A stretch of DNA of 64,000 nucleotides, from contig NZ_FBYC01000004.1 in NCBI RefSeq assembly GCF_001517585.1, positions 682,001 to 746,000 on the forward strand, in the 5' to 3' direction. Both the position numbers and the translations under genes were made by a program. The notes below the pieces were generated by a model that saw only the letters and a list, made by a program, of their open reading frames with translations, was not told where the DNA came from and made no database searches. The DNA comes from Roseibaca calidilacus (lineage in GTDB: Bacteria > Pseudomonadota > Alphaproteobacteria > Rhodobacterales > Rhodobacteraceae). Shown one piece after another: positions 1 to 64,000 of the stretch (position 1 is the first letter of the stretch; each line of letters opens with the position of its first letter).

Positions 1-1
1 A

Positions 2-862
2 GACCCTTTTGCGCTGCGGAGAGCGGCGTTGGGGGTTATTCGGTTGGTGTTGGTAAATGATGTCAGGTTCTCACTCCTAAATATCCTTGCCTCGTCTCAT
101 TTCCAAATTTGGCTTCGCCTGTATGACACCGGGTACGCTGACCGCGTCAGACGAGTAGCCATAATCGCAAGAGAGATGGGTATCCCTTTCGACGACGCTT
201 GGGAGAAACTCAAAGAGATGTCTGAGGCGGCTGAAGATGCTTCAGAGTTTCTGTCAGAGTTTTCCGCAAAAGATGCAGACCTTATCGAAGAAGTTAAGAT
301 TGAAGTGGGAGACCTTGATCTAGGCCAAACAGATGCAGCGTTGACACTCCCATTTTTCCACGACCGCCTCAAGGTCTACCTGCGCGATCAGGGTATCCGG
401 CATGACGTGATCGACGCGTGCTTGGCGATGCCGGGCAATGACGACCTGACGCTTCTGGTCAAACGCGCCGAGGCGCTGTCGGACCTGCTGAAAACCGATG
501 ATGGCGAGAACCTGTTGCAGGGCTTCAAGCGCGCCAACAACATTCTGACGCAGGCAGAGGAAAAGGACGGGGTGGAATACAGCTTTGGTCCCGATCCGAA
601 ACTGGCGGACACCGACGCGGAACACGCATTGTTCACCGCACTCGACCAAGCCGAAGCCGCGATCACCCCCGCCATGCAGGCCGAGGATTTCGCCGCCGCC
701 ATGCAGGCCATGGCGGGCCTGCGCGCGCCGATTGATGCGTTTTTCGATGCCGTGCAGATCAATGCCGAAAACCAGATCCTGCGTCGCAACCGTCTGAACC
801 TACTGCACCGCATTCGCGAGATTTGCTTGCAGGTGGCGGACCTGACAAAGGTCAGCGGCTGA
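2..862 (+). CDS. glyS: Glycyl-tRNA synthetase beta subunit, 3' part (5' end outside window)
   Basis: Attaches glycine to tRNA-Gly together with the alpha subunit GlyQ, as an alpha2beta2 class II enzyme in the cytoplasm. The frame is open from base 2 and begins DPFALRRAALGVIRLVL, the hallmark of the GlyS core, so the gene enters from the left. The C-terminal part carries FFHDRLKVYLRDQGIRHD and the conserved anticodon-binding tail RRNRLNLLHRIREIC. Residues encoded at about 60-345 are an acidic block in clearly AT-richer DNA with different codon use (see separate entry). The gene ends 110 bp from the convergent crtC. Family identification is secure; only the upstream boundary is unknown. Confidence 0.95.
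   Translation, partial: DPFALRRAALGVIRLVLVNDVRFSLLNILASSHFQIWLRLYDTGYADRVRRVAIIAREMGIPFDDAWEKLKEMSEAAEDASEFLSEFSAKDADLIEEVKIEVGDLDLGQTDAALTLPFFHDRLKVYLRDQGIRHDVIDACLAMPGNDDLTLLVKRAEALSDLLKTDDGENLLQGFKRANNILTQAEEKDGVEYSFGPDPKLADTDAEHALFTALDQAEAAITPAMQAEDFAAAMQAMAGLRAPIDAFFDAVQINAENQILRRNRLNLLHRIREICLQVADLTKVSG
60..345 (+). other. AT-rich in-frame block inside glyS
   Basis: By eye this stretch is near 50 percent GC, while flanking coding DNA is near 65 percent. It uses codons such as AAA, GAA, TTT, CTA and ATA that are rare in neighbouring genes. It stays in frame and encodes a mostly helical, acidic segment with runs such as EMSEAAEDASEFLSEFSAKD. It lies between the conserved GVIRLVL core and the FFHDRLKVYLRDQG motif, where the E. 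coli protein has only a short linker. A similar block occurs in hisS. Its origin is unknown: an acquired insert, gene conversion, or a relaxed variable region are all possible. Confidence 0.6.
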
Positions 863-972
863 CCCTCGCCCGTGGTTAACAGGCGCGTTGTTCGCGGGTC
901 ACATGTGCATGGCCGCCATAAAGTGCCTATCGCCACGGTCTGGGGCGGCAGGCCCCGGCCATCCGCGGCCCG

Positions 973-1920
973 TTACCCCGCCGCATCCTCGAACCGCCAC
1001 CCGGCGCGGCGGGGCACGCGGACGGCCAGCATCGGTTTTAGAAGCGGTTGCGCGTAGCGGCGCAGGTCAAGTGCTTCATGCACGCCGACGGACTGTTCCC
1101 CGTCGATGGTGGTCTGCACGGCAGAGCGCGCGTAAAACGGCGCATCCAGCATGGGCAGCACTTGCCGCGGCACAACACCCGCATCGGCCCGCGTTTCGCG
1201 CCGCACGGCCCATAGGCTGCGCTTAAAGCGGGCGCGGGGTGGCGGCGCGATATGCTCCATCCGCCCATCGGGGTGGAAATGCAGCGCGGTCGCTTGTTCG
1301 GACCCGTCGCGCAGCACAGCGTCGTAAAAACAGGTCGCGCCATGGCTGCGCGGGAAGCGGCCCCATGTCCAATAGTTGAAATCATCCTCCAGCGCGGCGG
1401 TGCCGAAATTCGCGTCGAAATAGCCATGGCCCTGCCATTTATGGCCCGGCGACAGGTCCACCTCTATGCGCGCGATGGGGGCGAAGGGTTGCCAATGATG
1501 CGCGCCATCGGGGGTCAGGTCATGCACTTGACCAAACAGCGCGTCCGGGTGCAGCGTGACCGTGCCGCGCACGCGGCTGATGAGCGGGGGGGACGAAATC
1601 TCGTTCACTTCGATCACCAGACGGTCGCCGTCCCAGCGCATGGACGAGGGGCCGACCTCGAACACATCTTGCGATTGGCGCAGGGCTTCGCGCCCCCGGT
1701 CGGTCATGGTAAAGCGGCCCTTTGGCCCATAGGTCGCCACGTTGATGCAGCAATGATTGGCCGGATCGCGCCGCCCCGACCATTTATACCAAGGCGAGAA
1801 AACCGACCCTATGAACCCGATGACCGAGACGGCGCGCGTGCCGCAATCGCTGATGCCGTCGACATACCACCATGCGTAACCATTGGGGCCGACCTGACGC
1901 GTGAAATCCGGTCGCTGAGC
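973..1920 (-). CDS. crtC: Carotenoid 1,2-hydratase (hydroxyneurosporene synthase); start uncertain
   Basis: Adds water across the terminal C1-C2 double bond of neurosporene or lycopene, the first step of the spheroidene/spirilloxanthin branch. The conserved CrtC signature GYAWWYVDG, GSVFSPWYKW and DPANHCCINVATYGP opens the protein, and HKWQGHGYFDANFGTAALED lies further on. The frame overlaps the end of crtD by about 110 bp. No ATG, GTG or TTG exists in frame near the expected N-terminus. The nearest are an ATG at 2199, which would add some 95 residues of low-complexity sequence, and a GTG at 1740, which would delete the conserved start. The 5' end given here is therefore only the extent of the recognisable frame. 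A rare start codon or a base error is possible. Confidence 0.85.
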   Translation of the reverse strand, partial: AQRPDFTRQVGPNGYAWWYVDGISDCGTRAVSVIGFIGSVFSPWYKWSGRRDPANHCCINVATYGPKGRFTMTDRGREALRQSQDVFEVGPSSMRWDGDRLVIEVNEISSPPLISRVRGTVTLHPDALFGQVHDLTPDGAHHWQPFAPIARIEVDLSPGHKWQGHGYFDANFGTAALEDDFNYWTWGRFPRSHGATCFYDAVLRDGSEQATALHFHPDGRMEHIAPPPRARFKRSLWAVRRETRADAGVVPRQVLPMLDAPFYARSAVQTTIDGEQSVGVHEALDLRRYAQPLLKPMLAVRVPRRAGWRFEDAAG

Positions 1921-3386
1921 ACCGCCTGCGCCGCGTGCCCCCCCGAGAGCAGCGCCATCGGCACGCCCGCCCCCGGATGCACCCCGCCCCCCGCCAGATA
2001 CAGCCCCGCCAGCTTGGTGCGCGCCGTGGGCCGCAGGAAGGTCGCGGCGGCACCGTTCGGTGATAGCCCGTAAAGTGCCCCCCGGCTGTGCGGAAAGAGG
2101 GCCGCGAACCCCGCCGGCGTGGTCAGGCTGTCCGGCCCCGGTCGCGGGGTCAGATGCAGGCCGAACTGCGCCAAGCGGTCGAAGGGGTGGGTTTGACATG
2201 ATGCGTCTTTCTCTGGGCTGCCCGGCCGGGTTGCGGGCGCGTTCAGGATGAATTGAAACCGCTCAAGGCCCTTGGGCGCAGCGCCCGCCGCGCGGTCTTG
2301 CGCGCAGACATAGATGGTCGGGTCTTGCGGCGTGCGGTCCTTGGCCAAAGGCGCGAATTCCGCGCCCGCGTCATCGGCAAAGAACAGCGTATGATAGGCA
2401 AGCGCGTCGCGGCCCAAGCCTTGCGGGCTCACTTCGGCGGCAAAGGTCCAGACGCGCGCTGACAGGCTGCGCGGCTGGGTTTGGCGGCGCTTGGGGGCTT
2501 TGGCGGGCTGGTCCAGCAGGTAAGGTAGCGCTGCCGGGTCGCCGTTGAAGATGATCTGGCGCACGGATGCGCCAGTGCCATCGGCCAGTTCCAGACCCGT
2601 CACGCGGCCATTGTCGGTGGCAATGCGCGCCACGGGGGTATTCAGGCGCAGCGTGCCGCCCAAGCGCTGAAACAGCGCGGCAAGGGCTTGCGCCAGCCCG
2701 GCCATGCCGCCTTGCACCGCCCAGACGCCCGCCGCTTCGGCCTGCCAGACCAGCCCCAGCACGGCAGGGGCGAGCATGGGGTTGCCGCCCACATAGGTGG
2801 CATAGCGCCCGAACAATTGCCGCAAGCGCGGGTCCGACAGGCGCGCTTGCAACATGCTGTCCAGCGACCGCCCCGGCACCAGCCATGGCAGGGTTGCGCG
2901 TGTGGCAAGGGCTGCGCGGGCAGAGGCCAGAACGCGCGGGCGCGGGCTGCGCATGATCGGGGCGTCAAAGGCGTGAAACAGCGCGCGGGTTTCTGTGCTG
3001 AACCGGTCGAACTCGCGTGCGGCGCGGGTGCCGAAGGCGGTGGCAATGGCTGCGCTATTCTCGGCAGGGTCATGCGTCAGATCCAGCCTTGTGCCATCGG
3101 CCCAGTAATGGCGGGCAAGAATTGGCAGGGCGGTCAGGGTGACGTGGTCCTTTGTCGCGCGGCCGGCGCTGGCGAACAGATCATCCAGCACATCGCGCAG
3201 CGTCAGGACGGTTGGCCCGGCATCAACCGGGCCGGCAGCAGAGGGGACCGTGCGCATCTTGCCGCCGGGCCAGCCATGCGCCTCATAGATGGTCACATCG
3301 CGGCCTGCCGCGGCCAGCTGGATGCCCGCGGCCAAACCACCCATCCCGGCGCCGATGATGGCGATGCTGTCGTCTGCAAGGGTCAT
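1809..3386 (-). CDS. crtD: Hydroxyneurosporene/methoxyneurosporene desaturase
   Basis: An FAD-dependent phytoene-desaturase-family enzyme that introduces the 3,4 double bond in 1-hydroxy carotenoids during spheroidene synthesis. The 525-residue protein opens with the dinucleotide-binding motif IAIIGAGMGGLAAGIQLA followed by YEAHGWPGGKMRTV. It closes with the family C-terminal motif GLYLAGGGVHPGAGVPMALL, and then about 40 extra residues because the frame runs into crtC. The ATG at 3386 is chosen because the FAD fold starts immediately after it. It is transcribed leftward with crtC from the crtD/crtE divergent region, which carries two PpsR/CrtJ palindromes. Confidence 0.95.
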   Translation of the reverse strand: MTLADDSIAIIGAGMGGLAAGIQLAAAGRDVTIYEAHGWPGGKMRTVPSAAGPVDAGPTVLTLRDVLDDLFASAGRATKDHVTLTALPILARHYWADGTRLDLTHDPAENSAAIATAFGTRAAREFDRFSTETRALFHAFDAPIMRSPRPRVLASARAALATRATLPWLVPGRSLDSMLQARLSDPRLRQLFGRYATYVGGNPMLAPAVLGLVWQAEAAGVWAVQGGMAGLAQALAALFQRLGGTLRLNTPVARIATDNGRVTGLELADGTGASVRQIIFNGDPAALPYLLDQPAKAPKRRQTQPRSLSARVWTFAAEVSPQGLGRDALAYHTLFFADDAGAEFAPLAKDRTPQDPTIYVCAQDRAAGAAPKGLERFQFILNAPATRPGSPEKDASCQTHPFDRLAQFGLHLTPRPGPDSLTTPAGFAALFPHSRGALYGLSPNGAAATFLRPTARTKLAGLYLAGGGVHPGAGVPMALLSGGHAAQAVLSDRISRVRSAPMVTHGGMSTASAIAARAPSRSSGS

Positions 3387-3416
3387 GTTAGGAATTCTTG
3401 ACTCTTTGCGCAAAAC

Positions 3417-3458
3417 TGTCCAGTGTAATTTACACATACCTGTCCATTTGTTCTGACA
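3417..3458. promoter_or_regulatory. Two PpsR/CrtJ palindromes in the crtD/crtE promoter region
   Basis: Two perfect TGT-N12-ACA elements lie at 3417-3434 and 3441-3458, the known target of the redox-responsive repressor PpsR/CrtJ that silences photosynthesis genes under aerobic conditions. They are 6 bp apart, between the crtD start (3386) and the crtE start (3481), so one bound tetramer could control both directions. A further palindrome, TTTGCGCAAA at 3405-3414, sits next to them with no assigned role. Confidence 0.85.
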
Positions 3459-3480
3459 TACGCAGCGAAGGGAGGTCGCC

Positions 3481-4359
3481 ATGGACCTGAGCCACCGAAT
3501 TGACCGCGCGATGAGCGCCGCGATTGCCCGCGCGCAAGGGGCCAGTGTTCCCGAAGGTGCCGTCCCCGGACGCTTGGCCGCCGCGTTGAACTATGCCGTC
3601 ACGCCCGGTGGCGCGCGCATTCGCCCCACGATTTGCCTGTCTGTTGCCAAGGCCTGCGGCGATGATCGCCCGGCATTGGCCGATTCGGCGGCAATCGCGC
3701 TAGAGCTGATCCACTGCGCCAGCCTTGTGCATGACGATTTGCCCGCGTTCGACAATGCCGATTTCCGGCGCGGCAAACCGACCGTGCATCTGGCCTTCAG
3801 CGAACCCTTGGCGGTGCTGACCGGCGACAGCCTGATTATCGCAGCCTTTGACGAGTTGGGCCGCGCCACGGACCAAGACGCGCTGCGCGCGCTGAAACTG
3901 GTGCGCTTGCTGGCGCGCCATACCGGCATGCCGCATGGCATCTGCGCGGGGCAGGGCTGGGAAAGCGAGGCAAAGGTCGATCTGCGCGCTTATCACATGT
4001 CGAAAACCGCCGCGCTTTTTGTTGCCGCCACCCAGATGGGCGCCATGGCTGCCGGGCAAGACCCCGAGCCATGGGAAGAACTGGGCGCCCGCATTGGCGA
4101 GGCGTTCCAGGTGGCCGATGACCTACGCGACGCGCTTTATGACGAGCAAGCCTTGGGCAAGCCCGTGGGCCAAGACGTGGCCAATGCCCGCCCCTCTGCG
4201 GTCGAGGAATTGGGCGTGCAGGGTGCGATCAAGCATTTGCAGGACATCCTGTCGGGCGCGATTGCGTCCATCCCCTCTTGCCCCGGCGAAGGGCAGTTGG
4301 CGCAGCTTGTCCGGCTTTACGCCGAACGCATGACCCCCGTCGCGCCCGCGCGGGTGTAA
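3481..4359 (+). CDS. crtE: Geranylgeranyl diphosphate synthase
   Basis: Condenses isopentenyl diphosphate units to the C20 precursor of carotenoids and of the bacteriochlorophyll tail. The 292-residue protein has the first Asp-rich motif DDLPAFDNADFRRGKP at about residues 85-100 and the second, QVADDLRDA, at about 210-218, both typical of short-chain trans-prenyl synthases. ATG 3481 follows a clear GGGAGGT ribosome-binding site. It is the first gene of the rightward crtEF-bchCXYZ-puf superoperon and is divergent from crtD. Its last 27 bp, including the stop codon, are repeated 60 bp downstream. Confidence 0.95.
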   Translation: MDLSHRIDRAMSAAIARAQGASVPEGAVPGRLAAALNYAVTPGGARIRPTICLSVAKACGDDRPALADSAAIALELIHCASLVHDDLPAFDNADFRRGKPTVHLAFSEPLAVLTGDSLIIAAFDELGRATDQDALRALKLVRLLARHTGMPHGICAGQGWESEAKVDLRAYHMSKTAALFVAATQMGAMAAGQDPEPWEELGARIGEAFQVADDLRDALYDEQALGKPVGQDVANARPSAVEELGVQGAIKHLQDILSGAIASIPSCPGEGQLAQLVRLYAERMTPVAPARV

Positions 4360-4420
4360 CGCCATGACCGTCAACCGCTGGCACTCGAACCCTCCCCCGT
4401 CGCGCCCGCGCGGGTGTAAC
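4334..4420 (+). repeat. Direct repeat of the crtE 3' end in the crtE-crtF gap
   Basis: A 27-bp sequence (4334-4360), made of CCCCCGT followed by CGCGCCCGCGCGGGTGTAAC, recurs exactly at 4394-4420, an offset of 60 bp. It contains the last codons and TAA stop of crtE plus one following base. The unit also contains CCGCGCGG, a short palindrome that could fold. The second copy ends two bases before the crtF ATG. Confidence 0.9.
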
Positions 4421-4426
4421 CCATGA
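4364..4426 (+). CDS. Possible 20-codon leader ORF coupled to crtF
   Basis: Starting at ATG 4364, a 20-codon frame rich in Pro, Arg and Asn ends with a TGA that overlaps the crtF start codon (ATGA at 4423-4426). The arrangement is the same as in many translationally coupled gene pairs. The frame exists only because the crtE tail was duplicated, and no homologue is recognised. There is no strong ribosome-binding site upstream, so it may be untranslated and accidental. Confidence 0.25.
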
Positions 4427-5547
4427 GCGATACGCCCGCGCCGGATGCCCCGTTCCGCCCGGTCGGGCTGGTCAACCGGCTGGCGGCCTCGCTCCGGTTT
4501 CAGGCGTTTTGCGCGCGGGTTCCGGGGCTGCGGGGCATTGCGCGGGCCGAGGGTGCGGCGCTGTTCGACCTGATGCAAGGCTTCGTGCAAAGCCAGATGC
4601 TGGCCGCGCTGGTCGAATTGCGGGTGTTGCATATTCTGGCCGATGGGCCTGCGACGGTCGATGCCTTGGCGCTGCGCGCCGAAGTTCCGCCAGAGCGCAT
4701 GGCGATTCTGGCGCAGGCCGGGGCCGCGATGGGCGTGATGGTGCGGCGCGGCGCGACGTTCAAACTGTCGCGGCGCGGTGCGGCCTTTCTGGGGGTTCCG
4801 GGGCTGGCCGACATGGTGCGGCATCACTCGGTTCTGTATCGGGATCTGGCCGATCCGGTCGCCTTTATCCGTGGCGAAACCGACCCCGACCTTGCCCGCT
4901 TCTGGCCCTATGTCTTTGGCGCGACCGGCCCGATGGACCCGGATGTGACCGCGCGCTATTCGCGGTTGATGACCGACAGTCAGGGCATTGTCGCGCAAGA
5001 TGCGTTGCGCCTGCTTGATCTGAAAGGGGTTGCCCAGCTTCTGGACATTGGCGGCGGCACCGGCGCGTTTTTGCGCGCGGTGCGGGCGCGCTACCCCGAT
5101 TTGTCGCTCGCCTTGTTCGACCTGCCCGATGTGGTCGCGCAAGCCGCCCTTCCTGCCGATGTGGCGCGCCATGGCGGGTCGTTCCGGGCCGATCCGCTGC
5201 CACAAGGGGCCGATGCGATCAGCCTTGTGCGGGTGCTTTATGACCACGCCGATGACACGGTCGCCGCCCTTCTGGCCAAGGTTTACGCCGCTTTGCCGCC
5301 CGGCGGGCGCCTGCTGGTGATAGAGCCGATGTCGGGCGGCGCAAAGCCTGACCCGCACACCGATGTGTATTTCGCAGTTTACACTTTGGCCATGCAAACC
5401 GGGCGCACGCGCTCTGCCGCCGAAATTGCAGCGATGCTGGCCAAAGCCGGTTTTACCCAGATTTCCAAGCCCAAAGCCGCCCGCGCCTATGTCACAGGCG
5501 TGATCGAAGCGCGCAAACCGGCATTGCCAGAGACCCGTGCAAAATAA
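4423..5547 (+). CDS. crtF: Demethylspheroidene (hydroxyneurosporene) O-methyltransferase
   Basis: Transfers a methyl group from S-adenosylmethionine to the C1 hydroxyl of carotenoids in the spheroidene pathway. The 374-residue protein has an N-terminal dimerisation/winged-helix region and the SAM-binding motif [14 protein letters not shown] at about residue 206. A C-terminal stretch includes [13 protein letters not shown], typical of O-methyltransferase family 2. It follows crtE in the usual Rhodobacter order and precedes the bchC promoter. The ATG at 4423 lies just after the duplicated crtE tail. Confidence 0.95.
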
Positions 5548-5548
5548 C

Positions 5549-5592
5549 TGTCAATAAAGATTGACAGTATGTTCTGTATCATTAAGATTACA
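5549..5592 (+). promoter_or_regulatory. bchC promoter with paired PpsR/CrtJ sites
   Basis: Two perfect TGT-N12-ACA palindromes lie at 5549-5566 and 5575-5592, separated by 8 bp, as described for the Rhodobacter bchC promoter. A sigma-70-like TTGACA (5561-5566) is embedded in the first site. A possible -10, TAAGAT (5583-5588), is embedded in the second at 16-bp spacing. Repressor binding would therefore cover both promoter elements. The bchC start codon is 57 bp downstream. Confidence 0.85.
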
Positions 5593-5648
5593 CATGGGGC
5601 CGAGTCACGTCACTGTGACGCGCCCTTGACCGACGAAGAGGACACGAC

Positions 5649-6605
5649 GTGCAGACCCAGGCGATCATCCTTTCCGCCCCGCGCCAGCTTTCGCTGGGCA
5701 TGGTCGAATTGACTGCGCCGGGCCCGCAGGATCTGGTCATCCGGGTCGATCATTCGGGCGTGTCCACCGGCACGGAAAAACTGTTCTGGACCGGCGAGAT
5801 GCCGCCATTCCCCGGCATGGGCTACCCGCTGGTTCCGGGCTACGAGGCCTGCGGCGAGGTGATCGAGGCTGGGGCCGACAGCGGCTACAAGCTTGGCGAG
5901 CGGGTGTTCGTGCCCGGCGCGAATTGCTTTGCCCCGGGCGAATCGGGCCCGGTTCATGGGCTGTTCGGTGCCGCCTCGAACCATCTGGTCAGCAATGCCG
6001 CCCGCGTCACGCGGGTAGATGCCGCCATGGGACCGGAAGGCGCGCTGTTGGCGCTGGCCGCCACCGCCCGCCATGCCATTGCCGCGCCGCAAGCGACCAT
6101 GCCCGAGTTGATTATCGGCCATGGTGTGCTGGGCCGTCTGATGGCGCGCATTGCCATCGCCATGGGCGCACCTGCGCCAACGGTGTGGGAAACGAACCCC
6201 GCGCGCGCCACCGGTGGCGCGGGCTATCAGGTTCTGGACCCCGATGCCGACCCGCGCCGCGATTATCGCGTGATTATGGACGCATCCGGTGCCGAAGGGC
6301 TGCTGGACAGCCTGATCGGGCGCATCGCCAAGGGCGGCGAAGTGGTGCTGGCGGGCTTTTACACCAAGCCCATCCAGTTCAATTTCGTGCCCGCCTTCAT
6401 GCGTGAAGCGCGGCTGCGCATTGCCGCTGAATGGCAGGCCGACGACCTGACCGCCACGCGCGATCTGATCGACGCGGGCAAGCTGTCGCTGGCCGGTCTG
6501 ATTACCCACCACGCCCGCCCCGACAGCGCGGGCCCCGCCTATGAGACGGCCTTCAGCAATCCTGACTGCCTGAAGATGATCATCGACTGGGAGGCAACCG
6601 CATGA
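5649..6605 (+). CDS. bchC: 3-hydroxyethyl bacteriochlorophyllide a dehydrogenase
   Basis: Oxidises the C3 hydroxyethyl group to the acetyl group of bacteriochlorophyllide a in late pigment synthesis. The 318-residue protein is a medium-chain dehydrogenase-like enzyme with the family N-terminus [14 protein letters not shown], the [20 protein letters not shown] motif and a nucleotide-binding region around [20 protein letters not shown]. The start is GTG at 5649, which fits the family N-terminus and follows GAAGAGGA. Its stop overlaps the bchX start by four bases (ATGA). Confidence 0.95.
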
Positions 6606-7606
6606 CCCTCGACATTCCGAACCTCAAGGACTTCGACCAGCGTTTGCGCGACGAAGCGTCCGCCGAACCCACGCTGGAAGTGCCGCAATCGGAACCGACC
6701 AAGCACACCCAGATCATCGCGATTTATGGCAAGGGCGGAATCGGCAAGTCGTTTACGTTGGCCAACCTGTCTTGCATGATGGCCGAAATGGGCAAGCGGG
6801 TGTTGCTGATCGGCTGTGACCCGAAATCCGACACCACCAGCCTTTTGTTCGGTGGCAAGGCCTGCCCCACGATCATCGAAACCTCCTCGGCCAAGAAACT
6901 GGCGGGTGAGGAAGTGGCGATTGGCGATGTGTGCTTCAAGCGCAATGGCGTTTACGCCATGGAACTGGGCGGTCCGGAAGTGGGCCGTGGCTGCGGCGGT
7001 CGCGGTATTATCCACGGGTTCGAACTGCTGGAAAAGCTGGGCTTTCACGACTGGGATTTCGACTATGTCCTGCTCGACTTCCTGGGCGACGTGGTCTGTG
7101 GCGGCTTTGGCCTGCCGATTGCCCGCGACATGGCGCAAAAGGTGATTCTGGTCGCCAGCAACGACCTGCAATCGCTCTATGTGGCCAACAATGTCTGCTC
7201 GGCGGTGGAATATTTCCGCAAGATGGGCGGCAATGTGGGTGTGGCCGGGCTGGTCATCAACAAGGATGACGGCACGGGCGAGGCGCAGGCCTTCGCCGAA
7301 GCGGTGGATATTCCCGTGCTGGCCGCCATCCCCGCCGATGACGATTTGCGCAAGAAATCCGCCAATTACCAGATTGTCGGCACCGCTGCCGGGCCGTGGG
7401 GCGAGATGTTCGCAGGGCTGGCAGAGGCCGTGGCCATTGCCCCGCCCGTGCGCCCTGCGCCGCTGAACCAAGATGGGCTTTTGGCGCTGTTCGACAGCAA
7501 GGACACGGGCGGCGACGTGGTGCTGGAACCGGCAACCGACGCCGATATGCGCGGCAAGAACGCGGTCGAAAAGGTCAGTCTGGAAGTGGTCTATGACGAT
7601 GCGTGA
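6602..7606 (+). CDS. bchX: Chlorophyllide a reductase iron-sulfur ATPase subunit
   Basis: The nitrogenase-Fe-protein-like subunit that hydrolyses ATP and passes electrons to BchY/BchZ to reduce ring B of chlorophyllide a. The 334-residue protein has a P-loop [17 protein letters not shown] near residue 41. The cysteines that bridge the dimer 4Fe-4S cluster lie in the contexts GRGCGGRGI and GDVVCGGFG. It overlaps bchC at the start and bchY at the end. It is distinguished from BchL by its position between bchC and bchY and by its N-terminal extension. Confidence 0.96.
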
Positions 7607-9191
7607 TGACGTTGATCCCAAAGCGGGCGGCGAAGTCAGCTACGACACGGCCGCCGATACGCCCGTAGAAGTGCTGGAAAGCGATCTGCCGGATGCGCCC
7701 GAAAGCGTGTCGCCCGACGGTATGGGCTGCCATGCCCCCGCCGAACAGATGGCGGCGCAAGCCCGTGCGTCCGGCAATGGCGCGGTGCTGGACCAATTCG
7801 CCAAGGATTACCCACAAGGGCCGCATGACCGCCCCGAATCCATGTGCCCGGCCTTCGGGTCGTTGCGCGTGGGGCTGCGGATGCGCCGTGTGGCGACGGT
7901 GCTAAGCGGCTCTGCCTGCTGTGTCTATGGGCTGACCTTCGTGTCGCATTTCTACGGCGCGCGGCGGTCGGTGGGCTATGTGCCCTTCAACTCGGAAACG
8001 CTGGTCACGGGCAAGCTGTTCGAGGATATCCGCGATAGCGTGCACGAAATGGCCGATCCCGACCGCTATGACGCAATCGTGGTGACGAACCTGTGCGTGC
8101 CCACCGCCAGCGGCGTGCCGCTGCGGCTGTTGCCCAAGGAAATCAACGGGGTGAGGATTATCGGCATTGACGTGCCGGGATTTGGCATTCCCACCCATGC
8201 CGAAGCCAAGGACGTGTTGGCCGGTGCCATGCTGAACTATGCGCGGCAAGAAGTGGCCGCGGGCCCTGTGCCTGCGCCGAAAGCAGGCCGTTCTGACCGT
8301 CCGACCGTGACGCTGCTGGGAGAGATGTTCCCCGCCGACCCGATGATGATCGGGGCAATGCTGGCCCCGATGGGCTTGGCGGCTGGCCCGGTTGTGCCCA
8401 CCCGCGAGTGGCGCGAGTTATATGCCGCGCTTGATTGCGGCGCGGTGGCCGCGATCCATCCGTTCTATTCGGCGGCGGTGCGCGAGTTTGAAGCGGCGGG
8501 CCGCCCCGTGGTGGGGTCTGCCCCCGTAGGGGTGGATGGCACGCATGACTGGCTGGCCGCGATTGGTGACGCGATGGGCGTGAACCCCGCGCAGGTCGCC
8601 GCCGCGCAAAACGCCTTCATCCCCGCGATCAAGGGCGCGCTGGCCGCGAACCCGATCAAGGGGCGGATCACGCTGTCGGGCTATGAAGGGTCTGAATTGA
8701 TCGTCGCACGTCTGCTGATCGAAAGCGGCGCGGATGTGGCCTATGTGGGCACGGCTTGCGCCGCGTCACGGTGGAGCCAAGCTGACCGCGACTGGCTGGA
8801 AGCGCGCGGTGTTGCCGTGAAGTTCCGCGCGTCACTGGCTGATGATCTGGCCGCATGCGATGGTCTGGACCCCGATTTGGTTATCGGCACCACGCCCGTG
8901 GTGCAGCATGCCAAGCAAAAGGGCACGCCGTCTCTGTATTTCACCAACCTGATTTCCGCGCGCCCCCTGATGGGGCCTGCCGGGGCCGGGTCCTTGGGCG
9001 AGGTGGTCAATGCCGCCATCGCGGGCAAGGCGCGCATGGACAAGATGCGCGACTTTTTCGAGGGCGTGGGCGAAGGCGATACGGCAGGCATCTGGGAAGG
9101 CTCGCCGAACCTGCGCCCAGATTTCCGCGCGGCACACCAGAAGAAGCTGGACAAAGCTGCGCGCGTTGCCAAAGCGCAGGAGATGATCTGA
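7599..9191 (+). CDS. bchY: Chlorophyllide a reductase subunit Y
   Basis: One of the two catalytic NifD/NifK-like subunits of chlorophyllide a oxidoreductase. The protein has about 530 residues with cluster-ligand cysteines in the contexts [17 protein letters not shown] and [17 protein letters not shown] 7599, or ATG 7593 two codons earlier, is the likely start. Both lie inside the end of bchX, giving tight translational coupling. The TGA stop overlaps the bchZ ATG by one base. Confidence 0.95.
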
Positions 9192-10651
9192 TGCTTGTTC
9201 AAGATCACGACAGGGCAGGCGGATACTGGGGCGCGATCTACGCGTTCTGCGCCGTCAAAGGCTTGCAGGTGGTAATCGACGGCCCGGTGGGCTGCGAGAA
9301 CCTGCCGGTGACATCGGTATTGCACTATACCGATGCGCTGCCGCCGCATGAATTGCCCATTGTCGTCACGGGCCTCGGCGAGGAGGAGTTGGGTCGGGAC
9401 GGAACCGAAGGCGCCATGAAACGCGCTTGGAAAACGCTCGACCCCGCTTTGCCCGCCGTGGTGGTCACCGGCTCGATTGCCGAGATGATCGGCGGCGGTG
9501 TGACCCCGCAAGGCACGAATATTCAACGCTTTTTGCCGCGCACCATCGACGAGGACCAGTGGGAAGCCGCTGACCGTGCCATGACGTGGATTTTCACCGA
9601 ATTCGGCATGACCAAGGGCCGGATGCCGCCAGAGAAGAAGCGCGACGAGGGCGCGCGCCCGCGCGTGAACATTCTTGGGCCGATGTATGGCACCTTCAAC
9701 ATGCCGTCCGATCTGGCCGAAATCCGCCGCCTTGTCGAAGGCATCGGGGCAGAGGTGAACATGGTCATGCCGCTGGGCGCGCATCTGGCCGAGATGCGCA
9801 ACCTTGTGAATGCGGACGTGAATATCTGCATGTATCGCGAATTCGGGCGTGGCCTGTGCGAAGTGCTGGGCAAGCCCTATCTGCAAGCGCCCATCGGCAT
9901 GGACAGCACGACGAAATTCCTGCGCCGCCTTGGAGAGCTTCTGGGGCTGGACCCCGAACCCTTCATCACCCGCGAGAAGCATTCAACCCTGAAACCGATG
10001 TGGGATCTGTGGCGCTCGGTCACGCAGGATTTCTACGCGACGGCCAGTTTTGCCGTGGTCGCGAATGAAACCTACGCACGCGGCTTGCGCAATTATCTGG
10101 AAAATGATCTGGGCATGCCCTGCGCTTTTGCCGTGGCCCGCACACGCGGCAAGAAAACCGACAATGACCGCGTGCGCGCCATGATGGGCGAAAAGCGGCC
10201 GCTGATCGTGTTCGGGTCGATCAACGAAAAAATGTATCTGGCCGAATTGAAGGCTGGACATGGGCCGGCACCTGCGTTCATCCCCGCAAGCTTTCCGGGC
10301 GCGGCGATCCGCCGTCATACCGGCACGCCGATGATGGGCTATGCCGGTGCCACCTATGTGCTGCAAGAGGTCTGCAACGGGCTGTTCGATGCGCTGTTCC
10401 ACATTCTGCCCCTTGGCAGCCAGATGGACGCGCATGACGCCACCCCCGCAGAGCTGAAGCGCGACCTGCCGTGGTCCGCCGAAGCCAAAGCCGAGCTGGA
10501 CCGCATTGTCGCCCAGCACCCCATTCTGACCCGTATCTCTGCCGCGCGCACCATGCGCGACGCGGTCGAGAAAGCCGCGCTGGCGCAAGGCGCGGACGAG
10601 GTCGACACCGCATTGGTGCGGGGTATCGCCCCCGCACCGGCCAGCACCTGA
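9191..10651 (+). CDS. bchZ: Chlorophyllide a reductase subunit Z
   Basis: The second NifD/NifK-like subunit of chlorophyllide a oxidoreductase, partner of BchY and electron acceptor from BchX. The 486-residue protein begins [19 protein letters not shown] and has the conserved [21 protein letters not shown] with its cluster-ligand cysteine. A C-terminal PCP_red-like region follows ([15 protein letters not shown] and [17 protein letters not shown]). Start ATG 9191 shares a base with the bchY stop. pufQ follows after 18 bp. Confidence 0.95.
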
Positions 10652-10669
10652 TAGCAGGAGGAACCAACC

Positions 10670-10894
10670 ATGGCTGACTACACCGTGAATACCCCCAAGG
10701 CGTATCACCAACCGCGCGATGGCGGCTGGGAATACAGCTTCTATTTCGCCACCGTTTTCGCGCTGGCGCTGGTTGTGGGTTTGCTGACCTGGTCGTGGCG
10801 CATCGTCACCACGGGCCGCTTGCCGCGCCTTGGGCCGTTGGGCCGCGCGCTGGCAGATGCCCGCGCGATCGCGCCGATCATCTACCGCAGCTAA
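10670..10894 (+). CDS. pufQ: PufQ, bacteriochlorophyll-flux protein of the puf operon
   Basis: A small integral membrane protein (74 residues) that in Rhodobacter promotes bacteriochlorophyll formation and links the bch genes to the puf genes. It has one predicted membrane helix (SFYFATVFALALVVGLLTWS) followed by a basic cytoplasmic tail, RIVTTGRLPRLGPLGRA. It follows bchZ after an AGGAGG ribosome-binding site. The identification rests on position plus the typical length and tail. Confidence 0.9.
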   Translation: MADYTVNTPKAYHQPRDGGWEYSFYFATVFALALVVGLLTWSWRIVTTGRLPRLGPLGRALADARAIAPIIYRS

Positions 10895-10934
10895 GGCGCT
10901 GCCGAACACGAAATTCCTGCGGGTTTGCGCCCGT

Positions 10935-10965
10935 GGGTAGGGTAGGGGGCAACCCCCGCCAACCC
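10935..10965 (+). other. RNA hairpin between pufQ and pufB
   Basis: A GGGGG-CAA-CCCCC stem at 10945-10957 can be extended with GGGT (10935 onward) pairing to the downstream ACCC. In Rhodobacter, processing upstream of pufB and hairpins between puf genes set the excess of LH1 over reaction-centre mRNA. A stabilising or processing role here is inferred. Confidence 0.5.
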
Positions 10966-11009
10966 GACCGCAGGGTGTGCGGAGCCAGTCTTATGATCCG
11001 GAGGATACT

Positions 11010-11159
11010 ATGGCTGAAAATACTGATCTGTCGTTTACAGGTCTCACCGACGAGCAGGCCCAGGAACTGCACTCGGTCTATATGAGCGGGCTTTGGCTGT
11101 TTTCGGCCGTTGCCATCGTGGCTCATTTGGCCGTGTTCATCTGGCGCCCGTGGTTCTGA
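11010..11159 (+). CDS. pufB: Light-harvesting complex 1 beta subunit
   Basis: The 49-residue antenna polypeptide spans the membrane once and binds bacteriochlorophyll a through the histidine in the context [14 protein letters not shown]. The N-terminus has the family pattern [19 protein letters not shown] 11010 follows GGAGGA; an in-frame ATG at 10977 further upstream is unlikely because it would add non-family residues. pufA follows after 13 bp. Together they make the LH1 ring around the reaction centre. Confidence 0.97.
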
Positions 11160-11172
11160 GGAGGATTGAGAA

Positions 11173-11346
11173 ATGAGCAAGTTTTACAAAATCTGGCTGA
11201 TCTTCGATCCGCGCCGCGTGTTCGTGGCACAGGGCGTGTTCCTGTTCCTTCTGGCTGCGATGATCCATCTCGTGCTGCTGTCGAACCCGTCCTACAACTG
11301 GTTCACGATTGCTGCCGAGAAATACGAGCGCGTTGTCGCCGAATAA
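11173..11346 (+). CDS. pufA: Light-harvesting complex 1 alpha subunit
   Basis: A 57-residue antenna polypeptide beginning [20 protein letters not shown], with one membrane helix and the bacteriochlorophyll-ligand histidine in [11 protein letters not shown], followed by NPSYNW. ATG 11173 follows GAGGATTGAG. It is the partner of pufB. The next gene, pufL, begins 100 bp later after a stable hairpin, as in other purple bacteria. Confidence 0.97.
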
Positions 11347-11356
11347 GCATAGCGCT

Positions 11357-11387
11357 GCGGGCATGGGCGCCGAGCGCCTTTGCCCGT
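11357..11387 (+). other. Intercistronic hairpin pufA-pufL
   Basis: A stem of GCGGGCA (11357-11363) with TGCCCGT (11381-11387) encloses GGCGC-CGA-GCGCC. Hairpins at this position in Rhodobacter protect the 3' end of the pufBA segment from decay and raise the LH1 to reaction-centre ratio. The position is the same here, so that role is inferred. Confidence 0.65.
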
Positions 11388-11446
11388 GGCCAACTTCACC
11401 ATTCATTGACGGCCTTGACGGCCGCCGCACCTTAGCGGAGGGAAGC

Positions 11447-12295
11447 ATGGCGCTGCTGAGCTTCGAGCGCAAATACCGTGTGCCGGGTGGCACATTGGTC
11501 GGCGGAAACCTGTTCGACTTTTGGGTCGGGCCGTTTTACGTCGGTTTTTTCGGGGTAACGACCGTGTTCTTCGCGGTTCTCGGAACGCTCTTGATCTTTT
11601 GGGGGGCCGTGCTGCAAGGCACCTGGAACCCCTGGCTTATTTCAATCAATCCCCCACCCCTGTCCTATGGGTTGGGTCCGGCACCGCTGCTTGAAGGCGG
11701 GCTATGGCAGGTTGTGACCATCTGCGCGATCGGGGCCTTCGTGTCTTGGATGATGCGCGAGGTCGAGATCTGCCGCAAACTGGGCATGGGCTATCATGTG
11801 CCTTTCGCCTTTGGCGTGGCGATCTTTGCCTATATCACGCTGGTTGTCATTCGCCCCGTGCTGATGGGCGCCTGGGGGCACGCGTTCCCCTATGGTATCT
11901 GGACCCATCTCGATTGGGTGTCGAATGTCGGCTATACCTATGGCAACTTCCACTATAACCCGGCGCATATGATCGCGGTGACCTTCTTCTTCACCACGAC
12001 GCTGGCGCTGGCGCTGCATGGCGCGCTGGTTCTGTCGGCGGCGAACCCGCCCAAGGGCCAGATCATGAAAACCCCTGACCACGAAGATACGTTCTTCCGC
12101 GACCTGATCGGGTATTCGGTCGGCACGCTGGGCATTCACCGTGTCGGGCTGCTGCTGGCGCTGAATGCCGGGTTCTGGTCGGCAGTCTGTATCGTCATCT
12201 CGGGCACCATCTGGTTCGACCAGTGGGTCTATTGGTGGGATTGGTGGCTGAACCTGCCTTGGTGGACGGACATCGAAGGAGGCGTCAATGGCTGA
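11447..12295 (+). CDS. pufL: Photosynthetic reaction centre L subunit
   Basis: One of the two core membrane subunits that bind the special pair, accessory bacteriochlorophylls, bacteriopheophytin and quinones. The 282-residue protein starts [15 protein letters not shown] and has five membrane helices. It has the conserved [14 protein letters not shown] segment near the special-pair histidine and [17 protein letters not shown] 11447 follows GCGGAGGGAAGC; an earlier in-frame ATG at 11309 is not used because the family N-terminus starts at 11447. It overlaps pufM by eight bases. Confidence 0.97.
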
Positions 12296-13211
12296 GTATC
12301 AGAACATCTTTACGCAAGTGCAGGTGCGCGCGGCCCCCGAAATGGGCATGGTTGAAGGCGTAGAGCTGGAAAACCGCACCAAATCGGCCAGCTTTTCGAC
12401 CTTGCTTGGCTGGTTCGGCAATGCGCAGCTTGGCCCCATCTACCTTGGCACGCTGGGCGTGATCTCGCTGGCGACGGGCCTGATCTGGTTCGTGATGGTG
12501 GGGATGTGGTATTGGGATCAGGCCGGATATAACCCGGCCGTGTTCCTGCGCGACCTGTTCTGGCTGTCGCTGGACCCGCCCGCGCCGGAATATGGTCTTA
12601 GCATTCCGCCGATGCGGGAAGGGGGCTATTTCCTTCTGGCATCCTTCTTCCTGCTCATCTCTGTGATGACATGGTGGGTGCGGACCTATCTGCGCGCCGA
12701 AGCCTTGGGAATGGGCAAGCATGTGGCTTGGGCGTTCGCCTCTGCCATCTGGCTGTTCCTTGTGCTGGGCCTGTTCCGTCCGCTCTTGATGGGATCATGG
12801 TCCGAAGCCGTGCCTTACGGCATCTTCACCCATCTGGACTGGACCAACCTGTTCAGCCTGCGCTACGGCAACCTGTTCTATAACCCGTTCCACGCGCTTT
12901 CGATCGTGTTCCTCTATGGCTCGGCCCTGCTGTTCGCCATGCATGGAGCAACCATTCTGGCCGTATCCCGCTTCGGCGGCGACCGCGAGCTGGAGCAGAT
13001 CGTGGACCGTGGCACGGCATCGGAACGGGCGGCCTTGTTCTGGCGCTGGACCATGGGCTTCAACGCCACGATGGAAGGTATCCACCGCTGGGCTTGGTGG
13101 TTTGCAGTTCTGACCACGCTGACCGGCGGGATCGGTATTCTGCTGACCGGCACGGTCGTGGATAACTGGGCCATCTGGGCCGAAGACCGCGGCTACCGGC
13201 CCACCTACTGA
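12288..13211 (+). CDS. pufM: Photosynthetic reaction centre M subunit
   Basis: The second core subunit of the reaction centre (307 residues). It begins [15 protein letters not shown] and has five membrane helices. Conserved elements are [39 protein letters not shown] for the special pair and iron site, and [14 protein letters not shown] near the quinone site. ATG 12288 lies inside the end of pufL, preceded by GAAGGAGG. The length equals that of the Rhodobacter protein. pufX follows after 14 bp. Confidence 0.97.
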
Positions 13212-13225
13212 TCGAGGAGGTCAAC

Positions 13226-13456
13226 ATGGCACAGCATGACTACATCAACGAGACGCCCGGCCAACGGCTGCGCAACTGGATCTTGTCGGAAATGCTGCGG
13301 GGCGCAGGCTATGCCGCCGCGGTGCTTCTGGGGATCGGTGCCATCATCGGGCTGATCTGGGTCGTCGGGCAGTTCCTGCCCGAAGACAGCAAGAACGCGC
13401 CGCCGCCCATGCCCTATAGTGCATTGGAAGCGCCGGTTGCGACTGCCACGGCCTAA
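13226..13456 (+). CDS. pufX: PufX, reaction centre-LH1 quinone-channel protein
   Basis: A single-span protein that opens the LH1 ring for quinone exchange and, in some species, dimerises the core complex. The 76-residue product has a hydrophilic N-terminus, then LRNWILSEMLRGAGYAAAVLLG with a small-residue GAG motif in the helix. The periplasmic tail FLPEDSKNAPPPMPYSALEA resembles the processed C-terminus of other PufX proteins. It lies at the end of pufLM as in the Rhodobacter/Rhodobaca group; most other purple bacteria have pufC or nothing here. PufX sequences diverge fast, so position weighs heavily. Confidence 0.9.
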   Translation: MAQHDYINETPGQRLRNWILSEMLRGAGYAAAVLLGIGAIIGLIWVVGQFLPEDSKNAPPPMPYSALEAPVATATA

Positions 13457-13476
13457 CGCCGGTCGGTCAAAGAATT

Positions 13477-13506
13477 GGGGCAGGGCGGTCACGCCCGGCC
13501 TGCCCC
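13477..13506 (+). terminator. Strong hairpin after pufX
   Basis: GGGGCAGG (13477-13484) pairs with CCTGCCCC (13499-13506) around a GC-rich inner stem. No U-run follows, so it is more likely an mRNA 3'-end stabiliser for the puf transcript than the main termination point. Confidence 0.6.
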
Positions 13507-13586
13507 CCAAAGGGTTCGAACCATTAGCCGGTTCGAACACGGGCCGTGACGCCCGGTTCCCTTTCCTGTTGGCGACAGGAAACTGG

Positions 13587-13620
13587 TGCCGTGCGGGCCA
13601 AGCCCCACGGCATCTTTTTT
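13587..13620 (+). terminator. Rho-independent terminator between puf operon and dxs
   Basis: TGCCGTG (13587-13593) pairs with CACGGCA (13606-13612), with more GC pairs inside, and is followed by six T at 13615-13620. This is a textbook intrinsic terminator. It sits only 33 bp before the dxs ATG, leaving little room for a separate downstream promoter. Partial read-through or attenuation may set dxs expression. Confidence 0.8.
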
Positions 13621-13653
13621 CATATAACCCCGCCGCATCGAAAGGGAACCCCC

Positions 13654-15576
13654 ATGGACCAAAGCCGCACCCCGCATCTGGACCGTGTCGCAGGCCCCGC
13701 CGATATGCGCGATTTCGACCTGTCTGAACTGACCGCGCTGGCCGATGAATTGCGGCAGGAAACCATTGAAACCGTTAGTCGCACCGGCGGGCACCTTGGG
13801 TCATCGCTTGGCGTGGTGGAACTGACCGTGGCCTTGCACGCCGTTTTCCGCACCCCGTTTGACAAGCTGATCTGGGACGTTGCCCACCAATGTTACCCGC
13901 ATAAAATCCTGACCGGCCGCCGCCACCTTATGCACACGCTGCGGCAGGAAGGCGGGCTGTCCGGTTTCACCAAGCGCTCTGAGTCCGCGTTCGACCCGTT
14001 CGGGGCGGCGCATAGTTCTACCAGCATTTCGGCGGCCCTTGGCTTTACCATTGGCCGCGATATGGGCCAGCCCACGGGCGATGCGATTGCGGTGATCGGC
14101 GACGGCTCCATCACCGCAGGCATGGCCTATGAGGCGTTGAATAACGCAGGCGCCGAAGGGCGGCGGATGTTCGTCATTCTCAACGATAACGACATGTCCA
14201 TTGCCCCGCCCGTGGGCGCGATGAACAGCTACCTCAATCGCCTGAACGCGCCCCATGCATCGCTGTCCGAAGTGGCCCAGGGCTTCATGTCGGCGCTGCC
14301 GCAGTCTTTGCGCGAACAGGCCTTGGCCGCGCGCGCCCGCGCCTGCGGCGGCCCGCCCGATGCCACGATGTTCGAGCATCTGGGCTTTACCTATATCGGC
14401 CCCATTGACGGCCATTCCATGCCCGACCTGATGGCCACGCTGCGCATGGCGCGCGACCGGGCCGAAGGGCCGGTGCTGATCCATGTGCGCACGGTCAAGG
14501 GCAAGGGCTATGCCCCTGCCGAGGCGTCGGGCTGTTGCTATCATGGTGTGTCGAAATTCGACGTGGCGACCGGTGCGCAAGCCAAATCCAAGCCCAATGC
14601 GCCCAGCTACACGGGCGTTTTCGGGCGCGCTCTGACCGATGCGGCAGCGCGCGACCCCAATATCGTGGCCGTCACGGCCGCCATGCCCGGCGGCACGGGG
14701 CTGGACATCATGCAACAGCGCTTCCCGCGCCGGGTGTTCGATGTGGGCATTGCCGAACAACACGCCGTCACCTTCGCGGCTGGCATGGCGGCAAGCGGGC
14801 TGAAACCTTTCTGCGCGATTTATTCCACCTTCCTGCAACGCGGCTACGATCAGGTCGTGCATGACGTGGCGCTGCAAGGCCTGCCCGTGCGCTTCGCCAT
14901 AGACCGCGCCGGGCTGGTGGGCGCGGATGGCGCGACCCATGCGGGCGCGTTCGATGTCGGCTTCATGACCAACCTGCCGGGCATGGTGGTGATGGCCGCA
15001 GGGGATGAGGCGGAACTGGTGCACATGACCGAGACCGCCGTCGCCTATGATGACGGCCCCATCGCGCTGCGCTACCCGCGCGGCAATGGTGTGGGCGCGA
15101 CCATGCCCGAGCGCGGTCAGGTGCTGGAAATCGGCAAGGGCCGCATCGTGGCAGAGGGCGAGCATGTCGCCTTCCTGTCCTTCGGCGCGCATCTGGCCGA
15201 AGTGCTGCTGGCCGCCGAGGCGCTGGCCGCGCGCGGCATTACCTGCACCATTGCCGATGCCCGCTTTGCAAAACCGCTGGACCATGCGCTGATTGACCAA
15301 CTTATACGCCATCACGCAGCGGTCGTGACGGTCGAACAGGGCGCGCAAGGCGGCTTTGGTGCCCATGTTCTGCACTACCTTGCCAATTCCGGGCAGTTGC
15401 AATCGGGTGCCGCCTTGCGCTGCATGACGCTGGTTGACAGATTTATCGAACAGGCCAGCCCCGAAGTGATGTATGCTAATGCCGGGTTAAGTGCGCGCGA
15501 CATTGCCGCCACGGCTTTGCAGGCCATGGGGCTAGAGGCATTTCCGGCAGGAAAGACGCAGCCGCTGCGTGCCTGA
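13654..15576 (+). CDS. dxs: 1-deoxy-D-xylulose-5-phosphate synthase
   Basis: A thiamine-diphosphate enzyme that condenses pyruvate and glyceraldehyde-3-phosphate, the first and rate-limiting step of the MEP isoprenoid pathway that feeds carotenoid and phytol synthesis. The protein has 640 residues. It has the N-terminal [18 protein letters not shown], the TPP/metal motif [18 protein letters not shown] near residue 150, and the transketolase pyrimidine-binding domain with [21 protein letters not shown] 13654 fits the family; an earlier frame start at 13546 runs through the terminator. Its position behind pufX is conserved in Rhodobacter. Confidence 0.95.
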
Positions 15577-15612
15577 CCTGAACGAGAAAACGACAGGAAG
15601 GGATTGGATTAC

Positions 15613-16266
15613 ATGGCACATTCGGAATTCAAGAACGCCCCGCCGCTTTATGGCTGGGCCATTGCGGTTGCGGCTGGCGCGCTGATGTTCGGCGTCTCGC
15701 TTGTGGCGCTGGATCTGGGCGCAATAGCCGCCGTTGCGGTCGGGGCCGTTGTGGCGCTGATCGTGGGGGTGATTTTCACGCTGGCGGAAAGCGCGCCCAA
15801 AGGGGCGGCATCGGCACCTGCAACCCCGGTTGCGGCCCCCGCGCCCGAACCCGCCGCCCCGGCACCGGTGGCAGAGCGCGTGGCCACACCGGCTGCGCAA
15901 CCCGCCGCGCCGGTTGCAGACGCCAGCGACACGCCCGCCGCTGCCGCGCCCGAAGCCTCTCCGGCGCCCGAACCGGAACCCGAACCCGCACCTGCCGCAG
16001 AGGTCGCGCCCGAACAGCCCAAGGGCCTTGACGCCCCCATCGGGGCCAAGGACGACCTGAAACGCATCAGCGGTGTCGGTCCTGTGCTGGAAGGCAAGCT
16101 GAACGCGCTGGGCTTTTTCCATTTCTGGCAGATCGCGCGCTGGACACGGGCAGAGGTCGATTGGGTTGATGGTTATCTCAGCTTCAAGGGCCGGATCGAC
16201 CGCGACAACTGGATTTCGCAGGCTGCGAAACTGGCGGAAGATTCGCCCGCACGACCGCCCGCCTAA
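15613..16266 (+). CDS. Membrane-anchored protein with C-terminal helix-hairpin-helix domain
   Basis: 217 residues. Two predicted membrane segments lie near residues 12-55 (YGWAIAVAAGALMFGVSLVA and AIAAVAVGAVVALIVGVIF). A long Ala/Pro/Glu-rich linker of about 90 residues follows. The C-terminal domain, DDLKRISGVGPVLEGKLNAL then a GFFHFWQIARWT helix, is of the kind also found as a tail on NuoE and ribosomal L21 of Rhodobacterales. The helix-hairpin-helix fold can bind nucleic acid, but no catalytic residues are evident, so the role is unknown. ATG 15613 is preferred over TTG 15604. It follows dxs by 36 bp and may be cotranscribed. Confidence 0.7.
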   Translation: MAHSEFKNAPPLYGWAIAVAAGALMFGVSLVALDLGAIAAVAVGAVVALIVGVIFTLAESAPKGAASAPATPVAAPAPEPAAPAPVAERVATPAAQPAAPVADASDTPAAAAPEASPAPEPEPEPAPAAEVAPEQPKGLDAPIGAKDDLKRISGVGPVLEGKLNALGFFHFWQIARWTRAEVDWVDGYLSFKGRIDRDNWISQAAKLAEDSPARPPA

Positions 16267-16329
16267 GCCTTGCTGCGCCTTTGTCGCGGGCCATATTCCG
16301 GCCCGTAACATCGCGGCAAAGGGCAAGAT

Positions 16330-17433
16330 ATGGTCAACGCACCCCCCATAACCACCGGCCGCGCGCTGGATTTGTTGCTGGCCGGTTGGCAGGCGCAAAG
16401 CGCAGGTGCGCTGACCGCAAGCTGGATGCTGCATGGCCGCCCTGGCATTGGCAAAACAGAGGTGGTGCAGACGCTGGCGGGCCGCATTGGCGCGCGGTTG
16501 TTTGACCTGCGCCTGACAACCATTGAACCGCAAGACCTGCGCGGCTTGCCGTTTTTCGACATGGACCGCCAGCGCACCATCTGGTTCCGGCCAGAGGATT
16601 TGCCCGATGACCCCGCCACCCCGTCGGTGCTGTTTCTGGATGAGCTGACCGCCGCAGCGCCCCAGTTGCAGCCCACGGTTTACGGGCTGCTGCAAGAGCG
16701 CCGCGTCGGGCCGCACCGTTTGCCCGACAGTTGTTTCGTGGTCGCGGCGGGCAACACGGTCGAGGATGGCGCGATTGCCTATGAGATGGGCAGCGCGCTG
16801 TCGGACCGCTTGGTGCATCTGAACCTTGTGGCGGAAGCAGGCGATTGGGTGCAGGGCTATGCCGTGCCGCAAGGGCTGGACCCTGCGGTCATTGCCTTTA
16901 TCCGCACGCGCCCCGACCTGCTGGACACGAATGAGGCGGCGCTGCGCCGCGGCGATATGATCGCCTGCACACCACGATCTTGGGCGCGGGTGTCGGCGCT
17001 GATGCGGGCTTTGCCGGACCGTAGCCTGCGCAACACCGCCATTGGCGGCGTGCTGGGCGAAGCGGTGGCCGCCGAATTCCTGCTGATCGCGGATGAGATC
17101 GCGGCGACGGTGCAGATTGACGACCTGCTGGCGGCCAAGCCAAAGGACCGCCCTGCGCTTTATCCCCCTTCCATGCACGGCATGACCGCGTTGATTTATG
17201 CGCTGGTGGCGCGGGCGGATGCGGGGAATATGGGCGCTTGCATAGAGATCATGGCCGAAGCGCGGTCCTTGCGCGACGCACCGTTCAACGCCATGCCCTT
17301 GGCCGAACTGGGCGCGCATGGCTTTGAGATGCTGATCCGCAAGGCGCTGGACAATGACATGGCAGAGGCATTTCTCGACTCACCCGCCTATGCCGCCTAT
17401 GCCGAGGAACGGCGCGCGGCGGGGCTGGAATGA
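16330..17433 (+). CDS. MoxR-family AAA+ ATPase
   Basis: A 367-residue ATPase with Walker A GRPGIGKTEVVQTLAG near residue 36, Walker B VLFLDELTAAAPQ, and a sensor 1 stretch, FVVAAGNTVEDGAIAYEMG. The order and spacing match MoxR/APE2220-type AAA+ proteins that act as chaperones together with VWA-domain partners. Its stop overlaps the start of the downstream VWA protein by four bases, which strongly suggests the two work as a complex. The substrate is unknown. It is unrelated in sequence to the photosynthesis genes nearby. Confidence 0.85.
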   Translation: MVNAPPITTGRALDLLLAGWQAQSAGALTASWMLHGRPGIGKTEVVQTLAGRIGARLFDLRLTTIEPQDLRGLPFFDMDRQRTIWFRPEDLPDDPATPSVLFLDELTAAAPQLQPTVYGLLQERRVGPHRLPDSCFVVAAGNTVEDGAIAYEMGSALSDRLVHLNLVAEAGDWVQGYAVPQGLDPAVIAFIRTRPDLLDTNEAALRRGDMIACTPRSWARVSALMRALPDRSLRNTAIGGVLGEAVAAEFLLIADEIAATVQIDDLLAAKPKDRPALYPPSMHGMTALIYALVARADAGNMGACIEIMAEARSLRDAPFNAMPLAELGAHGFEMLIRKALDNDMAEAFLDSPAYAAYAEERRAAGLE

Positions 17434-18659
17434 CCCATTCGGCGCGCGCAACCCGCGCGCTGCAAGCGCTGACCGAAGCGGACCCGGCGCTGGCGGCGCT
17501 GTCGCTGTGGTGCCAGCATCGCGACGCCGAGGGGTTGGAGGCCCCGGCGGAAACCACCGGCACGCTTATCCGTTATGGCCCCGGCTTCGCGGCCCTGCCA
17601 GCGCATGAGCAATTGGGGCTTGCGGGCCATCACATTCTGCATGTGGCGTTGCAACATTCCGACCGCATGGCCGCCATGGAAGCGCGCATGGGCGCGGGCT
17701 TTGCGCCTGATCTATGGCAGATCGCATCTGATGCCATCGTGAATGAAGCGATTGAACAAGCAGGCCATGCGCTGCCGCGCCCGGCTTTGACGCTGTCGAA
17801 ACTGCTGGTCCGCTTGAACGAACAGGGCGGGCTGGCCGATTGGGATTGCGAGCGCCTGTATCGGCGCATGGCCGACACGCCTGAAGGTGCGGGCCGCGCG
17901 CGCAGGCAAGCACAAGAAGACGGCCAAAAGCCCGACCTGCGCCCCTGCGGCGCGAATGGCGGCGGCAAAGGCAACGATACCGGCGGCACGGGCCAAGCCG
18001 AATGGCGCGCGCATCTGGCGCGGGCCATGGCGGCGGGGGCGACGGCAGGGTTCGGCTTGGGGGTGTTGGGGCGGCGCATGGCCGACTGGCCCGCCCCACG
18101 CACCCCGTGGGAGGTGGTGCTGCGCCGCTTGCTGGCGCGCGCCACGCTGCGCCGCCCCAAACCGGCACCCCTTCGCCCATCCCGCGCATGGCTGGCCGGG
18201 GCAGGGCGGGCCTTGCAGACCAACGCCCCCCTGCCACCCTTCCAACCGCGCATGCGCTGGCAAGGCGCGGCCCCGCGCATTGTGTTAGCCCTCGATTGTT
18301 CCGCGTCGCTGGCGGATGATAGCCTGCGGTTGCTGCTAGCTGAAGTGCAGGCAATTGCGCGGCGCGTGCAGGCGTCGCTGCATTTGTTGAGTTTTGACGA
18401 AGGGCTGCACCATGACATGGCGCTTGACCCTGCGACCGCCCGCGCCACGCTGGCCACGCTGGAGTTGCCCCAAGGCGGCGGCACCGATTTTCGGCCCGTC
18501 ATGGCACGCGCGGCGGAATTGGCGCCATCGGCGCTGGTCATCCTGTCGGATATGGACGGGCCGATGGGCGCGCGCCCGCGCTTTCCGGTCATCTGGGCCA
18601 CGCCGCAGGCCGACCCAAAGCAAGCGCCGTTCGGGCATGTGCTGTCACTGAGCGCCTGA
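17430..18659 (+). CDS. VWA-like protein with DUF2201-type N-terminal domain
   Basis: 409 residues. The N-terminal half resembles the putative metallopeptidase domain DUF2201, including LGLAGHHILHVALQHSDRM and IASDAIVNEAIEQAGHALP. The C-terminal half is VWA-like, with the MIDAS motif DCSAS in IVLALDCSASLADDSL and a second acidic site, ILSDMDGP. The middle is Arg/Pro-rich. In place of the classical HExxH zinc motif the protein has HHILH, so peptidase activity is doubtful. It is coupled by ATGA overlap to the MoxR ATPase, the usual bipartite arrangement. Confidence 0.8.
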   Translation: MTHSARATRALQALTEADPALAALSLWCQHRDAEGLEAPAETTGTLIRYGPGFAALPAHEQLGLAGHHILHVALQHSDRMAAMEARMGAGFAPDLWQIASDAIVNEAIEQAGHALPRPALTLSKLLVRLNEQGGLADWDCERLYRRMADTPEGAGRARRQAQEDGQKPDLRPCGANGGGKGNDTGGTGQAEWRAHLARAMAAGATAGFGLGVLGRRMADWPAPRTPWEVVLRRLLARATLRRPKPAPLRPSRAWLAGAGRALQTNAPLPPFQPRMRWQGAAPRIVLALDCSASLADDSLRLLLAEVQAIARRVQASLHLLSFDEGLHHDMALDPATARATLATLELPQGGGTDFRPVMARAAELAPSALVILSDMDGPMGARPRFPVIWATPQADPKQAPFGHVLSLSA

Positions 18660-19331
18660 GCGCGCGGCCCTCATTGCCGCCAATCGGGCATGGGCAGAGA
18701 TTTCACGCGCGTCCAATCCGATATCATGCAGCGCGATCTTGCGGGCAAGGCCGATTTTCTGCAAATCCCGCTCGGTCAGCGGCGGTTGGAACAACGTGCT
18801 GTTCACCAGCGCGCGTTCTTCTTGCGTCAGGTCCAGAATTGCCGGGCCGTCTTCGGATTGCACCGACACCAGCGACAGGGGTGCGATGCGCAGCATCTCG
18901 GATTGTTCGATGACCAAATGCAGCCGCCCGGCTGCGACCCCGCGCCCGGCGGCAAGTTTGGTCAGGATGCGGCGCGCGCGGCTGCGCAACAGGTCCAAGC
19001 CGCGTTCGGCCTCTGCCTCTGACACAAGTGCTGCGCGCTGGCCGGGTGGCACGCGCAGCAGGCGCGCTTCGACCAGATAGATCAGGATCAGCATGGGAAT
19101 GGGGGCTTGTGCAATAGCCAGCGCATAGTCGCGCCAGATAAGTGTCGCCACCACGAAGGGCATAAGGGCTGCCATATAGCGCAGAAATTCCACCTCGAAC
19201 ACCAGCCGCGCCCAAAGCGACAGGCTGCCGCCCCGCGGCCAAAGTGCCGTGCGCCCCATGAATTTGCGCGGCACTTGCCGAATATGCAGCGCGCCGCGAT
19301 TGGCGACGGTGGATCGGGTCACAAGGAACAT
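18645..19331 (-). CDS. Hypothetical membrane protein
   Basis: 228 residues. Two hydrophobic segments (FLRYMAALMPFVVATLIW and IAQAPIPMLILIYLV) lie near residues 50-90. A soluble C-terminal region of about 130 residues follows, rich in Leu, Arg and Ala, with DLTQEERALVNSTLFQPPLT. No known domain is recognised. It is convergent with the VWA gene and overlaps its last 15 bp. ATG 19331 is used; an internal ATG at 19259 is a second possibility. Confidence 0.6.
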   Translation of the reverse strand: MFLVTRSTVANRGALHIRQVPRKFMGRTALWPRGGSLSLWARLVFEVEFLRYMAALMPFVVATLIWRDYALAIAQAPIPMLILIYLVEARLLRVPPGQRAALVSEAEAERGLDLLRSRARRILTKLAAGRGVAAGRLHLVIEQSEMLRIAPLSLVSVQSEDGPAILDLTQEERALVNSTLFQPPLTERDLQKIGLARKIALHDIGLDAREISAHARLAAMRAARSGAQ

Positions 19332-19508
19332 GCGCCATAACTGCGCTGTGCGCGCGCACTGTCAAGTTTCGCTTTCCCTGCGCGTGCTGGGCGAAGACCC
19401 GGTTGCGGGTGTGGGCTTGCCGCATGTCTGCGCCGGGTCCGGGCATGACCTGCTGTCACAGTCCGACAGTGACGGCGCGCAGCTTTATGTCATCCGGCAG
19501 GGTGGGTG
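19332..19508. other. Gap without a confident gene
   Basis: An open frame on the plus strand ends in AGSGHDLLSQSDSDGAQLYV, which faintly recalls the SGAGHDA...MIFVP C-terminal motif of hydantoinase/carbamoylase enzymes. It could be a gene remnant, but the match is short and unconvincing. No RNA gene or terminator is evident. Confidence 0.3.
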
Positions 19509-20486
19509 TTAGCCGTCTTCGCCATGCGCGCCGCGTTCGCGGTAGGGCGTTGTGTCATAATGCGCGCGGTAGCATTTTGAGAAATGCGAAGGCGAGGTAA
19601 AACCCGCCGCCAAGGCCACGTTGATGACGCTCATATCGGTCTGCATCAACAGGTTGCGCGCGCGCTCCAACCGCAATTCCATGTAATACCGCTTGGGGCT
19701 GCGGTTCAGGTAGCGGCGGAACAGGCGTTCCAACTGGCGGGTGGACATGTCCACGGCTTCGGCCAGGTCGGATGGGCTGATCGGGTCTTCGATATGGCTT
19801 TCCATTATCTCGACCACGCGGGCCAGCTTGGGGTGGCGCACGCCAATGCGCGCGGGAATCGACAGGCGTTGCGTGTCGCGGTTGGTGCGGATCGCGGAAT
19901 AAACAAGTTGGTCGGCGACCGCATTGGCAAGGTCGCTGCCATGTGCTGACGCGATCAGCGCCAAGGTCATATCCAGAGAGGCAACGCCCCCCGCCGCCGT
20001 CACCCGCGCGCCATCGACCACGAAAACAGAGCGCGCAAGGTCCACTTCGGGAAACTCCTCTGCCATGGCGTTGAAGTTTTCCCAATGGATGGTCGCGCGC
20101 TTGCCGTCCAGTAGCCCTGCCTTGGCCAGCGCCCAGGCGGCGGTGCAGACCCCGCCAATGCGGTTGCCATAGCGCGCGCGCTTGCGCAGCCATGACAGTA
20201 CCCCGGCATGGGTTGCGCGCTGCACATCGACCCCGCCACAAACCACGATCAGGCTGTCGGCGGGCAGATCGTCCATCTTTGATGTGACGGTAACCTGTGT
20301 GCCGTTCGAGCATGTCACAGCTCCGCCGGTTTCGCTGACAAGCTGCCATGTATACAGCGTTCGTCCGGCAACCCGATTGGCCAGCCGCAAGGGTTCGATC
20401 GCGGCGGCGAAGGCGATCAGGGTAAAGCGGTCTAGCAACAAGAACGCCACATGGGCTGGGCTGGTCTGGCTGGAAGGCTGGGACAT
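19509..20486 (-). CDS. GlxA-family transcriptional regulator (DJ-1/PfpI plus AraC HTH)
   Basis: 325 residues. The N-terminal class I amidotransferase-like domain (VAFLLLDRFTLIAFAAAIEP, then IVVCGGVDV and GGVCTAAWALAKAGLLDGKRAT) is a ligand-binding fold without enzymatic activity in this family. The C-terminal AraC domain (about residues 218-320) has two helix-turn-helix motifs, including PSDLAEAVDMSTRQLERLFR and INVALAAGFTSPSHFSKCYR. Relatives control choline, carnitine or glycine-betaine catabolism; the ligand here is not known. It is divergent from DAHP synthase with a 147-bp gap. Confidence 0.88.
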   Translation of the reverse strand: MSQPSSQTSPAHVAFLLLDRFTLIAFAAAIEPLRLANRVAGRTLYTWQLVSETGGAVTCSNGTQVTVTSKMDDLPADSLIVVCGGVDVQRATHAGVLSWLRKRARYGNRIGGVCTAAWALAKAGLLDGKRATIHWENFNAMAEEFPEVDLARSVFVVDGARVTAAGGVASLDMTLALIASAHGSDLANAVADQLVYSAIRTNRDTQRLSIPARIGVRHPKLARVVEIMESHIEDPISPSDLAEAVDMSTRQLERLFRRYLNRSPKRYYMELRLERARNLLMQTDMSVINVALAAGFTSPSHFSKCYRAHYDTTPYRERGAHGEDG

Positions 20487-20550
20487 GCTGGACGATCACT
20501 GAAGTCGCGGAGTTGCGCGACACAATCAGGTTTCATTTTCTCGCGCAAGG

Positions 20551-20564
20551 GCAAACGCATTTGC
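20551..20564. promoter_or_regulatory. Palindrome in the regulator/DAHP synthase gap
   Basis: GCAAA-CGCA-TTTGC is a perfect inverted repeat 70-83 bp upstream of the DAHP synthase start, in the gap shared with the divergent GlxA-type regulator. It is a plausible operator for either gene; the binding protein is not known. Confidence 0.35.
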
Positions 20565-20633
20565 AAGCGGGGGATGGCTTTTGTATAGGGGCGGCAGGCG
20601 TGACGTGGTTGCGCAATCAGTTTCCCGGAGGGC

Positions 20634-22004
20634 ATGATGACACAAGACTGGACAAAATCCTCATGGCGGCAAAAACCGCGCATCCAGATGCCCGACTATC
20701 CCGATGCAAACGCACTGGCGCAGGTCGAGGCGCGATTGGCCAGCTACCCGCCGCTGGTCTTTGCCGGTGAAGCGCGCGCGCTGAAACGCAAACTGGGCGC
20801 GGCCGCACGCGGCGAGGCGTTCTTGCTGCAAGGCGGCGATTGCGCCGAAAGCTTTGCCGAATTCAACGCCGACAGCATCCGCGACACGTTCAAGGTGCTG
20901 TTGCAGATGGCGATTGTGCTGACCTATGGTGCCAAGGTGCCGGTGGTGAAAGTGGGGCGCATGGCGGGCCAATTTGCCAAGCCGCGCTCTGCACCGATGG
21001 AAACCGTGGGTGGGGTAGAATTGCCCAGCTACCGGGGCGACATCATCAACGGGTTCGATTTCACGCCAGAGGCGCGCATTCCCGACCCCAGCCGCATGTT
21101 GCAAGCCTACACCCAAGCGGCAGCCAGCCTGAACCTGCTGCGCGCGTTTTCAACCGGCGGCTATGCCGATATGCACCGCGTGCATTCCTGGACGCTGGGC
21201 TTTGCCGAGGGCGACAAGGCCGAACGCTACCGCGAGATGACCGCACGCATTTCGGATACGCTGGATTTTCTGACGGCTGCCGGGATCACGTCGGAAACCA
21301 GCCGCGATCTGGCCACGGTGGATTTCTACACCAGCCACGAAGCGTTGTTGCTGGAATATGAAGAAGCGCTGTGCCGCGTGGATTCGACCAGCGGGCAGAA
21401 TATTGCCGGGTCCGGCCATCTGATCTGGATCGGCGACCGCACCCGCCAGCCCGATGGCGCGCATGTCGAATTCTGCCGCGGCGTGCAGAACCCGATTGGC
21501 CTGAAATGTGGTCCCTCGCTAAGCGCGGATGACCTGAAAGTGCTGCTGGCCAAGCTGAACCCGGAAAACGAGGCCGGGCGCCTGACCCTGATCGCGCGCT
21601 TTGGCGCGGGCCAAGTGGGCGACCACCTGCCGCGCCTGATAAAAGCGGTGCAGGAAGAAGGCGCGAATGTGCTTTGGACCTGCGATCCGATGCATGGCAA
21701 TGTCATCAAATCCTCGACCGGGTATAAAACCCGGCCCTTCGATTCCATCCTGCGCGAGGTGCGTGAATTCTTCGCCGTTCACAACGCCGAAGGCACCATT
21801 CCCGGCGGCGTGCATTTCGAGATGACGGGCAAGGATGTGACCGAATGCACCGGTGGGCTGCACGCTGTCAGCGACGAAGACCTGTCGCAGCGCTACCATA
21901 CCGCCTGTGACCCGCGCCTGAATGCCAGCCAGTCTTTGGAACTGGCTTTCTTGGTGGCGGAAGAATTGCTGGGCCGCCGCGAGGCACTGGCCGCGGCCAT
22001 GTAA
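20634..22004 (+). CDS. Class II 3-deoxy-7-phosphoheptulonate (DAHP) synthase
   Basis: Condenses phosphoenolpyruvate and erythrose-4-phosphate to start the shikimate pathway for aromatic amino acids. At 456 residues it has the class II (plant-like) length and motifs [40 protein letters not shown] and [18 protein letters not shown], with metal-ligand Cys, His, Glu and Asp in these contexts. Two ATGs are adjacent (20634 and 20637) after CCGGAGGG. A strong terminator follows. The N-terminal extension that carries Trp/Phe feedback sites in mycobacteria is short here. Confidence 0.95.
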
Positions 22005-22018
22005 CCACGCGGCATAGC

Positions 22019-22059
22019 AAAACAGGGCCGGGCGGCGCAGGCCGACCCGGCCCTGTTTA
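22019..22059. terminator. Bidirectional terminator
   Basis: AACAGGGCCGGG (22021-22032) pairs perfectly with CCCGGCCCTGTT (22046-22057), flanked by A-rich and T-rich ends. It can end transcription both from the DAHP synthase gene and from the convergent PAS-protein gene, whose stop codon lies in its right arm. Confidence 0.85.
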
Positions 22060-22617
22060 CTGCTTGCCCCCGATGATAAGCCGCAGCTTGGGCGCGCTGT
22101 CCTCTGTTGCGGGCGCAGCAATGGCGGTGGAAAACCGGCGCGGACGCCGCCCGATCTGGCCACGCCGCTCTAGCACGCCCAGAACATGGGTGATCCGCCC
22201 GTCATCCCCGGTCAGCGGCATCAGGGCCAATTGCGCCGTCATCTCTGGCTGGCCGAAACCCGGTTCGGCCTGCAAGGATAGGGTGGCGCGCACCCCGCGC
22301 CCGACTTGTTCCAGCGCGGTCATGATATCCGCGCGCGCCGCTGTCCCGAACAGCGTTGTCAGCGGCATTCCGCGCAGGTCCATGCCCATGACATCTTCCA
22401 CCCCATGCCCGCACAGCCGGATTCGCGCCACGCGCGCGCTGACAAATTCCGCAAGGAACACATGCGGCAAGGCTTCGGCAAAGGCGCTTGGGCTGAGCGC
22501 CCCGCGCGCAGGCAGCGCATGGCGCGTGCGCAAACTTGCCCAATGGCCGCAGACCTTGGCAATCAAAGGGAAGTCGCCTTCGGTTTCTGGCCGGCGTGGG
22601 AAGATGGTGTCACTCAT
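22057..22617 (-). CDS. Single-domain PAS (PAS_5/DUF1457-like) protein
   Basis: 186 residues. One PAS-like domain covers most of the protein: LPARGALSPSAFAEALPHVFLAEF, then CGHGVEDVMGMDLRGMPLTTLF, ending in ITHVLGVLERRG. A short basic, probably unstructured tail follows. No kinase, cyclase or DNA-binding domain is attached. The family is widespread in alphaproteobacteria and includes cell-cycle-linked single-domain PAS proteins such as Caulobacter MopJ; equivalence is not proven. ATG 22617 is preferred to an in-frame start 33 bases upstream. A perfect CtrA box lies 60 bp upstream. Confidence 0.75.
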   Translation of the reverse strand: MSDTIFPRRPETEGDFPLIAKVCGHWASLRTRHALPARGALSPSAFAEALPHVFLAEFVSARVARIRLCGHGVEDVMGMDLRGMPLTTLFGTAARADIMTALEQVGRGVRATLSLQAEPGFGQPEMTAQLALMPLTGDDGRITHVLGVLERRGQIGRRPRRFSTAIAAPATEDSAPKLRLIIGGKQ

Positions 22618-22676
22618 GGTCGGTCTCTTTACGCAAATGGTGCCGGGCACCGGGTTTCATCATTGGGCAAGATCGC

Positions 22677-22691
22677 TTAACGCGACCTTAA
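22677..22691. promoter_or_regulatory. CtrA binding site upstream of the PAS protein
   Basis: TTAA-CGCGACC-TTAA matches the full alphaproteobacterial CtrA consensus TTAA-N7-TTAA. It is 60-74 bp upstream of the PAS-protein start codon and next to the decayed yicC. CtrA controls motility, gene transfer agents and signalling genes in Rhodobacterales, so control of the PAS gene is a reasonable inference. Confidence 0.65.
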
Positions 22692-22767
22692 TAGTCCAAA
22701 TTTTGTCCATTTTCTGCCACAATCTTGGCAAAGGGTTAATTGCTCCCGTCGCGGGCGCGACACGCCG

Positions 22768-23356
22768 ATGCTGAATGCTGTGACCGGTTTTACCTCACTA
22801 GCCAAAGACCGCCAAATCTTCGGGCAGGGCTGGCGTTCGGAAATGGCAATGTGCGTGGCCCATGGCAGGGCGCTGAAGCGGTTGCGGACTTTGCCAGAAG
22901 CCTATGGTTTCATTGAAAAATAACACCATAATCAGCCTTTGGGACGCATTGCGCGGGGCGTTGGTCCCGGTCTTCGCGGCCGCGTGTTGACCCGCGCTCT
23001 GGGCATCTTTGCGGCGGATTGTGCTGCGCGCCAAACTCTGTCCAAGCCCGCTGCTCGGGGGCAGCATTATGCGGCCCCAACCGGCCTGATCGCGCGCGCG
23101 ACACCCACGCTGGTGGTTCCAAAATCGCGCAGCATGCACCGCCACGGCCATGATTCTGCCACGATTGGCCGGGCAGATTTGGGCAAGCACCTGCCCGCAG
23201 GTTGCTGTCCGCAGACTTGACCCTGTGGTGTCGGAATTCGACCACAAGCCCAACACCCTCTGCGCCAAGGCCCGGTATATGGAGTTGACGCGCCTTGGTC
23301 TGGCGTTGAAAAGCGTCTCCGAGCAGATGCGCAAGCAAGTTCAGAACCTGGAGTGA
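22768..23356 (+). pseudogene. yicC: Decayed yicC (YicC/YloC family endoribonuclease)
   Basis: Both ends of a YicC-family gene are recognisable. An N-terminal 51-codon frame starts MLNAVTGFTSLAKD (compare the family MLxSMTGFA) and continues GQGWRSEM and GRALKRLRTLPEAYGFIEK before a TAA at 22921-22923. The last part, in another frame and ending at 23356, reads EFDHKPNTLCAKARYMELTR then [18 protein letters not shown], the family C-terminus (NTxxSKA...QMREQVQNxE). The span is about 590 bp instead of roughly 880, with stops and frame changes in the middle. The position directly before gmk is the normal yicC location in alphaproteobacteria. YicC proteins are RNases acting on small RNAs. Confidence 0.85.
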
Positions 23357-23360
23357 ATGC

Positions 23361-24002
23361 ATGATCCGACGCGGGCTTCTTATTATCCTGTCATCGCCGT
23401 CGGGTGCGGGTAAATCCACCTTGGCCAAACGGCTGATGGCGTGGGATGACAGCTTGCGGTTTTCCGTATCCGCGACCACCCGCCCCCCGCGTGCGGGAGA
23501 GGTGGACGGGCGCGAGTATTATTTCCGCAGCCATGACGAATTCGCCGCCATGGTCGCGGCCGGAGAGATGCTGGAACATGCAGAGGTGTTCGGTAATTTC
23601 TACGGCTCGCCCAAGGGGCCGGTGGTCGCGGCGATGGAAGCGGGGCGCGATACGCTTTTCGACATCGACTGGCAGGGCGGGCAGCAGGTGCGCAATTCCA
23701 GCCTTGGCAAGGATGTGATCTCAATCTTTATCTTGCCGCCCTCGATTACCGAACTGGACCGCCGCTTGCGCAGTCGCGGGCAGGATAGTGACGCGGTCAT
23801 CGACGACCGGATGCGCAAATCCCGTGATGAGATAAGCCATTGGGCCGAATATGATTATGTTTTGGTCAACGAGGATCTGGACGCCACCGAAGCAAGCCTG
23901 CGAAGCATTATCGAGGGTGAGCGCCTGCGCCGCGACCGCCAACCCGGCCTGAACGAGTTCGTGCGCGGCCTAAACGCCGAATTCGATCGCAACCGTGGAT
24001 AA
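23361..24002 (+). CDS. gmk: Guanylate kinase
   Basis: Phosphorylates GMP to GDP with ATP in nucleotide metabolism. The 213-residue protein has the P-loop [15 protein letters not shown] near the start, then [20 protein letters not shown] and [20 protein letters not shown], all typical of the family. ATG 23361 follows GGAGTGAATGC, only four bases after the end of the decayed yicC. It probably used to be cotranscribed with yicC. An AT-rich stretch with a T-run follows its stop codon. Confidence 0.95.
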
Positions 24003-24075
24003 GGTGGCCTCTTAATTTTTAGACAATATTTTTTGGGTAGTTTAGTTCCATGTGTTGGGGTCAGGGGCGGTTCGC

Positions 24076-24276
24076 ATGATCGTTTTGCATCTTATTGTTG
24101 CCGTGGTGTTTGCCTTAGCCGGCTTGGCCTACGGGCTATTGCTTGGCATGTCGGCGGGTCATATCGGCGTGCTGTATGGCCTGTGCGGGGCATTTGGCCT
24201 GTTCCTGTCCATTGCTCTTCAACTGGCGCGCAGCGATATGTCGGTTTGGGCGCGTAAATCGGCGCAACGCGGGTAG
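24076..24276 (+). CDS. Small two-span membrane protein, unknown function
   Basis: 66 residues: MIVLHLIVAVVFALAGLAYG is the first membrane span, GHIGVLYGLCGAFGLFLSIA the second, then a short basic tail. No known domain is recognised. ATG 24076 is chosen because upstream in-frame starts add non-hydrophobic residues. It lies between gmk and the 5-formyl-THF cyclo-ligase gene, with an AT-rich probable promoter region (24005-24050) in front. Confidence 0.6.
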   Translation: MIVLHLIVAVVFALAGLAYGLLLGMSAGHIGVLYGLCGAFGLFLSIALQLARSDMSVWARKSAQRG

Positions 24277-24281
24277 CTTAC

Positions 24282-24328
24282 CCCTTGCTGCCTGTGCTGT
24301 TGTCGTAGCATTGCGCAGGGGCAAAGGG
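24282..24328. terminator. Intergenic hairpin before the cyclo-ligase gene
   Basis: CCCTTGC (24282-24288) pairs with GCAAAGGG (24321-24328), with one bulged base, and an inner CCTG...CAGG stem follows. No T-run is present. It may end the small membrane-protein transcript or fold in the 5' leader of the downstream gene. Confidence 0.45.
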
Positions 24329-24339
24329 CAGGCGGGCAT

Positions 24340-24933
24340 ATGAACAAAGCAGCACATCGGGACGCAGCGGCCAAACGTCGGGCCGTGGCGCATGTTGCGG
24401 GCGGTGCACAGGCAGCGCAGCGCGCCTGCGCGGTGATTTCTGACATCTTGGTGGCCCGCTTCGGCGCGCAACTGGGGCAGGTGGTGCTGGCGGGCTACAT
24501 GCCGATGCGGTCCGAAATCTCGCCCCTGCCGGCAATGCTGGCGCACCCCGGCCCGGTCTGTGTGCCGGTTATCACAGCACGCGCAACCCCGCTGGAGTTT
24601 CATCGCTGGAGCGCACAGACCCCCATGCAGCGTGGCCAATTCGGTGCCGATATACCTGTTACCGCTGATCTGCTGGTGCCGGATGTGCTGATCGCGCCGC
24701 TGCTGGCCTATGACCCGCGCGGCTACCGCTTGGGCTATGGCGGCGGGTTTTATGACCGCACCCTCGCGCAGTTGCGCGCGCGCGGCCCTGTTTTGGCCAT
24801 CGGGCTGGCCTATGGCGCGCAGTCCCAGCCAGAGGTTCCGATCGAGCAGACGGATGAACCGCTTGACTTGATCGCGACCGAGGAAGGGCTGGTGACAGTG
24901 CCGGGGCGTGCCGAGCCGGGCAGCTTGTGTTGA
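24340..24933 (+). CDS. 5-formyltetrahydrofolate cyclo-ligase
   Basis: Converts 5-formyl-THF to 5,10-methenyl-THF with ATP, salvaging an inhibitory folate. The 197-residue protein has the C-terminal signature DPRGYRLGYGGGFYDRTLAQ and the ADIPVTADLLVPDVLIAPLL region, typical of the YgfA/MTHFS family. The N-terminus with many Ala and Arg is usual. In many bacteria 6S RNA is encoded just upstream of this gene. Here only 63 bp separate it from the small membrane-protein gene, so no such RNA is called. Confidence 0.92.
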   Translation: MNKAAHRDAAAKRRAVAHVAGGAQAAQRACAVISDILVARFGAQLGQVVLAGYMPMRSEISPLPAMLAHPGPVCVPVITARATPLEFHRWSAQTPMQRGQFGADIPVTADLLVPDVLIAPLLAYDPRGYRLGYGGGFYDRTLAQLRARGPVLAIGLAYGAQSQPEVPIEQTDEPLDLIATEEGLVTVPGRAEPGSLC

Positions 24934-25181
24934 GGCTTGGGGCGCACAGAACCTGCCCCGGGGCTTGGGGCGCGCAGTGCTGGCCGCGCGGCGGTGCGGT
25001 CGCCATATCCGATAGGTGCGCATTTGGCGCGGGCGACTGAAGGTCGGCATTCGCCACGATCTTTCTGACCAAGGCGGCCACAATTAACCGGGCCTACGCG
25101 CGGTGCATGGCTAGGACTTGGGCAAGACCGATGGGGTTACGGATGCCCAAGGCATAGGGTAACACCTTGTTCCCGAACGCT
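24934..25181. other. Intergenic region, no gene seen
   Basis: Lies between two convergent genes. It contains a direct repeat of GCTTGGGGCGC (near 24935 and 24963) and no intrinsic terminator with a T-run. The minus strand was checked for remains of imuB or dnaE2, the usual partners of imuA, and none could be recognised. Confidence 0.5.
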
Positions 25182-25799
25182 TTATGGCAGGATATGCGGG
25201 TCGGCCCCAGCCACCAGATGCAGCCCGTCGCCATCATCCTGCACATGCCAGTATGCGGGCGGGGTCATGCGCGCGCGCAGCCGTGACAAGCGCCACGCCG
25301 CGCCCACCGGGTCTGCTGCCGAACGCGCGCGCGCCGCGCAGGGGGCCAGATGCCAGCGGGTTTCCACCCCCGGCGTTCCGCCGTCGCCCGGTGTCAGCAC
25401 CAGCGCGCGCACCCCTCCCGGGCGGCGCGCGCTGCCATCCTCTGCGGCCAGATGCAGGCGGCGCAACGGGGTCATGGCCACGGGTTCGGCCAGATCAAGC
25501 ACGACCAAGGCGCAGGCACCGCTGCGCAACCCGTCCTCGGCGCAGCCCAGCAACTCGGTGGTGCGCGGGGCCTCTGCCAACACCAAGCCGCCCGGCAGGG
25601 CCCATTCCGCCAATCCATGCGGATACAGCCGGTCGGGATTGTGCCGCAGCCGCAGCCACAGCGCCGGTGCCCCCGGTGCCATGCTCTGAGCCATGGCCCA
25701 AGCGGCCAAAACCCGCCGCGCCGGACCGCAGAATTCATGCGCGCGTCCGGGCGCCAGCGTCAGGATGCCGGGCAGGAAAAGCGTGCCATCATCCAGCAT
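25182..25799 (-). CDS. imuA: ImuA-like SOS translesion-synthesis accessory protein (orphan)
   Basis: 205 residues related to the RecA-like ImuA proteins that work with ImuB and DnaE2 in damage-induced mutagenesis. Recognisable parts are APGRAHEFCGPARRVLAAWA (a degenerate P-loop, as usual in ImuA), ALWLRLRHNPDRLYPHGLAE, TTELLGCAEDGLRSGACALV and MTPLRRLHLAAEDGSARRPG. ATG 25799 is chosen because a perfect LexA box lies 12-26 bp upstream of it. No imuB or dnaE2 follows on this strand, in contrast to the usual cassette. Identification is by motif pattern and SOS box together. Confidence 0.72.
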   Translation of the reverse strand: MLDDGTLFLPGILTLAPGRAHEFCGPARRVLAAWAMAQSMAPGAPALWLRLRHNPDRLYPHGLAEWALPGGLVLAEAPRTTELLGCAEDGLRSGACALVVLDLAEPVAMTPLRRLHLAAEDGSARRPGGVRALVLTPGDGGTPGVETRWHLAPCAARARSAADPVGAAWRLSRLRARMTPPAYWHVQDDGDGLHLVAGADPHILP

Positions 25800-25810
25800 G
25801 GAATCCTCTT

Positions 25811-25825
25811 GTTCATTATTTGTTC
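25811..25825. promoter_or_regulatory. LexA (SOS) box of imuA
   Basis: GTTC-ATTATTT-GTTC is a perfect match to the alphaproteobacterial LexA target GTTC-N7-GTTC. It lies 12-26 bp before the imuA start codon in an otherwise AT-rich promoter region, placing imuA under DNA-damage control. Confidence 0.85.
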
Positions 25826-25926
25826 TATATTTGCGCATAAGATGAACCAAGGCAAGAAAACGGTTTAACTTGGGTCCAGAGTGGGTAAGTTGCAGTCCAA
25901 ACCTGCTTGGAAGAAGGATGGACAGA

Positions 25927-26967
25927 ATGTGCAAAAGGACATTGGGCCGCAGCGACCTAAGTGTTTCGGATTACTGTCTGGGCACAATGACCTATGGCAG
26001 CCAGACGGATGAGGCCGACGCCCATCGCCAGATGGATATGGCATGGGAAGCGGGGATCAATTTTCTGGACGCGGCAGAAATGTATCCGGTCAACCCCGTC
26101 ACGCTGGAAACCGCGGGCCGGACAGAGGAAATTGTCGGGCGCTGGCTGGCCAGCCGCAAACCGGCCGGTGCCGTGGTCGCCACCAAGATCACCGGTGAAG
26201 GCTCGGTTGCGGTGCCGGGCGGCGTGCCGATCTCGGGCGCGCGGATGCGCGACGCGGTCGATGCCTCGCTCAAGCGGTTGCAACTGGACTGTATCGACAT
26301 CTACCAACTGCATTGGCCCAATCGCGGTTCCTATCATTTCCGCAAAAGCTGGGGGTTCGATCCGTCAGGGCAGAACCGGGCAGAAACCGTGGCCCATATG
26401 CGCGAGATCCTGACCCTCGCGGCAGAGCTGGTGGCGGCAGGCAAGATCCGCCATATCGCCTTGTCGAATGAAAGCGCATGGGGCACGGCGATGTGGCTGC
26501 GGCTGGCAGAGGAAGAGGGGCTGCCGCGGGTTCTGACTGTGCAGAACGAATATTCGCTTCTGTGCCGCTATTTCGACTTGGACATGGCAGAGCTGTGCGT
26601 GAACGAGGATATCCCGCTTCTGGCCTATACACCCTTGGCCGCCGGGCTGTTGACCGGCAAATACGCAGGCAACGTAACCCCGGACGATTCGCGCCGCTCC
26701 CGCAATGCCGATCTGGGCGGGCGCATTACCGGGCGGGTGTTCGAAGCGGTTTCCGGCTATCTGGCCATTGCCAATGAACACGGCATCGACCCGGTGCATA
26801 TGGCGATCAATTGGACATTGACGCGACCTGCGCCGACCCTGCCCATCATTGGCGCAACCACCTCCGAACAGCTTGCGCATATTCTGAAAGGTGTGGATGT
26901 CACGATCACGCCAGAGATGCGCGCGGCAATCGACCAGATGAACCGCGCCATGCCGATGGTGTTCTAA
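25927..26967 (+). CDS. Aldo/keto reductase (Tas-like)
   Basis: A 346-residue NADPH-dependent oxidoreductase of the aldo/keto reductase superfamily. The catalytic tetrad is visible: Asp and Tyr in FLDAAEMYP, Lys in VATKITGEG, and His in YQLHWPNRG. The fold continues with IRHIALSNESAWG and the cofactor loop TRPAPTLPIIGATTSEQL. The closest subgroup is the Tas protein family, whose physiological substrate is uncertain. Start ATG 25927 has a well-spaced AAGAAGG; ATG 25918 is possible but too close to it. It is divergent from imuA. Confidence 0.88.
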   Translation: MCKRTLGRSDLSVSDYCLGTMTYGSQTDEADAHRQMDMAWEAGINFLDAAEMYPVNPVTLETAGRTEEIVGRWLASRKPAGAVVATKITGEGSVAVPGGVPISGARMRDAVDASLKRLQLDCIDIYQLHWPNRGSYHFRKSWGFDPSGQNRAETVAHMREILTLAAELVAAGKIRHIALSNESAWGTAMWLRLAEEEGLPRVLTVQNEYSLLCRYFDLDMAELCVNEDIPLLAYTPLAAGLLTGKYAGNVTPDDSRRSRNADLGGRITGRVFEAVSGYLAIANEHGIDPVHMAINWTLTRPAPTLPIIGATTSEQLAHILKGVDVTITPEMRAAIDQMNRAMPMVF

Positions 26968-27028
26968 GCTGTCATTCAACCGTTACCCGCGCGGACTATC
27001 CCGCGCGGACACCTTGACGGAGCCCAAT

Positions 27029-27724
27029 ATGCACTTGCCCCCCTTGCGTGCCGTGTTGTTCGACAAGGACGGCACGCTGTTCGATTTTGCCGCAAGCTGG
27101 GCAGGGTGGATGGGCGCTGTGATCGACACGCTCTCCGAAGGTGATTTGGCCCGCGCCGAGGCATTGGCGCAGGCCTTGCGATTTGACCGCGCGGCGCAGG
27201 CGTTTGATCCGTCCTCGCCGGTCATTGCCGGAACGCTGGATGAGAGTGCGGCGCTGATCCGCGCGCTTGTGCCGGCGCATCGCGTGGCCGGGTTGGAGCG
27301 CTACCTAATCGAAAGCTCTGCCAAGGCGCAAATGGTGCCGCCGGTGCCGCTTGACCCGTTGCTGGCAGGGTTGCGCGCACGCGGGCTGGTGCTGGGCGTG
27401 GCCACGAATGATGCCCAAGATTCGGCCCATGCCCATTTGCACGCCGCCGGAATTGCCGGGCATTTCGCGCATGTTCTGGGCTTTGACAGCGGCTACACAC
27501 CCAAACCCGCGCCCGATATGCTGTTGGGCTTTGCCGCCCGCGCGGGGCTGCCGCCCGAAAGCGTGGCAATGGTCGGCGACAGCACGCATGACCTGTTGGC
27601 CGGGCGGGCGGCGGGGATGGTCTGTATCGCCGTGCTGACGGGGATGGCGGATGAAGCCGCACTTGCACCCTATGCCGATCTGGTGCTGCCCGACATCGGG
27701 CATTTGCCCGATCATATTGCCTAA
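27029..27724 (+). CDS. HAD-family phosphatase (phosphoglycolate phosphatase-like)
   Basis: 231 residues of the haloacid dehalogenase superfamily. Motif I is LFDKDGTLFDF at the N-terminus, motif II contains GVATNDAQ, motif III has the Lys in GYTPKPAPDM, and motif IV is VAMVGDSTHDLLAGRAAG. It has the helical cap of Gph/PGMB-like enzymes. The substrate cannot be told from sequence; phosphoglycolate is the default guess for the subgroup. ATG 27029 follows TTGACGGAG. It is convergent with dnaB. Confidence 0.85.
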   Translation: MHLPPLRAVLFDKDGTLFDFAASWAGWMGAVIDTLSEGDLARAEALAQALRFDRAAQAFDPSSPVIAGTLDESAALIRALVPAHRVAGLERYLIESSAKAQMVPPVPLDPLLAGLRARGLVLGVATNDAQDSAHAHLHAAGIAGHFAHVLGFDSGYTPKPAPDMLLGFAARAGLPPESVAMVGDSTHDLLAGRAAGMVCIAVLTGMADEAALAPYADLVLPDIGHLPDHIA

Positions 27725-27802
27725 ATCATCCCGGCGCTGCCGCTGCCTTGCGGCGGCGCAGTCCAGATCGGCAAACGCGCGAAACCAGCCCCGCCCGTTC
27801 GG

Positions 27803-29287
27803 TCAGAACCGCTCACCATCCTGCTGCCATGGTTTGACAAGGCTGCCGAACCGGGTGAACTGGCCTTCGAAGCTTAGCTCCACCGTGCCGATGGGGCCAT
27901 GGCGCTGCTTGCCGATGATGACCTCTGCCTTGCCATGGACCTGTTCCATCTTGGCTTGCCATGCGGCCATCTTGTCCAACTCATCCTCGCCAGGTTTTTC
28001 GCGCTCGCGGTAATATTCGTCACGGTAGACGAACATCACCACATCGGCATCTTGTTCAATAGAGCCGGATTCGCGCAGGTCGGACAGTTGCGGCCGCTTG
28101 TCTTCGCGCGATTCCACGTTGCGCGACAGCTGCGACAGCGCGATGACGGGGATGTTCAACTCCTTGGCGATGGCCTTCAGCCCTTGGGTGATTTCCGACA
28201 CCTCTTGCACGCGGCTTTCCTTGGACGAGCCGCGCAACAGCTGCAAATAGTCCACCATCAGCACGTCCAACCCATGCGTGCGCTTCAGCCGCCGGGCGCG
28301 GGCGGCAACTTGGGAAATGGGCAGGGCGGGCGTGTCGTCAATATAAAGCGGGCAGGATTCGAGCGCCTTTGCCGCTTCGACAAAGCGGCGGAACTCGGCC
28401 TCGCTCATGTCGCCCCGGCGGATTTGCTCGGATGGCACCTCGGCGGCTTCGGACAGGATACGCGCGGCCAATTGCTCGGCGCTCATTTCCAAGCTGAAGA
28501 ACCCGACCGCGCCGCCTTCAATCGCGCCTTCGGTCCCGTCGGGCCGACGGCCCGTGCGGTAGGCCTTGGCAATATTGAAGGCAATATTGGTGGCAAGCGA
28601 GGTTTTCCCCATCGAAGGCCGCCCCGCCAAGATCAGCAAATCCGACGGGTGCAGCCCGCCCAGCTTTTTGTCCAGATCGATCAGCCCGGTCGAAATGCCC
28701 GCCAACCCCCCGTCACGCTGATAGGCGGCATTGGCCATCTGCACGGCGTCGGTCACGGCCTTGAGGAAGCTTTGAAAGCCACGCTCGGCCACGCCTTGCT
28801 CGGCCAGTTTATACAGCCGCTGTTCGGCCTCGACGATCTGCTCTTTCGGCTCGGACGCCACGTCCATTTTCGAGGCTTGCGCGGCAATGTCTTGGCCCAG
28901 CCGGATCAGGTCGCGCCGCACCGCCAGATCGTAGATCATCTGCGCGTAGTCGCGCGCGGCATAGGCGGAAATAGCGGCGGCGGCCAAGCGCGCGAGGTAA
29001 GCCGCACCCCCCAGTTCCTTCAGACCCTCGTCATCCTCCATGAAGGCTTTCAGCGTGACGGGAGAGGCCAGCGCGTTCTTGGCAATCCGCGCGCTGGCGA
29101 TCTCGAATATGCGCTGATGCACGGGCTCGTAGAAATGATCGTGCTTCACCAAGGACGAGATGCGGTCGTAAATGTCGTTATTGACCAGAATCGCGCCCAG
29201 AAGCTGCTGTTCCGCTTCAATGTTATGCGGCAGGGTTTCCACCGGGCCATCGGGGCGGATTGTGCTGATTTCGTTCATTTGGGCCAT
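27803..29287 (-). CDS. dnaB: Replicative DNA helicase
   Basis: The hexameric helicase that unwinds DNA at the replication fork. The 494-residue protein has the N-terminal DnaG-interaction domain (LPHNIEAEQQLLGAILVNND) and a RecA-like C-terminal domain with Walker A LAGRPSMGKTSLATN near residue 220. Conserved VDYLQLLRG, IALSQLSRNVE and SDLRESGSIEQDADVVMFVY follow. ATG 29287 (MAQMNEIST) is chosen because the family domain starts soon after; an in-frame upstream extension to 29482 would cover the promoter and DnaA box. It is divergent from hisS. Confidence 0.96.
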   Translation of the reverse strand: MAQMNEISTIRPDGPVETLPHNIEAEQQLLGAILVNNDIYDRISSLVKHDHFYEPVHQRIFEIASARIAKNALASPVTLKAFMEDDEGLKELGGAAYLARLAAAAISAYAARDYAQMIYDLAVRRDLIRLGQDIAAQASKMDVASEPKEQIVEAEQRLYKLAEQGVAERGFQSFLKAVTDAVQMANAAYQRDGGLAGISTGLIDLDKKLGGLHPSDLLILAGRPSMGKTSLATNIAFNIAKAYRTGRRPDGTEGAIEGGAVGFFSLEMSAEQLAARILSEAAEVPSEQIRRGDMSEAEFRRFVEAAKALESCPLYIDDTPALPISQVAARARRLKRTHGLDVLMVDYLQLLRGSSKESRVQEVSEITQGLKAIAKELNIPVIALSQLSRNVESREDKRPQLSDLRESGSIEQDADVVMFVYRDEYYREREKPGEDELDKMAAWQAKMEQVHGKAEVIIGKQRHGPIGTVELSFEGQFTRFGSLVKPWQQDGERF

Positions 29288-29353
29288 GCCACCGCTATAT
29301 CTGGTAAGCCCTGTGTGTATCGGATTCGGGGCAAATTCGCAAACTGTATAGTT

Positions 29354-29362
29354 CTGTGGATA
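29354..29362. promoter_or_regulatory. DnaA box in the dnaB promoter
   Basis: TGTGGATAA is the exact complement of the strong DnaA box TTATCCACA. It lies 67-75 bp upstream of the dnaB start codon, in the dnaB/hisS divergent gap. This suggests that the replication initiator influences transcription of the replicative helicase. A single box does not indicate an origin. Confidence 0.6.
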
Positions 29363-29450
29363 AGCCGTGGAAAAGCGCCGGTCTTGCCCCTTGGCCCCCC
29401 TTGGGCTAAGGCCAAGCTCGACAGAACACCCCAGCAGGAGCGTCCAGATC

Positions 29451-31082
29451 ATGGCCAAGACCAAAGGCCCCAGCCGCCCCAAGGCGCAGACCCCGAAAGG
29501 GTTTCGTGATTACTTTGGCGCAGAGGTAAGCGCGCGCCGCGCCATGCTGGACAAGATCGCAGAGGTCTACCACCGCTACGGGTTCGACGCGCTGGAAACA
29601 TCCGCCGTGGAAACGGTCGAGGCGTTGGGCAAATTCCTGCCCGATGTGGACCGCCCGAATGAGGGCGTCTTCGCGTGGCAAGAAGATGACGACTGGCTGG
29701 CGCTGCGCTACGATCTGACCGCACCCTTGGCCCGCGTGGCCGCGCAATACCGGCAGGATTTGCCCACGCCCTATCGCCGCTTCGCCATGGGGCCAGTGTG
29801 GCGCAATGAGAAGCCGGGGCCAGGGCGGTTTCGGCAGTTTTACCAATGCGATGCGGATACGGTCGGGGCGGCGTCCGTCGCGGCCGATGCAGAGATTTGC
29901 GCCATGCTGGCGGATGCGCTGGAAGCCGTGGGGATCGCGCGCGGGGATTATGTGATCCGGGTGAATAACCGGAAGGTGTTGAATGGCGTGATGGAGGTTG
30001 CGGGGATCCTGGACCCGGCTGACCCGTCGCGGTTTGAGGCCGAGCGCGGGATCGTCCTGCGCGCCATCGACAAGCTGGACCGCTTGGGCGTGGACGGCGT
30101 GCGCGCGCTTCTTGGTGAAGGCCGAAAGGATGAGAGCGGGGATTTCACGAAGGGGGCGGGGCTGGATGAGACGAAAATTGCTCATATTCTCAAATTCGCG
30201 GAAGCGTCAAAAGCGGTCGACACGCTAATAAATGACTTGGAAGGAGCTATTGAAGAAGTCTTTGATGCGAGTTTTGAGGATTTGAGTTCGTTTCAAAAAG
30301 CAGTCCGAGTTTCTTACGAAAAGCGCAACGAAAAGCCTCAAACTGGCAATCATGCGCGCAGTATAGCTGCCCTTGATGTGTTGGGAGAATTGATTGAAAC
30401 TTCGGAAGAGGGTCAATCTGGATTGGACGAACTAGCCCAAATTGTTGACCTTCTTTACGCCCAAGGCTACGGTCCCGACCGCATCGTCATCGACCCTTCT
30501 GTCGTCCGCGGCCTTGGCTACTATACCGGCCCGGTCTTTGAGGCGGAGTTGACCTTTGAAATCCTCGACGAAAAGGGCCGTCCGCGTCAGTTTGGCTCTG
30601 TCGCGGGGGGCGGGCGCTATGATGATCTGGTCAAGCGCTTCACCGGCCAGACGGTGCCCGCGACGGGTGTCAGCATCGGGGTGGACCGGTTGCTGGCGGC
30701 ACTCGACGCCAAGGGCAAGGGGCCGGGCCGCGCCCAAGGCCCGGTGGTTGTGACCGTGATGGACCGCACCAAAATGGCCGATTACATGGCGCTGGTGAAC
30801 GAGTTGCGCCAAGCGGGCATCCGCGCAGAGATGTATCTGGGCAACCCAAAGAATTTCGGCAACCAGTTGAAATACGCCGATAAACGCGAAAGCCCTGTCG
30901 CCATCATCATGGGCGAGGACGAGGCCGCGCGCGGCGTGGTGCAGGTGAAAGACCTGATCCTTGGCGCGCAGATCGCCGCCGACGCCTCTGTCGAGGAATG
31001 GAAATCGCAGACCCAACAGGTCGAGGTGCCGCGCGCCGACATGGTCGCCACCGTGCGCGAGATATTGGCCCGCTACGCATGA
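29451..31082 (+). CDS. hisS: Histidyl-tRNA synthetase
   Basis: A class II synthetase that charges tRNA-His. The 543-residue protein has motif 2 in [20 protein letters not shown] near residue 125, the histidine-binding [14 protein letters not shown], and motif 3 [13 protein letters not shown]. The C-terminal anticodon domain contains [16 protein letters not shown]. It is longer than usual because about 95 residues between [18 protein letters not shown] and [15 protein letters not shown] come from an AT-rich block (separate entry). ATG 29451 follows CAGGAG. It overlaps hisZ by four bases, forming a hisS-hisZ-hisG operon. Confidence 0.95.
30170..30465 (+). other. AT-rich in-frame block inside hisS
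   Basis: By eye the GC content falls from about 65 percent to well under 50 percent, with codons such as CTA, AAA, TTT, GAA and ATA. The change begins sharply after ...GCGGGGCTGGATGAG and ends at ...CTTTACGCCCAAGGCTAC. The encoded segment is acidic and probably helical ([20 protein letters not shown], later [19 protein letters not shown]). It occupies the variable insertion domain of bacterial HisRS, between catalytic-core elements that are normally GC-rich and conserved. Reading frame and flanking motifs are intact. It parallels the block in glyS. Confidence 0.65.
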
Positions 31083-32155
31083 GCCGGGCCGAGGATATCG
31101 CCACGGGCCTTTTGGGCCAGATGCTGGATGCGGGTGCCGTGCGCGTGACGCCGGATATTCTGCAACCGGCGGGCACGCTTTTGGACCTGTATGGCGAGGA
31201 TATCCGCGCGCGGGCCTATGTCACCCATGACCCGAGCTTGGGCGAGATGATGCTGCGCCCTGATTTTACCGTGCCGGTGGTGCAGGCGCATATGGCAGGC
31301 GGCGCGGAACCCGCACGCTATGCCTATGCGGGGCCGGTGTTTCGCAAGCAATCCAGCCTGCGCGCGCGGGAATATCTGCAAGTGGGCTACGAGGTGTTCG
31401 CGCGCGATATGGAAGCCGCGGCCGATGCAGAGGTGTTCGCGCTGTTCGCCCGCCTGCTGGAAGGCTACGGCTTGCGCCCCGTGACCGGCGATATGGGCTT
31501 GCTGACTGCTGCGGTGGCGGGGCTGTCCACCACCGAGCGGCGGCGCGCGGCGCTTTTGCGCCATGTCTGGCGGCCCAAACGCTTCCGCGCGCTGCTGGAG
31601 CGGATGCGCGGGCAAGGGCCGTTGGCCGATGACCGCGCTGCCTTGGTGGACCGTTTGCGCGCGGCCCCCGTGGAGGCGTTGATGGCAGAGGCTGGCCCCC
31701 ATCTGGGCCTGCGCGCAGAGGATGAGATCGCCGCGCGCGTGGCCGCCCTTCTGGAGGATGCCGGTGCCGCCCCCATCCCGGACGAGCAAGCGCAGGCATT
31801 GGAAGCGCTGTTGCAGCTTGCCGCCCCCGCGCGCGCCGCGCTGGCGCAGATGCGCGCCATGGGCTGGGCGGCGCTGGCCCCGGCGCTGGACCGTCTGGAG
31901 GCGCGGCTGGATGCCTTGGATGCGCAGGGTATTGACACCGAAACCCTGCCGTTCGAGGCTAGTTTCGGGCGCACCAATATGGAATATTACGACGGTTTCG
32001 TCTTTGGCTTTATTGCGCGCGACGACCTGCCGCCCGTGGCCACCGGCGGGCGCTATGATGCGCTGACGGCCGTGTTGGGGCAGGGGCGTGCCATTCCGGC
32101 CGTGGGCGGTGTGATCCGGCCCGACCTGCTGGCAGGGTTGGAGGGCGCGGCATGA
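31079..32155 (+). CDS. hisZ: ATP phosphoribosyltransferase regulatory subunit
   Basis: A HisRS-like protein without synthetase activity that binds short-form HisG and confers histidine feedback regulation on the first step of histidine synthesis. The 358-residue protein has a class II core ([36 protein letters not shown] in part) but lacks an anticodon-binding domain, which separates it from HisS. It overlaps hisS and hisG by ATGA at each end. A long Ala/Arg/Leu-rich middle region is typical of Rhodobacterales. Confidence 0.92.
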
Positions 32156-32871
32156 CCTTGAAACTTGGCGTGCCCTCGAAGGGCCGTTTGATGGAACAGA
32201 GCTTTGATTGGTTCACCGAGCGTGGCCTGACGCTGGCGCGCACCGGGTCGGCGCGCGAATATGCCGGTGCGGTCGAGGGCGTGGACGGCGTGGAACTGGT
32301 GCTTCTGTCGGCCAGTGAAATCCCGCGCGAATTGGCGGCGGGGCGGATTCATCTGGGCGTGACCGGCTCTGACCTTGTGCGCGAGTCGCTGCCGGATTGG
32401 GCCGCCTCGGTCGCGGAACTGGCGCCTATGGGGTTCGGCAATGCCGACCTGATCCTGGCCGTGCCGGTCACATGGGTGGATGTCGAGACGCTGGACGATC
32501 TGGATGCCGCGGCGGCGGCATTCCGCGCGCGCCACGGGTTCCGCTTGCGGATTGCCACCAAGTATCATCGTTTGGTGCGCGAACATCTGCGCGCGCATGG
32601 CGTGGCCGATTATCAACTTGTCGACAGCCAAGGTGCCACCGAGGGCACGATCCGCAACCTGACCGCCGAAGCTGTGGCCGATATCACCACGACAGGCGAA
32701 ACCCTGCGCGCCAATCACCTGAAGATTTTGCAAGGCGCGCCCATTCACCGTTCGCAAGCCACGTTGTTTGCGTCGCGCATCGCACTCTGGGGGCCAGCAT
32801 CAGCGGCGCTGAAACAATTGGCGCACAAGCTGGATCTGGCTTTGCCAGACGGGTTTTTGCCCAATAGGTAA
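32152..32871 (+). CDS. hisG: ATP phosphoribosyltransferase, short form
   Basis: Condenses ATP and PRPP, the committed step of histidine biosynthesis. It has 239 residues, the short form that needs HisZ, which is encoded just upstream. Family motifs are KLGVPSKGRLMEQS, ELVLLSASEIPRELAAGRIH and LTAEAVADITTTGETLRAN. The ATG overlaps the hisZ stop. About 50 bp of non-coding DNA separates it from the next operon, and no terminator is evident, so read-through is possible. Confidence 0.95.
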   Translation: MTLKLGVPSKGRLMEQSFDWFTERGLTLARTGSAREYAGAVEGVDGVELVLLSASEIPRELAAGRIHLGVTGSDLVRESLPDWAASVAELAPMGFGNADLILAVPVTWVDVETLDDLDAAAAAFRARHGFRLRIATKYHRLVREHLRAHGVADYQLVDSQGATEGTIRNLTAEAVADITTTGETLRANHLKILQGAPIHRSQATLFASRIALWGPASAALKQLAHKLDLALPDGFLPNR

Positions 32872-32922
32872 AAGGTTTCTTTCCAGCTTCGGAGGTTTCG
32901 CGCTAAGCTGACGTTGCAGGAA

Positions 32923-33564
32923 ATGGCGAGGTATTGTGTGACCCTGTCCGAGGATTCTCTCAAGCGCCAGCGGCCGCGCGCCGCCCCGACTTCCGATGGC
33001 AGCACCAATGCCAACCCGCCCGGTGTTGGGTTTTGGCATTTGGTGGCAGAGGATTTGCGCACCCATCGCGGAGATTGGCTGGCGCAAGGGTTTTGGTGCC
33101 TGTTCTGGCATCGTTTCGGAAACTGGCGCATGTCGGTGCGGTTCAAACCAGCGCGCATGGTGCTGACCGTGATTTATCGGGTCATGTTCCGGGCGTGCCA
33201 GTGGGTTGGTGGTATCGAATTGCCCTATACGGTGCAGGTCGGGCGGCGGGTGCGGCTGGAGCATTCGGGCGGCATGGTTCTTGTGGCGCGGTCCATCGGC
33301 AATGACGTGGTGCTGCGCCAGAACACCACTTTGGGCATTCCCCGCGATGACGACATTCACGCCCGCCCCGTGCTGGAAGACCATGTCGATATCGGCGCAG
33401 GCGCGGCGGTGCTGGGCGATATAACTGTCGGGCGGGGCGCATGGATCGGGGCCAATGCGGTGGTGGTCAAGGACGTGCCGCCCTGCGCGGTGATGGTGGG
33501 CGTGCCGGCCAAGTGCATCCGAATGCGTGACCCGTCAGAAATTGGCGCGGCAGAGGCCGGGTGA
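32923..33564 (+). CDS. Serine O-acetyltransferase-like left-handed beta-helix protein
   Basis: 213 residues. The C-terminal half is a hexapeptide-repeat acyltransferase domain: VRLEHSGGMVLVARSIGNDV, ITVGRGAWIGANAVVVKDVP and AVMVGVPAKCIR. It resembles CysE/EpsB-type serine acetyltransferases but lacks the full N-terminal CysE helical domain. The N-terminus has VAEDLRTHRGDWLAQGFW. It overlaps the next gene (TGATG), so it may acetylate a small molecule or lipid/sugar handled by the hydrolase and P450 encoded downstream. ATG 32923 is likely; TTG 32914 or GTG 32938 are alternatives. Confidence 0.75.
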   Translation: MARYCVTLSEDSLKRQRPRAAPTSDGSTNANPPGVGFWHLVAEDLRTHRGDWLAQGFWCLFWHRFGNWRMSVRFKPARMVLTVIYRVMFRACQWVGGIELPYTVQVGRRVRLEHSGGMVLVARSIGNDVVLRQNTTLGIPRDDDIHARPVLEDHVDIGAGAAVLGDITVGRGAWIGANAVVVKDVPPCAVMVGVPAKCIRMRDPSEIGAAEAG

Positions 33565-34757
33565 TGACAGGCACGGGCAGGCCGTTCCGGCGGCAGGTGT
33601 TCTACATTCCGGGCTATGACCCGTTTCCGCCGCGCCGCTACCGCGAGCTTTACCGCACGGAAGGGGCCGCGCAGGCCGCCATTTCGGGTTACAGCCTGCG
33701 CCAAAGACCCCTGAAGGCGGACGGCCCCTATGGCTGGATCGTGGCGGCGCAGACCGATGGCGTGCCGTCCGAAAGCCGTATCCAGATACTGGAATGGTCC
33801 GATATCGTGCGCAAATCCATGACCGCGGGGATCTGGGCCACCTATGCGTTGCTGGCCCGCACAGCGTGGATTTACCTGTCCACCGGCGCGCTGTTGCGGC
33901 TGTTTCGCTTGCGCGCAGGGCCGGGGATTGCGGCCATGTACCCCGTGGTAATGCTGCTGGCGCAGTTGCTGGTCGCGGCGCTGGCGGCGGGGGCTATGGG
34001 TTGGGCGCTGAGCTTTGTTTTGCCGGGTTGGGCGGCCTACCTGTTGGGGATGGGCGTGGTTTGGCCGGTCTTGGAAGGGTTCCGGCGGATAGATGGCAAA
34101 CTGTTCGTGCATTACCTGCTGTTGGATTTCGCCTTTACCGCCAAGCACAAGGGCCGCAACCCGCCCGAATTGGAAGCGCGGCTGGATGACTTCGCCGCGC
34201 TGATCGCGGCCGCGCTGGCCGATCCCAAGCTGGACGAGGTGCTGGTGGTTGGCCATTCCTCTGGCGTGCATTTGGGCGTGTCGGTGCTGGGGCGGGTGAT
34301 TGCGGGCAATGTGCCGCCGGGCAAGCTGGCCTTCCTGTCGCTGGGTCATGCGGTGCCGATGCAATCCTATTTGCCGCAGGCGCAGGGCTTGCGCGCCGAT
34401 CTGGCCGCGCTCTCGCAGTCGGACAAGCTGTTTTGGCTGGATGTGACCGCGCCCGGTGATGGCTGTTGCTACGCGCTGTGCGACCCGGTGGCCTGTTCTG
34501 GCGCGGGCAGTGCGGGGCAGAAATGGCCGCTGATGATTTCGGCCGCTTTTACCCAAAGCCTGCGGCCCGAAACCTACCGCAAATACAAGCGCCGCTATTT
34601 CCGGCTGCATTTTCAATATCTTTGCGCGTTTGATGCGCCGAAGGACTATGATTATTTCCAGATCACCGCCGGGCCGGTTTCCTTGGCCGAACGGTTCAAG
34701 GGGCGCAAACCCTCGGCCAGCGTGTCGCGCGCCTGCTACCTGCCGAGGGCGGCATGA
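33564..34757 (+). CDS. Membrane-associated putative serine hydrolase, unknown function
   Basis: 397 residues. It starts FRRQVFYIPGYDPFPPRRYR, an alpha/beta-hydrolase-like first strand. Two hydrophobic spans near residues 120-170 follow (GIAAMYPVVMLLAQLLVAAL and WALSFVLPGWAAYLLGMGVV). Then comes EVLVVGHSSGVHLGVSVL, a nucleophile-elbow motif G-H-S-S-G with the predicted catalytic serine. The C-terminal half has YKRRYFRLHFQYLCAFDAPK. No named family is recognised. It is coupled by overlaps to the acetyltransferase before and the P450 after. Confidence 0.65.
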   Translation: MTGTGRPFRRQVFYIPGYDPFPPRRYRELYRTEGAAQAAISGYSLRQRPLKADGPYGWIVAAQTDGVPSESRIQILEWSDIVRKSMTAGIWATYALLARTAWIYLSTGALLRLFRLRAGPGIAAMYPVVMLLAQLLVAALAAGAMGWALSFVLPGWAAYLLGMGVVWPVLEGFRRIDGKLFVHYLLLDFAFTAKHKGRNPPELEARLDDFAALIAAALADPKLDEVLVVGHSSGVHLGVSVLGRVIAGNVPPGKLAFLSLGHAVPMQSYLPQAQGLRADLAALSQSDKLFWLDVTAPGDGCCYALCDPVACSGAGSAGQKWPLMISAAFTQSLRPETYRKYKRRYFRLHFQYLCAFDAPKDYDYFQITAGPVSLAERFKGRKPSASVSRACYLPRAA

Positions 34758-36133
34758 CCCGCCCGCCCATGCCCGCGCACCGCCCCGAGCGCGTGGCGCT
34801 GTGGCGGCATCTGCGGATGTTCCGGCGCGATATTCTATCCGCCCAGCCGGCCAAGCTTTACCGTGCCAAAATGGCAGAGTTTCGATTGCCCTTCTTGCAG
34901 TCGGTCATGGTCAACACGCCCGATCTGGTGCGGCTGGTGCTGCAAGAGCGGGCAGGCGATTTTCCGAAATCGGGGCGTGTGCGCGAAGGGCTGCGCCCGC
35001 TTTTGGGCAATTCGGTTTTCGTGACCAATGGCGCGACATGGGCGCGCCAGCGCCGCATGATCGACCCGGCCTTTGAAGGCGGGCAGTTGAAGGATAGCTT
35101 TCCGGCCATGTGGGGCGCGACCGAAGCCATGGCCGCCCGCCTGACCGAAGGCTGGGCAGAGGTCGAGGCCCTGACCAGCCACGCCGCCGCCGATGTCATC
35201 TTCCGCACGCTGTTTTCCGTCCCGATAGAGGATCGGGCGGCGGCAGAGGTCTACACCGCCTTTCGCGCCCATCAGCGTGCGGCGCCTATCCTGAATCTGG
35301 CCGCGGTCGTGCCCCTGCCACGTTGGCTGCCGCGCCCCATGCCGCGCCGCGCGCGGGCAACCGCCAAGCGCATTCGCGCGTTGATTACCGGCATGACGGC
35401 GGCGCGCGCGGCGGCCATTGCCGCAGGCACCGCCCCTGACGATCTGGCGACCAAGATCATGACCACCCGCGACCCCGACACCGGCATGTGTTTTGCGACC
35501 GAAGAAATGGTCGATCAGGTCGCCATCTTCTTTCTGGCGGGGCATGAAACCAGCGCCTCTGCCTTGGCATGGGCGCTGTATCTGATCGCCACGCACCCCG
35601 ATTGGCAGGCGCAACTTGCCGCAGAGGCGCAGGCCATCCGCCCCCATATCGGTGGCCCCGCGCCCGATTTCAGCATATTGCGGCAGTTTCCGCGCATCCG
35701 CGATACATTCCGCGAGGCGCTGCGCCTTTACCCGCCCGTGCCCATGATGGTGCGCGAGGCGGCACAGCCAGAGACCTTTCGCAACCGCCCCATCGCCGCT
35801 GGCGCGCAGGTCATTGTCAGCCCATGGCATATGGGGCGCAACGAACATATCTGGCCTGATCCACACGCGTTTCGCCCCGAACGTTGGCAACAGGGCAGCA
35901 GTCGCGCGCAGGCCCGTGACGGGTATATCCCGTTTTCCGCCGGCCCGCGCGTTTGCCCCGGTGCGGGGTTTGCCATGGCCGAAGCCGTGCTGATCCTTGC
36001 CCGCCTACTGGCCGATTGGCAGGTGCACGCCGACCCCGCGCGCGTGCCCATCCCGCAGGCGCATATGACCGTGCGCGCGCATGATGGTATCTGGTTGCAA
36101 TTCCAGCGGCGCGAATTACATTCCAATATGTGA
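34754..36133 (+). CDS. Cytochrome P450
   Basis: A 459-residue haem-thiolate monooxygenase. The I-helix oxygen-binding motif is FFLAGHETSASALAWAL, the K-helix ExxR is in FREALRLYPPVPMMVREA, and the haem-ligand loop is PFSAGPRVCPGAGFAMAEA with the proximal cysteine. The sequence pattern is closer to fatty-acid/long-chain type P450s (ExxR followed by LYPPVP) than to camphor-type ones, but the substrate is unknown. No ferredoxin partner is encoded nearby. ATGA overlap with the upstream hydrolase indicates one operon. The enzyme is soluble or weakly membrane-associated. Confidence 0.92.
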   Translation: MTRPPMPAHRPERVALWRHLRMFRRDILSAQPAKLYRAKMAEFRLPFLQSVMVNTPDLVRLVLQERAGDFPKSGRVREGLRPLLGNSVFVTNGATWARQRRMIDPAFEGGQLKDSFPAMWGATEAMAARLTEGWAEVEALTSHAAADVIFRTLFSVPIEDRAAAEVYTAFRAHQRAAPILNLAAVVPLPRWLPRPMPRRARATAKRIRALITGMTAARAAAIAAGTAPDDLATKIMTTRDPDTGMCFATEEMVDQVAIFFLAGHETSASALAWALYLIATHPDWQAQLAAEAQAIRPHIGGPAPDFSILRQFPRIRDTFREALRLYPPVPMMVREAAQPETFRNRPIAAGAQVIVSPWHMGRNEHIWPDPHAFRPERWQQGSSRAQARDGYIPFSAGPRVCPGAGFAMAEAVLILARLLADWQVHADPARVPIPQAHMTVRAHDGIWLQFQRRELHSNM

Positions 36134-36194
36134 ATTGATGGGCTTGTGTCTTTGCGCGCGCGCTTGACCCCAAGACCGCATAGCAGGGGCAAGA

Positions 36195-36821
36195 ATGGAT
36201 CTGGGTCAACACTGGAACACCGCTTACACCGCGCGTGCCGAGGATGCGCTGACATGGTTCGAAGACACGCCCGCGCAGTCGCTGGCCCTTGTGCGCCAGT
36301 ATTTGCCAAAGGCGGGCACCTTGCTGGACGTGGGCGGTGGGGCCTCGCGCTTGGCCGACCATGCGCTGGGCTGCGGGGCGGGGGCGGTCACGGTTCTGGA
36401 CCTGTCCAGAACGGCCTTGCAAATCACGAGGCAACGCTTGGCAGATGCGCCTGTCACGCTTGTTGCGGCCAATATCTGCAACTGGTCGCCCGACCGCGCC
36501 TATGACCTATGGCATGACCGGGCGGTGTTTCATTTCCTGACCGAACCGGCCGATCAGCAGCGATACCTGCAAACCTTGAACCGCGCCTTGCGCCCCGGCG
36601 GCGTGGCGATCATCGCCACTTTCGACCTGACTGGGCCTGACACATGTTCCAACCTGCCGGTGCAGCGATACGCGCCCGAAACCTTGGCCAAGCGCATGGC
36701 AGAGCTTGCGCCGGGTTTGCTGACGCCGCTGCAATCGCTGCGCCATGCGCATCGCACGCCCAAGGGCAATATGCAGGATTTCCAATTCTCGGTGTTCCGC
36801 AAATCGGCAGACATGGTGTGA
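36195..36821 (+). CDS. Class I SAM-dependent methyltransferase
   Basis: 208 residues with a standard Rossmann methyltransferase fold: motif I LLDVGGGASRLADHAL, an acidic loop VTVLDLSRTALQITRQRL and post-motif LNRALRPGGVAIIATFDL. The opening DLGQHWNTAYTARAEDALTW resembles tellurite-resistance/thiopurine-type methyltransferases of the TehB/UbiE group. The substrate is unknown. It starts 61 bp after the P450 gene in the same direction and might be part of that unit. Confidence 0.8.
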   Translation: MDLGQHWNTAYTARAEDALTWFEDTPAQSLALVRQYLPKAGTLLDVGGGASRLADHALGCGAGAVTVLDLSRTALQITRQRLADAPVTLVAANICNWSPDRAYDLWHDRAVFHFLTEPADQQRYLQTLNRALRPGGVAIIATFDLTGPDTCSNLPVQRYAPETLAKRMAELAPGLLTPLQSLRHAHRTPKGNMQDFQFSVFRKSADMV

Positions 36822-36926
36822 CCGGTTCAAATACGCGTTGATTCGCATAGCCCCATGCGCGGCAACGTTGCGTGGGCGCGACATGCTGGCTAAGCTGGCG
36901 CTGTCACCTGTTTGCGAGGTCCGCCC

Positions 36927-38561
36927 ATGCGCCACATCCTGTTGACGGCATTCTTGGCCTTGGTGGCCTTGCCCTTGCGGGCGGAAAACATAGCGCTGGT
37001 TCTTGAAAACTCTGATTACCGCACGCTTCCAGACCCGTCTGGCACGCGGCTGGCCGATCAGGCCCAAGGGGTTCTGGCCCGCGCGGGGTTCGATATCGTG
37101 ACCGCGCGCGACCTGCAAACCGGCGATCTGCGGGCCGAATTGGCGGCGCTGGAAGCGCGGCTGGCAGATGGCGATGTCACGCGGTTGGTAATCGTTGCGG
37201 CGGGGTGGTTCGTCGCGTCCGAAAGTGGCGCGTGGTTCTTGGGCCTTGACGCGGAAGAACCGGGGCTTGGCAGCGTGGACGGTGCCGGGTTGCGGCTGGA
37301 TACGGTTATGGAACTGGCGAGTTCTGCCAGCGGCGCGGCGCATATCTGGCTGGTCGCGCCCAACCCGCGCGCGCTAAACGATGAATTGGGCTTTGGCCTG
37401 CGCGCGGGCCTGCCCGAACGGCTTGCCGTGCCGCGTCAGGTTGCGGTCATTTGCGGCGATCTGCGGGCCACGTTGGCGGGGCTGGACGCTGTGCTGACAC
37501 CGGGCACCACGCTGTCCGAAGCCTTGGCCGAAAATTCCGGCCTGCGCGCCGATGGCATGGTGCCCACGTTGGTGCCCTTCCTGCCAGAAGGTTTCGCGCC
37601 CGTGGCCCAAGCCGACCGCGATGCGTGGCAGAGCGCGCGCGCCGCCGATACAGAGGCCGCCTATCGCGATTATTTGGCGCAATTCCCCAATGGGCTAAGC
37701 GCGCAGGAAGCGCGCCTAAGGATAGAGGCGCTGCGCAACACGCCAGAGAGGATTGAGGCCGACCTTCTATTGTCGCGCGATGAGCGCCGCGCCATCCAGC
37801 GCGACCTGACCACACTGGGCTTCAACACCCGTGGCATTGACGGGTTGTTCGGCCCCGGCACGCGCGGCGCGATTCGCGGCTGGCAGGGGCGGTCCGATCT
37901 GGACGAGACCGGGTATCTGACCCGTGACCAGATCTTTCAACTGGCCGGGCAAGCCGCGCGTCGTGCCGCAGAAATAGAGGCCGAGGAACGCGCCCGCCGC
38001 GAAGCCGCTGAACGCGCCGACCGCGCCTATTGGGATGGCACAGGTGCAGGGGCAGATGAAGCGGGCCTGCGCGCCTATCTGGGCCGTTACCCGGACGGGA
38101 TTTTCGCAGCATTGGCGCGCGAACGTCTGGCAGAGTTGGAAGCACAGGCACGGCTGCAAACCGACCGCGATGCATGGCGGCGGGCCGACGCCCGCGACAC
38201 TGCCCGAGCCTATCGCCGCTACCTGTCGGAATTCCCCGAAGGCCGCTTTGCGCCCGAAGCGCGGCTGCGCCTTGCGGCGCTGGACCCGACCACCGATGAG
38301 CCGGCCCCCGACACCCCCCCAGTCGCGGTGCTGGAGCAAGAAGAAGCCTTGCTGATGACACCTGCGCTGCGCCGTCTGGTCGAGCGCCGATTGAGCAATC
38401 TGGGTTATGATCCCGGCCCGGTCGATGGCCGCTTTGACGATCAGACCCGCGCCGCGGTGCGTCAGGCGCAAGCGCAATTTGGTCTGCCGGTCAACGGCTA
38501 TGTGCGTCAGGGATTGCTGGATGCCATGCTGCAAGACGCGCTGCGCGGTCTGTTCCGCTAG
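36927..38561 (+). CDS. Secreted pseudo-caspase with two peptidoglycan-binding domains
   Basis: 544 residues. A signal peptide, MRHILLTAFLALVALPLRA, is followed by a caspase-like (peptidase C14) fold: NIALVLENSDYRTLPDP, then VTRLVIVAAGWFVASESGAW. The positions where active enzymes have the His of GHG and the Cys of DxC are replaced by GW and by non-cysteine residues, so it looks inactive. A PG-binding_1 domain lies at about 290-345 (RRAIQRDLTTLGFNTRGIDG) and a second at 475-530 (RRLVERRLSNLGYDPGPVDG). Between them are SEL1/tetratricopeptide-like stretches with repeated YRxYLxxFPxG motifs. It is probably periplasmic at the cell wall. Confidence 0.75.
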   Translation: MRHILLTAFLALVALPLRAENIALVLENSDYRTLPDPSGTRLADQAQGVLARAGFDIVTARDLQTGDLRAELAALEARLADGDVTRLVIVAAGWFVASESGAWFLGLDAEEPGLGSVDGAGLRLDTVMELASSASGAAHIWLVAPNPRALNDELGFGLRAGLPERLAVPRQVAVICGDLRATLAGLDAVLTPGTTLSEALAENSGLRADGMVPTLVPFLPEGFAPVAQADRDAWQSARAADTEAAYRDYLAQFPNGLSAQEARLRIEALRNTPERIEADLLLSRDERRAIQRDLTTLGFNTRGIDGLFGPGTRGAIRGWQGRSDLDETGYLTRDQIFQLAGQAARRAAEIEAEERARREAAERADRAYWDGTGAGADEAGLRAYLGRYPDGIFAALARERLAELEAQARLQTDRDAWRRADARDTARAYRRYLSEFPEGRFAPEARLRLAALDPTTDEPAPDTPPVAVLEQEEALLMTPALRRLVERRLSNLGYDPGPVDGRFDDQTRAAVRQAQAQFGLPVNGYVRQGLLDAMLQDALRGLFR

Positions 38562-38623
38562 CTTGCCTTGCCCGCATGGCTGGGGTAGCAGTGGGCGTCC
38601 CTTCTCTTGCCGGAGCCAGCCCC

Positions 38624-39331
38624 ATGAGCCTGTCTGATGACCGCCTGATCGTTGCCCTTGATCTGCCCAATGCTGTCGCGGGGCTGGACATGGCCGCGCG
38701 CCTTGGCGACGCGGTGTCGTTTTACAAAATCGGGCTGGGCATGTTGACCGGCGGTGGTCTGGCCTTGGCCAATGAACTGAAACAGGAACATGGCAAGCGC
38801 ATCTTCCTTGATATGAAGTTCTTCGATATTCCCGCAACGGTCGAAAACGCCGTGCGCGGGATTGCGGCCTATGATCTCGATTTCCTGACCGTGCATGGTG
38901 ATCCGTCCGTGGTCGCCGCCGCGCGGGCGGGCGCAGAGGGCACGGGGCTGAAAATTCTGGCGGTCACGGTGCTGACCTCGTCTGACCGTGCCGATCTGGA
39001 CGCCGCGCAAATTCGTCCCGGTCCGGTGCCGGAAATCGTGCTGGCGCGCGCGAGTGCCGCCTTCGACGCGGGCGCGCATGGCGTGATCGCCAGCCCGCAA
39101 GAAGCCGCCGCAATCCGCGCGCTGCCCAATGCAACGGGGCGATTGATCGTCACCCCCGGCGTGCGCCCCTCCGGCGCGGTGGCCGATGACCAAAAGCGCA
39201 TCGCCACACCCGCGCAGGCACTGTCGGATGGGGCAGATCATATCGTTGTCGGGCGCCCGATCTGGCGCGCAGATACCCCCCGCGCGGCGGCGGAAGCGGT
39301 GCTGGCAGAGCTTCCCGTCAGGGCAGGGTGA
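38624..39331 (+). CDS. pyrF: Orotidine 5'-phosphate decarboxylase
   Basis: Decarboxylates OMP to UMP, the last step of pyrimidine synthesis. The 235-residue protein has the catalytic motif RIFLDMKFFDIPATVENAV with the paired Asp/Lys residues, the N-terminal LIVALDLPN and the phosphate loop DHIVVGRPIW. ATG 38624 is chosen for family length; an earlier frame start at 38576 adds unrelated residues. Its last 14 bp overlap the convergent gene on the other strand. Confidence 0.95.
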   Translation: MSLSDDRLIVALDLPNAVAGLDMAARLGDAVSFYKIGLGMLTGGGLALANELKQEHGKRIFLDMKFFDIPATVENAVRGIAAYDLDFLTVHGDPSVVAAARAGAEGTGLKILAVTVLTSSDRADLDAAQIRPGPVPEIVLARASAAFDAGAHGVIASPQEAAAIRALPNATGRLIVTPGVRPSGAVADDQKRIATPAQALSDGADHIVVGRPIWRADTPRAAAEAVLAELPVRAG

Positions 39332-39941
39332 CAAAGCCCGCCGACCGCAGCGCGGCATGGTCGGGATACCACATGGGCGCTTGGGGCAGGCCCGCCAATT
39401 TCTGCACGAAGGGTTCGGCAATCTGTTGCGCGCGGTAGATGTCCATATCTCGCGCCATTTCGCGGCGCGGGTCGATCATACCGAAATACATGTTGTCAGG
39501 GCGCAGGGCGTAGCCATGCAGGCCGATCCGGGCATCGGGCGTCAAGGATCGCGCCGTGCCGCCTGCAAAGATCAACGCGCAGGCCGAAGCGCAATGCCGC
39601 TCGACATGCGTGGCAATTCCTTGGCTTTGCAATACCGTGACCGCGCCGCGCGCTTCCGCGATATAGCCGCCACGGCTGTCTAGGATAAGCTGCTTCACTT
39701 CGGGATGCTCTTGCGCCAGAAGCCGCAGATCGCGCGTCAGCCCGAAATCGACCAGCCCCGTGAAGCGAAAGCTCGTTCCGTCTTCGGACAGGTGCAGTTC
39801 ATATTCAGGCGGTGGCGTGGTGCGCAGCACGCGGGTGCTGTCGGTCATCGCCATAGCGACCCCCACAATCGCCAGCCCCGTCAATGCGACGAACAGAAGG
39901 CCGCGCAACACGACCACGTCGATGGGGGGCTTCGTCTTCAT
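39318..39941 (-). CDS. ClpP/crotonase-fold envelope protein
   Basis: 207 residues. An N-terminal membrane anchor (VVVLRGLLFVALTGLAIVGV) is followed by an extracytoplasmic domain. In it, VKQLILDSRGGYIAEARGAV and HCASACALIFAGGTARSLTP match the ClpP-like serine-protease fold, with the likely nucleophile serine in CASAC. A HIS-type catalytic partner may be the histidine in IGLHGYAL. Such proteins are common, unnamed, in alphaproteobacteria (COG3904-like). Their substrates are unknown. Confidence 0.75.
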   Translation of the reverse strand: MKTKPPIDVVVLRGLLFVALTGLAIVGVAMAMTDSTRVLRTTPPPEYELHLSEDGTSFRFTGLVDFGLTRDLRLLAQEHPEVKQLILDSRGGYIAEARGAVTVLQSQGIATHVERHCASACALIFAGGTARSLTPDARIGLHGYALRPDNMYFGMIDPRREMARDMDIYRAQQIAEPFVQKLAGLPQAPMWYPDHAALRSAGFVTLP

Positions 39942-40006
39942 ACCGCTATGACTTAGTGCGCGGCGTGGCTAATTCATCCTTGCCCAAATATCCTCAGGGG
40001 GGTGAA

Positions 40007-40049
40007 TGGGCGCGCCTGCGCGCCCAGAGGGGGGCGCGAGCGCCCCCCT
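40007..40049 (-). terminator. Two adjacent hairpins after sdhB
   Basis: TGGGCGCG (40007-40014) pairs with CGCGCCCA (40019-40026). GGGGGGCGC (40029-40037) pairs with GCGCCCCCC (40040-40048). They follow the sdhCDAB operon on the minus strand and form strong GC-rich hairpins without a U-run, so they may stabilise the 3' end as well as slow transcription. Confidence 0.65.
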
Positions 40050-40057
40050 AGCAACGC

Positions 40058-40837
40058 TTACAGCACGCGATCGACCATCATTTTCTTGACTTCGGCAATC
40101 GCCTTTGCCGGGTTCAGGCCTTTGGGGCAGGTCTTGGCGCAGTTCATGATCGTGTGGCAGCGATACAGCTTGAACGGGTCATGCAGGTCGTCCAGACGTT
40201 CGCCCGTGGCCTCGTCCCGGCTGTCGATCAGCCAGCGATAGGCATGCAGCAGGGCGGCCGGGCCAAGGTAACGGTCGCCATTCCACCAATAGCTGGGGCA
40301 GGATGTCGAGCAGCACGCGCACATCACGCATTCATACAGGCCATCCAGCTTCTCGCGATCCTCGATGGACTGCTTCCATTCCTTCGCGGGCGTGTTCGAC
40401 TTGGTTTCCAGCCACGGCTTGATGCTGGCATGCTGCGCGTAGAAATGCGTCAGGTCCGGGATCAGATCCTTGATGACCGGCATATGGGGCAGGGGGTAGA
40501 TTTTCACATCGCCCTTCACCTCATCCATGCCGAAGATGCAGGCCAGACGGTTTTGCCCGTCGATATTCATCGCGCAAGACCCGCAGATGCCTTCGCGGCA
40601 GGACCGGCGGAAGGTCAGCGTCGGGTCGATCTTGGTCTTGATATAGATCAGCGCGTCCAGCACCATCGGCCCGCAATCGTCAAGGTCCACGAAATAGGTG
40701 TCCACGCGCGGGTTGTCGCCGTCATCTGGGTTCCAGCGATAGATGCTGAACTTGCGCAGCGTGCCCCCGGTTTCGGGCTTGGGCCAGGTTTTGCCGGTGC
40801 GCATCTGGCTGTTTTTGGGCAGGGTCAGTTGGACCAT
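40058..40837 (-). CDS. sdhB: Succinate dehydrogenase iron-sulfur subunit
   Basis: The electron-transfer subunit of complex II. Its 259 residues bind the 2Fe-2S cluster ([15 protein letters not shown]) and the 4Fe-4S and 3Fe-4S clusters ([18 protein letters not shown] and [17 protein letters not shown]). It passes electrons from SdhA-bound FAD to ubiquinone in the membrane anchor. ATG 40837 follows an AAGGAGGC sequence. It is the last gene of sdhCDAB, separated from sdhA by 105 bp that contain an extra hairpin. Confidence 0.97.
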
Positions 40838-40942
40838 TGCGGTGCCTCCTTAACTTCGGAACGGTGCTGGCAGGGCCTGTGCCCCCGCTCCGGGCTGGGG
40901 TATCGAAACCCGCGCGCCGTTTTTCGGGCGCGCGGCAGGGTG

Positions 40943-42748
40943 TCAGTAGACGCGCGCTTTCGGCGCGATCTTTTTCAGGTCGATCCCGCCTTCGTTATGG
41001 CCGGTCAGCGGGTTCAGGTGCACGGGGCGATAATCCAGCGCCACCTTTTCGCCATTCACCCATGCCAGCGAATGTTTGCGCCAGTTTTCGTCGTCGCGGT
41101 CGGGGTGGTCTTCCTGCGCGTGCGCGCCACGGCTTTCCTTGCGCGCCTCTGCCGAAACGATGGTCGCCATGGCGCAGGGCATCAGGTTGTCCAGCTCCAG
41201 CGTTTCCATCAGGTCGGTGTTCCAGATCAGCGAGCGGTCGGTGACCTTCAGATCATCCATCTTGCCCGCGACCGCTTTCATCTTCTCCACACCCTCGGCC
41301 AGCGTCTTGTCGGTGCGGAAGACGGCGGCATCGGATTGCATGGTTTTCTGCATTTCCAGACGCAGTTCCGCCGTGGGCGTGCCGCCATTGAAGTTGCGGA
41401 ACTTGTCGAACCGGTCCAGAGCGCGCTCTACGCTGGCGCGGTTCAATTCGGGGTTGGGCGCTTTCGGGTCCACGATCTGGCCCGCGCGAATGGCCGCCGC
41501 ACGGCCGAACACCACAAGGTCAATCAGGCTGTTCGACCCAAGACGGTTGGCACCATGCACGCTTGCACAGGCCGCTTCGCCCACCGCCATCAAGCCGGGG
41601 GCTATGCGGTCGGGGTTCTCGGCATCGGCGTTCAGCACCTCGCCCCAATAGTTGGTGGGAATGCCGCCCATGTTGTAATGCACGGTTGGCAGCACGGGGA
41701 TGGGTTCTTTGGTCACATCCACGCCTGCGAACACGCGGGCGGATTCCGAAATGCCGGGCAGGCGCAGATGCAGCGCCTCTTTCGGCAGGTGCGACAGGTT
41801 CAGGTGAATATGGTCCTTGTTCGGGCCAACCCCGCGCCCTTCGCGAATTTCGATGGTCATGCAGCGCGACACCACATCGCGGCTTGCCAGATCCTTGTAG
41901 GTCGGCGCGTAGCGTTCCATGAACCGCTCGCCTTCGGAATTGGTCAGATAACCGCCTTCGCCGCGCGCGCCTTCGGTAATCAAGCAGCCCGCGCCGAAAA
42001 TGCCGGTCGGGTGGAATTGCACGAATTCCATGTCTTGCAGCGGCAGGCCCGCGCGCGCCACCATCCCGTTGCCATCGCCGGTGCAGGTGTGGGCACTTGT
42101 GGCGCTGAAATAGGCGCGCCCATAGCCGCCCGTGGCCAGCACGACCATTTTGGCGTTGAACACATGCAGTGTGCCATCATCCAGCTTCCACGCCATCACG
42201 CCTTGGCATTGGCCATCATCGGACATGATAAGGTCGGTCGCGAAATATTCGATGAAGAATTCGGCCTTCTGCTTGACCGACTGACCATACAGCGTGTGCA
42301 GCATGGCATGGCCGGTGCGGTCGGCCGCGGCACAGGTGCGCTGCACGGGCGGGCCTTCGCCGAATTCGGTGGTGTGGCCACCAAAGGGGCGCTGGTAGAT
42401 CTTGCCATCCTCGGTCCGCGAAAAGGGGACACCGTAATGTTCCAGTTCATACACGGCCTTGGGCGCTTCGCGGGCCAAATATTCCATGGCGTCCGTATCG
42501 CCCAGCCAGTCCGACCCTTTCACAGTGTCATACATGTGCCACTGCCAGCTATCGGGGCCCATATTGCCAAGGCTGGCCGCGATCCCGCCTTGGGCGGCCA
42601 CGGTGTGTGACCGGGTCGGGAAAACCTTGGTCACGCAGGCGGTTTTCAGACCCTGTTCCGCCATGCCCAGCGTGGCGCGCAAACCTGCGCCGCCTGCGCC
42701 GACTACAACGACATCATAGGTATGTTCTTCGATCTTATATGCAGACAT
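40943..42748 (-). CDS. sdhA: Succinate dehydrogenase flavoprotein subunit
   Basis: The catalytic subunit of complex II, with covalently bound FAD. The 601-residue protein has the FAD fold [20 protein letters not shown], the flavin-linked histidine in [19 protein letters not shown], the substrate-site [20 protein letters not shown], and [18 protein letters not shown] in slightly altered form ([10 protein letters not shown]). It oxidises succinate to fumarate in the TCA cycle and is also the exit of propionate and ethylmalonyl-CoA pathway carbon. It lies between sdhD and sdhB. Confidence 0.97.
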
Positions 42749-42757
42749 CTCGTTTCC

Positions 42758-43138
42758 TCAGGCGCTGAACAGGACGGTGGCAACCGACAGAACGCCAGCC
42801 GCGCCAAGCGCCCAGCACAGCAGCATGTTGATCAGCAGCGCGGCAGTGCGCTGCGCCTTGTTTGGAACATAGTCCTCGATCACGGTCTGCAAACCCTGTT
42901 GCAGATGCGCAAATGCCGCGATGATGAACAGAACCGCCACCAGCGCGTGCCACAGGTTGGAATAGGTGGCGACGAAGGCGTCATGCCCGCCGCCAAGCGT
43001 GCGGCCAAACGGGAAGATGAACAACAACGTCAGCGGAATCAGCGCGATGGAAGTGACACGCTGGCTCCACCAATGGTGCAGCCCTTCGCCTGCGGCACCG
43101 TGGCCATGGGCGCGGGAATAGTCGGACTTAAAGCTCAT
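42758..43138 (-). CDS. sdhD: Succinate dehydrogenase membrane anchor subunit D
   Basis: 126 residues with three predicted membrane helices (SIALIPLTLLFIFPFGR, FVATYSNLWHALVAVLFIIA and ALLINMLLCWALGAAGVLSV). It contains the conserved GLHHWWSQRVTSIALIPL N-terminus and AHLQQGLQTVIEDYV near the haem/quinone site. It anchors SdhAB to the membrane together with SdhC. It lies nine bases before sdhA and ten after sdhC. Confidence 0.93.
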   Translation of the reverse strand: MSFKSDYSRAHGHGAAGEGLHHWWSQRVTSIALIPLTLLFIFPFGRTLGGGHDAFVATYSNLWHALVAVLFIIAAFAHLQQGLQTVIEDYVPNKAQRTAALLINMLLCWALGAAGVLSVATVLFSA

Positions 43139-43148
43139 GATATCCCCC

Positions 43149-43532
43149 TTACACGGCCAGAATGGTCAGGATGGTCAGCACAGCCGTGCCGCCAAACACA
43201 AGGTAGCTGGTCTTTTCCACGGTCGCGACATCCATCATGCGGCCGGTGTCCCAGATCAGGTGACGGATGGAATTCAGCATGTGATACCACAGCGCCGCCA
43301 GCGACCCGACCAGCACAAGTTCGCCAAGGATAGAGGTCAGCAACCCGTCCACAACGGCGAAATAGTCTGCACTGAACGCGCCAGCCGCAAACCACCACAC
43401 GATCAGGATGGATGCCAGCGTCATGCCCACCCCGGTAATCCGGTTCAGAATAGACGTGATCGCCGCAAGGGGTAGTCGGTAAACTTGAAGATGGGGTGAA
43501 AGCGGGCGGTTGCCCCGGTTCACATCGGCCAT
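43149..43532 (-). CDS. sdhC: Succinate dehydrogenase cytochrome b556 subunit
   Basis: 127 residues with three membrane helices. The family signature RPLSPHLQVYRLPLAAITSI, NRITGVGM and the haem-ligand region HMLNSIRHLIWDTG are present. It is the first gene of sdhCDAB. The 225-bp region upstream holds an array of three GTGATCRC palindromes (separate entry). ATG 43532 follows a GAGGAG-like ribosome-binding site. Confidence 0.95.
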   Translation of the reverse strand: MADVNRGNRPLSPHLQVYRLPLAAITSILNRITGVGMTLASILIVWWFAAGAFSADYFAVVDGLLTSILGELVLVGSLAALWYHMLNSIRHLIWDTGRMMDVATVEKTSYLVFGGTAVLTILTILAV

Positions 43533-43682
43533 GGATGGCTCCTCTCTCTTTTGGCTGGTCGCACGCGACCCGGCTCTTGGCCTTGTGCATACCGAATTTC
43601 ACGCGAATGTCACGCTTCGAGCGCGGCCATATCGACAAAAACCGCCACGTTTCCGCTAAAATCGGATCAATCAGGGCAGTTT

Positions 43683-43733
43683 GTGATCGCAGATTTGCGG
43701 CACGTGATCACAAACTTGGCGGCTTGTGATCAC
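43683..43733. promoter_or_regulatory. Triple GTGATCRC operator array upstream of sdhCDAB
   Basis: GTGATCGC (43683-43690), GTGATCAC (43704-43711) and GTGATCAC (43726-43733), two of them with flanking TTGTGATC, are spaced 21 and 22 bp apart, about two helical turns. They lie 150-200 bp upstream of sdhC, between its promoter region and the end of the mesaconyl-CoA hydratase gene. The regulator is not identified. Confidence 0.6.
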
Positions 43734-43757
43734 TTTTGCGACTCGGGGTCATCCCGC

Positions 43758-44786
43758 CTAGCGCGGCATGAGCACCCAATAGTCGAAATCCAGCAGGACA
43801 TCGCGGTGGTATTTGCCTTCGGCCCCGCGCAGAACGAAAGGATCGCCCTTGGTGGCCACCGTGCGCAACCGCAGCGCACCGACGCTTGGCACTGCCGTTT
43901 CCGCCCGGTCCAAAACCTCTGACCAGGCGCGGATCGTGTCGCCCGCGAAACAGGGGTTCGCATGGCTGCCTGCGTTGATGGCCACGATCATCTGGGCATT
44001 GGCCAAGCCGTTGAAAGACAGCGCACGCGCAACCGAAATGACATGTCCGCCATAGGCCAGCAATTTGCCATCCACCCGCTGCGTGCGGTCGAAATGCACC
44101 TTAGAGGTGTTCTGCCACAGCCGCGTGGCCAGCATATGCTCGGCCTCTTCCATGGTCATACCGTCAATATGGTCGATCTGCTCGCCCACCGCGTAATCGC
44201 CCCAGCGGTGCGGCGCGCCCGCCAAGGCGCAATCATAGCTGCCAAAACTCAGCCCTTCCGGCACGACCAAATCACCCGCATCGACCGCGCCCGCCAAGTC
44301 TGGCACCGTGGTGTCAGGCGCGGGCGCGTCCAGATCGCCCTTGCGCACCATCACCCAGCGTACATAGTCCAGCACCACCTCGTCACGCTGGTTCAGGCCC
44401 TTGGTGCGCACATAGACAACACCCGATTTGCCGTTGGAATTCTGCTTCAGCCCGATCACTTCGGATGCGGCGCGCAACGTGTCGCCGGCATAGACCGGGC
44501 GCAGGAACCGCCCCTGCGCATAGCCCAGATTGGCGACAGCGTTCACGCTGATATCGGGCACCGATTTGCCAAACACGATATGAAACGCCATCAAGTCATC
44601 GACCGGGCTGGCAGGCAGACCACAGGCGCGGGCGAATTCATCCGACGAATACAAAGCTCCCCGCGCCGGGTAGAGCGCATGATACAGCGCCCGCTCACCC
44701 CCCGATACGGTGCGCGGCACGGCATGGGCGATCACCTCGCCCACGCGGTAATCCTCGAAAAACCGCCCCTTGCTGGTCTTGCTCAT
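43758..44786 (-). CDS. mch: Mesaconyl-CoA hydratase (beta-methylmalyl-CoA dehydratase)
   Basis: Interconverts mesaconyl-CoA and beta-methylmalyl-CoA in the ethylmalonyl-CoA pathway for acetate assimilation in bacteria without isocitrate lyase. The 342-residue protein is a double MaoC-type hot-dog enzyme: GRFFEDYRVGEVIAHAVPRT, then FRPVYAGDTLRAASEV-like RFLRPVYAGDTLRAASEVIG, and a second half with HFDRTQRVDGKLLAYGGHVI. ATG 44786 follows AAGAGGCG. Neighbouring sdh and mcl2 match the gene neighbourhood in Rhodobacter sphaeroides. Possible confusion exists only with other MaoC dehydratases. Confidence 0.9.
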   Translation of the reverse strand: MSKTSKGRFFEDYRVGEVIAHAVPRTVSGGERALYHALYPARGALYSSDEFARACGLPASPVDDLMAFHIVFGKSVPDISVNAVANLGYAQGRFLRPVYAGDTLRAASEVIGLKQNSNGKSGVVYVRTKGLNQRDEVVLDYVRWVMVRKGDLDAPAPDTTVPDLAGAVDAGDLVVPEGLSFGSYDCALAGAPHRWGDYAVGEQIDHIDGMTMEEAEHMLATRLWQNTSKVHFDRTQRVDGKLLAYGGHVISVARALSFNGLANAQMIVAINAGSHANPCFAGDTIRAWSEVLDRAETAVPSVGALRLRTVATKGDPFVLRGAEGKYHRDVLLDFDYWVLMPR

Positions 44787-44827
44787 CGCCTCTTCCTTCA
44801 TCTTGCCGGAAATACTCGCGGGGGAAT

Positions 44828-44863
44828 CGGGGCCACCCGTCCCCGATGGGGGCGGCAGCCCCC
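44828..44863 (-). terminator. Tandem hairpins between DUF1737 gene and mch
   Basis: CGGGG (44828-44832) pairs with CCCCG (44841-44845), and GGGGG (44848-44852) with CCCCC (44859-44863). They are located after the DUF1737 gene and before mch on the minus strand. There is no U-run, so they could reduce rather than end transcription into mch. Confidence 0.4.
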
Positions 44864-44866
44864 TAA

Positions 44867-45070
44867 TCAAAGACTTCCGAGCTTCAGCTCGGGCCGATAG
44901 GTCGCCTCTACCTCTTTCACGACGGCCTGCGCACAACGCATAACGCCCGTGGCCGGATCATGCGCATAGGCGGGGCTGCCATGCAGCACCCAGCCTTTCG
45001 ACAGCGCTTCCGTTACCTTGTGGCAGAAGGCCGATGTATCCTCTGCCGTCAGCAAGCGATACGCCAGCAT
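44867..45070 (-). CDS. DUF1737 domain protein
   Basis: 67 residues, essentially one DUF1737 domain: LAYRLLTAEDTSAFCHKVTE, LSKGWVLHGSPAYAHD and RCAQAVVKEVEA. The function is unknown. Its ATG (45070) overlaps the stop of the nnrU-like gene by one base, so it is cotranslated with it. Small size and conserved tryptophan/proline pattern support a real protein. Confidence 0.8.
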   Translation of the reverse strand: MLAYRLLTAEDTSAFCHKVTEALSKGWVLHGSPAYAHDPATGVMRCAQAVVKEVEATYRPELKLGSL

Positions 45071-45630
45071 CAGGCACCCCCGCCAAAGGGCCACGGGCCC
45101 AGCCAGCCGTGGATTTGCCCGACCACCAGCATCAGGAATAATGCAGCAACAAAAGCCACGCCTTCGCGCCAGAGTGCAGCTTCGGGCGGGCGCGTCCAGT
45201 CACGGTTCGCGCGGTTGATGACAATGACCGACACCACCGCCCAAGCCAGCAGGCCGCCGAACAGGATCACGCCCTGCACGCTGCCCACTACCAACAAATG
45301 TGCCAGCGCCCATGCCTTGAAGCCCGACAATTGCGGATGGCGGACCTTTTGTGTCAGCCGGGTTTTCAGCCCCGATGCGGCGTAGAAGTAGAACCCGATG
45401 AACACCAGCAGGTTGTTCAGATGGATCATCCAGTTCGGGCGCGCCCACAGCCAGATCGGATCGGCCCATTTATAGCCGATCACCATAAGCACGACCGACA
45501 AGATGATCGCGCCGGTTGCGGCCAAGCGACCGGTTTCGCCCATCGCGGCCCGCTGTTGCGGCATCACGCGCTTGAACAGATGCGCCGCCCACCACAAGGC
45601 CACGCCCAAAACCAGCACCACAGTTCCCAT
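45070..45630 (-). CDS. NnrU-family membrane protein
   Basis: 186 residues with five or six hydrophobic helices. It includes VLVLGVALWWAAHLFKRVMP at the N-terminus, NWMIHLNNLLVFIGFYFYAA, and the family motif VRHPQLSGFKAWALAHLLVV. NnrU was first linked to denitrification in Rhodobacter but the family is also present in non-denitrifiers. No other nitrogen-oxide genes are nearby. It lies 12 bp downstream of mcl2 and overlaps the DUF1737 gene. Confidence 0.88.
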   Translation of the reverse strand: MGTVVLVLGVALWWAAHLFKRVMPQQRAAMGETGRLAATGAIILSVVLMVIGYKWADPIWLWARPNWMIHLNNLLVFIGFYFYAASGLKTRLTQKVRHPQLSGFKAWALAHLLVVGSVQGVILFGGLLAWAVVSVIVINRANRDWTRPPEAALWREGVAFVAALFLMLVVGQIHGWLGPWPFGGGA

Positions 45631-45642
45631 TTGGCTTACTCC

Positions 45643-46500
45643 CTAACTGGCGAGGGCGTCTGCCTTCGCCAGGATTTGCTTCGCGGTGACTATGTGCAGA
45701 TTCTCGACGATCTTTCCATCCAGAACCGCGACGCCTTCGCCGCGGGCGACGGCGGCGTTATAGGCGTCAATCTGGCGGCGTGCGGTGTCAATCTCGTCCG
45801 AAGAGGGCGCGAAGATTGTATTGGCGATTTCCAGTTGTGATGGGTGGATCAGCGTCTTGCCGTCAAAGCCCATGTCGCGGCCCTGTTCGCATTCGGCGCG
45901 CAGCCCCGCGCCGTCGCGGAAGGCGTTATACACCCCGTCCACCGCGACCAACCCGCGCGCTTTTGCCGCAAGCAGCCCCATTTGCAGCGACGTGAACAGC
46001 GGCATCCGGTCGGCGCGGTAGCGCAGCCCCATATCCTTGGCCAGATCATTCGTGCCCATAATGAACCCAGCCATGCGCGGCGCGCTGGCAATGTCGAGCG
46101 CGTTCAAAACGCCAAGGGGCGATTCCATCATCGCCCAGATGCGCGTGTCGGCGGTTTCGGGGCGGGCATCCAACCGGCGGGCCAGGTCTTCAATATGCGC
46201 GGCGCTGTCAACCTTGGGCAGCAGGATGGCTTCGGGCCGGGCGGCTGATATCACATCCAGATCATCCGCGCCCCATTCCGTGTTCAGCGCGTTGATCCGC
46301 ACCAATTGCACGCGCGGGCCATAATCCAAGTCTTGCAGCGTGTCGGCCAGCAGGCGGCGGGCGCGCGGCTTCTCGTCAATGGCGACGGCATCTTCCAGAT
46401 CGAAGATGATGGCATCGGTCGGCAGCGTGGTCGCCTTGTGCAAGGCGCGCTCTTTCGAGCCGGGGATATACAGCACAGACCGGAAGGGGCGCGTGTCCAT
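45643..46500 (-). CDS. mcl2: (3S)-malyl-CoA thioesterase (Mcl2), citrate-lyase-beta family
   Basis: Hydrolyses (3S)-malyl-CoA to malate and CoA, the last step of glyoxylate and acetyl-CoA condensation in the ethylmalonyl-CoA pathway. The 285-residue protein has RSVLYIPGSKERALHKATTL, the metal motif IIFDLEDAVAIDEKPRARR, AILLPKVDSAAHIEDL and MESPLGVLNALDIA. Its length fits Mcl2 rather than the longer malyl-CoA lyase Mcl1 (about 318 residues). Closeness to mch and sdh, as in R. sphaeroides, supports the choice. Upstream is a 17-bp element shared with acnA. Confidence 0.82.
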   Translation of the reverse strand: MDTRPFRSVLYIPGSKERALHKATTLPTDAIIFDLEDAVAIDEKPRARRLLADTLQDLDYGPRVQLVRINALNTEWGADDLDVISAARPEAILLPKVDSAAHIEDLARRLDARPETADTRIWAMMESPLGVLNALDIASAPRMAGFIMGTNDLAKDMGLRYRADRMPLFTSLQMGLLAAKARGLVAVDGVYNAFRDGAGLRAECEQGRDMGFDGKTLIHPSQLEIANTIFAPSSDEIDTARRQIDAYNAAVARGEGVAVLDGKIVENLHIVTAKQILAKADALAS

Positions 46501-46590
46501 GGCCTTCTCCTTGGGTAACAATCTTGCGCAACTTCCACCAGTTTTGGTTACAATTGGCAAGGGTAAATTTGCTGCAACGCGGCAAGCCGG

Positions 46591-46607
46591 TATACTTTTG
46601 TGCGCAA
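46591..46607. promoter_or_regulatory. Shared TATAC-N2-TTGTGCRCAA element, mcl2 copy
   Basis: TATAC-TT-TTGTGCGCAA lies 91-107 bp upstream of the mcl2 start. The same element with identical internal spacing lies 97-113 bp upstream of acnA (63741-63757). A half-site-like palindrome, TTGCGCAA, is also present at 46524-46531. Regulator unknown; see findings. Confidence 0.5.
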
Positions 46608-46693
46608 ACATGGCGCGTGCGCTGCATTTACCCGGTTTTTGCGCCTTTTGGGCAGGCTGTTGGCGTGGGGTCATCACCAGCCGGAGCCACGCC

Positions 46694-46981
46694 ATGCGCC
46701 TTTGCCTTGCCCTTTGCCTTGCCGCCTTTGCCACCAACACACAGGCCCAGACCATGCCCTGCGCCCCGCGTGCGCAGGTGTTGGACATGTTGGCCCAAGC
46801 CGAACAGACCCGCCGCGCGCTGGGCCATGCGGGCCAAGCGGTGATGGAAACCTTCGCGTCGGATACGGGCGCATGGACCATCACCATCAGCCTGCCGGAT
46901 GGGCGCATGTGCTTGCTGGCCAATGGTCAGGATTTCACCGCGCGGCACGAGGTGTTTCCCGCCGCTGGCCGCGCGATCTGA
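46694..46981 (+). CDS. Small secreted protein, unknown function
   Basis: 95 residues with an apparent signal peptide (MRLCLALCLAAFATNTQAQ) and a mature part of about 75 residues. The mature part contains PCAPRAQVLDMLAQAEQTRR and TGAWTITISLPDGRMCLLANG. Two cysteines (after cleavage) could form a disulfide. No domain is recognised, but GxWTxxxxxPDGxxCxxxxG suggests a small extracytoplasmic fold common in Rhodobacterales. It is divergent from mcl2 and lies 67 bp before the aminotransferase. Confidence 0.65.
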   Translation: MRLCLALCLAAFATNTQAQTMPCAPRAQVLDMLAQAEQTRRALGHAGQAVMETFASDTGAWTITISLPDGRMCLLANGQDFTARHEVFPAAGRAI

Positions 46982-47048
46982 GCGGTTTCCATTGCGCGGG
47001 GGCCGTGGGCTGCGGTATTGCGGCAGAACACTGCGAAAGGCCCCCGGC

Positions 47049-48374
47049 ATGACCCATCTTCTGCACCGTTCCATCCATTCCGCCCCGCGCGTGGCCCGCA
47101 CCGCGCAGGGCATTCGCTTTATCGACACCGAGGGGCGCGACTATATCGACGCCTCTGGCGGTGCGGCGGTGTCCTGCCTTGGGCATGGCCATCCCGATGT
47201 GCTGGCGGCGCTGCATGCGCAGCTGGACAAGCTGGCCTATGCGCATACCGGGTTCTTCACCTCTGACGTTGCAGAGGAACTGGCCGACCGGCTGGTCGCC
47301 GATGCGCCCGCCGGTCTGGACCATGTCTATCTGGTGTCGGGCGGGTCCGAAGCCGTGGAAGCCGCGCTGAAAATGGCGCGCCAGTATTTTACTGAAACTG
47401 GCCAACCCCAGCGCCGCCATATCATCGCGCGGCGGCAAAGCTACCATGGCAACACCTTGGGCGCGCTGGCCGCGGGCGGCAATGAATGGCGCCGCGCGCA
47501 GTTCAAGCCACTTTTGATGGAAGCGCATCACATCGCGCCTTGCTTTGCATACCGCGAGCAATTGGCGGGCGAGACGGATGCCGATTACGCCACCCGCGCG
47601 GCGGGCGAATTGGAAACCAAGATCCTTGAGCTTGGCCCCGACACCGTATGCGCCTTTATCGCGGAACCCGTGGTGGGGGCGACCGCGGGGGCGGTCCCGT
47701 CCGTGGGTGATTATTTCAAACAAATCCGCGCGATCTGCGACAAATACGGCGTGCTGCTGATTCTGGACGAGGTGATGTGCGGTATGGGGCGCACCGGGTC
47801 GCTTTATGCGTGTGAGCAGGATGGGGTTGTGCCGGACCTGCTAACCATCGCCAAGGGTTTGGGCGGGGGCTATCAGCCGGTGGGGGCCACATTGCTTAGT
47901 GACCGCATCTATCAGGCCTTTGCCCAAGGCACCGGCTTTTTCCAGCACGGTCACACCTATATGGGCCACCCGATGGCGGCAGCGGCCGCGTTGGCGGTGC
48001 AAAAGGTCATTGCGCGCGACAATCTGCTGAGCAATGTGCAGGCCATGGGGGCGCATCTGCGCGCGCGGTTGCAAGCGACCTTTGGCCAGCACGCCCATGT
48101 CGGTGATATTCGCGGGCGCGGGCTGTTTCAGGCGATTGAACTGGTCGCCGACCGTGACACGAAAGCGCCGTTGGACCCCGCCCGCAAGCTGCACGCTCGC
48201 ATCAAGGCAGAGGCGATGGCGCGCGGCCTGATGGTTTACCCGATGGGCGGAACGATTGACGGGGTGCGCGGCGATCATGTGCTGCTGGCACCGCCTTTCA
48301 TTGTCACGCCAGAAGATGTCGACCAGATTGTCGGACGGCTGGCAGAGGCGGTGGAGGCGGCTTTGGCAGCCTAG
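47049..48374 (+). CDS. Class III PLP-dependent aminotransferase
   Basis: A 441-residue fold-type I enzyme. The PLP-binding lysine is in LLTIAKGLGGGYQPVGATL. Other conserved parts are VYLVSGGSEAVEAALKMARQ, ILDEVMCGMGRTGSLYACEQ and QHGHTYMGHPMAAAAALAVQ. The family includes omega-amino-acid, diamine and taurine/beta-alanine aminotransferases; the substrate is not clear. ATG 47049 fits the family start. It is convergent with the hemerythrin gene. Confidence 0.88.
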   Translation: MTHLLHRSIHSAPRVARTAQGIRFIDTEGRDYIDASGGAAVSCLGHGHPDVLAALHAQLDKLAYAHTGFFTSDVAEELADRLVADAPAGLDHVYLVSGGSEAVEAALKMARQYFTETGQPQRRHIIARRQSYHGNTLGALAAGGNEWRRAQFKPLLMEAHHIAPCFAYREQLAGETDADYATRAAGELETKILELGPDTVCAFIAEPVVGATAGAVPSVGDYFKQIRAICDKYGVLLILDEVMCGMGRTGSLYACEQDGVVPDLLTIAKGLGGGYQPVGATLLSDRIYQAFAQGTGFFQHGHTYMGHPMAAAAALAVQKVIARDNLLSNVQAMGAHLRARLQATFGQHAHVGDIRGRGLFQAIELVADRDTKAPLDPARKLHARIKAEAMARGLMVYPMGGTIDGVRGDHVLLAPPFIVTPEDVDQIVGRLAEAVEAALAA

Positions 48375-48408
48375 CAGACATGCGAACGGGCAGGGGCGGT
48401 GCCCCTGC

Positions 48409-48975
48409 CTAGAATTTCAGCGCGTGATGTAGGATGGTCGGCACGACCAGCTCTTCCTCATCAACCAGATGGCGGTCCAGAAACCGCTCGAACCCGTCCA
48501 GCCGTGCCAGCATCGCGCCCGCGCTGGCCTTTTGGTCCGCGCCTTTATCTTGCAACGCGCGCAGATGGGCATTCGCCGCATCCGTCAAGGCGGCAAGTTG
48601 CGAATCCAATGCGTGATGGTCGGCATCCAGCAACTCGAACCCGTGGGCCAAGCGCTTCTCTGCTTGCGCCAGAACCGGGAAGTAATGCGCGTCCTCTATG
48701 TGGTGGTGGCCGTGCAGCTCGTTTATCAGAAAACCGCCTAGTCGCGCGGTCATCTGCCCATGTGCGCGCGGGTCGCGGCCACGGTCCAGAAAGCCGCGCG
48801 TGTCATCCTGCCACTGGCCCAGCGCGCGGCGGAACATCAGGTGCCGCTCCAGCCAGAACCGGGTCAGCCCGTCGAAATTGCGATGGCTCTCCCACATGTC
48901 GCGGGGGTATTGTTCCAGTAGCACACGTAACGCGTCGGGCAGGCGGCTGCGTTGGGCAAGGTCAATTTGTTCCAT
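48409..48975 (-). CDS. Hemerythrin HHE-domain protein
   Basis: 188 residues with a four-helix HHE-type hemerythrin fold. Candidate iron ligands are the histidines and acidic residues in DMWESHRNFDGL, LINELHGHHHIEDAHYFPVL, LDADHHALDS and DRHLVDEEELVVPTILHH. Such proteins bind O2 or NO, or protect iron-sulfur clusters. The partner is not evident. ATG 48975 (MEQIDLAQ) is chosen. The gene is 31 bp downstream of the ASKHA gene on the same strand. Confidence 0.82.
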   Translation of the reverse strand: MEQIDLAQRSRLPDALRVLLEQYPRDMWESHRNFDGLTRFWLERHLMFRRALGQWQDDTRGFLDRGRDPRAHGQMTARLGGFLINELHGHHHIEDAHYFPVLAQAEKRLAHGFELLDADHHALDSQLAALTDAANAHLRALQDKGADQKASAGAMLARLDGFERFLDRHLVDEEELVVPTILHHALKF

Positions 48976-49006
48976 GGCGGGCAAATTAACTCCCTGCGCC
49001 CCGGCT

Positions 49007-51019
49007 TCAACCCCGCCTGCGCCGCCGTCCTTCGCTTCCGCCGGTGTTGAAGCTGACTTGCGGCAGCGTCACAACGCGCGACAGTTCCGGGAAGGGGGCC
49101 GTGGCATGGGGCAGGGCATTGGCCGCGACGAAATGCTCTTGAAAGCGCGGCTCTATCGCGGTTTCGACCTTGTGAATGCGGGTCACAGTGCGCTCTATGC
49201 CCGCCCGCGCGGATTTTGAGCACAGCGCCATCCGCGCGCCCGTGCCCGCAGCGTTGCCGGCACTGCTCACCCGGTCCAAGGGCGCATCTGGGATCATGCC
49301 CAGAACCATCGCATGTTTAGGGCTGATATGCGCGCCAAAGGCACCTGCCAGCACAATGCGATCCACCGTGTCAGTGCCGATTTCATCCATCAACAGCCGC
49401 GCGCCCGCATAAAGCGCCGATTTCGCAAGCTGGATCGCGCGAATATCGCCTTGGGTGACGGTTATGCGCGGCCCGCCCGTGGCGGTGGCATCGTGAATAA
49501 CATAGGCATGAGTGCGGCCTTCGGGCTGGCAACGCCATGTGCCGGTTTGTTCGGCTGACCCGATCAGGCCCGATGGGTCCACAAGCCCGGCCATGCGCAT
49601 TTCGGCCACAGCTTCGATAATGCCCGACCCGCAAATGCCGGTGACAGTGGCGGCAAAATCCGGGTCATCCGACCACAGGTCACACCCGATCACCCGAAAG
49701 CGCGGCTCCTTGGTGGCAGGGTCAATCTCAATGCGCTCGATCGCGCCGGGGGCGGCGCGCTGGCCAGAGGAGATTTGCGCGCCTTCAAACGCTGGCCCGG
49801 TGGGCGAGGAGCAGGCCAGGACCCGGCGCTTGTCGCCCAGCAAGATCTCGGCATTGGTGCCCACATCGACGATCAGCACCAGATCATCCGATCGCTCTGG
49901 CGCTTCGGACAGCGCGACGGCGGCGGCATCGGCCCCGACATGCCCGGCGATGCACGGCAACAGGTAGGCCCGCGCAGCGGGGTTCAGCGCGGTCAGGTCC
50001 AATTCGGACGCTTTCAGCGACAGCGCGCCCGAGGTCGCCAGCGCAAAGGGCGCTTGGCCCAGTTCCACCGGGTCCACGCCCAACAGCAGATGGTGCATGA
50101 CCGGGTTGCACACGATCACCGTTTCCATGATCTGCCGCGCGTTGCAGCCCGCGTCTGACGCCAGCGCGCCGATCAGCGTGTCGAGCGCCTCGCGCACCGC
50201 GCGGGTCATCTCGACATCGCCGCCGGGGTTCATCATGGCGTAGCTGACGCGGCTCATCAGGTCTTCGCCAAAGCGGATTTGCGGGTTCATAATGCCGGAA
50301 GACGCCACAACCTGCCCATCGCGCAAATCGCATAAATGCGCGGCAATGGTGGTGGACCCAAGGTCTATGGCCAGCCCATAAAGCGTGCCTTCATACAGCC
50401 CCGGCCAGATATCAAGCACCTGCGCCGCGCCGCCCGAATGGTCGGAAAACAGCGCAACCGTCACCTGCCAGCCGCCCGCGCGCAACGTGGGTTGCAGCTT
50501 GCGCAGCACGTCCAGACCCATCGAAATCTCGGGCACGTCCCATTGTGCGCGCAGCGCCGTGGCCAGTCGTTGCAGATCGCCCGATGGCTCGTGCATGTCG
50601 GGTTCCGCGACCTCTACGAAAAACAGGCGTGTGGCCGGGTCCATGACCATGGGGCGCGTGCTGGCATCCTTGCGCACGACCTGCTTGTGAAGCTGGCTTT
50701 CGGCAGGCACATCGATGACCACATCGCCCATGATCTGCGCCTGACAGCCCAAGCGGCGGCCATCGATCAGCCCGCGCTTGTCCTTGTAGCGTTGTTCGAC
50801 CGCGTTCCACTCGGATAGCGCATCGGGTGCGACACTCACGCCATGTTTGGAGAAATCGCCATAGCCCGGCGTGATCTGGCATTTGGAACAGATGCCGCGC
50901 CCACCGCAGACCGAATCAAGGTCCACCCCCAATTGTCGCGCGGCTGTCAGAACTGGCGTGCCAAGCGCGAAACGCCCCCGTTTGCCAGAGGGCGTGAAGA
51001 TGACCAGAGCGTCCGACAT
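49007..51019 (-). CDS. RACo/RamA-like ATP-dependent reductive activator of a corrinoid protein
   Basis: 670 residues. The N-terminal 2Fe-2S ferredoxin domain has cysteines at about 38, 44, 47 and 92 (context VCGGRGICSKCQI). A linker and an ASKHA ATPase domain of the DUF4445 type follow, with AIDLGSTTIAAHLCDLRDG, LIVDVGTNAEILLGDK and VLAGAFGAHISPKHAMVLG. Such proteins reduce Co(II) corrinoid proteins back to Co(I). A B12-binding protein or methyltransferase partner is not encoded in the window, so the target is unknown. Confidence 0.85.
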   Translation of the reverse strand: MSDALVIFTPSGKRGRFALGTPVLTAARQLGVDLDSVCGGRGICSKCQITPGYGDFSKHGVSVAPDALSEWNAVEQRYKDKRGLIDGRRLGCQAQIMGDVVIDVPAESQLHKQVVRKDASTRPMVMDPATRLFFVEVAEPDMHEPSGDLQRLATALRAQWDVPEISMGLDVLRKLQPTLRAGGWQVTVALFSDHSGGAAQVLDIWPGLYEGTLYGLAIDLGSTTIAAHLCDLRDGQVVASSGIMNPQIRFGEDLMSRVSYAMMNPGGDVEMTRAVREALDTLIGALASDAGCNARQIMETVIVCNPVMHHLLLGVDPVELGQAPFALATSGALSLKASELDLTALNPAARAYLLPCIAGHVGADAAAVALSEAPERSDDLVLIVDVGTNAEILLGDKRRVLACSSPTGPAFEGAQISSGQRAAPGAIERIEIDPATKEPRFRVIGCDLWSDDPDFAATVTGICGSGIIEAVAEMRMAGLVDPSGLIGSAEQTGTWRCQPEGRTHAYVIHDATATGGPRITVTQGDIRAIQLAKSALYAGARLLMDEIGTDTVDRIVLAGAFGAHISPKHAMVLGMIPDAPLDRVSSAGNAAGTGARMALCSKSARAGIERTVTRIHKVETAIEPRFQEHFVAANALPHATAPFPELSRVVTLPQVSFNTGGSEGRRRRRG

Positions 51020-51108
51020 GTGCTACTACCCGCGAAACCTTGCGCGACAGATACCGCTTTGGCGCGCAAGGAAAAGGTTTGTTCGCGTCACTTGCCGGGA
51101 AAAAAGCG

Positions 51109-51525
51109 TCAGCGGCTGACCAAAACCGACACTTGGCTGTGGCGCACCACGCGCGACGCGGTCGAGCCGATGAAGTAATCGCCCATGCCCGGTTTGTGGC
51201 TGGCGATCATGATCAGGTCGGCATGGCATTCTTCGGCGCAGGCAAGGATATTCTCGGACGGGCGCCCGCCGCGCAGATCGACATCGACCCGTTTCGCCTT
51301 GGCCGAAGCCGCAAGCGAGTCAAGCTGTTCGCGGATCGCCTTGCGATGCGCCAGAAGCTGTTCCTTGGCGACCGCGGCGGCAAGATAGGCAGGCACCTCG
51401 TCCAGCACATGCACAAGGGTGATCGTGCCGTCCGGGTCGATCAGCTTGTTGGCCCGCTGGATCAACCCACGGCTGGTTGCACCCTGATTGAACAAAGCCA
51501 CGGCGACGACAATGGATTTATACAT
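51109..51525 (-). CDS. Universal stress protein A family (third gene of a tandem set)
   Basis: 138 residues, one UspA domain. MYKSIVVAVALFNQGATSRG starts the fold, and IMIASHKPGMGDYFIGSTAS then RVVRHSQVSVLVSR ends it. The glycine-rich motif is close to the ATP-binding G2xG9xGS/T pattern but incomplete. It is a close paralogue of the upstream USP (51600-52016), same length and similar end. It is transcribed leftward, probably with the other two. Confidence 0.88.
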   Translation of the reverse strand: MYKSIVVAVALFNQGATSRGLIQRANKLIDPDGTITLVHVLDEVPAYLAAAVAKEQLLAHRKAIREQLDSLAASAKAKRVDVDLRGGRPSENILACAEECHADLIMIASHKPGMGDYFIGSTASRVVRHSQVSVLVSR

Positions 51526-51599
51526 GCTGCCCTCCTTTTGCAGGTTCGGCTGGCACAGTGACACAGGGGCAGCGCCTTGGCAAACTGCCCCCGCAAGAT

Positions 51600-52016
51600 T
51601 CAGCGCGTCACCAGCACCGAGCATTGCGCATGGCGCACCACGCGCGCGGCGGTCGAGCCGATGAAATAATCGCTCAGGCCCGGTTTATGGCTGGCGATCA
51701 TGATAAGATCGGCATTGGCCTCTTTGCCCGCGCCAAGAATAGAGGCCGAAGGCTGGCCATGCCGGATGATCGCCTTGACCTTGATGCCGGTCGCCGCGGC
51801 GGCCATGGCATCCAGCTGCTCCTGAACTTCGCGGTGGCGCGTGGTCATATGTTCTTTCGGAATCGAGGCCGCGACATAGCCCGGCACTTCTTCGATCACA
51901 TGGACAAGCGTTACGGCACCGCCGGGGTTCAGCAGCGTCTTGGCCTTTTCCAAAGCGGCGCGCGTGGTTGCGCCTTCGTTGAACAATGCGGCGGCGATGA
52001 CGATGGAATCATACAT
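51600..52016 (-). CDS. Universal stress protein A family (second gene of a tandem set)
   Basis: 138 residues, one UspA domain. MYDSIVIAAALFNEGATTRA opens, and IMIASHKPGLSDYFIGSTAA with RVVRHAQCSVLVTR closes. It is about as similar to the 51109 gene as expected for a tandem duplication. Its start overlaps the end of the next upstream USP gene by eight bases, which indicates cotranscription. ATG 52016 is preferred over an upstream in-frame start. Confidence 0.88.
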   Translation of the reverse strand: MYDSIVIAAALFNEGATTRAALEKAKTLLNPGGAVTLVHVIEEVPGYVAASIPKEHMTTRHREVQEQLDAMAAAATGIKVKAIIRHGQPSASILGAGKEANADLIMIASHKPGLSDYFIGSTAARVVRHAQCSVLVTR

Positions 52017-52419
52017 GTTGGGCAGTCCTTTCAGAATGAGCGTTGCGGGCCACAAGCACCGAGATGCTGGAATGGCGTGTCAGTTTGGTGGCGGTCGTTT
52101 CCATGAAGAATTCTGTCACACCGGGCAAGCGGCTGTCGAGCATGACCAGATCAGCCTTGTCAGCTTTTGCCAAGGCGTTGATCTGTGGCGCAACGGCACC
52201 CTCGCGCAGGATCGGCATCACGCGTGGATCCGTTTCATCGGAAAGGGAAAGAAGCCCTGCCATCGCGCTTGCCCGCTGCGCGGCGGTGACATGGCCGCGC
52301 AGCAAATGCAGCAGTCGAATTGTGCCTTCGGGCGCGCACAGCTTTTGCGCCTGTTCTAGCAGCTTGCGGGCCTCGGCAGGTTTCGCCAGATCGGCAGCAA
52401 CCAGAATGGTCTTGTACAT
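52009..52419 (-). CDS. Universal stress protein A family (first gene of a tandem set)
   Basis: 136 residues with the family start MYKTILVAADLAKPAEARKL and the end ATKLTRHSSISVLVARN. It is more diverged than the other two and lacks the ATP-binding glycines (LPGVTEFFMETTATK), so it is likely a non-nucleotide-binding UspA. It is the promoter-proximal gene; an FnrL-like box lies 54-67 bp upstream. USPs in Rhodobacterales are often induced at low oxygen. Confidence 0.85.
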   Translation of the reverse strand: MYKTILVAADLAKPAEARKLLEQAQKLCAPEGTIRLLHLLRGHVTAAQRASAMAGLLSLSDETDPRVMPILREGAVAPQINALAKADKADLVMLDSRLPGVTEFFMETTATKLTRHSSISVLVARNAHSERTAQHV

Positions 52420-52472
52420 GGGCGTTCCTCCAGCGTTCCGGGCCAGTATCGTCGCAATTGGTGCCAAGCACC

Positions 52473-52486
52473 TTGATATCGGTCAA
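52473..52486. promoter_or_regulatory. FnrL-like box upstream of the USP cluster
   Basis: TTGATATCGGTCAA fits TTGA-N6-TCAA and differs from the FnrL consensus TTGAT-N4-ATCAA at one position. It lies 54-67 bp before the first USP gene and 114-127 bp before the divergent glmU. Activation of the USP set at low oxygen is the natural inference. Confidence 0.65.
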
Positions 52487-52599
52487 ACCGGCAGGAATTC
52501 GCCCCTGTTTCAGCCTGAAATCAGCCGTGATTGTGCCAAGCCTTGCACCGGCGTGGCATTCCGCGCATTCAGGCACAAAACAAAACGGATTGAGGGCGC

Positions 52600-53949
52600 A
52601 TGGGTATTTCACTTGTCATTCTGGCCGCCGGGCAGGGCAGTCGCATGCAGTCGGACTTGCCGAAAGTGCTGCACAAACTTGCCGCCTGCCCGCTGGTGGT
52701 GCATGCCATGCGCGCGGGCCGTGCGCTGGACCCGGCGCGCGTGGTCGTGGTTGTCGGGCACGGAGCAGAGGCGGTCGCAGCCGTGGTCGCAGATGAAGAC
52801 CCGCAAGCCCGGATCGTCACCCAAACCGAACAGCTTGGCACGGCCCATGCGGTCGGTCAGGCGCGTGCGGCGCTGGACGGGCAGGGCGGCGATGTGGTGG
52901 TGTTGTATGGCGATACCCCCTTCATCCGGCCCGAAACGCTGGAAGCCCTGCAAGCCGCCCGCGCCGCGCATGATGTGGTGGTGCTAGGGTTTCATGCCGC
53001 CGATCCGGGGCGCTACGGGCGGCTGGTGGCGCAAGGCGACCGGCTGGAGCGCATTGTCGAATTCAAGGACGCAACAGAGGCCGAGCGCGCGATCACGCTG
53101 TGCAATAGCGGGGTTCTATGTGCCGATCGCGCGGTGCTGTTCGACCTGATCGCACAGGTCGGCAATGACAACGCGGCGGGTGAATACTACCTGACCGACG
53201 TGGTGGGACTAGCGCGCGCGCGGGGCCTTAGCGCCGGGGTGGTCACCTGCCCAGAGGCAGAGACCTTGGGCATCAACACCCGCGCCGAACTGGCCGCCGC
53301 CGAGGCGGCCTTTCAAGCGCAAGCGCGGGCAGAGGCGTTGGAAAATGGCGTCACGCTGCAAGCGCCCGACACGGTCATCTTCGCGCAAGATACCTGTCTG
53401 GGCCGCGATTGCGTGATTGAACCCTATGTTGTGTTCGGCCCCGATGTGACAGTCGAATCGGGCGCCACAATCCGCGCCTTCAGCCACCTGGAAGGCTGCC
53501 ATGTCAGCCGTGGCGCAGTGGTCGGCCCTTACGCGCGCCTGCGCCCCGGTGCCGAACTGGCCGAAGATGTGCGCATCGGCAATTTCGTGGAAATCAAGAA
53601 TGCCCAATTGGGCGAGGGTGCCAAGGTCAACCATCTGTCCTATGTCGGCGATGCCGATGTGGGCGCATATGCCAATTTGGGCGCAGGCACTGTGACCTGC
53701 AATTATGACGGCGTGTTCAAGCATCGCACCACGATTGGCGAGGGCGCGTTTATCGGGTCTTCCACCATGCTGGTCGCGCCTGTCACGGTGGGTGCGGGTG
53801 CGCTGACCGGGTCGGGGTCGGTCATTACCCGCGATGTGCCCGAGGGGGCTTTGGCGCTGGGGCGTGCCGATCAGACCATCAAGCCGGGGCTGGGGCGCAA
53901 GCTGATGGACCGCTTGCGTGCGCGCAAAGCGGACCAAAACAAAGGGTGA
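52600..53949 (+). CDS. glmU: Bifunctional GlcNAc-1-P uridylyltransferase/GlcN-1-P acetyltransferase
   Basis: Makes UDP-GlcNAc for peptidoglycan and LPS. The 449-residue protein has the uridylyltransferase P-loop-like LAAGQGSRMQSDLPKVLHKL at the N-terminus and VVLYGDTPFIRPETLEALQA. A left-handed beta-helix acetyltransferase domain follows from about residue 250 (LGRDCVIEPYVVFGPDVTV, NFVEIKNAQLGEGAKVNHLS, GTVTCNYDGVFKHRT). ATG 52600 starts the family N-terminus. glmS follows four bases later. Confidence 0.96.
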   Translation: MGISLVILAAGQGSRMQSDLPKVLHKLAACPLVVHAMRAGRALDPARVVVVVGHGAEAVAAVVADEDPQARIVTQTEQLGTAHAVGQARAALDGQGGDVVVLYGDTPFIRPETLEALQAARAAHDVVVLGFHAADPGRYGRLVAQGDRLERIVEFKDATEAERAITLCNSGVLCADRAVLFDLIAQVGNDNAAGEYYLTDVVGLARARGLSAGVVTCPEAETLGINTRAELAAAEAAFQAQARAEALENGVTLQAPDTVIFAQDTCLGRDCVIEPYVVFGPDVTVESGATIRAFSHLEGCHVSRGAVVGPYARLRPGAELAEDVRIGNFVEIKNAQLGEGAKVNHLSYVGDADVGAYANLGAGTVTCNYDGVFKHRTTIGEGAFIGSSTMLVAPVTVGAGALTGSGSVITRDVPEGALALGRADQTIKPGLGRKLMDRLRARKADQNKG

Positions 53950-53953
53950 GCAG

Positions 53954-55771
53954 ATGTGCGGCATTGTCGGAATTCTGGGAAAACACGAAGTCTCGCCCGC
54001 CATTCTGTCGGCGCTGAAGCGGCTGGAATATCGCGGCTATGACAGCGCTGGGATTGCCACGGTCAACAAGGGCGTGCTGGACCGCCGCCGCGCGGTGGGC
54101 AAACTTGTCAACCTGTCGGATACACTGGTGCATGACCCGCTGCCGGGCCGCGTGGGCATTGGCCATACGCGCTGGGCCACGCATGGTGGGCCAACGGTGG
54201 AAAACGCCCACCCCCACCGCGCGGGCCGCGCCGCCGTGGTCCATAACGGAATAATCGAGAATTTCCGCACCCTGCGCGATGAACTGACCGCCGAAGGCGC
54301 GCAATTCAGCAGCCAGACCGACACGGAAACCATCGTGCAACTGACCTCGCGCCTGCTGGAGCAAGGGCGCACGCCCTTGCAAGCCGCGCGCGAAACACTG
54401 GCACGGCTGGAAGGGGCCTTTGCGCTTGCTTTCGTGTTCGACGGCGAGGATGACCTGATCATCTGCGCGCGGCGCGGCTCGCCCCTGTGCATCGGGCATG
54501 GCGCGGGTGAAATGTTCCTTGGCTCTGACGCGATCGCGCTATCTGAGATGACGGACCGTATCACCTACCTTGAAGAAGGTGACATGGCGGTGCTGACGCA
54601 TGGCGGCGCGCAGATATTCGATGCGGACGGGAACCAGACCAACCGGCCCGTGACGCGCATAAACCTTGACACCGCGCAGGTCGACAAATCGGGCCACAAG
54701 CATTTCATGGCCAAAGAGATGGCCGAACAACCCGCAATCCTGAAAGCCGCACTGGGCTTTTATTCCGGGCTGGAGAACGATTCGCTGGAACTGCCCGAGG
54801 GGCTGGATTTCGTGCGCACCGACCGGCTGGTTATGGTCGCCTGCGGCACGGCCTTCTATGCCTGTCAGGTGGCGAAATACTGGTTCGAGAAATACGCGGG
54901 CCTGCCAGTCGAATTGGATATCGCCAGCGAATACCGTTACCGCGACCCGGTGCTGGGGCCGAACAATATGGCGCTGTTCGTCAGCCAATCGGGCGAAACC
55001 GCCGACACCTTGGCCGCGTTGCGCCATGTAAAATCGCATGTGGCGCAGGTCATATCGGTGGTGAATGTGCCCACATCTTCCATCGCGCGCGAAAGCGATA
55101 TCGCGCTGCCCATCCATGCCGGGCCGGAAATTGGCGTCGCCTCGACCAAGGCGTTTACCGCACAGCTTTTGGTGCTGGCCGTGCTGGCGTTGGAAGCCGG
55201 GCGCGCGCGTGGCCATTTGAGCGCCGAGGATTACGCGCGTCTGCTTGAAGACCTGCGCAGCCTGCCCGGTTTCATGGCGCAAGCCCTTGACCGCGAAGGC
55301 GAGATCGAACGCCTGACCAAGATGCTGAGCCAAGCCCGCGACGTGCTGTTCCTTGGGCGCGGCACGATGTATCCTCTGGCGTTGGAGGGTGCGCTAAAGC
55401 TAAAGGAAATCAGCTATATACATGCCGAAGCTTATGCGGCAGGAGAGTTGAAACACGGCCCCATCGCGCTGATTGACGCGGATTTCCCGGTGATCGTCTT
55501 TGCCCCGCATGATGGTTTGTACGAAAAGACCGTGTCCAACATGCAAGAGGTCATGGCGCGGCAAGGGCAGGTGCTGCTTGTGTCGGACCCCGCGGGCCTG
55601 AAAGCCGCGGGCGAGGTGCCCTATGCGCTGCAAATGCCACCTGTGCCTGAATTGATTGCGCCCATCGTCTATGCGGTGCCCGCGCAGTTGATCGCCTATC
55701 ATACAGCATTACACCGCGGCACCGATGTGGACCAACCGCGCAATTTGGCGAAATCTGTGACGGTAGAGTGA
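53954..55771 (+). CDS. glmS: Glutamine-fructose-6-phosphate aminotransferase
   Basis: Forms glucosamine-6-phosphate, the first step of amino-sugar synthesis. The 605-residue protein starts MCGIVGILGKHE, with catalytic Cys2 exposed after Met removal as required for the glutaminase domain. It continues RRLEYRGYDSAGIA-type LKRLEYRGYDSAGIATVNKG. Two SIS isomerase domains follow (VACGTAFYACQVAKYWFEKY, LFVSQSGETADTLAALR, GRGTMYPLALEGALKLKEIS). It sits four bases after glmU, an operon for UDP-GlcNAc synthesis. Confidence 0.96.
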   Translation: MCGIVGILGKHEVSPAILSALKRLEYRGYDSAGIATVNKGVLDRRRAVGKLVNLSDTLVHDPLPGRVGIGHTRWATHGGPTVENAHPHRAGRAAVVHNGIIENFRTLRDELTAEGAQFSSQTDTETIVQLTSRLLEQGRTPLQAARETLARLEGAFALAFVFDGEDDLIICARRGSPLCIGHGAGEMFLGSDAIALSEMTDRITYLEEGDMAVLTHGGAQIFDADGNQTNRPVTRINLDTAQVDKSGHKHFMAKEMAEQPAILKAALGFYSGLENDSLELPEGLDFVRTDRLVMVACGTAFYACQVAKYWFEKYAGLPVELDIASEYRYRDPVLGPNNMALFVSQSGETADTLAALRHVKSHVAQVISVVNVPTSSIARESDIALPIHAGPEIGVASTKAFTAQLLVLAVLALEAGRARGHLSAEDYARLLEDLRSLPGFMAQALDREGEIERLTKMLSQARDVLFLGRGTMYPLALEGALKLKEISYIHAEAYAAGELKHGPIALIDADFPVIVFAPHDGLYEKTVSNMQEVMARQGQVLLVSDPAGLKAAGEVPYALQMPPVPELIAPIVYAVPAQLIAYHTALHRGTDVDQPRNLAKSVTVE

Positions 55772-55782
55772 TCCAGATCACT
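55767..55782. promoter_or_regulatory. CRP/FNR-type palindrome between glmS and ccmA
   Basis: AGTGATC-CA-GATCACT is a perfect 16-bp inverted repeat overlapping the glmS stop codon, 24-39 bp before the ccmA start. It fits GTGA-N6-TCAC of the CRP/FNR superfamily. It could control cytochrome c maturation genes in response to oxygen or redox state. Confidence 0.55.
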
Positions 55783-55805
55783 TCCCTTGCCGCCGGAACC
55801 GGGTT

Positions 55806-56438
55806 ATGCGGACATTCATGTCCTTGAAGGTAACAAACCTGTCCTGCGCCCGTGGTGGCTTGCCCTTGCTGGAAGGGGTCAGTTTCGCGCTGGACCCCGG
55901 TCAGGCGCTGGTGCTGCGCGGGCCGAATGGCTGCGGCAAGACCACCGCGTTGCGCACCATTGCCGGGCTGCAACCGGCCCTTGCCGGGCAGATCGACAGC
56001 CCGCCCGATACGATCGCCTATGCGGGCCATGCCGATGGGTTGAAAACCACGCTTAGCGTGACGGAAAACCTTGCTTTTTGGGCCGCAATTTATGGCACGC
56101 GCGCGATAGATCACGCGCTGGACCGTATGAACCTGCGCGCACTGGCCGAGCGTGCGGCGCAGAACCTGTCTGCGGGGCAAAAGCGGCGGCTGGGTCTGGC
56201 GCGGTTGATGGTTACGGGCCGCCCCGTCTGGGTGCTGGATGAACCCACTGTGTCGCTGGACGCCGCATCTGTCGCGCTGTTTGCCGATGTGGTGCGCGGG
56301 CATTTGGCCAGTGGCGGCATGGCGTTGATGGCCACGCATATCGACCTTGGCCTGCCCGAAGCGCGGGTGCTGGAGCTTGGTCCTTACAAGGCCCGCCTGC
56401 CAGAGCCGTCAGGTGCCTTTGACGAGGCTTTCCTATGA
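55806..56438 (+). CDS. ccmA: Haem exporter ATP-binding protein CcmA
   Basis: The ATPase of the CcmABCD haem-handling ABC complex for cytochrome c maturation. The 210-residue protein has Walker A LVLRGPNGCGKTTALRTIAG, signature LSAGQKRRLGLARLMV and Walker B VWVLDEPTVSLDAASVALF. An ATG four codons later (55818) is an alternative start. It overlaps ccmB by four bases. Order ccmABCDG is standard in Rhodobacter (hel genes). Confidence 0.95.
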   Translation: MRTFMSLKVTNLSCARGGLPLLEGVSFALDPGQALVLRGPNGCGKTTALRTIAGLQPALAGQIDSPPDTIAYAGHADGLKTTLSVTENLAFWAAIYGTRAIDHALDRMNLRALAERAAQNLSAGQKRRLGLARLMVTGRPVWVLDEPTVSLDAASVALFADVVRGHLASGGMALMATHIDLGLPEARVLELGPYKARLPEPSGAFDEAFL

Positions 56439-57091
56439 TCGCGCTTTTGTTCCGCGACCTGCGCTTGGCGTTTCGCGCAGGCGGCGGCTTCGGCCTTGGG
56501 CTGGCGTTTTTCCTGATATTGGCCGTGCTGGTGCCGCTGGGCGTTGGGCCAGAGCGCGGCACGCTGTCGTTGATCGCGCCGGGTATCCTGTGGGTGGGCG
56601 CGTTGCTGGCCTGCCTCTTGTCGCTCGACCGCATCTTCGCGCTGGATTACGAGGATGGCTCGCTCGACCTGCTGGCCACCGCCCCTGTGCCGCTGGAAGG
56701 TGTGGTCAGCATAAAGGCGCTGGCGCATTGGATCACCACGGGCGTGCCGCTGGTGCTGGTCTCTCCGGTGCTGGGCCTGCTGCTTAACCTGCCGGTGCCT
56801 GCCTATGGCTGGCTGCTGTTTTCGCTGACACTTGGCACGCCGGCACTGTCGGTCATCGGCACGTTCGGTGCGGCGCTGACCGTCGGGCTGAAGCGCGGCG
56901 GGTTGTTGATGTCGTTGCTTGTCCTTCCACTTTACATCCCGACGCTGGTATTCGGGGCCGAAGTTGTCTCTCGCGGGGCGCAAGGGCTTGCCGTTGGCAC
57001 GCCTTTGGCGCTTCTGGCGGGGATCACGGCGGGGGCTGTGGCATTATTGCCCTTTGCCTCTGCGCATGTGATCCGGATAAACCTTCGGTGA
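56435..57091 (+). CDS. ccmB: Haem exporter membrane protein CcmB
   Basis: 218 residues with six predicted membrane helices, the permease subunit paired with CcmA. It begins MIALLFRDLRLAFRAGGGFG, contains LLACLLSLDRIFALDYEDGS, and has LLMSLLVLPLYIPTLVFGAE, as in all CcmB proteins. ATG 56435 overlaps the ccmA stop. ccmC follows after a 51-bp gap. Confidence 0.94.
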   Translation: MIALLFRDLRLAFRAGGGFGLGLAFFLILAVLVPLGVGPERGTLSLIAPGILWVGALLACLLSLDRIFALDYEDGSLDLLATAPVPLEGVVSIKALAHWITTGVPLVLVSPVLGLLLNLPVPAYGWLLFSLTLGTPALSVIGTFGAALTVGLKRGGLLMSLLVLPLYIPTLVFGAEVVSRGAQGLAVGTPLALLAGITAGAVALLPFASAHVIRINLR

Positions 57092-57142
57092 GCCGCGCCA
57101 GTTTCGCTTGAGAGCCCACCCACGCAAAGATAGGTAATCCTC

Positions 57143-57874
57143 ATGTCATCGCTCTGGGAATACGCCAACCCACTGAAATTCATGCGCACAACCGATTGGC
57201 TGTTGCCAATCGTGGCGGTGGCGGCTGTAGTTGTCACGACCACGGGGCTGATCTGGGGGTTCTTCTTTACGCCCGATGATTTCCGCCAAGGCTCTACCGT
57301 GAAGATCGTTTTCATCCACGTTCCCGCCGCGATGATGGCGATCAACGCTTGGGTTATGATGCTGGTGGCGTCTTTGGTCTGGCTGATCCGCCGTCACCAT
57401 GTCAGTGCTTTGGCCGCGCGGGCGGCAGCCCCCATCGGGGCGACGATGACCGTGATCGGGCTGATTACAGGTGCTGTCTGGGGCCAGCCAATGTGGGGCA
57501 CATGGTGGGCTTGGGACCCGCGCCTGACATCCTTCCTGATCCTGTTCCTGTTCTACTTGGGCTATATCGCCATGTGGGCCGCAATCGACGACCCGGATAC
57601 AGGCGCGGATCTGACCGCCGTTCTATGCCTTGTCGGGTCGGTTTTCGCAGTGTTGTCGCGCTATGCAGCCAACTTCTGGAACCAAGGCTTGCATCAGGGC
57701 GCGTCGTTGTCGGTGCAGCCCGGCACGCGGATGGACTGGGCCTATAAAGCGCCGCTTTACACCTGCATGGTGGGCTTTGGGCTGATCTTTCTGGCGCTGG
57801 TGCTGACCGGCACGCGCACCGAAATTCGCGCCCGCCGCATGAAAGCAATAGCCGCACGGGAGCGCATGGCATGA
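57143..57874 (+). CDS. ccmC: Haem transporter CcmC
   Basis: Delivers haem to the chaperone CcmE in the periplasm. The 243-residue protein has six membrane helices and the tryptophan-rich WWD motif WGQPMWGTWWAWDPRLTSFL, with flanking histidines for haem (FIHVPAAMMAINAW and NFWNQGLHQGASLSV). It is the core component of the complex. ATG 57143 follows a GGTAATCC context. It overlaps ccmD by four bases. Confidence 0.95.
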   Translation: MSSLWEYANPLKFMRTTDWLLPIVAVAAVVVTTTGLIWGFFFTPDDFRQGSTVKIVFIHVPAAMMAINAWVMMLVASLVWLIRRHHVSALAARAAAPIGATMTVIGLITGAVWGQPMWGTWWAWDPRLTSFLILFLFYLGYIAMWAAIDDPDTGADLTAVLCLVGSVFAVLSRYAANFWNQGLHQGASLSVQPGTRMDWAYKAPLYTCMVGFGLIFLALVLTGTRTEIRARRMKAIAARERMA

Positions 57875-58029
57875 TGCCCGATCTTGGACGATACGCGGTC
57901 GAAGTGACATCGGCCTATATTGTGTCACTGGGCCTGATCGGGGCATTGGCGCTTTGGTATGTGGTTCGCGGTCGCCGGGTGCGCCGCGAGTTGGATGCGT
58001 TCGAACAGAAACGAGGAAAGAATGGGTAA
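57871..58029 (+). CDS. ccmD: CcmD, small subunit of the haem export complex
   Basis: 52 residues with one membrane helix (VSLGLIGALALWYVVRG) preceded by MMPDLGRYAVEVTSAYI and followed by a highly basic tail, RRVRRELDAFEQKRGK. This is the usual CcmD layout that releases holo-CcmE from CcmABC. The ATG overlaps the ccmC stop, and its own stop overlaps the ccmG start by eight bases. A second ATG at 57874 is the alternative start. It is too short for many gene finders. Confidence 0.9.
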   Translation: MMPDLGRYAVEVTSAYIVSLGLIGALALWYVVRGRRVRRELDAFEQKRGKNG

Positions 58030-58561
58030 AATCCGCCCGCTTATGCTGCTGCCGCCGCTGCTGTTCCTTGGTTTGGCGGTGATGTTCTATATCGGCAATT
58101 TCCGCGAAGGGCGCAACGACCTGCCTTCGGCGCGGGCCGGGCAGGAAGCGCCCGCACTTGGCGTGCAGCAACTGGGTGAGCGCACCTTGCTGACCGACGC
58201 AATGCTGCGCGAAGGCGAGGTGACCCTAGTCAATTTCTGGGCCACATGGTGCCCGCCCTGCCGCGCCGAACACCCGTTTCTGGAAGAACTGGCGCAGGAA
58301 GGCACGACCATTTACGGCGTGAATTACCGCGATCAGGCCGATAAGGCGGAAGATTTCCTGGAGGAACTGGGCGACCCCTTCGCCGCCATCGGGTCGGACC
58401 CCGCTGCGCGCACGGGTCTGGATTGGGGCGTCGTGGGCCTGCCGGAAACCTTTGTGGTTGCAGGTGATGGCACCATCGAATTCCGCTATGCCGGGCCCAT
58501 CACGCGTGAGATCATGGAAAATCGTATCCGCCCCGCGATGGAACGCGCGGCGGCGCGCTGA
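58022..58561 (+). CDS. ccmG: Thiol:disulfide interchange protein CcmG (DsbE)
   Basis: A membrane-anchored periplasmic thioredoxin that reduces apocytochrome c for haem attachment. The 179-residue protein has an N-terminal anchor (RPLMLLPPLLFLGLAVMFYI) and the active site VNFWATWCPPCRAEHPFLEE. The family loop GVNYRDQADKAEDFLEELG and the cis-proline GVVGLPETFVVAGDGTI are present. It is last in ccmABCDG. ATG 58022 lies inside the end of ccmD. Confidence 0.95.
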   Translation: MGKIRPLMLLPPLLFLGLAVMFYIGNFREGRNDLPSARAGQEAPALGVQQLGERTLLTDAMLREGEVTLVNFWATWCPPCRAEHPFLEELAQEGTTIYGVNYRDQADKAEDFLEELGDPFAAIGSDPAARTGLDWGVVGLPETFVVAGDGTIEFRYAGPITREIMENRIRPAMERAAAR

Positions 58562-58606
58562 CCCGCGAAGAATCTAAACACAAAAACCGGTCTTCCGGTT
58601 AAAGGT

Positions 58607-58620
58607 TTGACCAAAATCAA
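58607..58620. promoter_or_regulatory. FnrL-like box upstream of the antiporter gene
   Basis: TTGACCAAAATCAA matches TTGA-N6-TCAA and the FnrL consensus with one mismatch. It lies 77-90 bp before the antiporter start. A short hairpin AACCGG-TCTT-CCGGTT (58586-58601) directly before it may be the end of the ccm transcript. Confidence 0.55.
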
Positions 58621-58696
58621 TGTCCTGCCAAAAATCTGATTGAATGGTGGCAAGGCATGACAGGCGGGCGGATAGACCCGTGAAAGGACCAGAACC

Positions 58697-60421
58697 GTGA
58701 TTGATATCATTGCGCAATCCCCCTTTGCAGAGATTGCCGCACTGTTGGTTCTGGCCGCCGTAACGGGTTTTGTCGGGATTATCCTGCGTCAGCCCCTGAT
58801 TGTCAGTTTCATAGCCGTGGGGTTGATCGCGGGACCATCCGCGCTGGACCTTGTGCGCTCGGATGCCCAGATCGGGCTGCTGTCGCAATTGGGAATCGCG
58901 GTGCTGCTGTTCCTTGTCGGGATCAAGCTGGATGTCAAACTGATCCGATCGCTTGGGGCGGTGTCCTTGCTGACAGGTCTGGGGCAGGTCGCCTTCACGT
59001 CGATTTTCGGCTACCTGATCGGGCTTGCGCTTGGGTTGGGGCATATCACCAGCTTGTATGTCGCCATTGCGCTGACATTCTCGTCCACCATCATCATCGT
59101 GAAACTGCTGTCCGACAAGCGTGAGATTGACAGCCTGCACGGCCAGATCGCGCTTGGTTTTTTGATCGTGCAAGACCTTGTGGTGGTGCTGGCCATGATC
59201 GTGCTGTCGGCCATCGGGATCGGGGCTGCGGCGGATGGGCATGGCGGTGGCTCGGTGCCCATGGTGTTCGGGTCCGGGGTTGCCATGGTTGGGCTTGTCA
59301 TCCTGTTCGTGCGCTATGCTGCGGACCCGCTGACCGAAAAGCTGGCCCATGCGCCGGAATTGCTGGTGATCTTTGCCATTGCCATGGCCGCCATGTTCGC
59401 AGCGGTGGGTGATCTGGTGGGCCTGGGCAAGGAAGTGGGGGGGCTGTTGGCGGGTGTCGCGCTGGCCTCTACCCCGTATCGCGAAACGATTGCCGCGCGT
59501 CTGGCCCCGCTGCGCGATTTCCTGCTGTTGTTCTTTTTCATCGCGCTTGGGTCGGGGCTGGACCTGTCGCTTCTGGGCACGCATGTGCTTGGTGCGATTA
59601 TCTTTTCGCTATTCGTGCTGATCGGCAACCCCCTGATCGTGCTGGCCATCATGGGGGCGATGGGCTACCGCAAGCGCACGGGGTTTCTGGCAGGTCTGAC
59701 AGTGGCCCAAATCAGTGAATTTTCGCTGATCTTCATAGCGATGGGTGTGACTATCGGCCATGTGCAGGAGGATGCGCTGGGGCTTGTGACCATGGTGGGC
59801 CTCGTGACCATCGCGGCCTCGACCTATATGATTACCTACTCGCATCAGATTTATGCCCGGCTTGATCGCTACCTTGGCATATTCGAGCGCAAGGGCACGC
59901 CGCGAGAGCCGTCAGAGGCTGGCATGCATCGCAACGACAATCATCAGGTTATTATTTTCGGCTTGGGGCGGTTTGGCACGGCCATCGGGCTGCGGTTGCA
60001 AAAACGGGGCATCAAGGTGTTGGGGGTGGATTTCAACCCAAGCGCCATCAGGCGTTGGCGTAACTTGGGGCTGGAAACCGAATTCGGCGATGCCAGCGAC
60101 CCCGAATTCGTGGCGGAACTGCCCTTGCCCCATGCAAAATGGATCGTCTCGACCGTGCCGATCCACCCGACCGGGCTTAGCCATGAAGATACACGCAGCA
60201 CGCTGATACAACTGACCCGGATGTCGGGCTTTCCGGGGCGCATTGCGGTCGCATCGCATAATGCGCGCGATACTGAGGAGTTATTCGCCTCTGGGGCAGA
60301 TGTGGTTCTGGAGCCGTTCCATGACGCTGCTGACCGGGCGGTTGAGTTGCTGTGCGGGGCTGAAAGCGAAGAACGCCTGGCGATACCGGCCATCGAATCT
60401 GAAGAACGCGAAACGACCTAA
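58697..60421 (+). CDS. CPA2-family cation:proton antiporter with C-terminal TrkA-N domain
   Basis: 574 residues. The N-terminal 380 form about twelve membrane helices typical of Na+ or K+/H+ antiporters of the KefB type (LLVLAAVTGFVGIILRQPLI, VAIALTFSSTIIIVKLLSDK and VAGVALASTPYRETIAARLA in similar form). A cytoplasmic TrkA-N Rossmann domain (QVIIFGLGRFGTAIGLRLQK) follows, with VLGVDFNPSAI. A glutathione-binding KefC tail is not recognised. The start is GTG 58697 after AAAGGA. The substrate ion cannot be told. Confidence 0.88.
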   Translation: MIDIIAQSPFAEIAALLVLAAVTGFVGIILRQPLIVSFIAVGLIAGPSALDLVRSDAQIGLLSQLGIAVLLFLVGIKLDVKLIRSLGAVSLLTGLGQVAFTSIFGYLIGLALGLGHITSLYVAIALTFSSTIIIVKLLSDKREIDSLHGQIALGFLIVQDLVVVLAMIVLSAIGIGAAADGHGGGSVPMVFGSGVAMVGLVILFVRYAADPLTEKLAHAPELLVIFAIAMAAMFAAVGDLVGLGKEVGGLLAGVALASTPYRETIAARLAPLRDFLLLFFFIALGSGLDLSLLGTHVLGAIIFSLFVLIGNPLIVLAIMGAMGYRKRTGFLAGLTVAQISEFSLIFIAMGVTIGHVQEDALGLVTMVGLVTIAASTYMITYSHQIYARLDRYLGIFERKGTPREPSEAGMHRNDNHQVIIFGLGRFGTAIGLRLQKRGIKVLGVDFNPSAIRRWRNLGLETEFGDASDPEFVAELPLPHAKWIVSTVPIHPTGLSHEDTRSTLIQLTRMSGFPGRIAVASHNARDTEELFASGADVVLEPFHDAADRAVELLCGAESEERLAIPAIESEERETT

Positions 60422-60795
60422 TCCCGTAGCACGAAGGCCAGCACTTCTTCCGCGCCGCCCGACACCAGCACAAGTTCCCAGCGCCCGGTGCGGGTGAATT
60501 GTGCTTCGGCAGCCTCGCCCTGTTGCACCAGCGGGATATCGTCGCTGTCGGTAAAGCGTAGGCGCAGGCGGTCTGCCTCGTCCAGCGGTGTGACCGTCAA
60601 AAGCACCTTGTATTCGCCATCGACCGCGATTTCGGCGCGCCGGGGCGGTGTAATCTTGTTGGTTTCCAGCACAAGCTGTTGATTCGGACCGACAATCGGC
60701 AGCGGGTCGCGCACGAAGAAGGTGACAGAGGCCATCACCGCAACAAAGGCCAGAAACAGCCCAAGGAACACGAAAGCGATGATGCGGGTGGCCAT
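60418..60795 (-). CDS. Small membrane-anchored protein, unknown function
   Basis: 125 residues: an N-terminal hydrophobic helix (IIAFVFLGLFLAFVAVMASV) and a mostly beta extracytoplasmic domain (VGPNQQLVLETNKITPPRRA, TVTPLDEADRLRLRFTDSDD, RTGRWELVLVSGGAEEVLAF). It may be an immunoglobulin-like small domain. ATG 60795 is chosen because upstream in-frame residues are Arg-rich and implausible. It is convergent with the antiporter gene (4-bp overlap) and close downstream of acnA on the same strand. Confidence 0.6.
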   Translation of the reverse strand: MATRIIAFVFLGLFLAFVAVMASVTFFVRDPLPIVGPNQQLVLETNKITPPRRAEIAVDGEYKVLLTVTPLDEADRLRLRFTDSDDIPLVQQGEAAEAQFTRTGRWELVLVSGGAEEVLAFVLRD

Positions 60796-60893
60796 GGTCT
60801 CTCCGAAATTTGGGGCACAGTAGCCCAAGCGCCGGGCAAGGGAATACCCCGGCGCGGGTGGGCGCGCCGGGGTCGGTTGCGATTGTGAAGCGT

Positions 60894-63644
<2,751 letters not shown>

Positions 63645-63740
63645 TTGGCTGAGCCTTCTGCTAAATTGGGTGACAGGGGTCTTGGCCCCTTGCATTTGCC
63701 ATTGCTCGCCGTATCGATCAAGGGCTATTGCGCATTTTTG

Positions 63741-63757
63741 TATACCGTTGTGCACAA
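63741..63757. promoter_or_regulatory. Shared TATAC-N2-TTGTGCRCAA element, acnA copy
   Basis: TATAC-CG-TTGTGCACAA lies 97-113 bp upstream of acnA, in the gap to the divergent DUF1223 gene. TTGTGCACAA is a perfect palindrome. A nearby ATTGCGCATT adds a weaker related site. See the mcl2 copy at 46591-46607. Confidence 0.5.
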
Positions 63758-63889
63758 TTTTGCGGTTTTCCTGCGGTGTCGCCCGCGCTGTGGCCAATGT
63801 GCAGCGTGCAGGCACTTCTCGCAAAACCTTGATTGGCCCTTGTGCAAGGGGGTGGTTAGATCGCAACGCACCAACAGAACGGAAAGCCC

Positions 63890-64000
63890 ATGCGCCAGCA
63901 CTCTGCCTTAGCATTTGCCCTTTGCGCGCTGATCGGATCTGCCGGTCCGCTATGGGCGCAGCAAAACCCGGTTGTGGTCGAACTCTATACCTCGCAAGGC
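63890..64000 (+). CDS. DUF1223 secreted protein, 5' part (3' end outside window)
   Basis: The first 37 residues: a signal peptide, MRQHSALAFALCALIGSAGP, then LWAQQNPVVVELYTSQG, where DUF1223 proteins continue with a Cys-x-x-Cys thioredoxin-like motif. DUF1223 proteins are exported thioredoxin-fold proteins of unknown function. ATG 63890 follows GGAAAGCCC. The gene is cut by the end of the window. Confidence 0.8.
   Translation, partial: MRQHSALAFALCALIGSAGPLWAQQNPVVVELYTSQG

What the first reader, a model, noticed from the sequence alone, without database searches (positions are those of the whole stretch)
30170..30465. A second AT-rich in-frame block, in hisS
The block lies in the HisRS insertion domain with sharp compositional borders and intact frame, and makes the protein longer than usual. 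Finding the same kind of block in a second class II synthetase gene in the same window is unlikely by chance. It suggests a shared process such as repeated capture of small acidic helical modules, a selfish coding insert, or a translation-related control element.
Basis: partly seen in the sequence, partly recalled or inferred. Interest (0 to 1): 0.7.

Follow-up and report, generated by a model that had tools for sequence, protein, structure and literature searches.

The report
Swappable cassettes in essential tRNA synthetases
In this bacterial family a piece of the essential enzyme that loads histidine onto tRNA comes in many unrelated, AT-rich versions that differ even between close relatives, and similar pieces occur in the glycine, valine and isoleucine enzymes, as if these housekeeping surfaces were being varied to escape an unknown attacker.

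Summary
In hisS the stretch 30165-30467 falls to about 44% GC (GC3 0.33-0.38) between flanks of about 65% GC; it scores highest among 655 ORFs from an 864-kb sample of this genome. It is not a one-off insertion. In Rhodobacteraceae this part of the HisRS insertion domain is either a short form (78-80 aa between two anchors) or a long cassette (97-135 aa). Of 59 genera readable in a 60-genus sample, 15 are long. Of 59 distinct long cassettes, 57 have clearly lowered GC3. Relatives with 94-95% identical flanks have cassettes 25-34% identical, yet the two hisS pairs where the rate can be estimated show strong purifying selection (omega 0.06, 0.07). valS shows the same two states, ileS more weakly; eleven other synthetase genes of this genome lack a comparable block. 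In valS two draft genomes share a 99%-identical cassette inside 83%-identical flanks. I read these as multi-allelic cassettes exchanged by recombination on essential synthetases, most likely kept diverse by an antagonist that recognises them. The antagonist is inferred, not seen. Selfish-insert and translation-control readings are not supported.

The parts
29451..31082 (+). hisS, histidine--tRNA ligase, 543 aa; the only match found in this genome at E <= 0.001; followed by an ORF read as hisZ (31079-32155) and one read as hisG (32152-32871; both names recalled)
30165..30467 (+). AT-rich variable cassette of the HisRS insertion domain (101 codons); the part that is extra relative to the 80-aa form is roughly 30207-30347
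   Evidence: GC; alignments; model: (helices at residues 252-272 and 278-292)
30138..30164 (+). conserved 5' anchor (GDFTKGAGL) where the composition changes
30459..30524 (+). conserved 3' anchor (AQGYGPDRI to RGLGYY)
1..862 (+). 3' part of glyS (GlyRS beta subunit, whole gene C4:680580-682862), second synthetase with the same kind of block
50..352 (+). AT-rich variable cassette of glyS (101 codons, GC 0.48, GC3 0.47; flanks GC3 0.72-0.78)

Best explanation
The block is one allele of a swappable surface cassette. In Rhodobacteraceae the HisRS insertion domain, the middle of GlyRS beta, a loop region of ValRS and the start of the IleRS editing insertion each exist either as a conserved short or native form or as one of many longer, dissimilar cassettes. 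Shown: the two states, the many cassette families, the AT offset, purifying selection in the few pairs where it can be measured, a patchy distribution, and one likely recent cassette transfer (in valS). Inferred: cassettes move by homologous recombination through the conserved flanks. Inferred and uncertain: rare cassette types are favoured because these surfaces are what an antagonist recognises (a phage protein, or a toxin delivered by competitors, that binds or exploits tRNA synthetases), so changing the cassette escapes it while aminoacylation goes on.
For: Two states: hisS (77 of 80 named loci gave the region; 15 of 59 genera long); valS 28-33 versus 73-106 aa and ileS 38 versus 51-63 aa, outgroups 26-30; glyS. 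GC3 relative to flanks: hisS long -0.271 (n=59, 57 below -0.1), short -0.054 (n=83, 18 below -0.1); long versus canonical for val -0.268 (n=9) versus -0.040 (n=13), gly -0.171 (n=32) versus -0.025 (n=10, rough split), ile -0.150 (n=11) versus -0.025 (n=11). Replacement between relatives: hisS L001/L003 flanks 94.7% aa, cassette 25%; glyS L223/L224 flanks 96%, cassette 22%. Transfer: valS L295/L299 cassette 1 of 41 fourfold sites different, flanks 114 of 274; the nearest mismatched codons outside are 3 codons before and 6 after the cassette. Constraint inside families: omega 0.06 (L002/L015), 0.07 (L058/L062), 0.10 (gly L223/L231), 0.14 (ile L331/L335). 55 distinct hisS cassettes of 102 aa or more form 22 clusters, some spanning genera. 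Patchiness: 15 of 47 sister pairs on a flank tree are mixed. Concentration in synthetases: valS and glyS score above every one of 655 sampled ORFs except hisS; among the 25 most locally variable of 159 syntenic ortholog pairs only hisS has a very AT-rich variable segment.
Against: No antagonist was found: the window's hisS cassette has no homologue in the phage, plasmid or viral-contig collections, the glyS and valS cassettes none in phages, and 40 hisS insertion domains match no PHROGs or PADLOC family. There is no sign of positive selection inside cassette families, so the pressure, if any, acts between families. Long/short state is partly inherited: 36 changes on the tree, fewer than in any of 200 shuffles (mean 46.3, minimum 37). 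Only one recent transfer was seen, none in hisS (13 pairs), and it is between two draft genomes in which co-assembly error cannot be excluded. Cassette GC3 follows host GC3 (slope 0.86, r 0.59), so the cassettes are not simply recent AT-rich imports and the constant offset is unexplained. In the window's own genus all 9 short hisS alleles are AT-shifted too (by 0.12-0.27), so the offset there is not confined to long forms. States of hisS, valS and ileS are not detectably correlated (Fisher p 0.30-0.62, 15-16 genomes), which gives no hint of one common antagonist.
Confidence: 0.5

Rival explanations
1. Tolerated surface insert: these positions accept almost any helical sequence, and recombination plus drift turn them over without adaptive meaning.
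For: The inserted parts have lower predicted confidence; lengths vary freely; no partner is known; most within-family pairs are too diverged at synonymous sites to measure selection well.
Against: Purifying selection in the pairs that can be measured; a short form is conserved in 44 of 59 genera; few other genes show anything similar.
Confidence: 0.2
2. Partner-docking module: each cassette binds another cell component (a complex partner, membrane or regulator) and lineages swap partners, as cyanobacterial synthetases recruit the CAAD domain.
For: Precedent for one domain entering several synthetases (PMC4893482, passages read); purifying selection in measurable pairs.
Against: Many dissimilar cassettes instead of one domain; no cross-gene similarity; no Pfam domain above its cut-off in 9 cassettes scanned.
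Confidence: 0.15
3. Capture of foreign AT-rich coding DNA from phages, plasmids or AT-rich bacteria, kept by chance.
For: Low GC3 in 57 of 59 distinct long hisS cassettes.
Against: No donor found in the collections searched; cassette GC3 tracks host GC3; always the same position in each gene.
Confidence: 0.08
4. Selfish coding insert or small mobile element that targets synthetase genes.
For: In-frame, recurrent, several genes.
Against: No further copy of the hisS or glyS block in the sampled part of the genome, no shared sequence between genes, only short weak repeats near the hisS block.
Confidence: 0.03
5. mRNA-level control element (pausing, or an internal promoter for the genes downstream of hisS).
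For: AT-rich and upstream of the next genes of the operon.
Against: Blocks also in glyS, valS and ileS; protein-level constraint; the genera with the GC-matched short form lack it. No promoter scan was run.
Confidence: 0.03

Closest known systems
Segmentally variable genes (PMC387263; passages seen)
   Same: A conserved gene with a variable region of at least 70 aa; that paper names synthetases (ProRS example) and the recognition region of DNA methyltransferases.
   Different: There the synthetase variability is ascribed to tRNA recognition; here dissimilar AT-rich cassettes replace one another between close relatives and cassette families are shared between genera.
CAAD-containing synthetases of cyanobacteria (PMC4893482; passages seen)
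   Same: An extra domain recruited repeatedly and specifically by several synthetases, including ValRS and IleRS.
   Different: CAAD is one conserved membrane-targeting domain found so far in class I enzymes; here there are many dissimilar cassettes, in class I and class II enzymes.
Specificity cassettes of restriction enzymes and other frequency-dependent polymorphic genes (recalled)
   Same: Deep allele families and exchange through conserved flanks.
   Different: Those genes are accessory; these are essential housekeeping enzymes with no known recognition role of this kind.
Phage T4 modification of host valyl-tRNA synthetase (recalled)
   Same: A phage protein is known to act on a host synthetase, so such antagonists exist.
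   Different: No link to variable cassettes is known to me; not tested here.

Membership tests
Histidyl-tRNA synthetase (HisRS) | Match over the curated cut-off to the hisS equivalog model, and Pfam tRNA-synt_His and anticodon domains | tested here: met
   (TIGR00442, 381.9 bits, cut-off 286.75)
Segmentally variable gene | Variable region of 70 aa or more flanked by conserved regions | tested here: met
   Cassettes of 96-102 aa, 25-34% identical between three relatives whose flanks are 94-95% identical
CAAD-type synthetase | Presence of the conserved CAAD domain | tested here: not met
   Window cassette and 8 others: no Pfam family above its cut-off, best E 0.077, none of them CAAD
Selfish coding insert (Rickettsia palindromic element type, recalled) | Related palindromic copies in several genes of one genome | tested here: not met
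   (sampled part of the genome only)
Antagonist-driven recognition polymorphism | An identified antagonist whose action depends on the cassette | not testable with these tools
   No candidate found; needs experiment
Antagonist-driven recognition polymorphism | Many allele families with sharing between species | tested here: met
   55 distinct hisS cassettes of 102 aa or more in 22 clusters, 16 of them single, several others spanning genera
Antagonist-driven recognition polymorphism | Different alleles among strains of one species | not tested
   Only one genome per species was held

The most novel reading that the evidence does not exclude
Rhodobacteraceae run a hidden recognition polymorphism on essential translation enzymes: HisRS, GlyRS beta, ValRS and IleRS carry interchangeable cassettes whose main job is to be different, so that phage or competitor proteins that seize or poison tRNA synthetases fail. 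This would point to an undiscovered class of synthetase-targeting weapons.
Probability: 0.4. Interest if true: 0.92.

Novelty: new variant of a known kind. Interest (0 to 1): 0.78.

Why it matters
Aminoacyl-tRNA synthetases are regarded as conserved core enzymes and serve as phylogenetic markers and drug targets. Replacement of whole surface cassettes in several of them, with constraint inside but not between cassette families, would mean that something acting inside the cell tells these enzymes apart. Finding that agent would reveal new phage or competition strategies. It also warns against using these segments in species trees.

Tried and rejected
Homologues of cassettes: the window's hisS cassette found nothing credible in phages (six Gordonia phage tape-measure hits at E about 9), plasmids or viral contigs; the glyS and valS cassettes found nothing in phages. 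Viral-contig scans with whole proteins gave one HisRS of the short kind, and nothing for glyS or valS. Pfam on nine cassettes: nothing above a cut-off. PHROGs and PADLOC on 40 hisS insertion domains of named loci (the window's was not among them): nothing.

Literature: the searches returned no paper; those returned lists, of which I saw titles and starts of abstracts, and I saw passages of three papers. Nothing that I saw describes these cassettes; 'not in print' rests on those nine searches of an open-access library only.

Rejected: hypermutation in place (L007 and L009, flanks 96% nt, have identical cassettes). Rejected as sole cause: recent AT-rich import. Rejected as a general property of variable segments: among the 25 most locally variable of 159 syntenic ortholog pairs, hisS ranks third and is the only one with a very AT-rich variable segment (GC3 0.32 against 0.75 for the rest; the other 24 have 0.60-0.93).

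Weak points: the glyS split into canonical and variant was made by a rough text pattern. In 'long' hisS means 102 aa or more between the anchors, at least 95. Loci whose anchor pattern failed were left out of the GC counts: 6 of 77 readable named loci and 5 of 59 in the 60-genus sample (these five are of the short kind by eye and are counted as short in 15 of 59); 3 of 80 named loci, 2 of 30 genus loci and 1 of 60 sampled genera gave no full region. One named locus (L090, 89 aa) is intermediate. Fourfold and dS comparisons saturate: 7 of the 9 hisS pairs of long cassettes have no finite dS. The tree is a FastTree tree on a sample biased towards relatives of the window. The 60 genera were picked from the roughly 150 best of 285 matches listed. 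The background ORF list holds some mis-framed ORFs; synthetases other than those falling in the sample were fetched by targeted search, and leuS was seen over 803 codons only. The six glyS pairs are all of the native form.

Full report
What is there. HisRS is encoded at 29451-31082 and is the only match found in this genome. Between the conserved GDFTKGAGL and AQGYGPDRI the GC content falls from about 65% to about 44% with the frame intact. Among 564 genes long enough to test in an 864-kb sample of the genome (window included) it has the largest interior GC drop, and among 655 ORFs the largest combined GC/GC3 score.

It is a variable region, not a one-off insertion. Of 30 loci from the genus, 28 gave the whole region: 19 have long forms of 97-135 aa between the anchors and 9 have 78-80 aa; most species have a sequence of their own while the flanks are nearly identical. 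The nearest named records are Roseibaca, Roseinatronobacter and Natronohydrobacter. Of 80 named relatives 77 gave the region; 71 could be measured and 32 of these are long, but that list is ranked by similarity to the window. In 60 genera taken from the list, 59 were readable and 15 are long; the other 44 have 79-80 aa or, for five, that size by eye. The states are scattered: Limimaricola soesokkakensis and Rhodovulum adriaticum are long, L. variabilis and R. bhavnagarense short.

Composition. Distinct long hisS cassettes lie on average 0.271 below their flanks in GC3 (57 of 59 by more than 0.1); short ones 0.054 (18 of 83 by more than 0.1). The two long exceptions, L042 and L110, form one GC-rich family. 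Half of the 18 short exceptions are the nine short alleles of the window's own genus, so there the offset is not confined to long forms. Cassette GC3 rises with host GC3 (slope 0.86, r 0.59): the cassettes are adapted to hosts of different composition but keep an AT offset. This resembles accessory genes more than core genes (general knowledge, not tested).

Evolution. Three relatives with 94-95% identical flanks and 25-27% fourfold-site difference have cassettes 25-34% identical. In contrast L007 and L009, with flanks 96% identical in DNA, have identical cassettes, so the region is not hypermutating. The 55 distinct cassettes of 102 aa or more fall into 22 clusters, one of 24 members and one of 7 that span genera, 16 single. 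A cassette of one genus member (L005) was found in 3 of 394 family genomes, each of another genus, at 45-60% identity. Within families the protein is conserved where this can be measured: dN/dS 0.07 (L058/L062) and 0.06 (L002/L015, dS about 2), 0.10 in glyS (L223/L231) and 0.14 in ileS (L331/L335); 7 of the 9 hisS pairs have no finite dS, though non-synonymous differences are far fewer than synonymous ones. The pattern is one of old cassette families, each constrained, replacing one another. On a tree of the flanks the state changes at least 36 times, against 46.3 +- 2.8 for 200 shuffles (minimum 37): patchy, yet partly inherited; 15 of 47 sister pairs differ.

Not only hisS. The ORF at the left edge of the window is the end of glyS. 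In the 13 genus members read, its middle region is 47-115 aa long with GC3 0.43-0.55 and mostly unrelated from species to species (one of these, L231, was measured short by the pattern used). In a family sample (32 genomes, 31 with a match, 29 loci examined) 8 loci carry a recognisable native form, in most of them GC-matched, and at least 6 carry unrelated sequence with GC3 about 0.1-0.3 below the flanks; the rest are short or were not measured. A survey of other synthetases of this genome (names checked) found the same in valS (about codons 650-735 of the open frame, GC3 0.34) and more weakly in ileS. valS and glyS outscore all 655 sampled ORFs except hisS; ileS ranks 7th and cysS 27th. No comparable block was seen in glyQ, proS, serS, thrS, aspS, alaS, pheS, leuS (803 codons seen), metG, lysS or argS; aspS (rank 49) and metG (rank 62) have mild dips. 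In relatives valS has either 28-33 aa or 73-106 aa, ileS 38 or 51-63 aa, the longer ones with lower GC3 (9 of 9 valS and 7 of 11 ileS by more than 0.1). States of hisS, valS and ileS look independent, but with only 15-16 genomes per comparison.

Evidence of transfer. In valS the genomes G020 and G011 share an 86-aa cassette that is identical in protein and 99% in DNA (1 of 41 fourfold sites), inside flanks that are 83% identical (114 of 274 fourfold sites); mismatches resume 3 codons before and 6 codons after it. Both genomes are drafts in many contigs, so an assembly error is possible. No equally recent event was seen among 13 hisS, 6 glyS and 3 ileS pairs.

Specificity. In 258 kb compared with a relative's syntenic region, 159 ortholog pairs were long enough to test. 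By local drop in identity hisS ranks third; among the 25 printed it is the only one whose variable segment has very low GC3 (0.32 against 0.75; the next lowest is 0.60).

Structure. AlphaFold places the cassette as extra helices between conserved helices of the insertion domain, for the window protein and for a different cassette family, with lower confidence in the inserted part. The window model as a whole is modest (mean pLDDT 69) but finds HisRS structures first.

Interpretation. What is shown is replacement of defined segments in at least two synthetases with strong signal (hisS, valS), a third that looks the same (glyS) and a fourth that is weaker (ileS). What selects for it is inferred. 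Many families shared between species, constrained inside and exchanged now and then, is what recognition by an antagonist produces, and phage action on a host synthetase has precedent (T4 and ValRS, recalled). A docking role (as for CAAD, PMC4893482) and a tolerated insert remain possible. No homologue of a cassette was found outside synthetases in the collections searched.

Noticed in passing
L288 (cysS, - strand, codons about 350-477): The C-terminal part of CysRS in the same genome also has low GC and GC3 (0.44-0.54; rank 27 of 655); not compared with relatives.
   Followed up: partly
L188:53-1288: A 411-aa ORF without Pfam match with a low-GC block (GC3 0.42); may be an accessory gene.
   Followed up: partly
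L373 (IMG/VR contig IMGVR_UViG_3300025759_000462): A contig listed as viral carries a HisRS gene of the short form, 64% identical to the window's, with GC3 0.73 in a 7.5-kb stretch of 46% GC; possibly a host fragment or a captured gene.
   Followed up: no
Plasmid records H1-H10: In several Rhodobacteraceae (Pseudorhodobacter, Cereibacter, Rhodobacter, Paracoccus, Ruegeria) hisS lies on records classed as plasmids, of 22 kb to 2.2 Mb.
   Followed up: no
L016 and L094: One hisS cassette family is also divergent downstream of the cassette, up to the YGPDRI motif, suggesting a wider exchanged segment.
   Followed up: no
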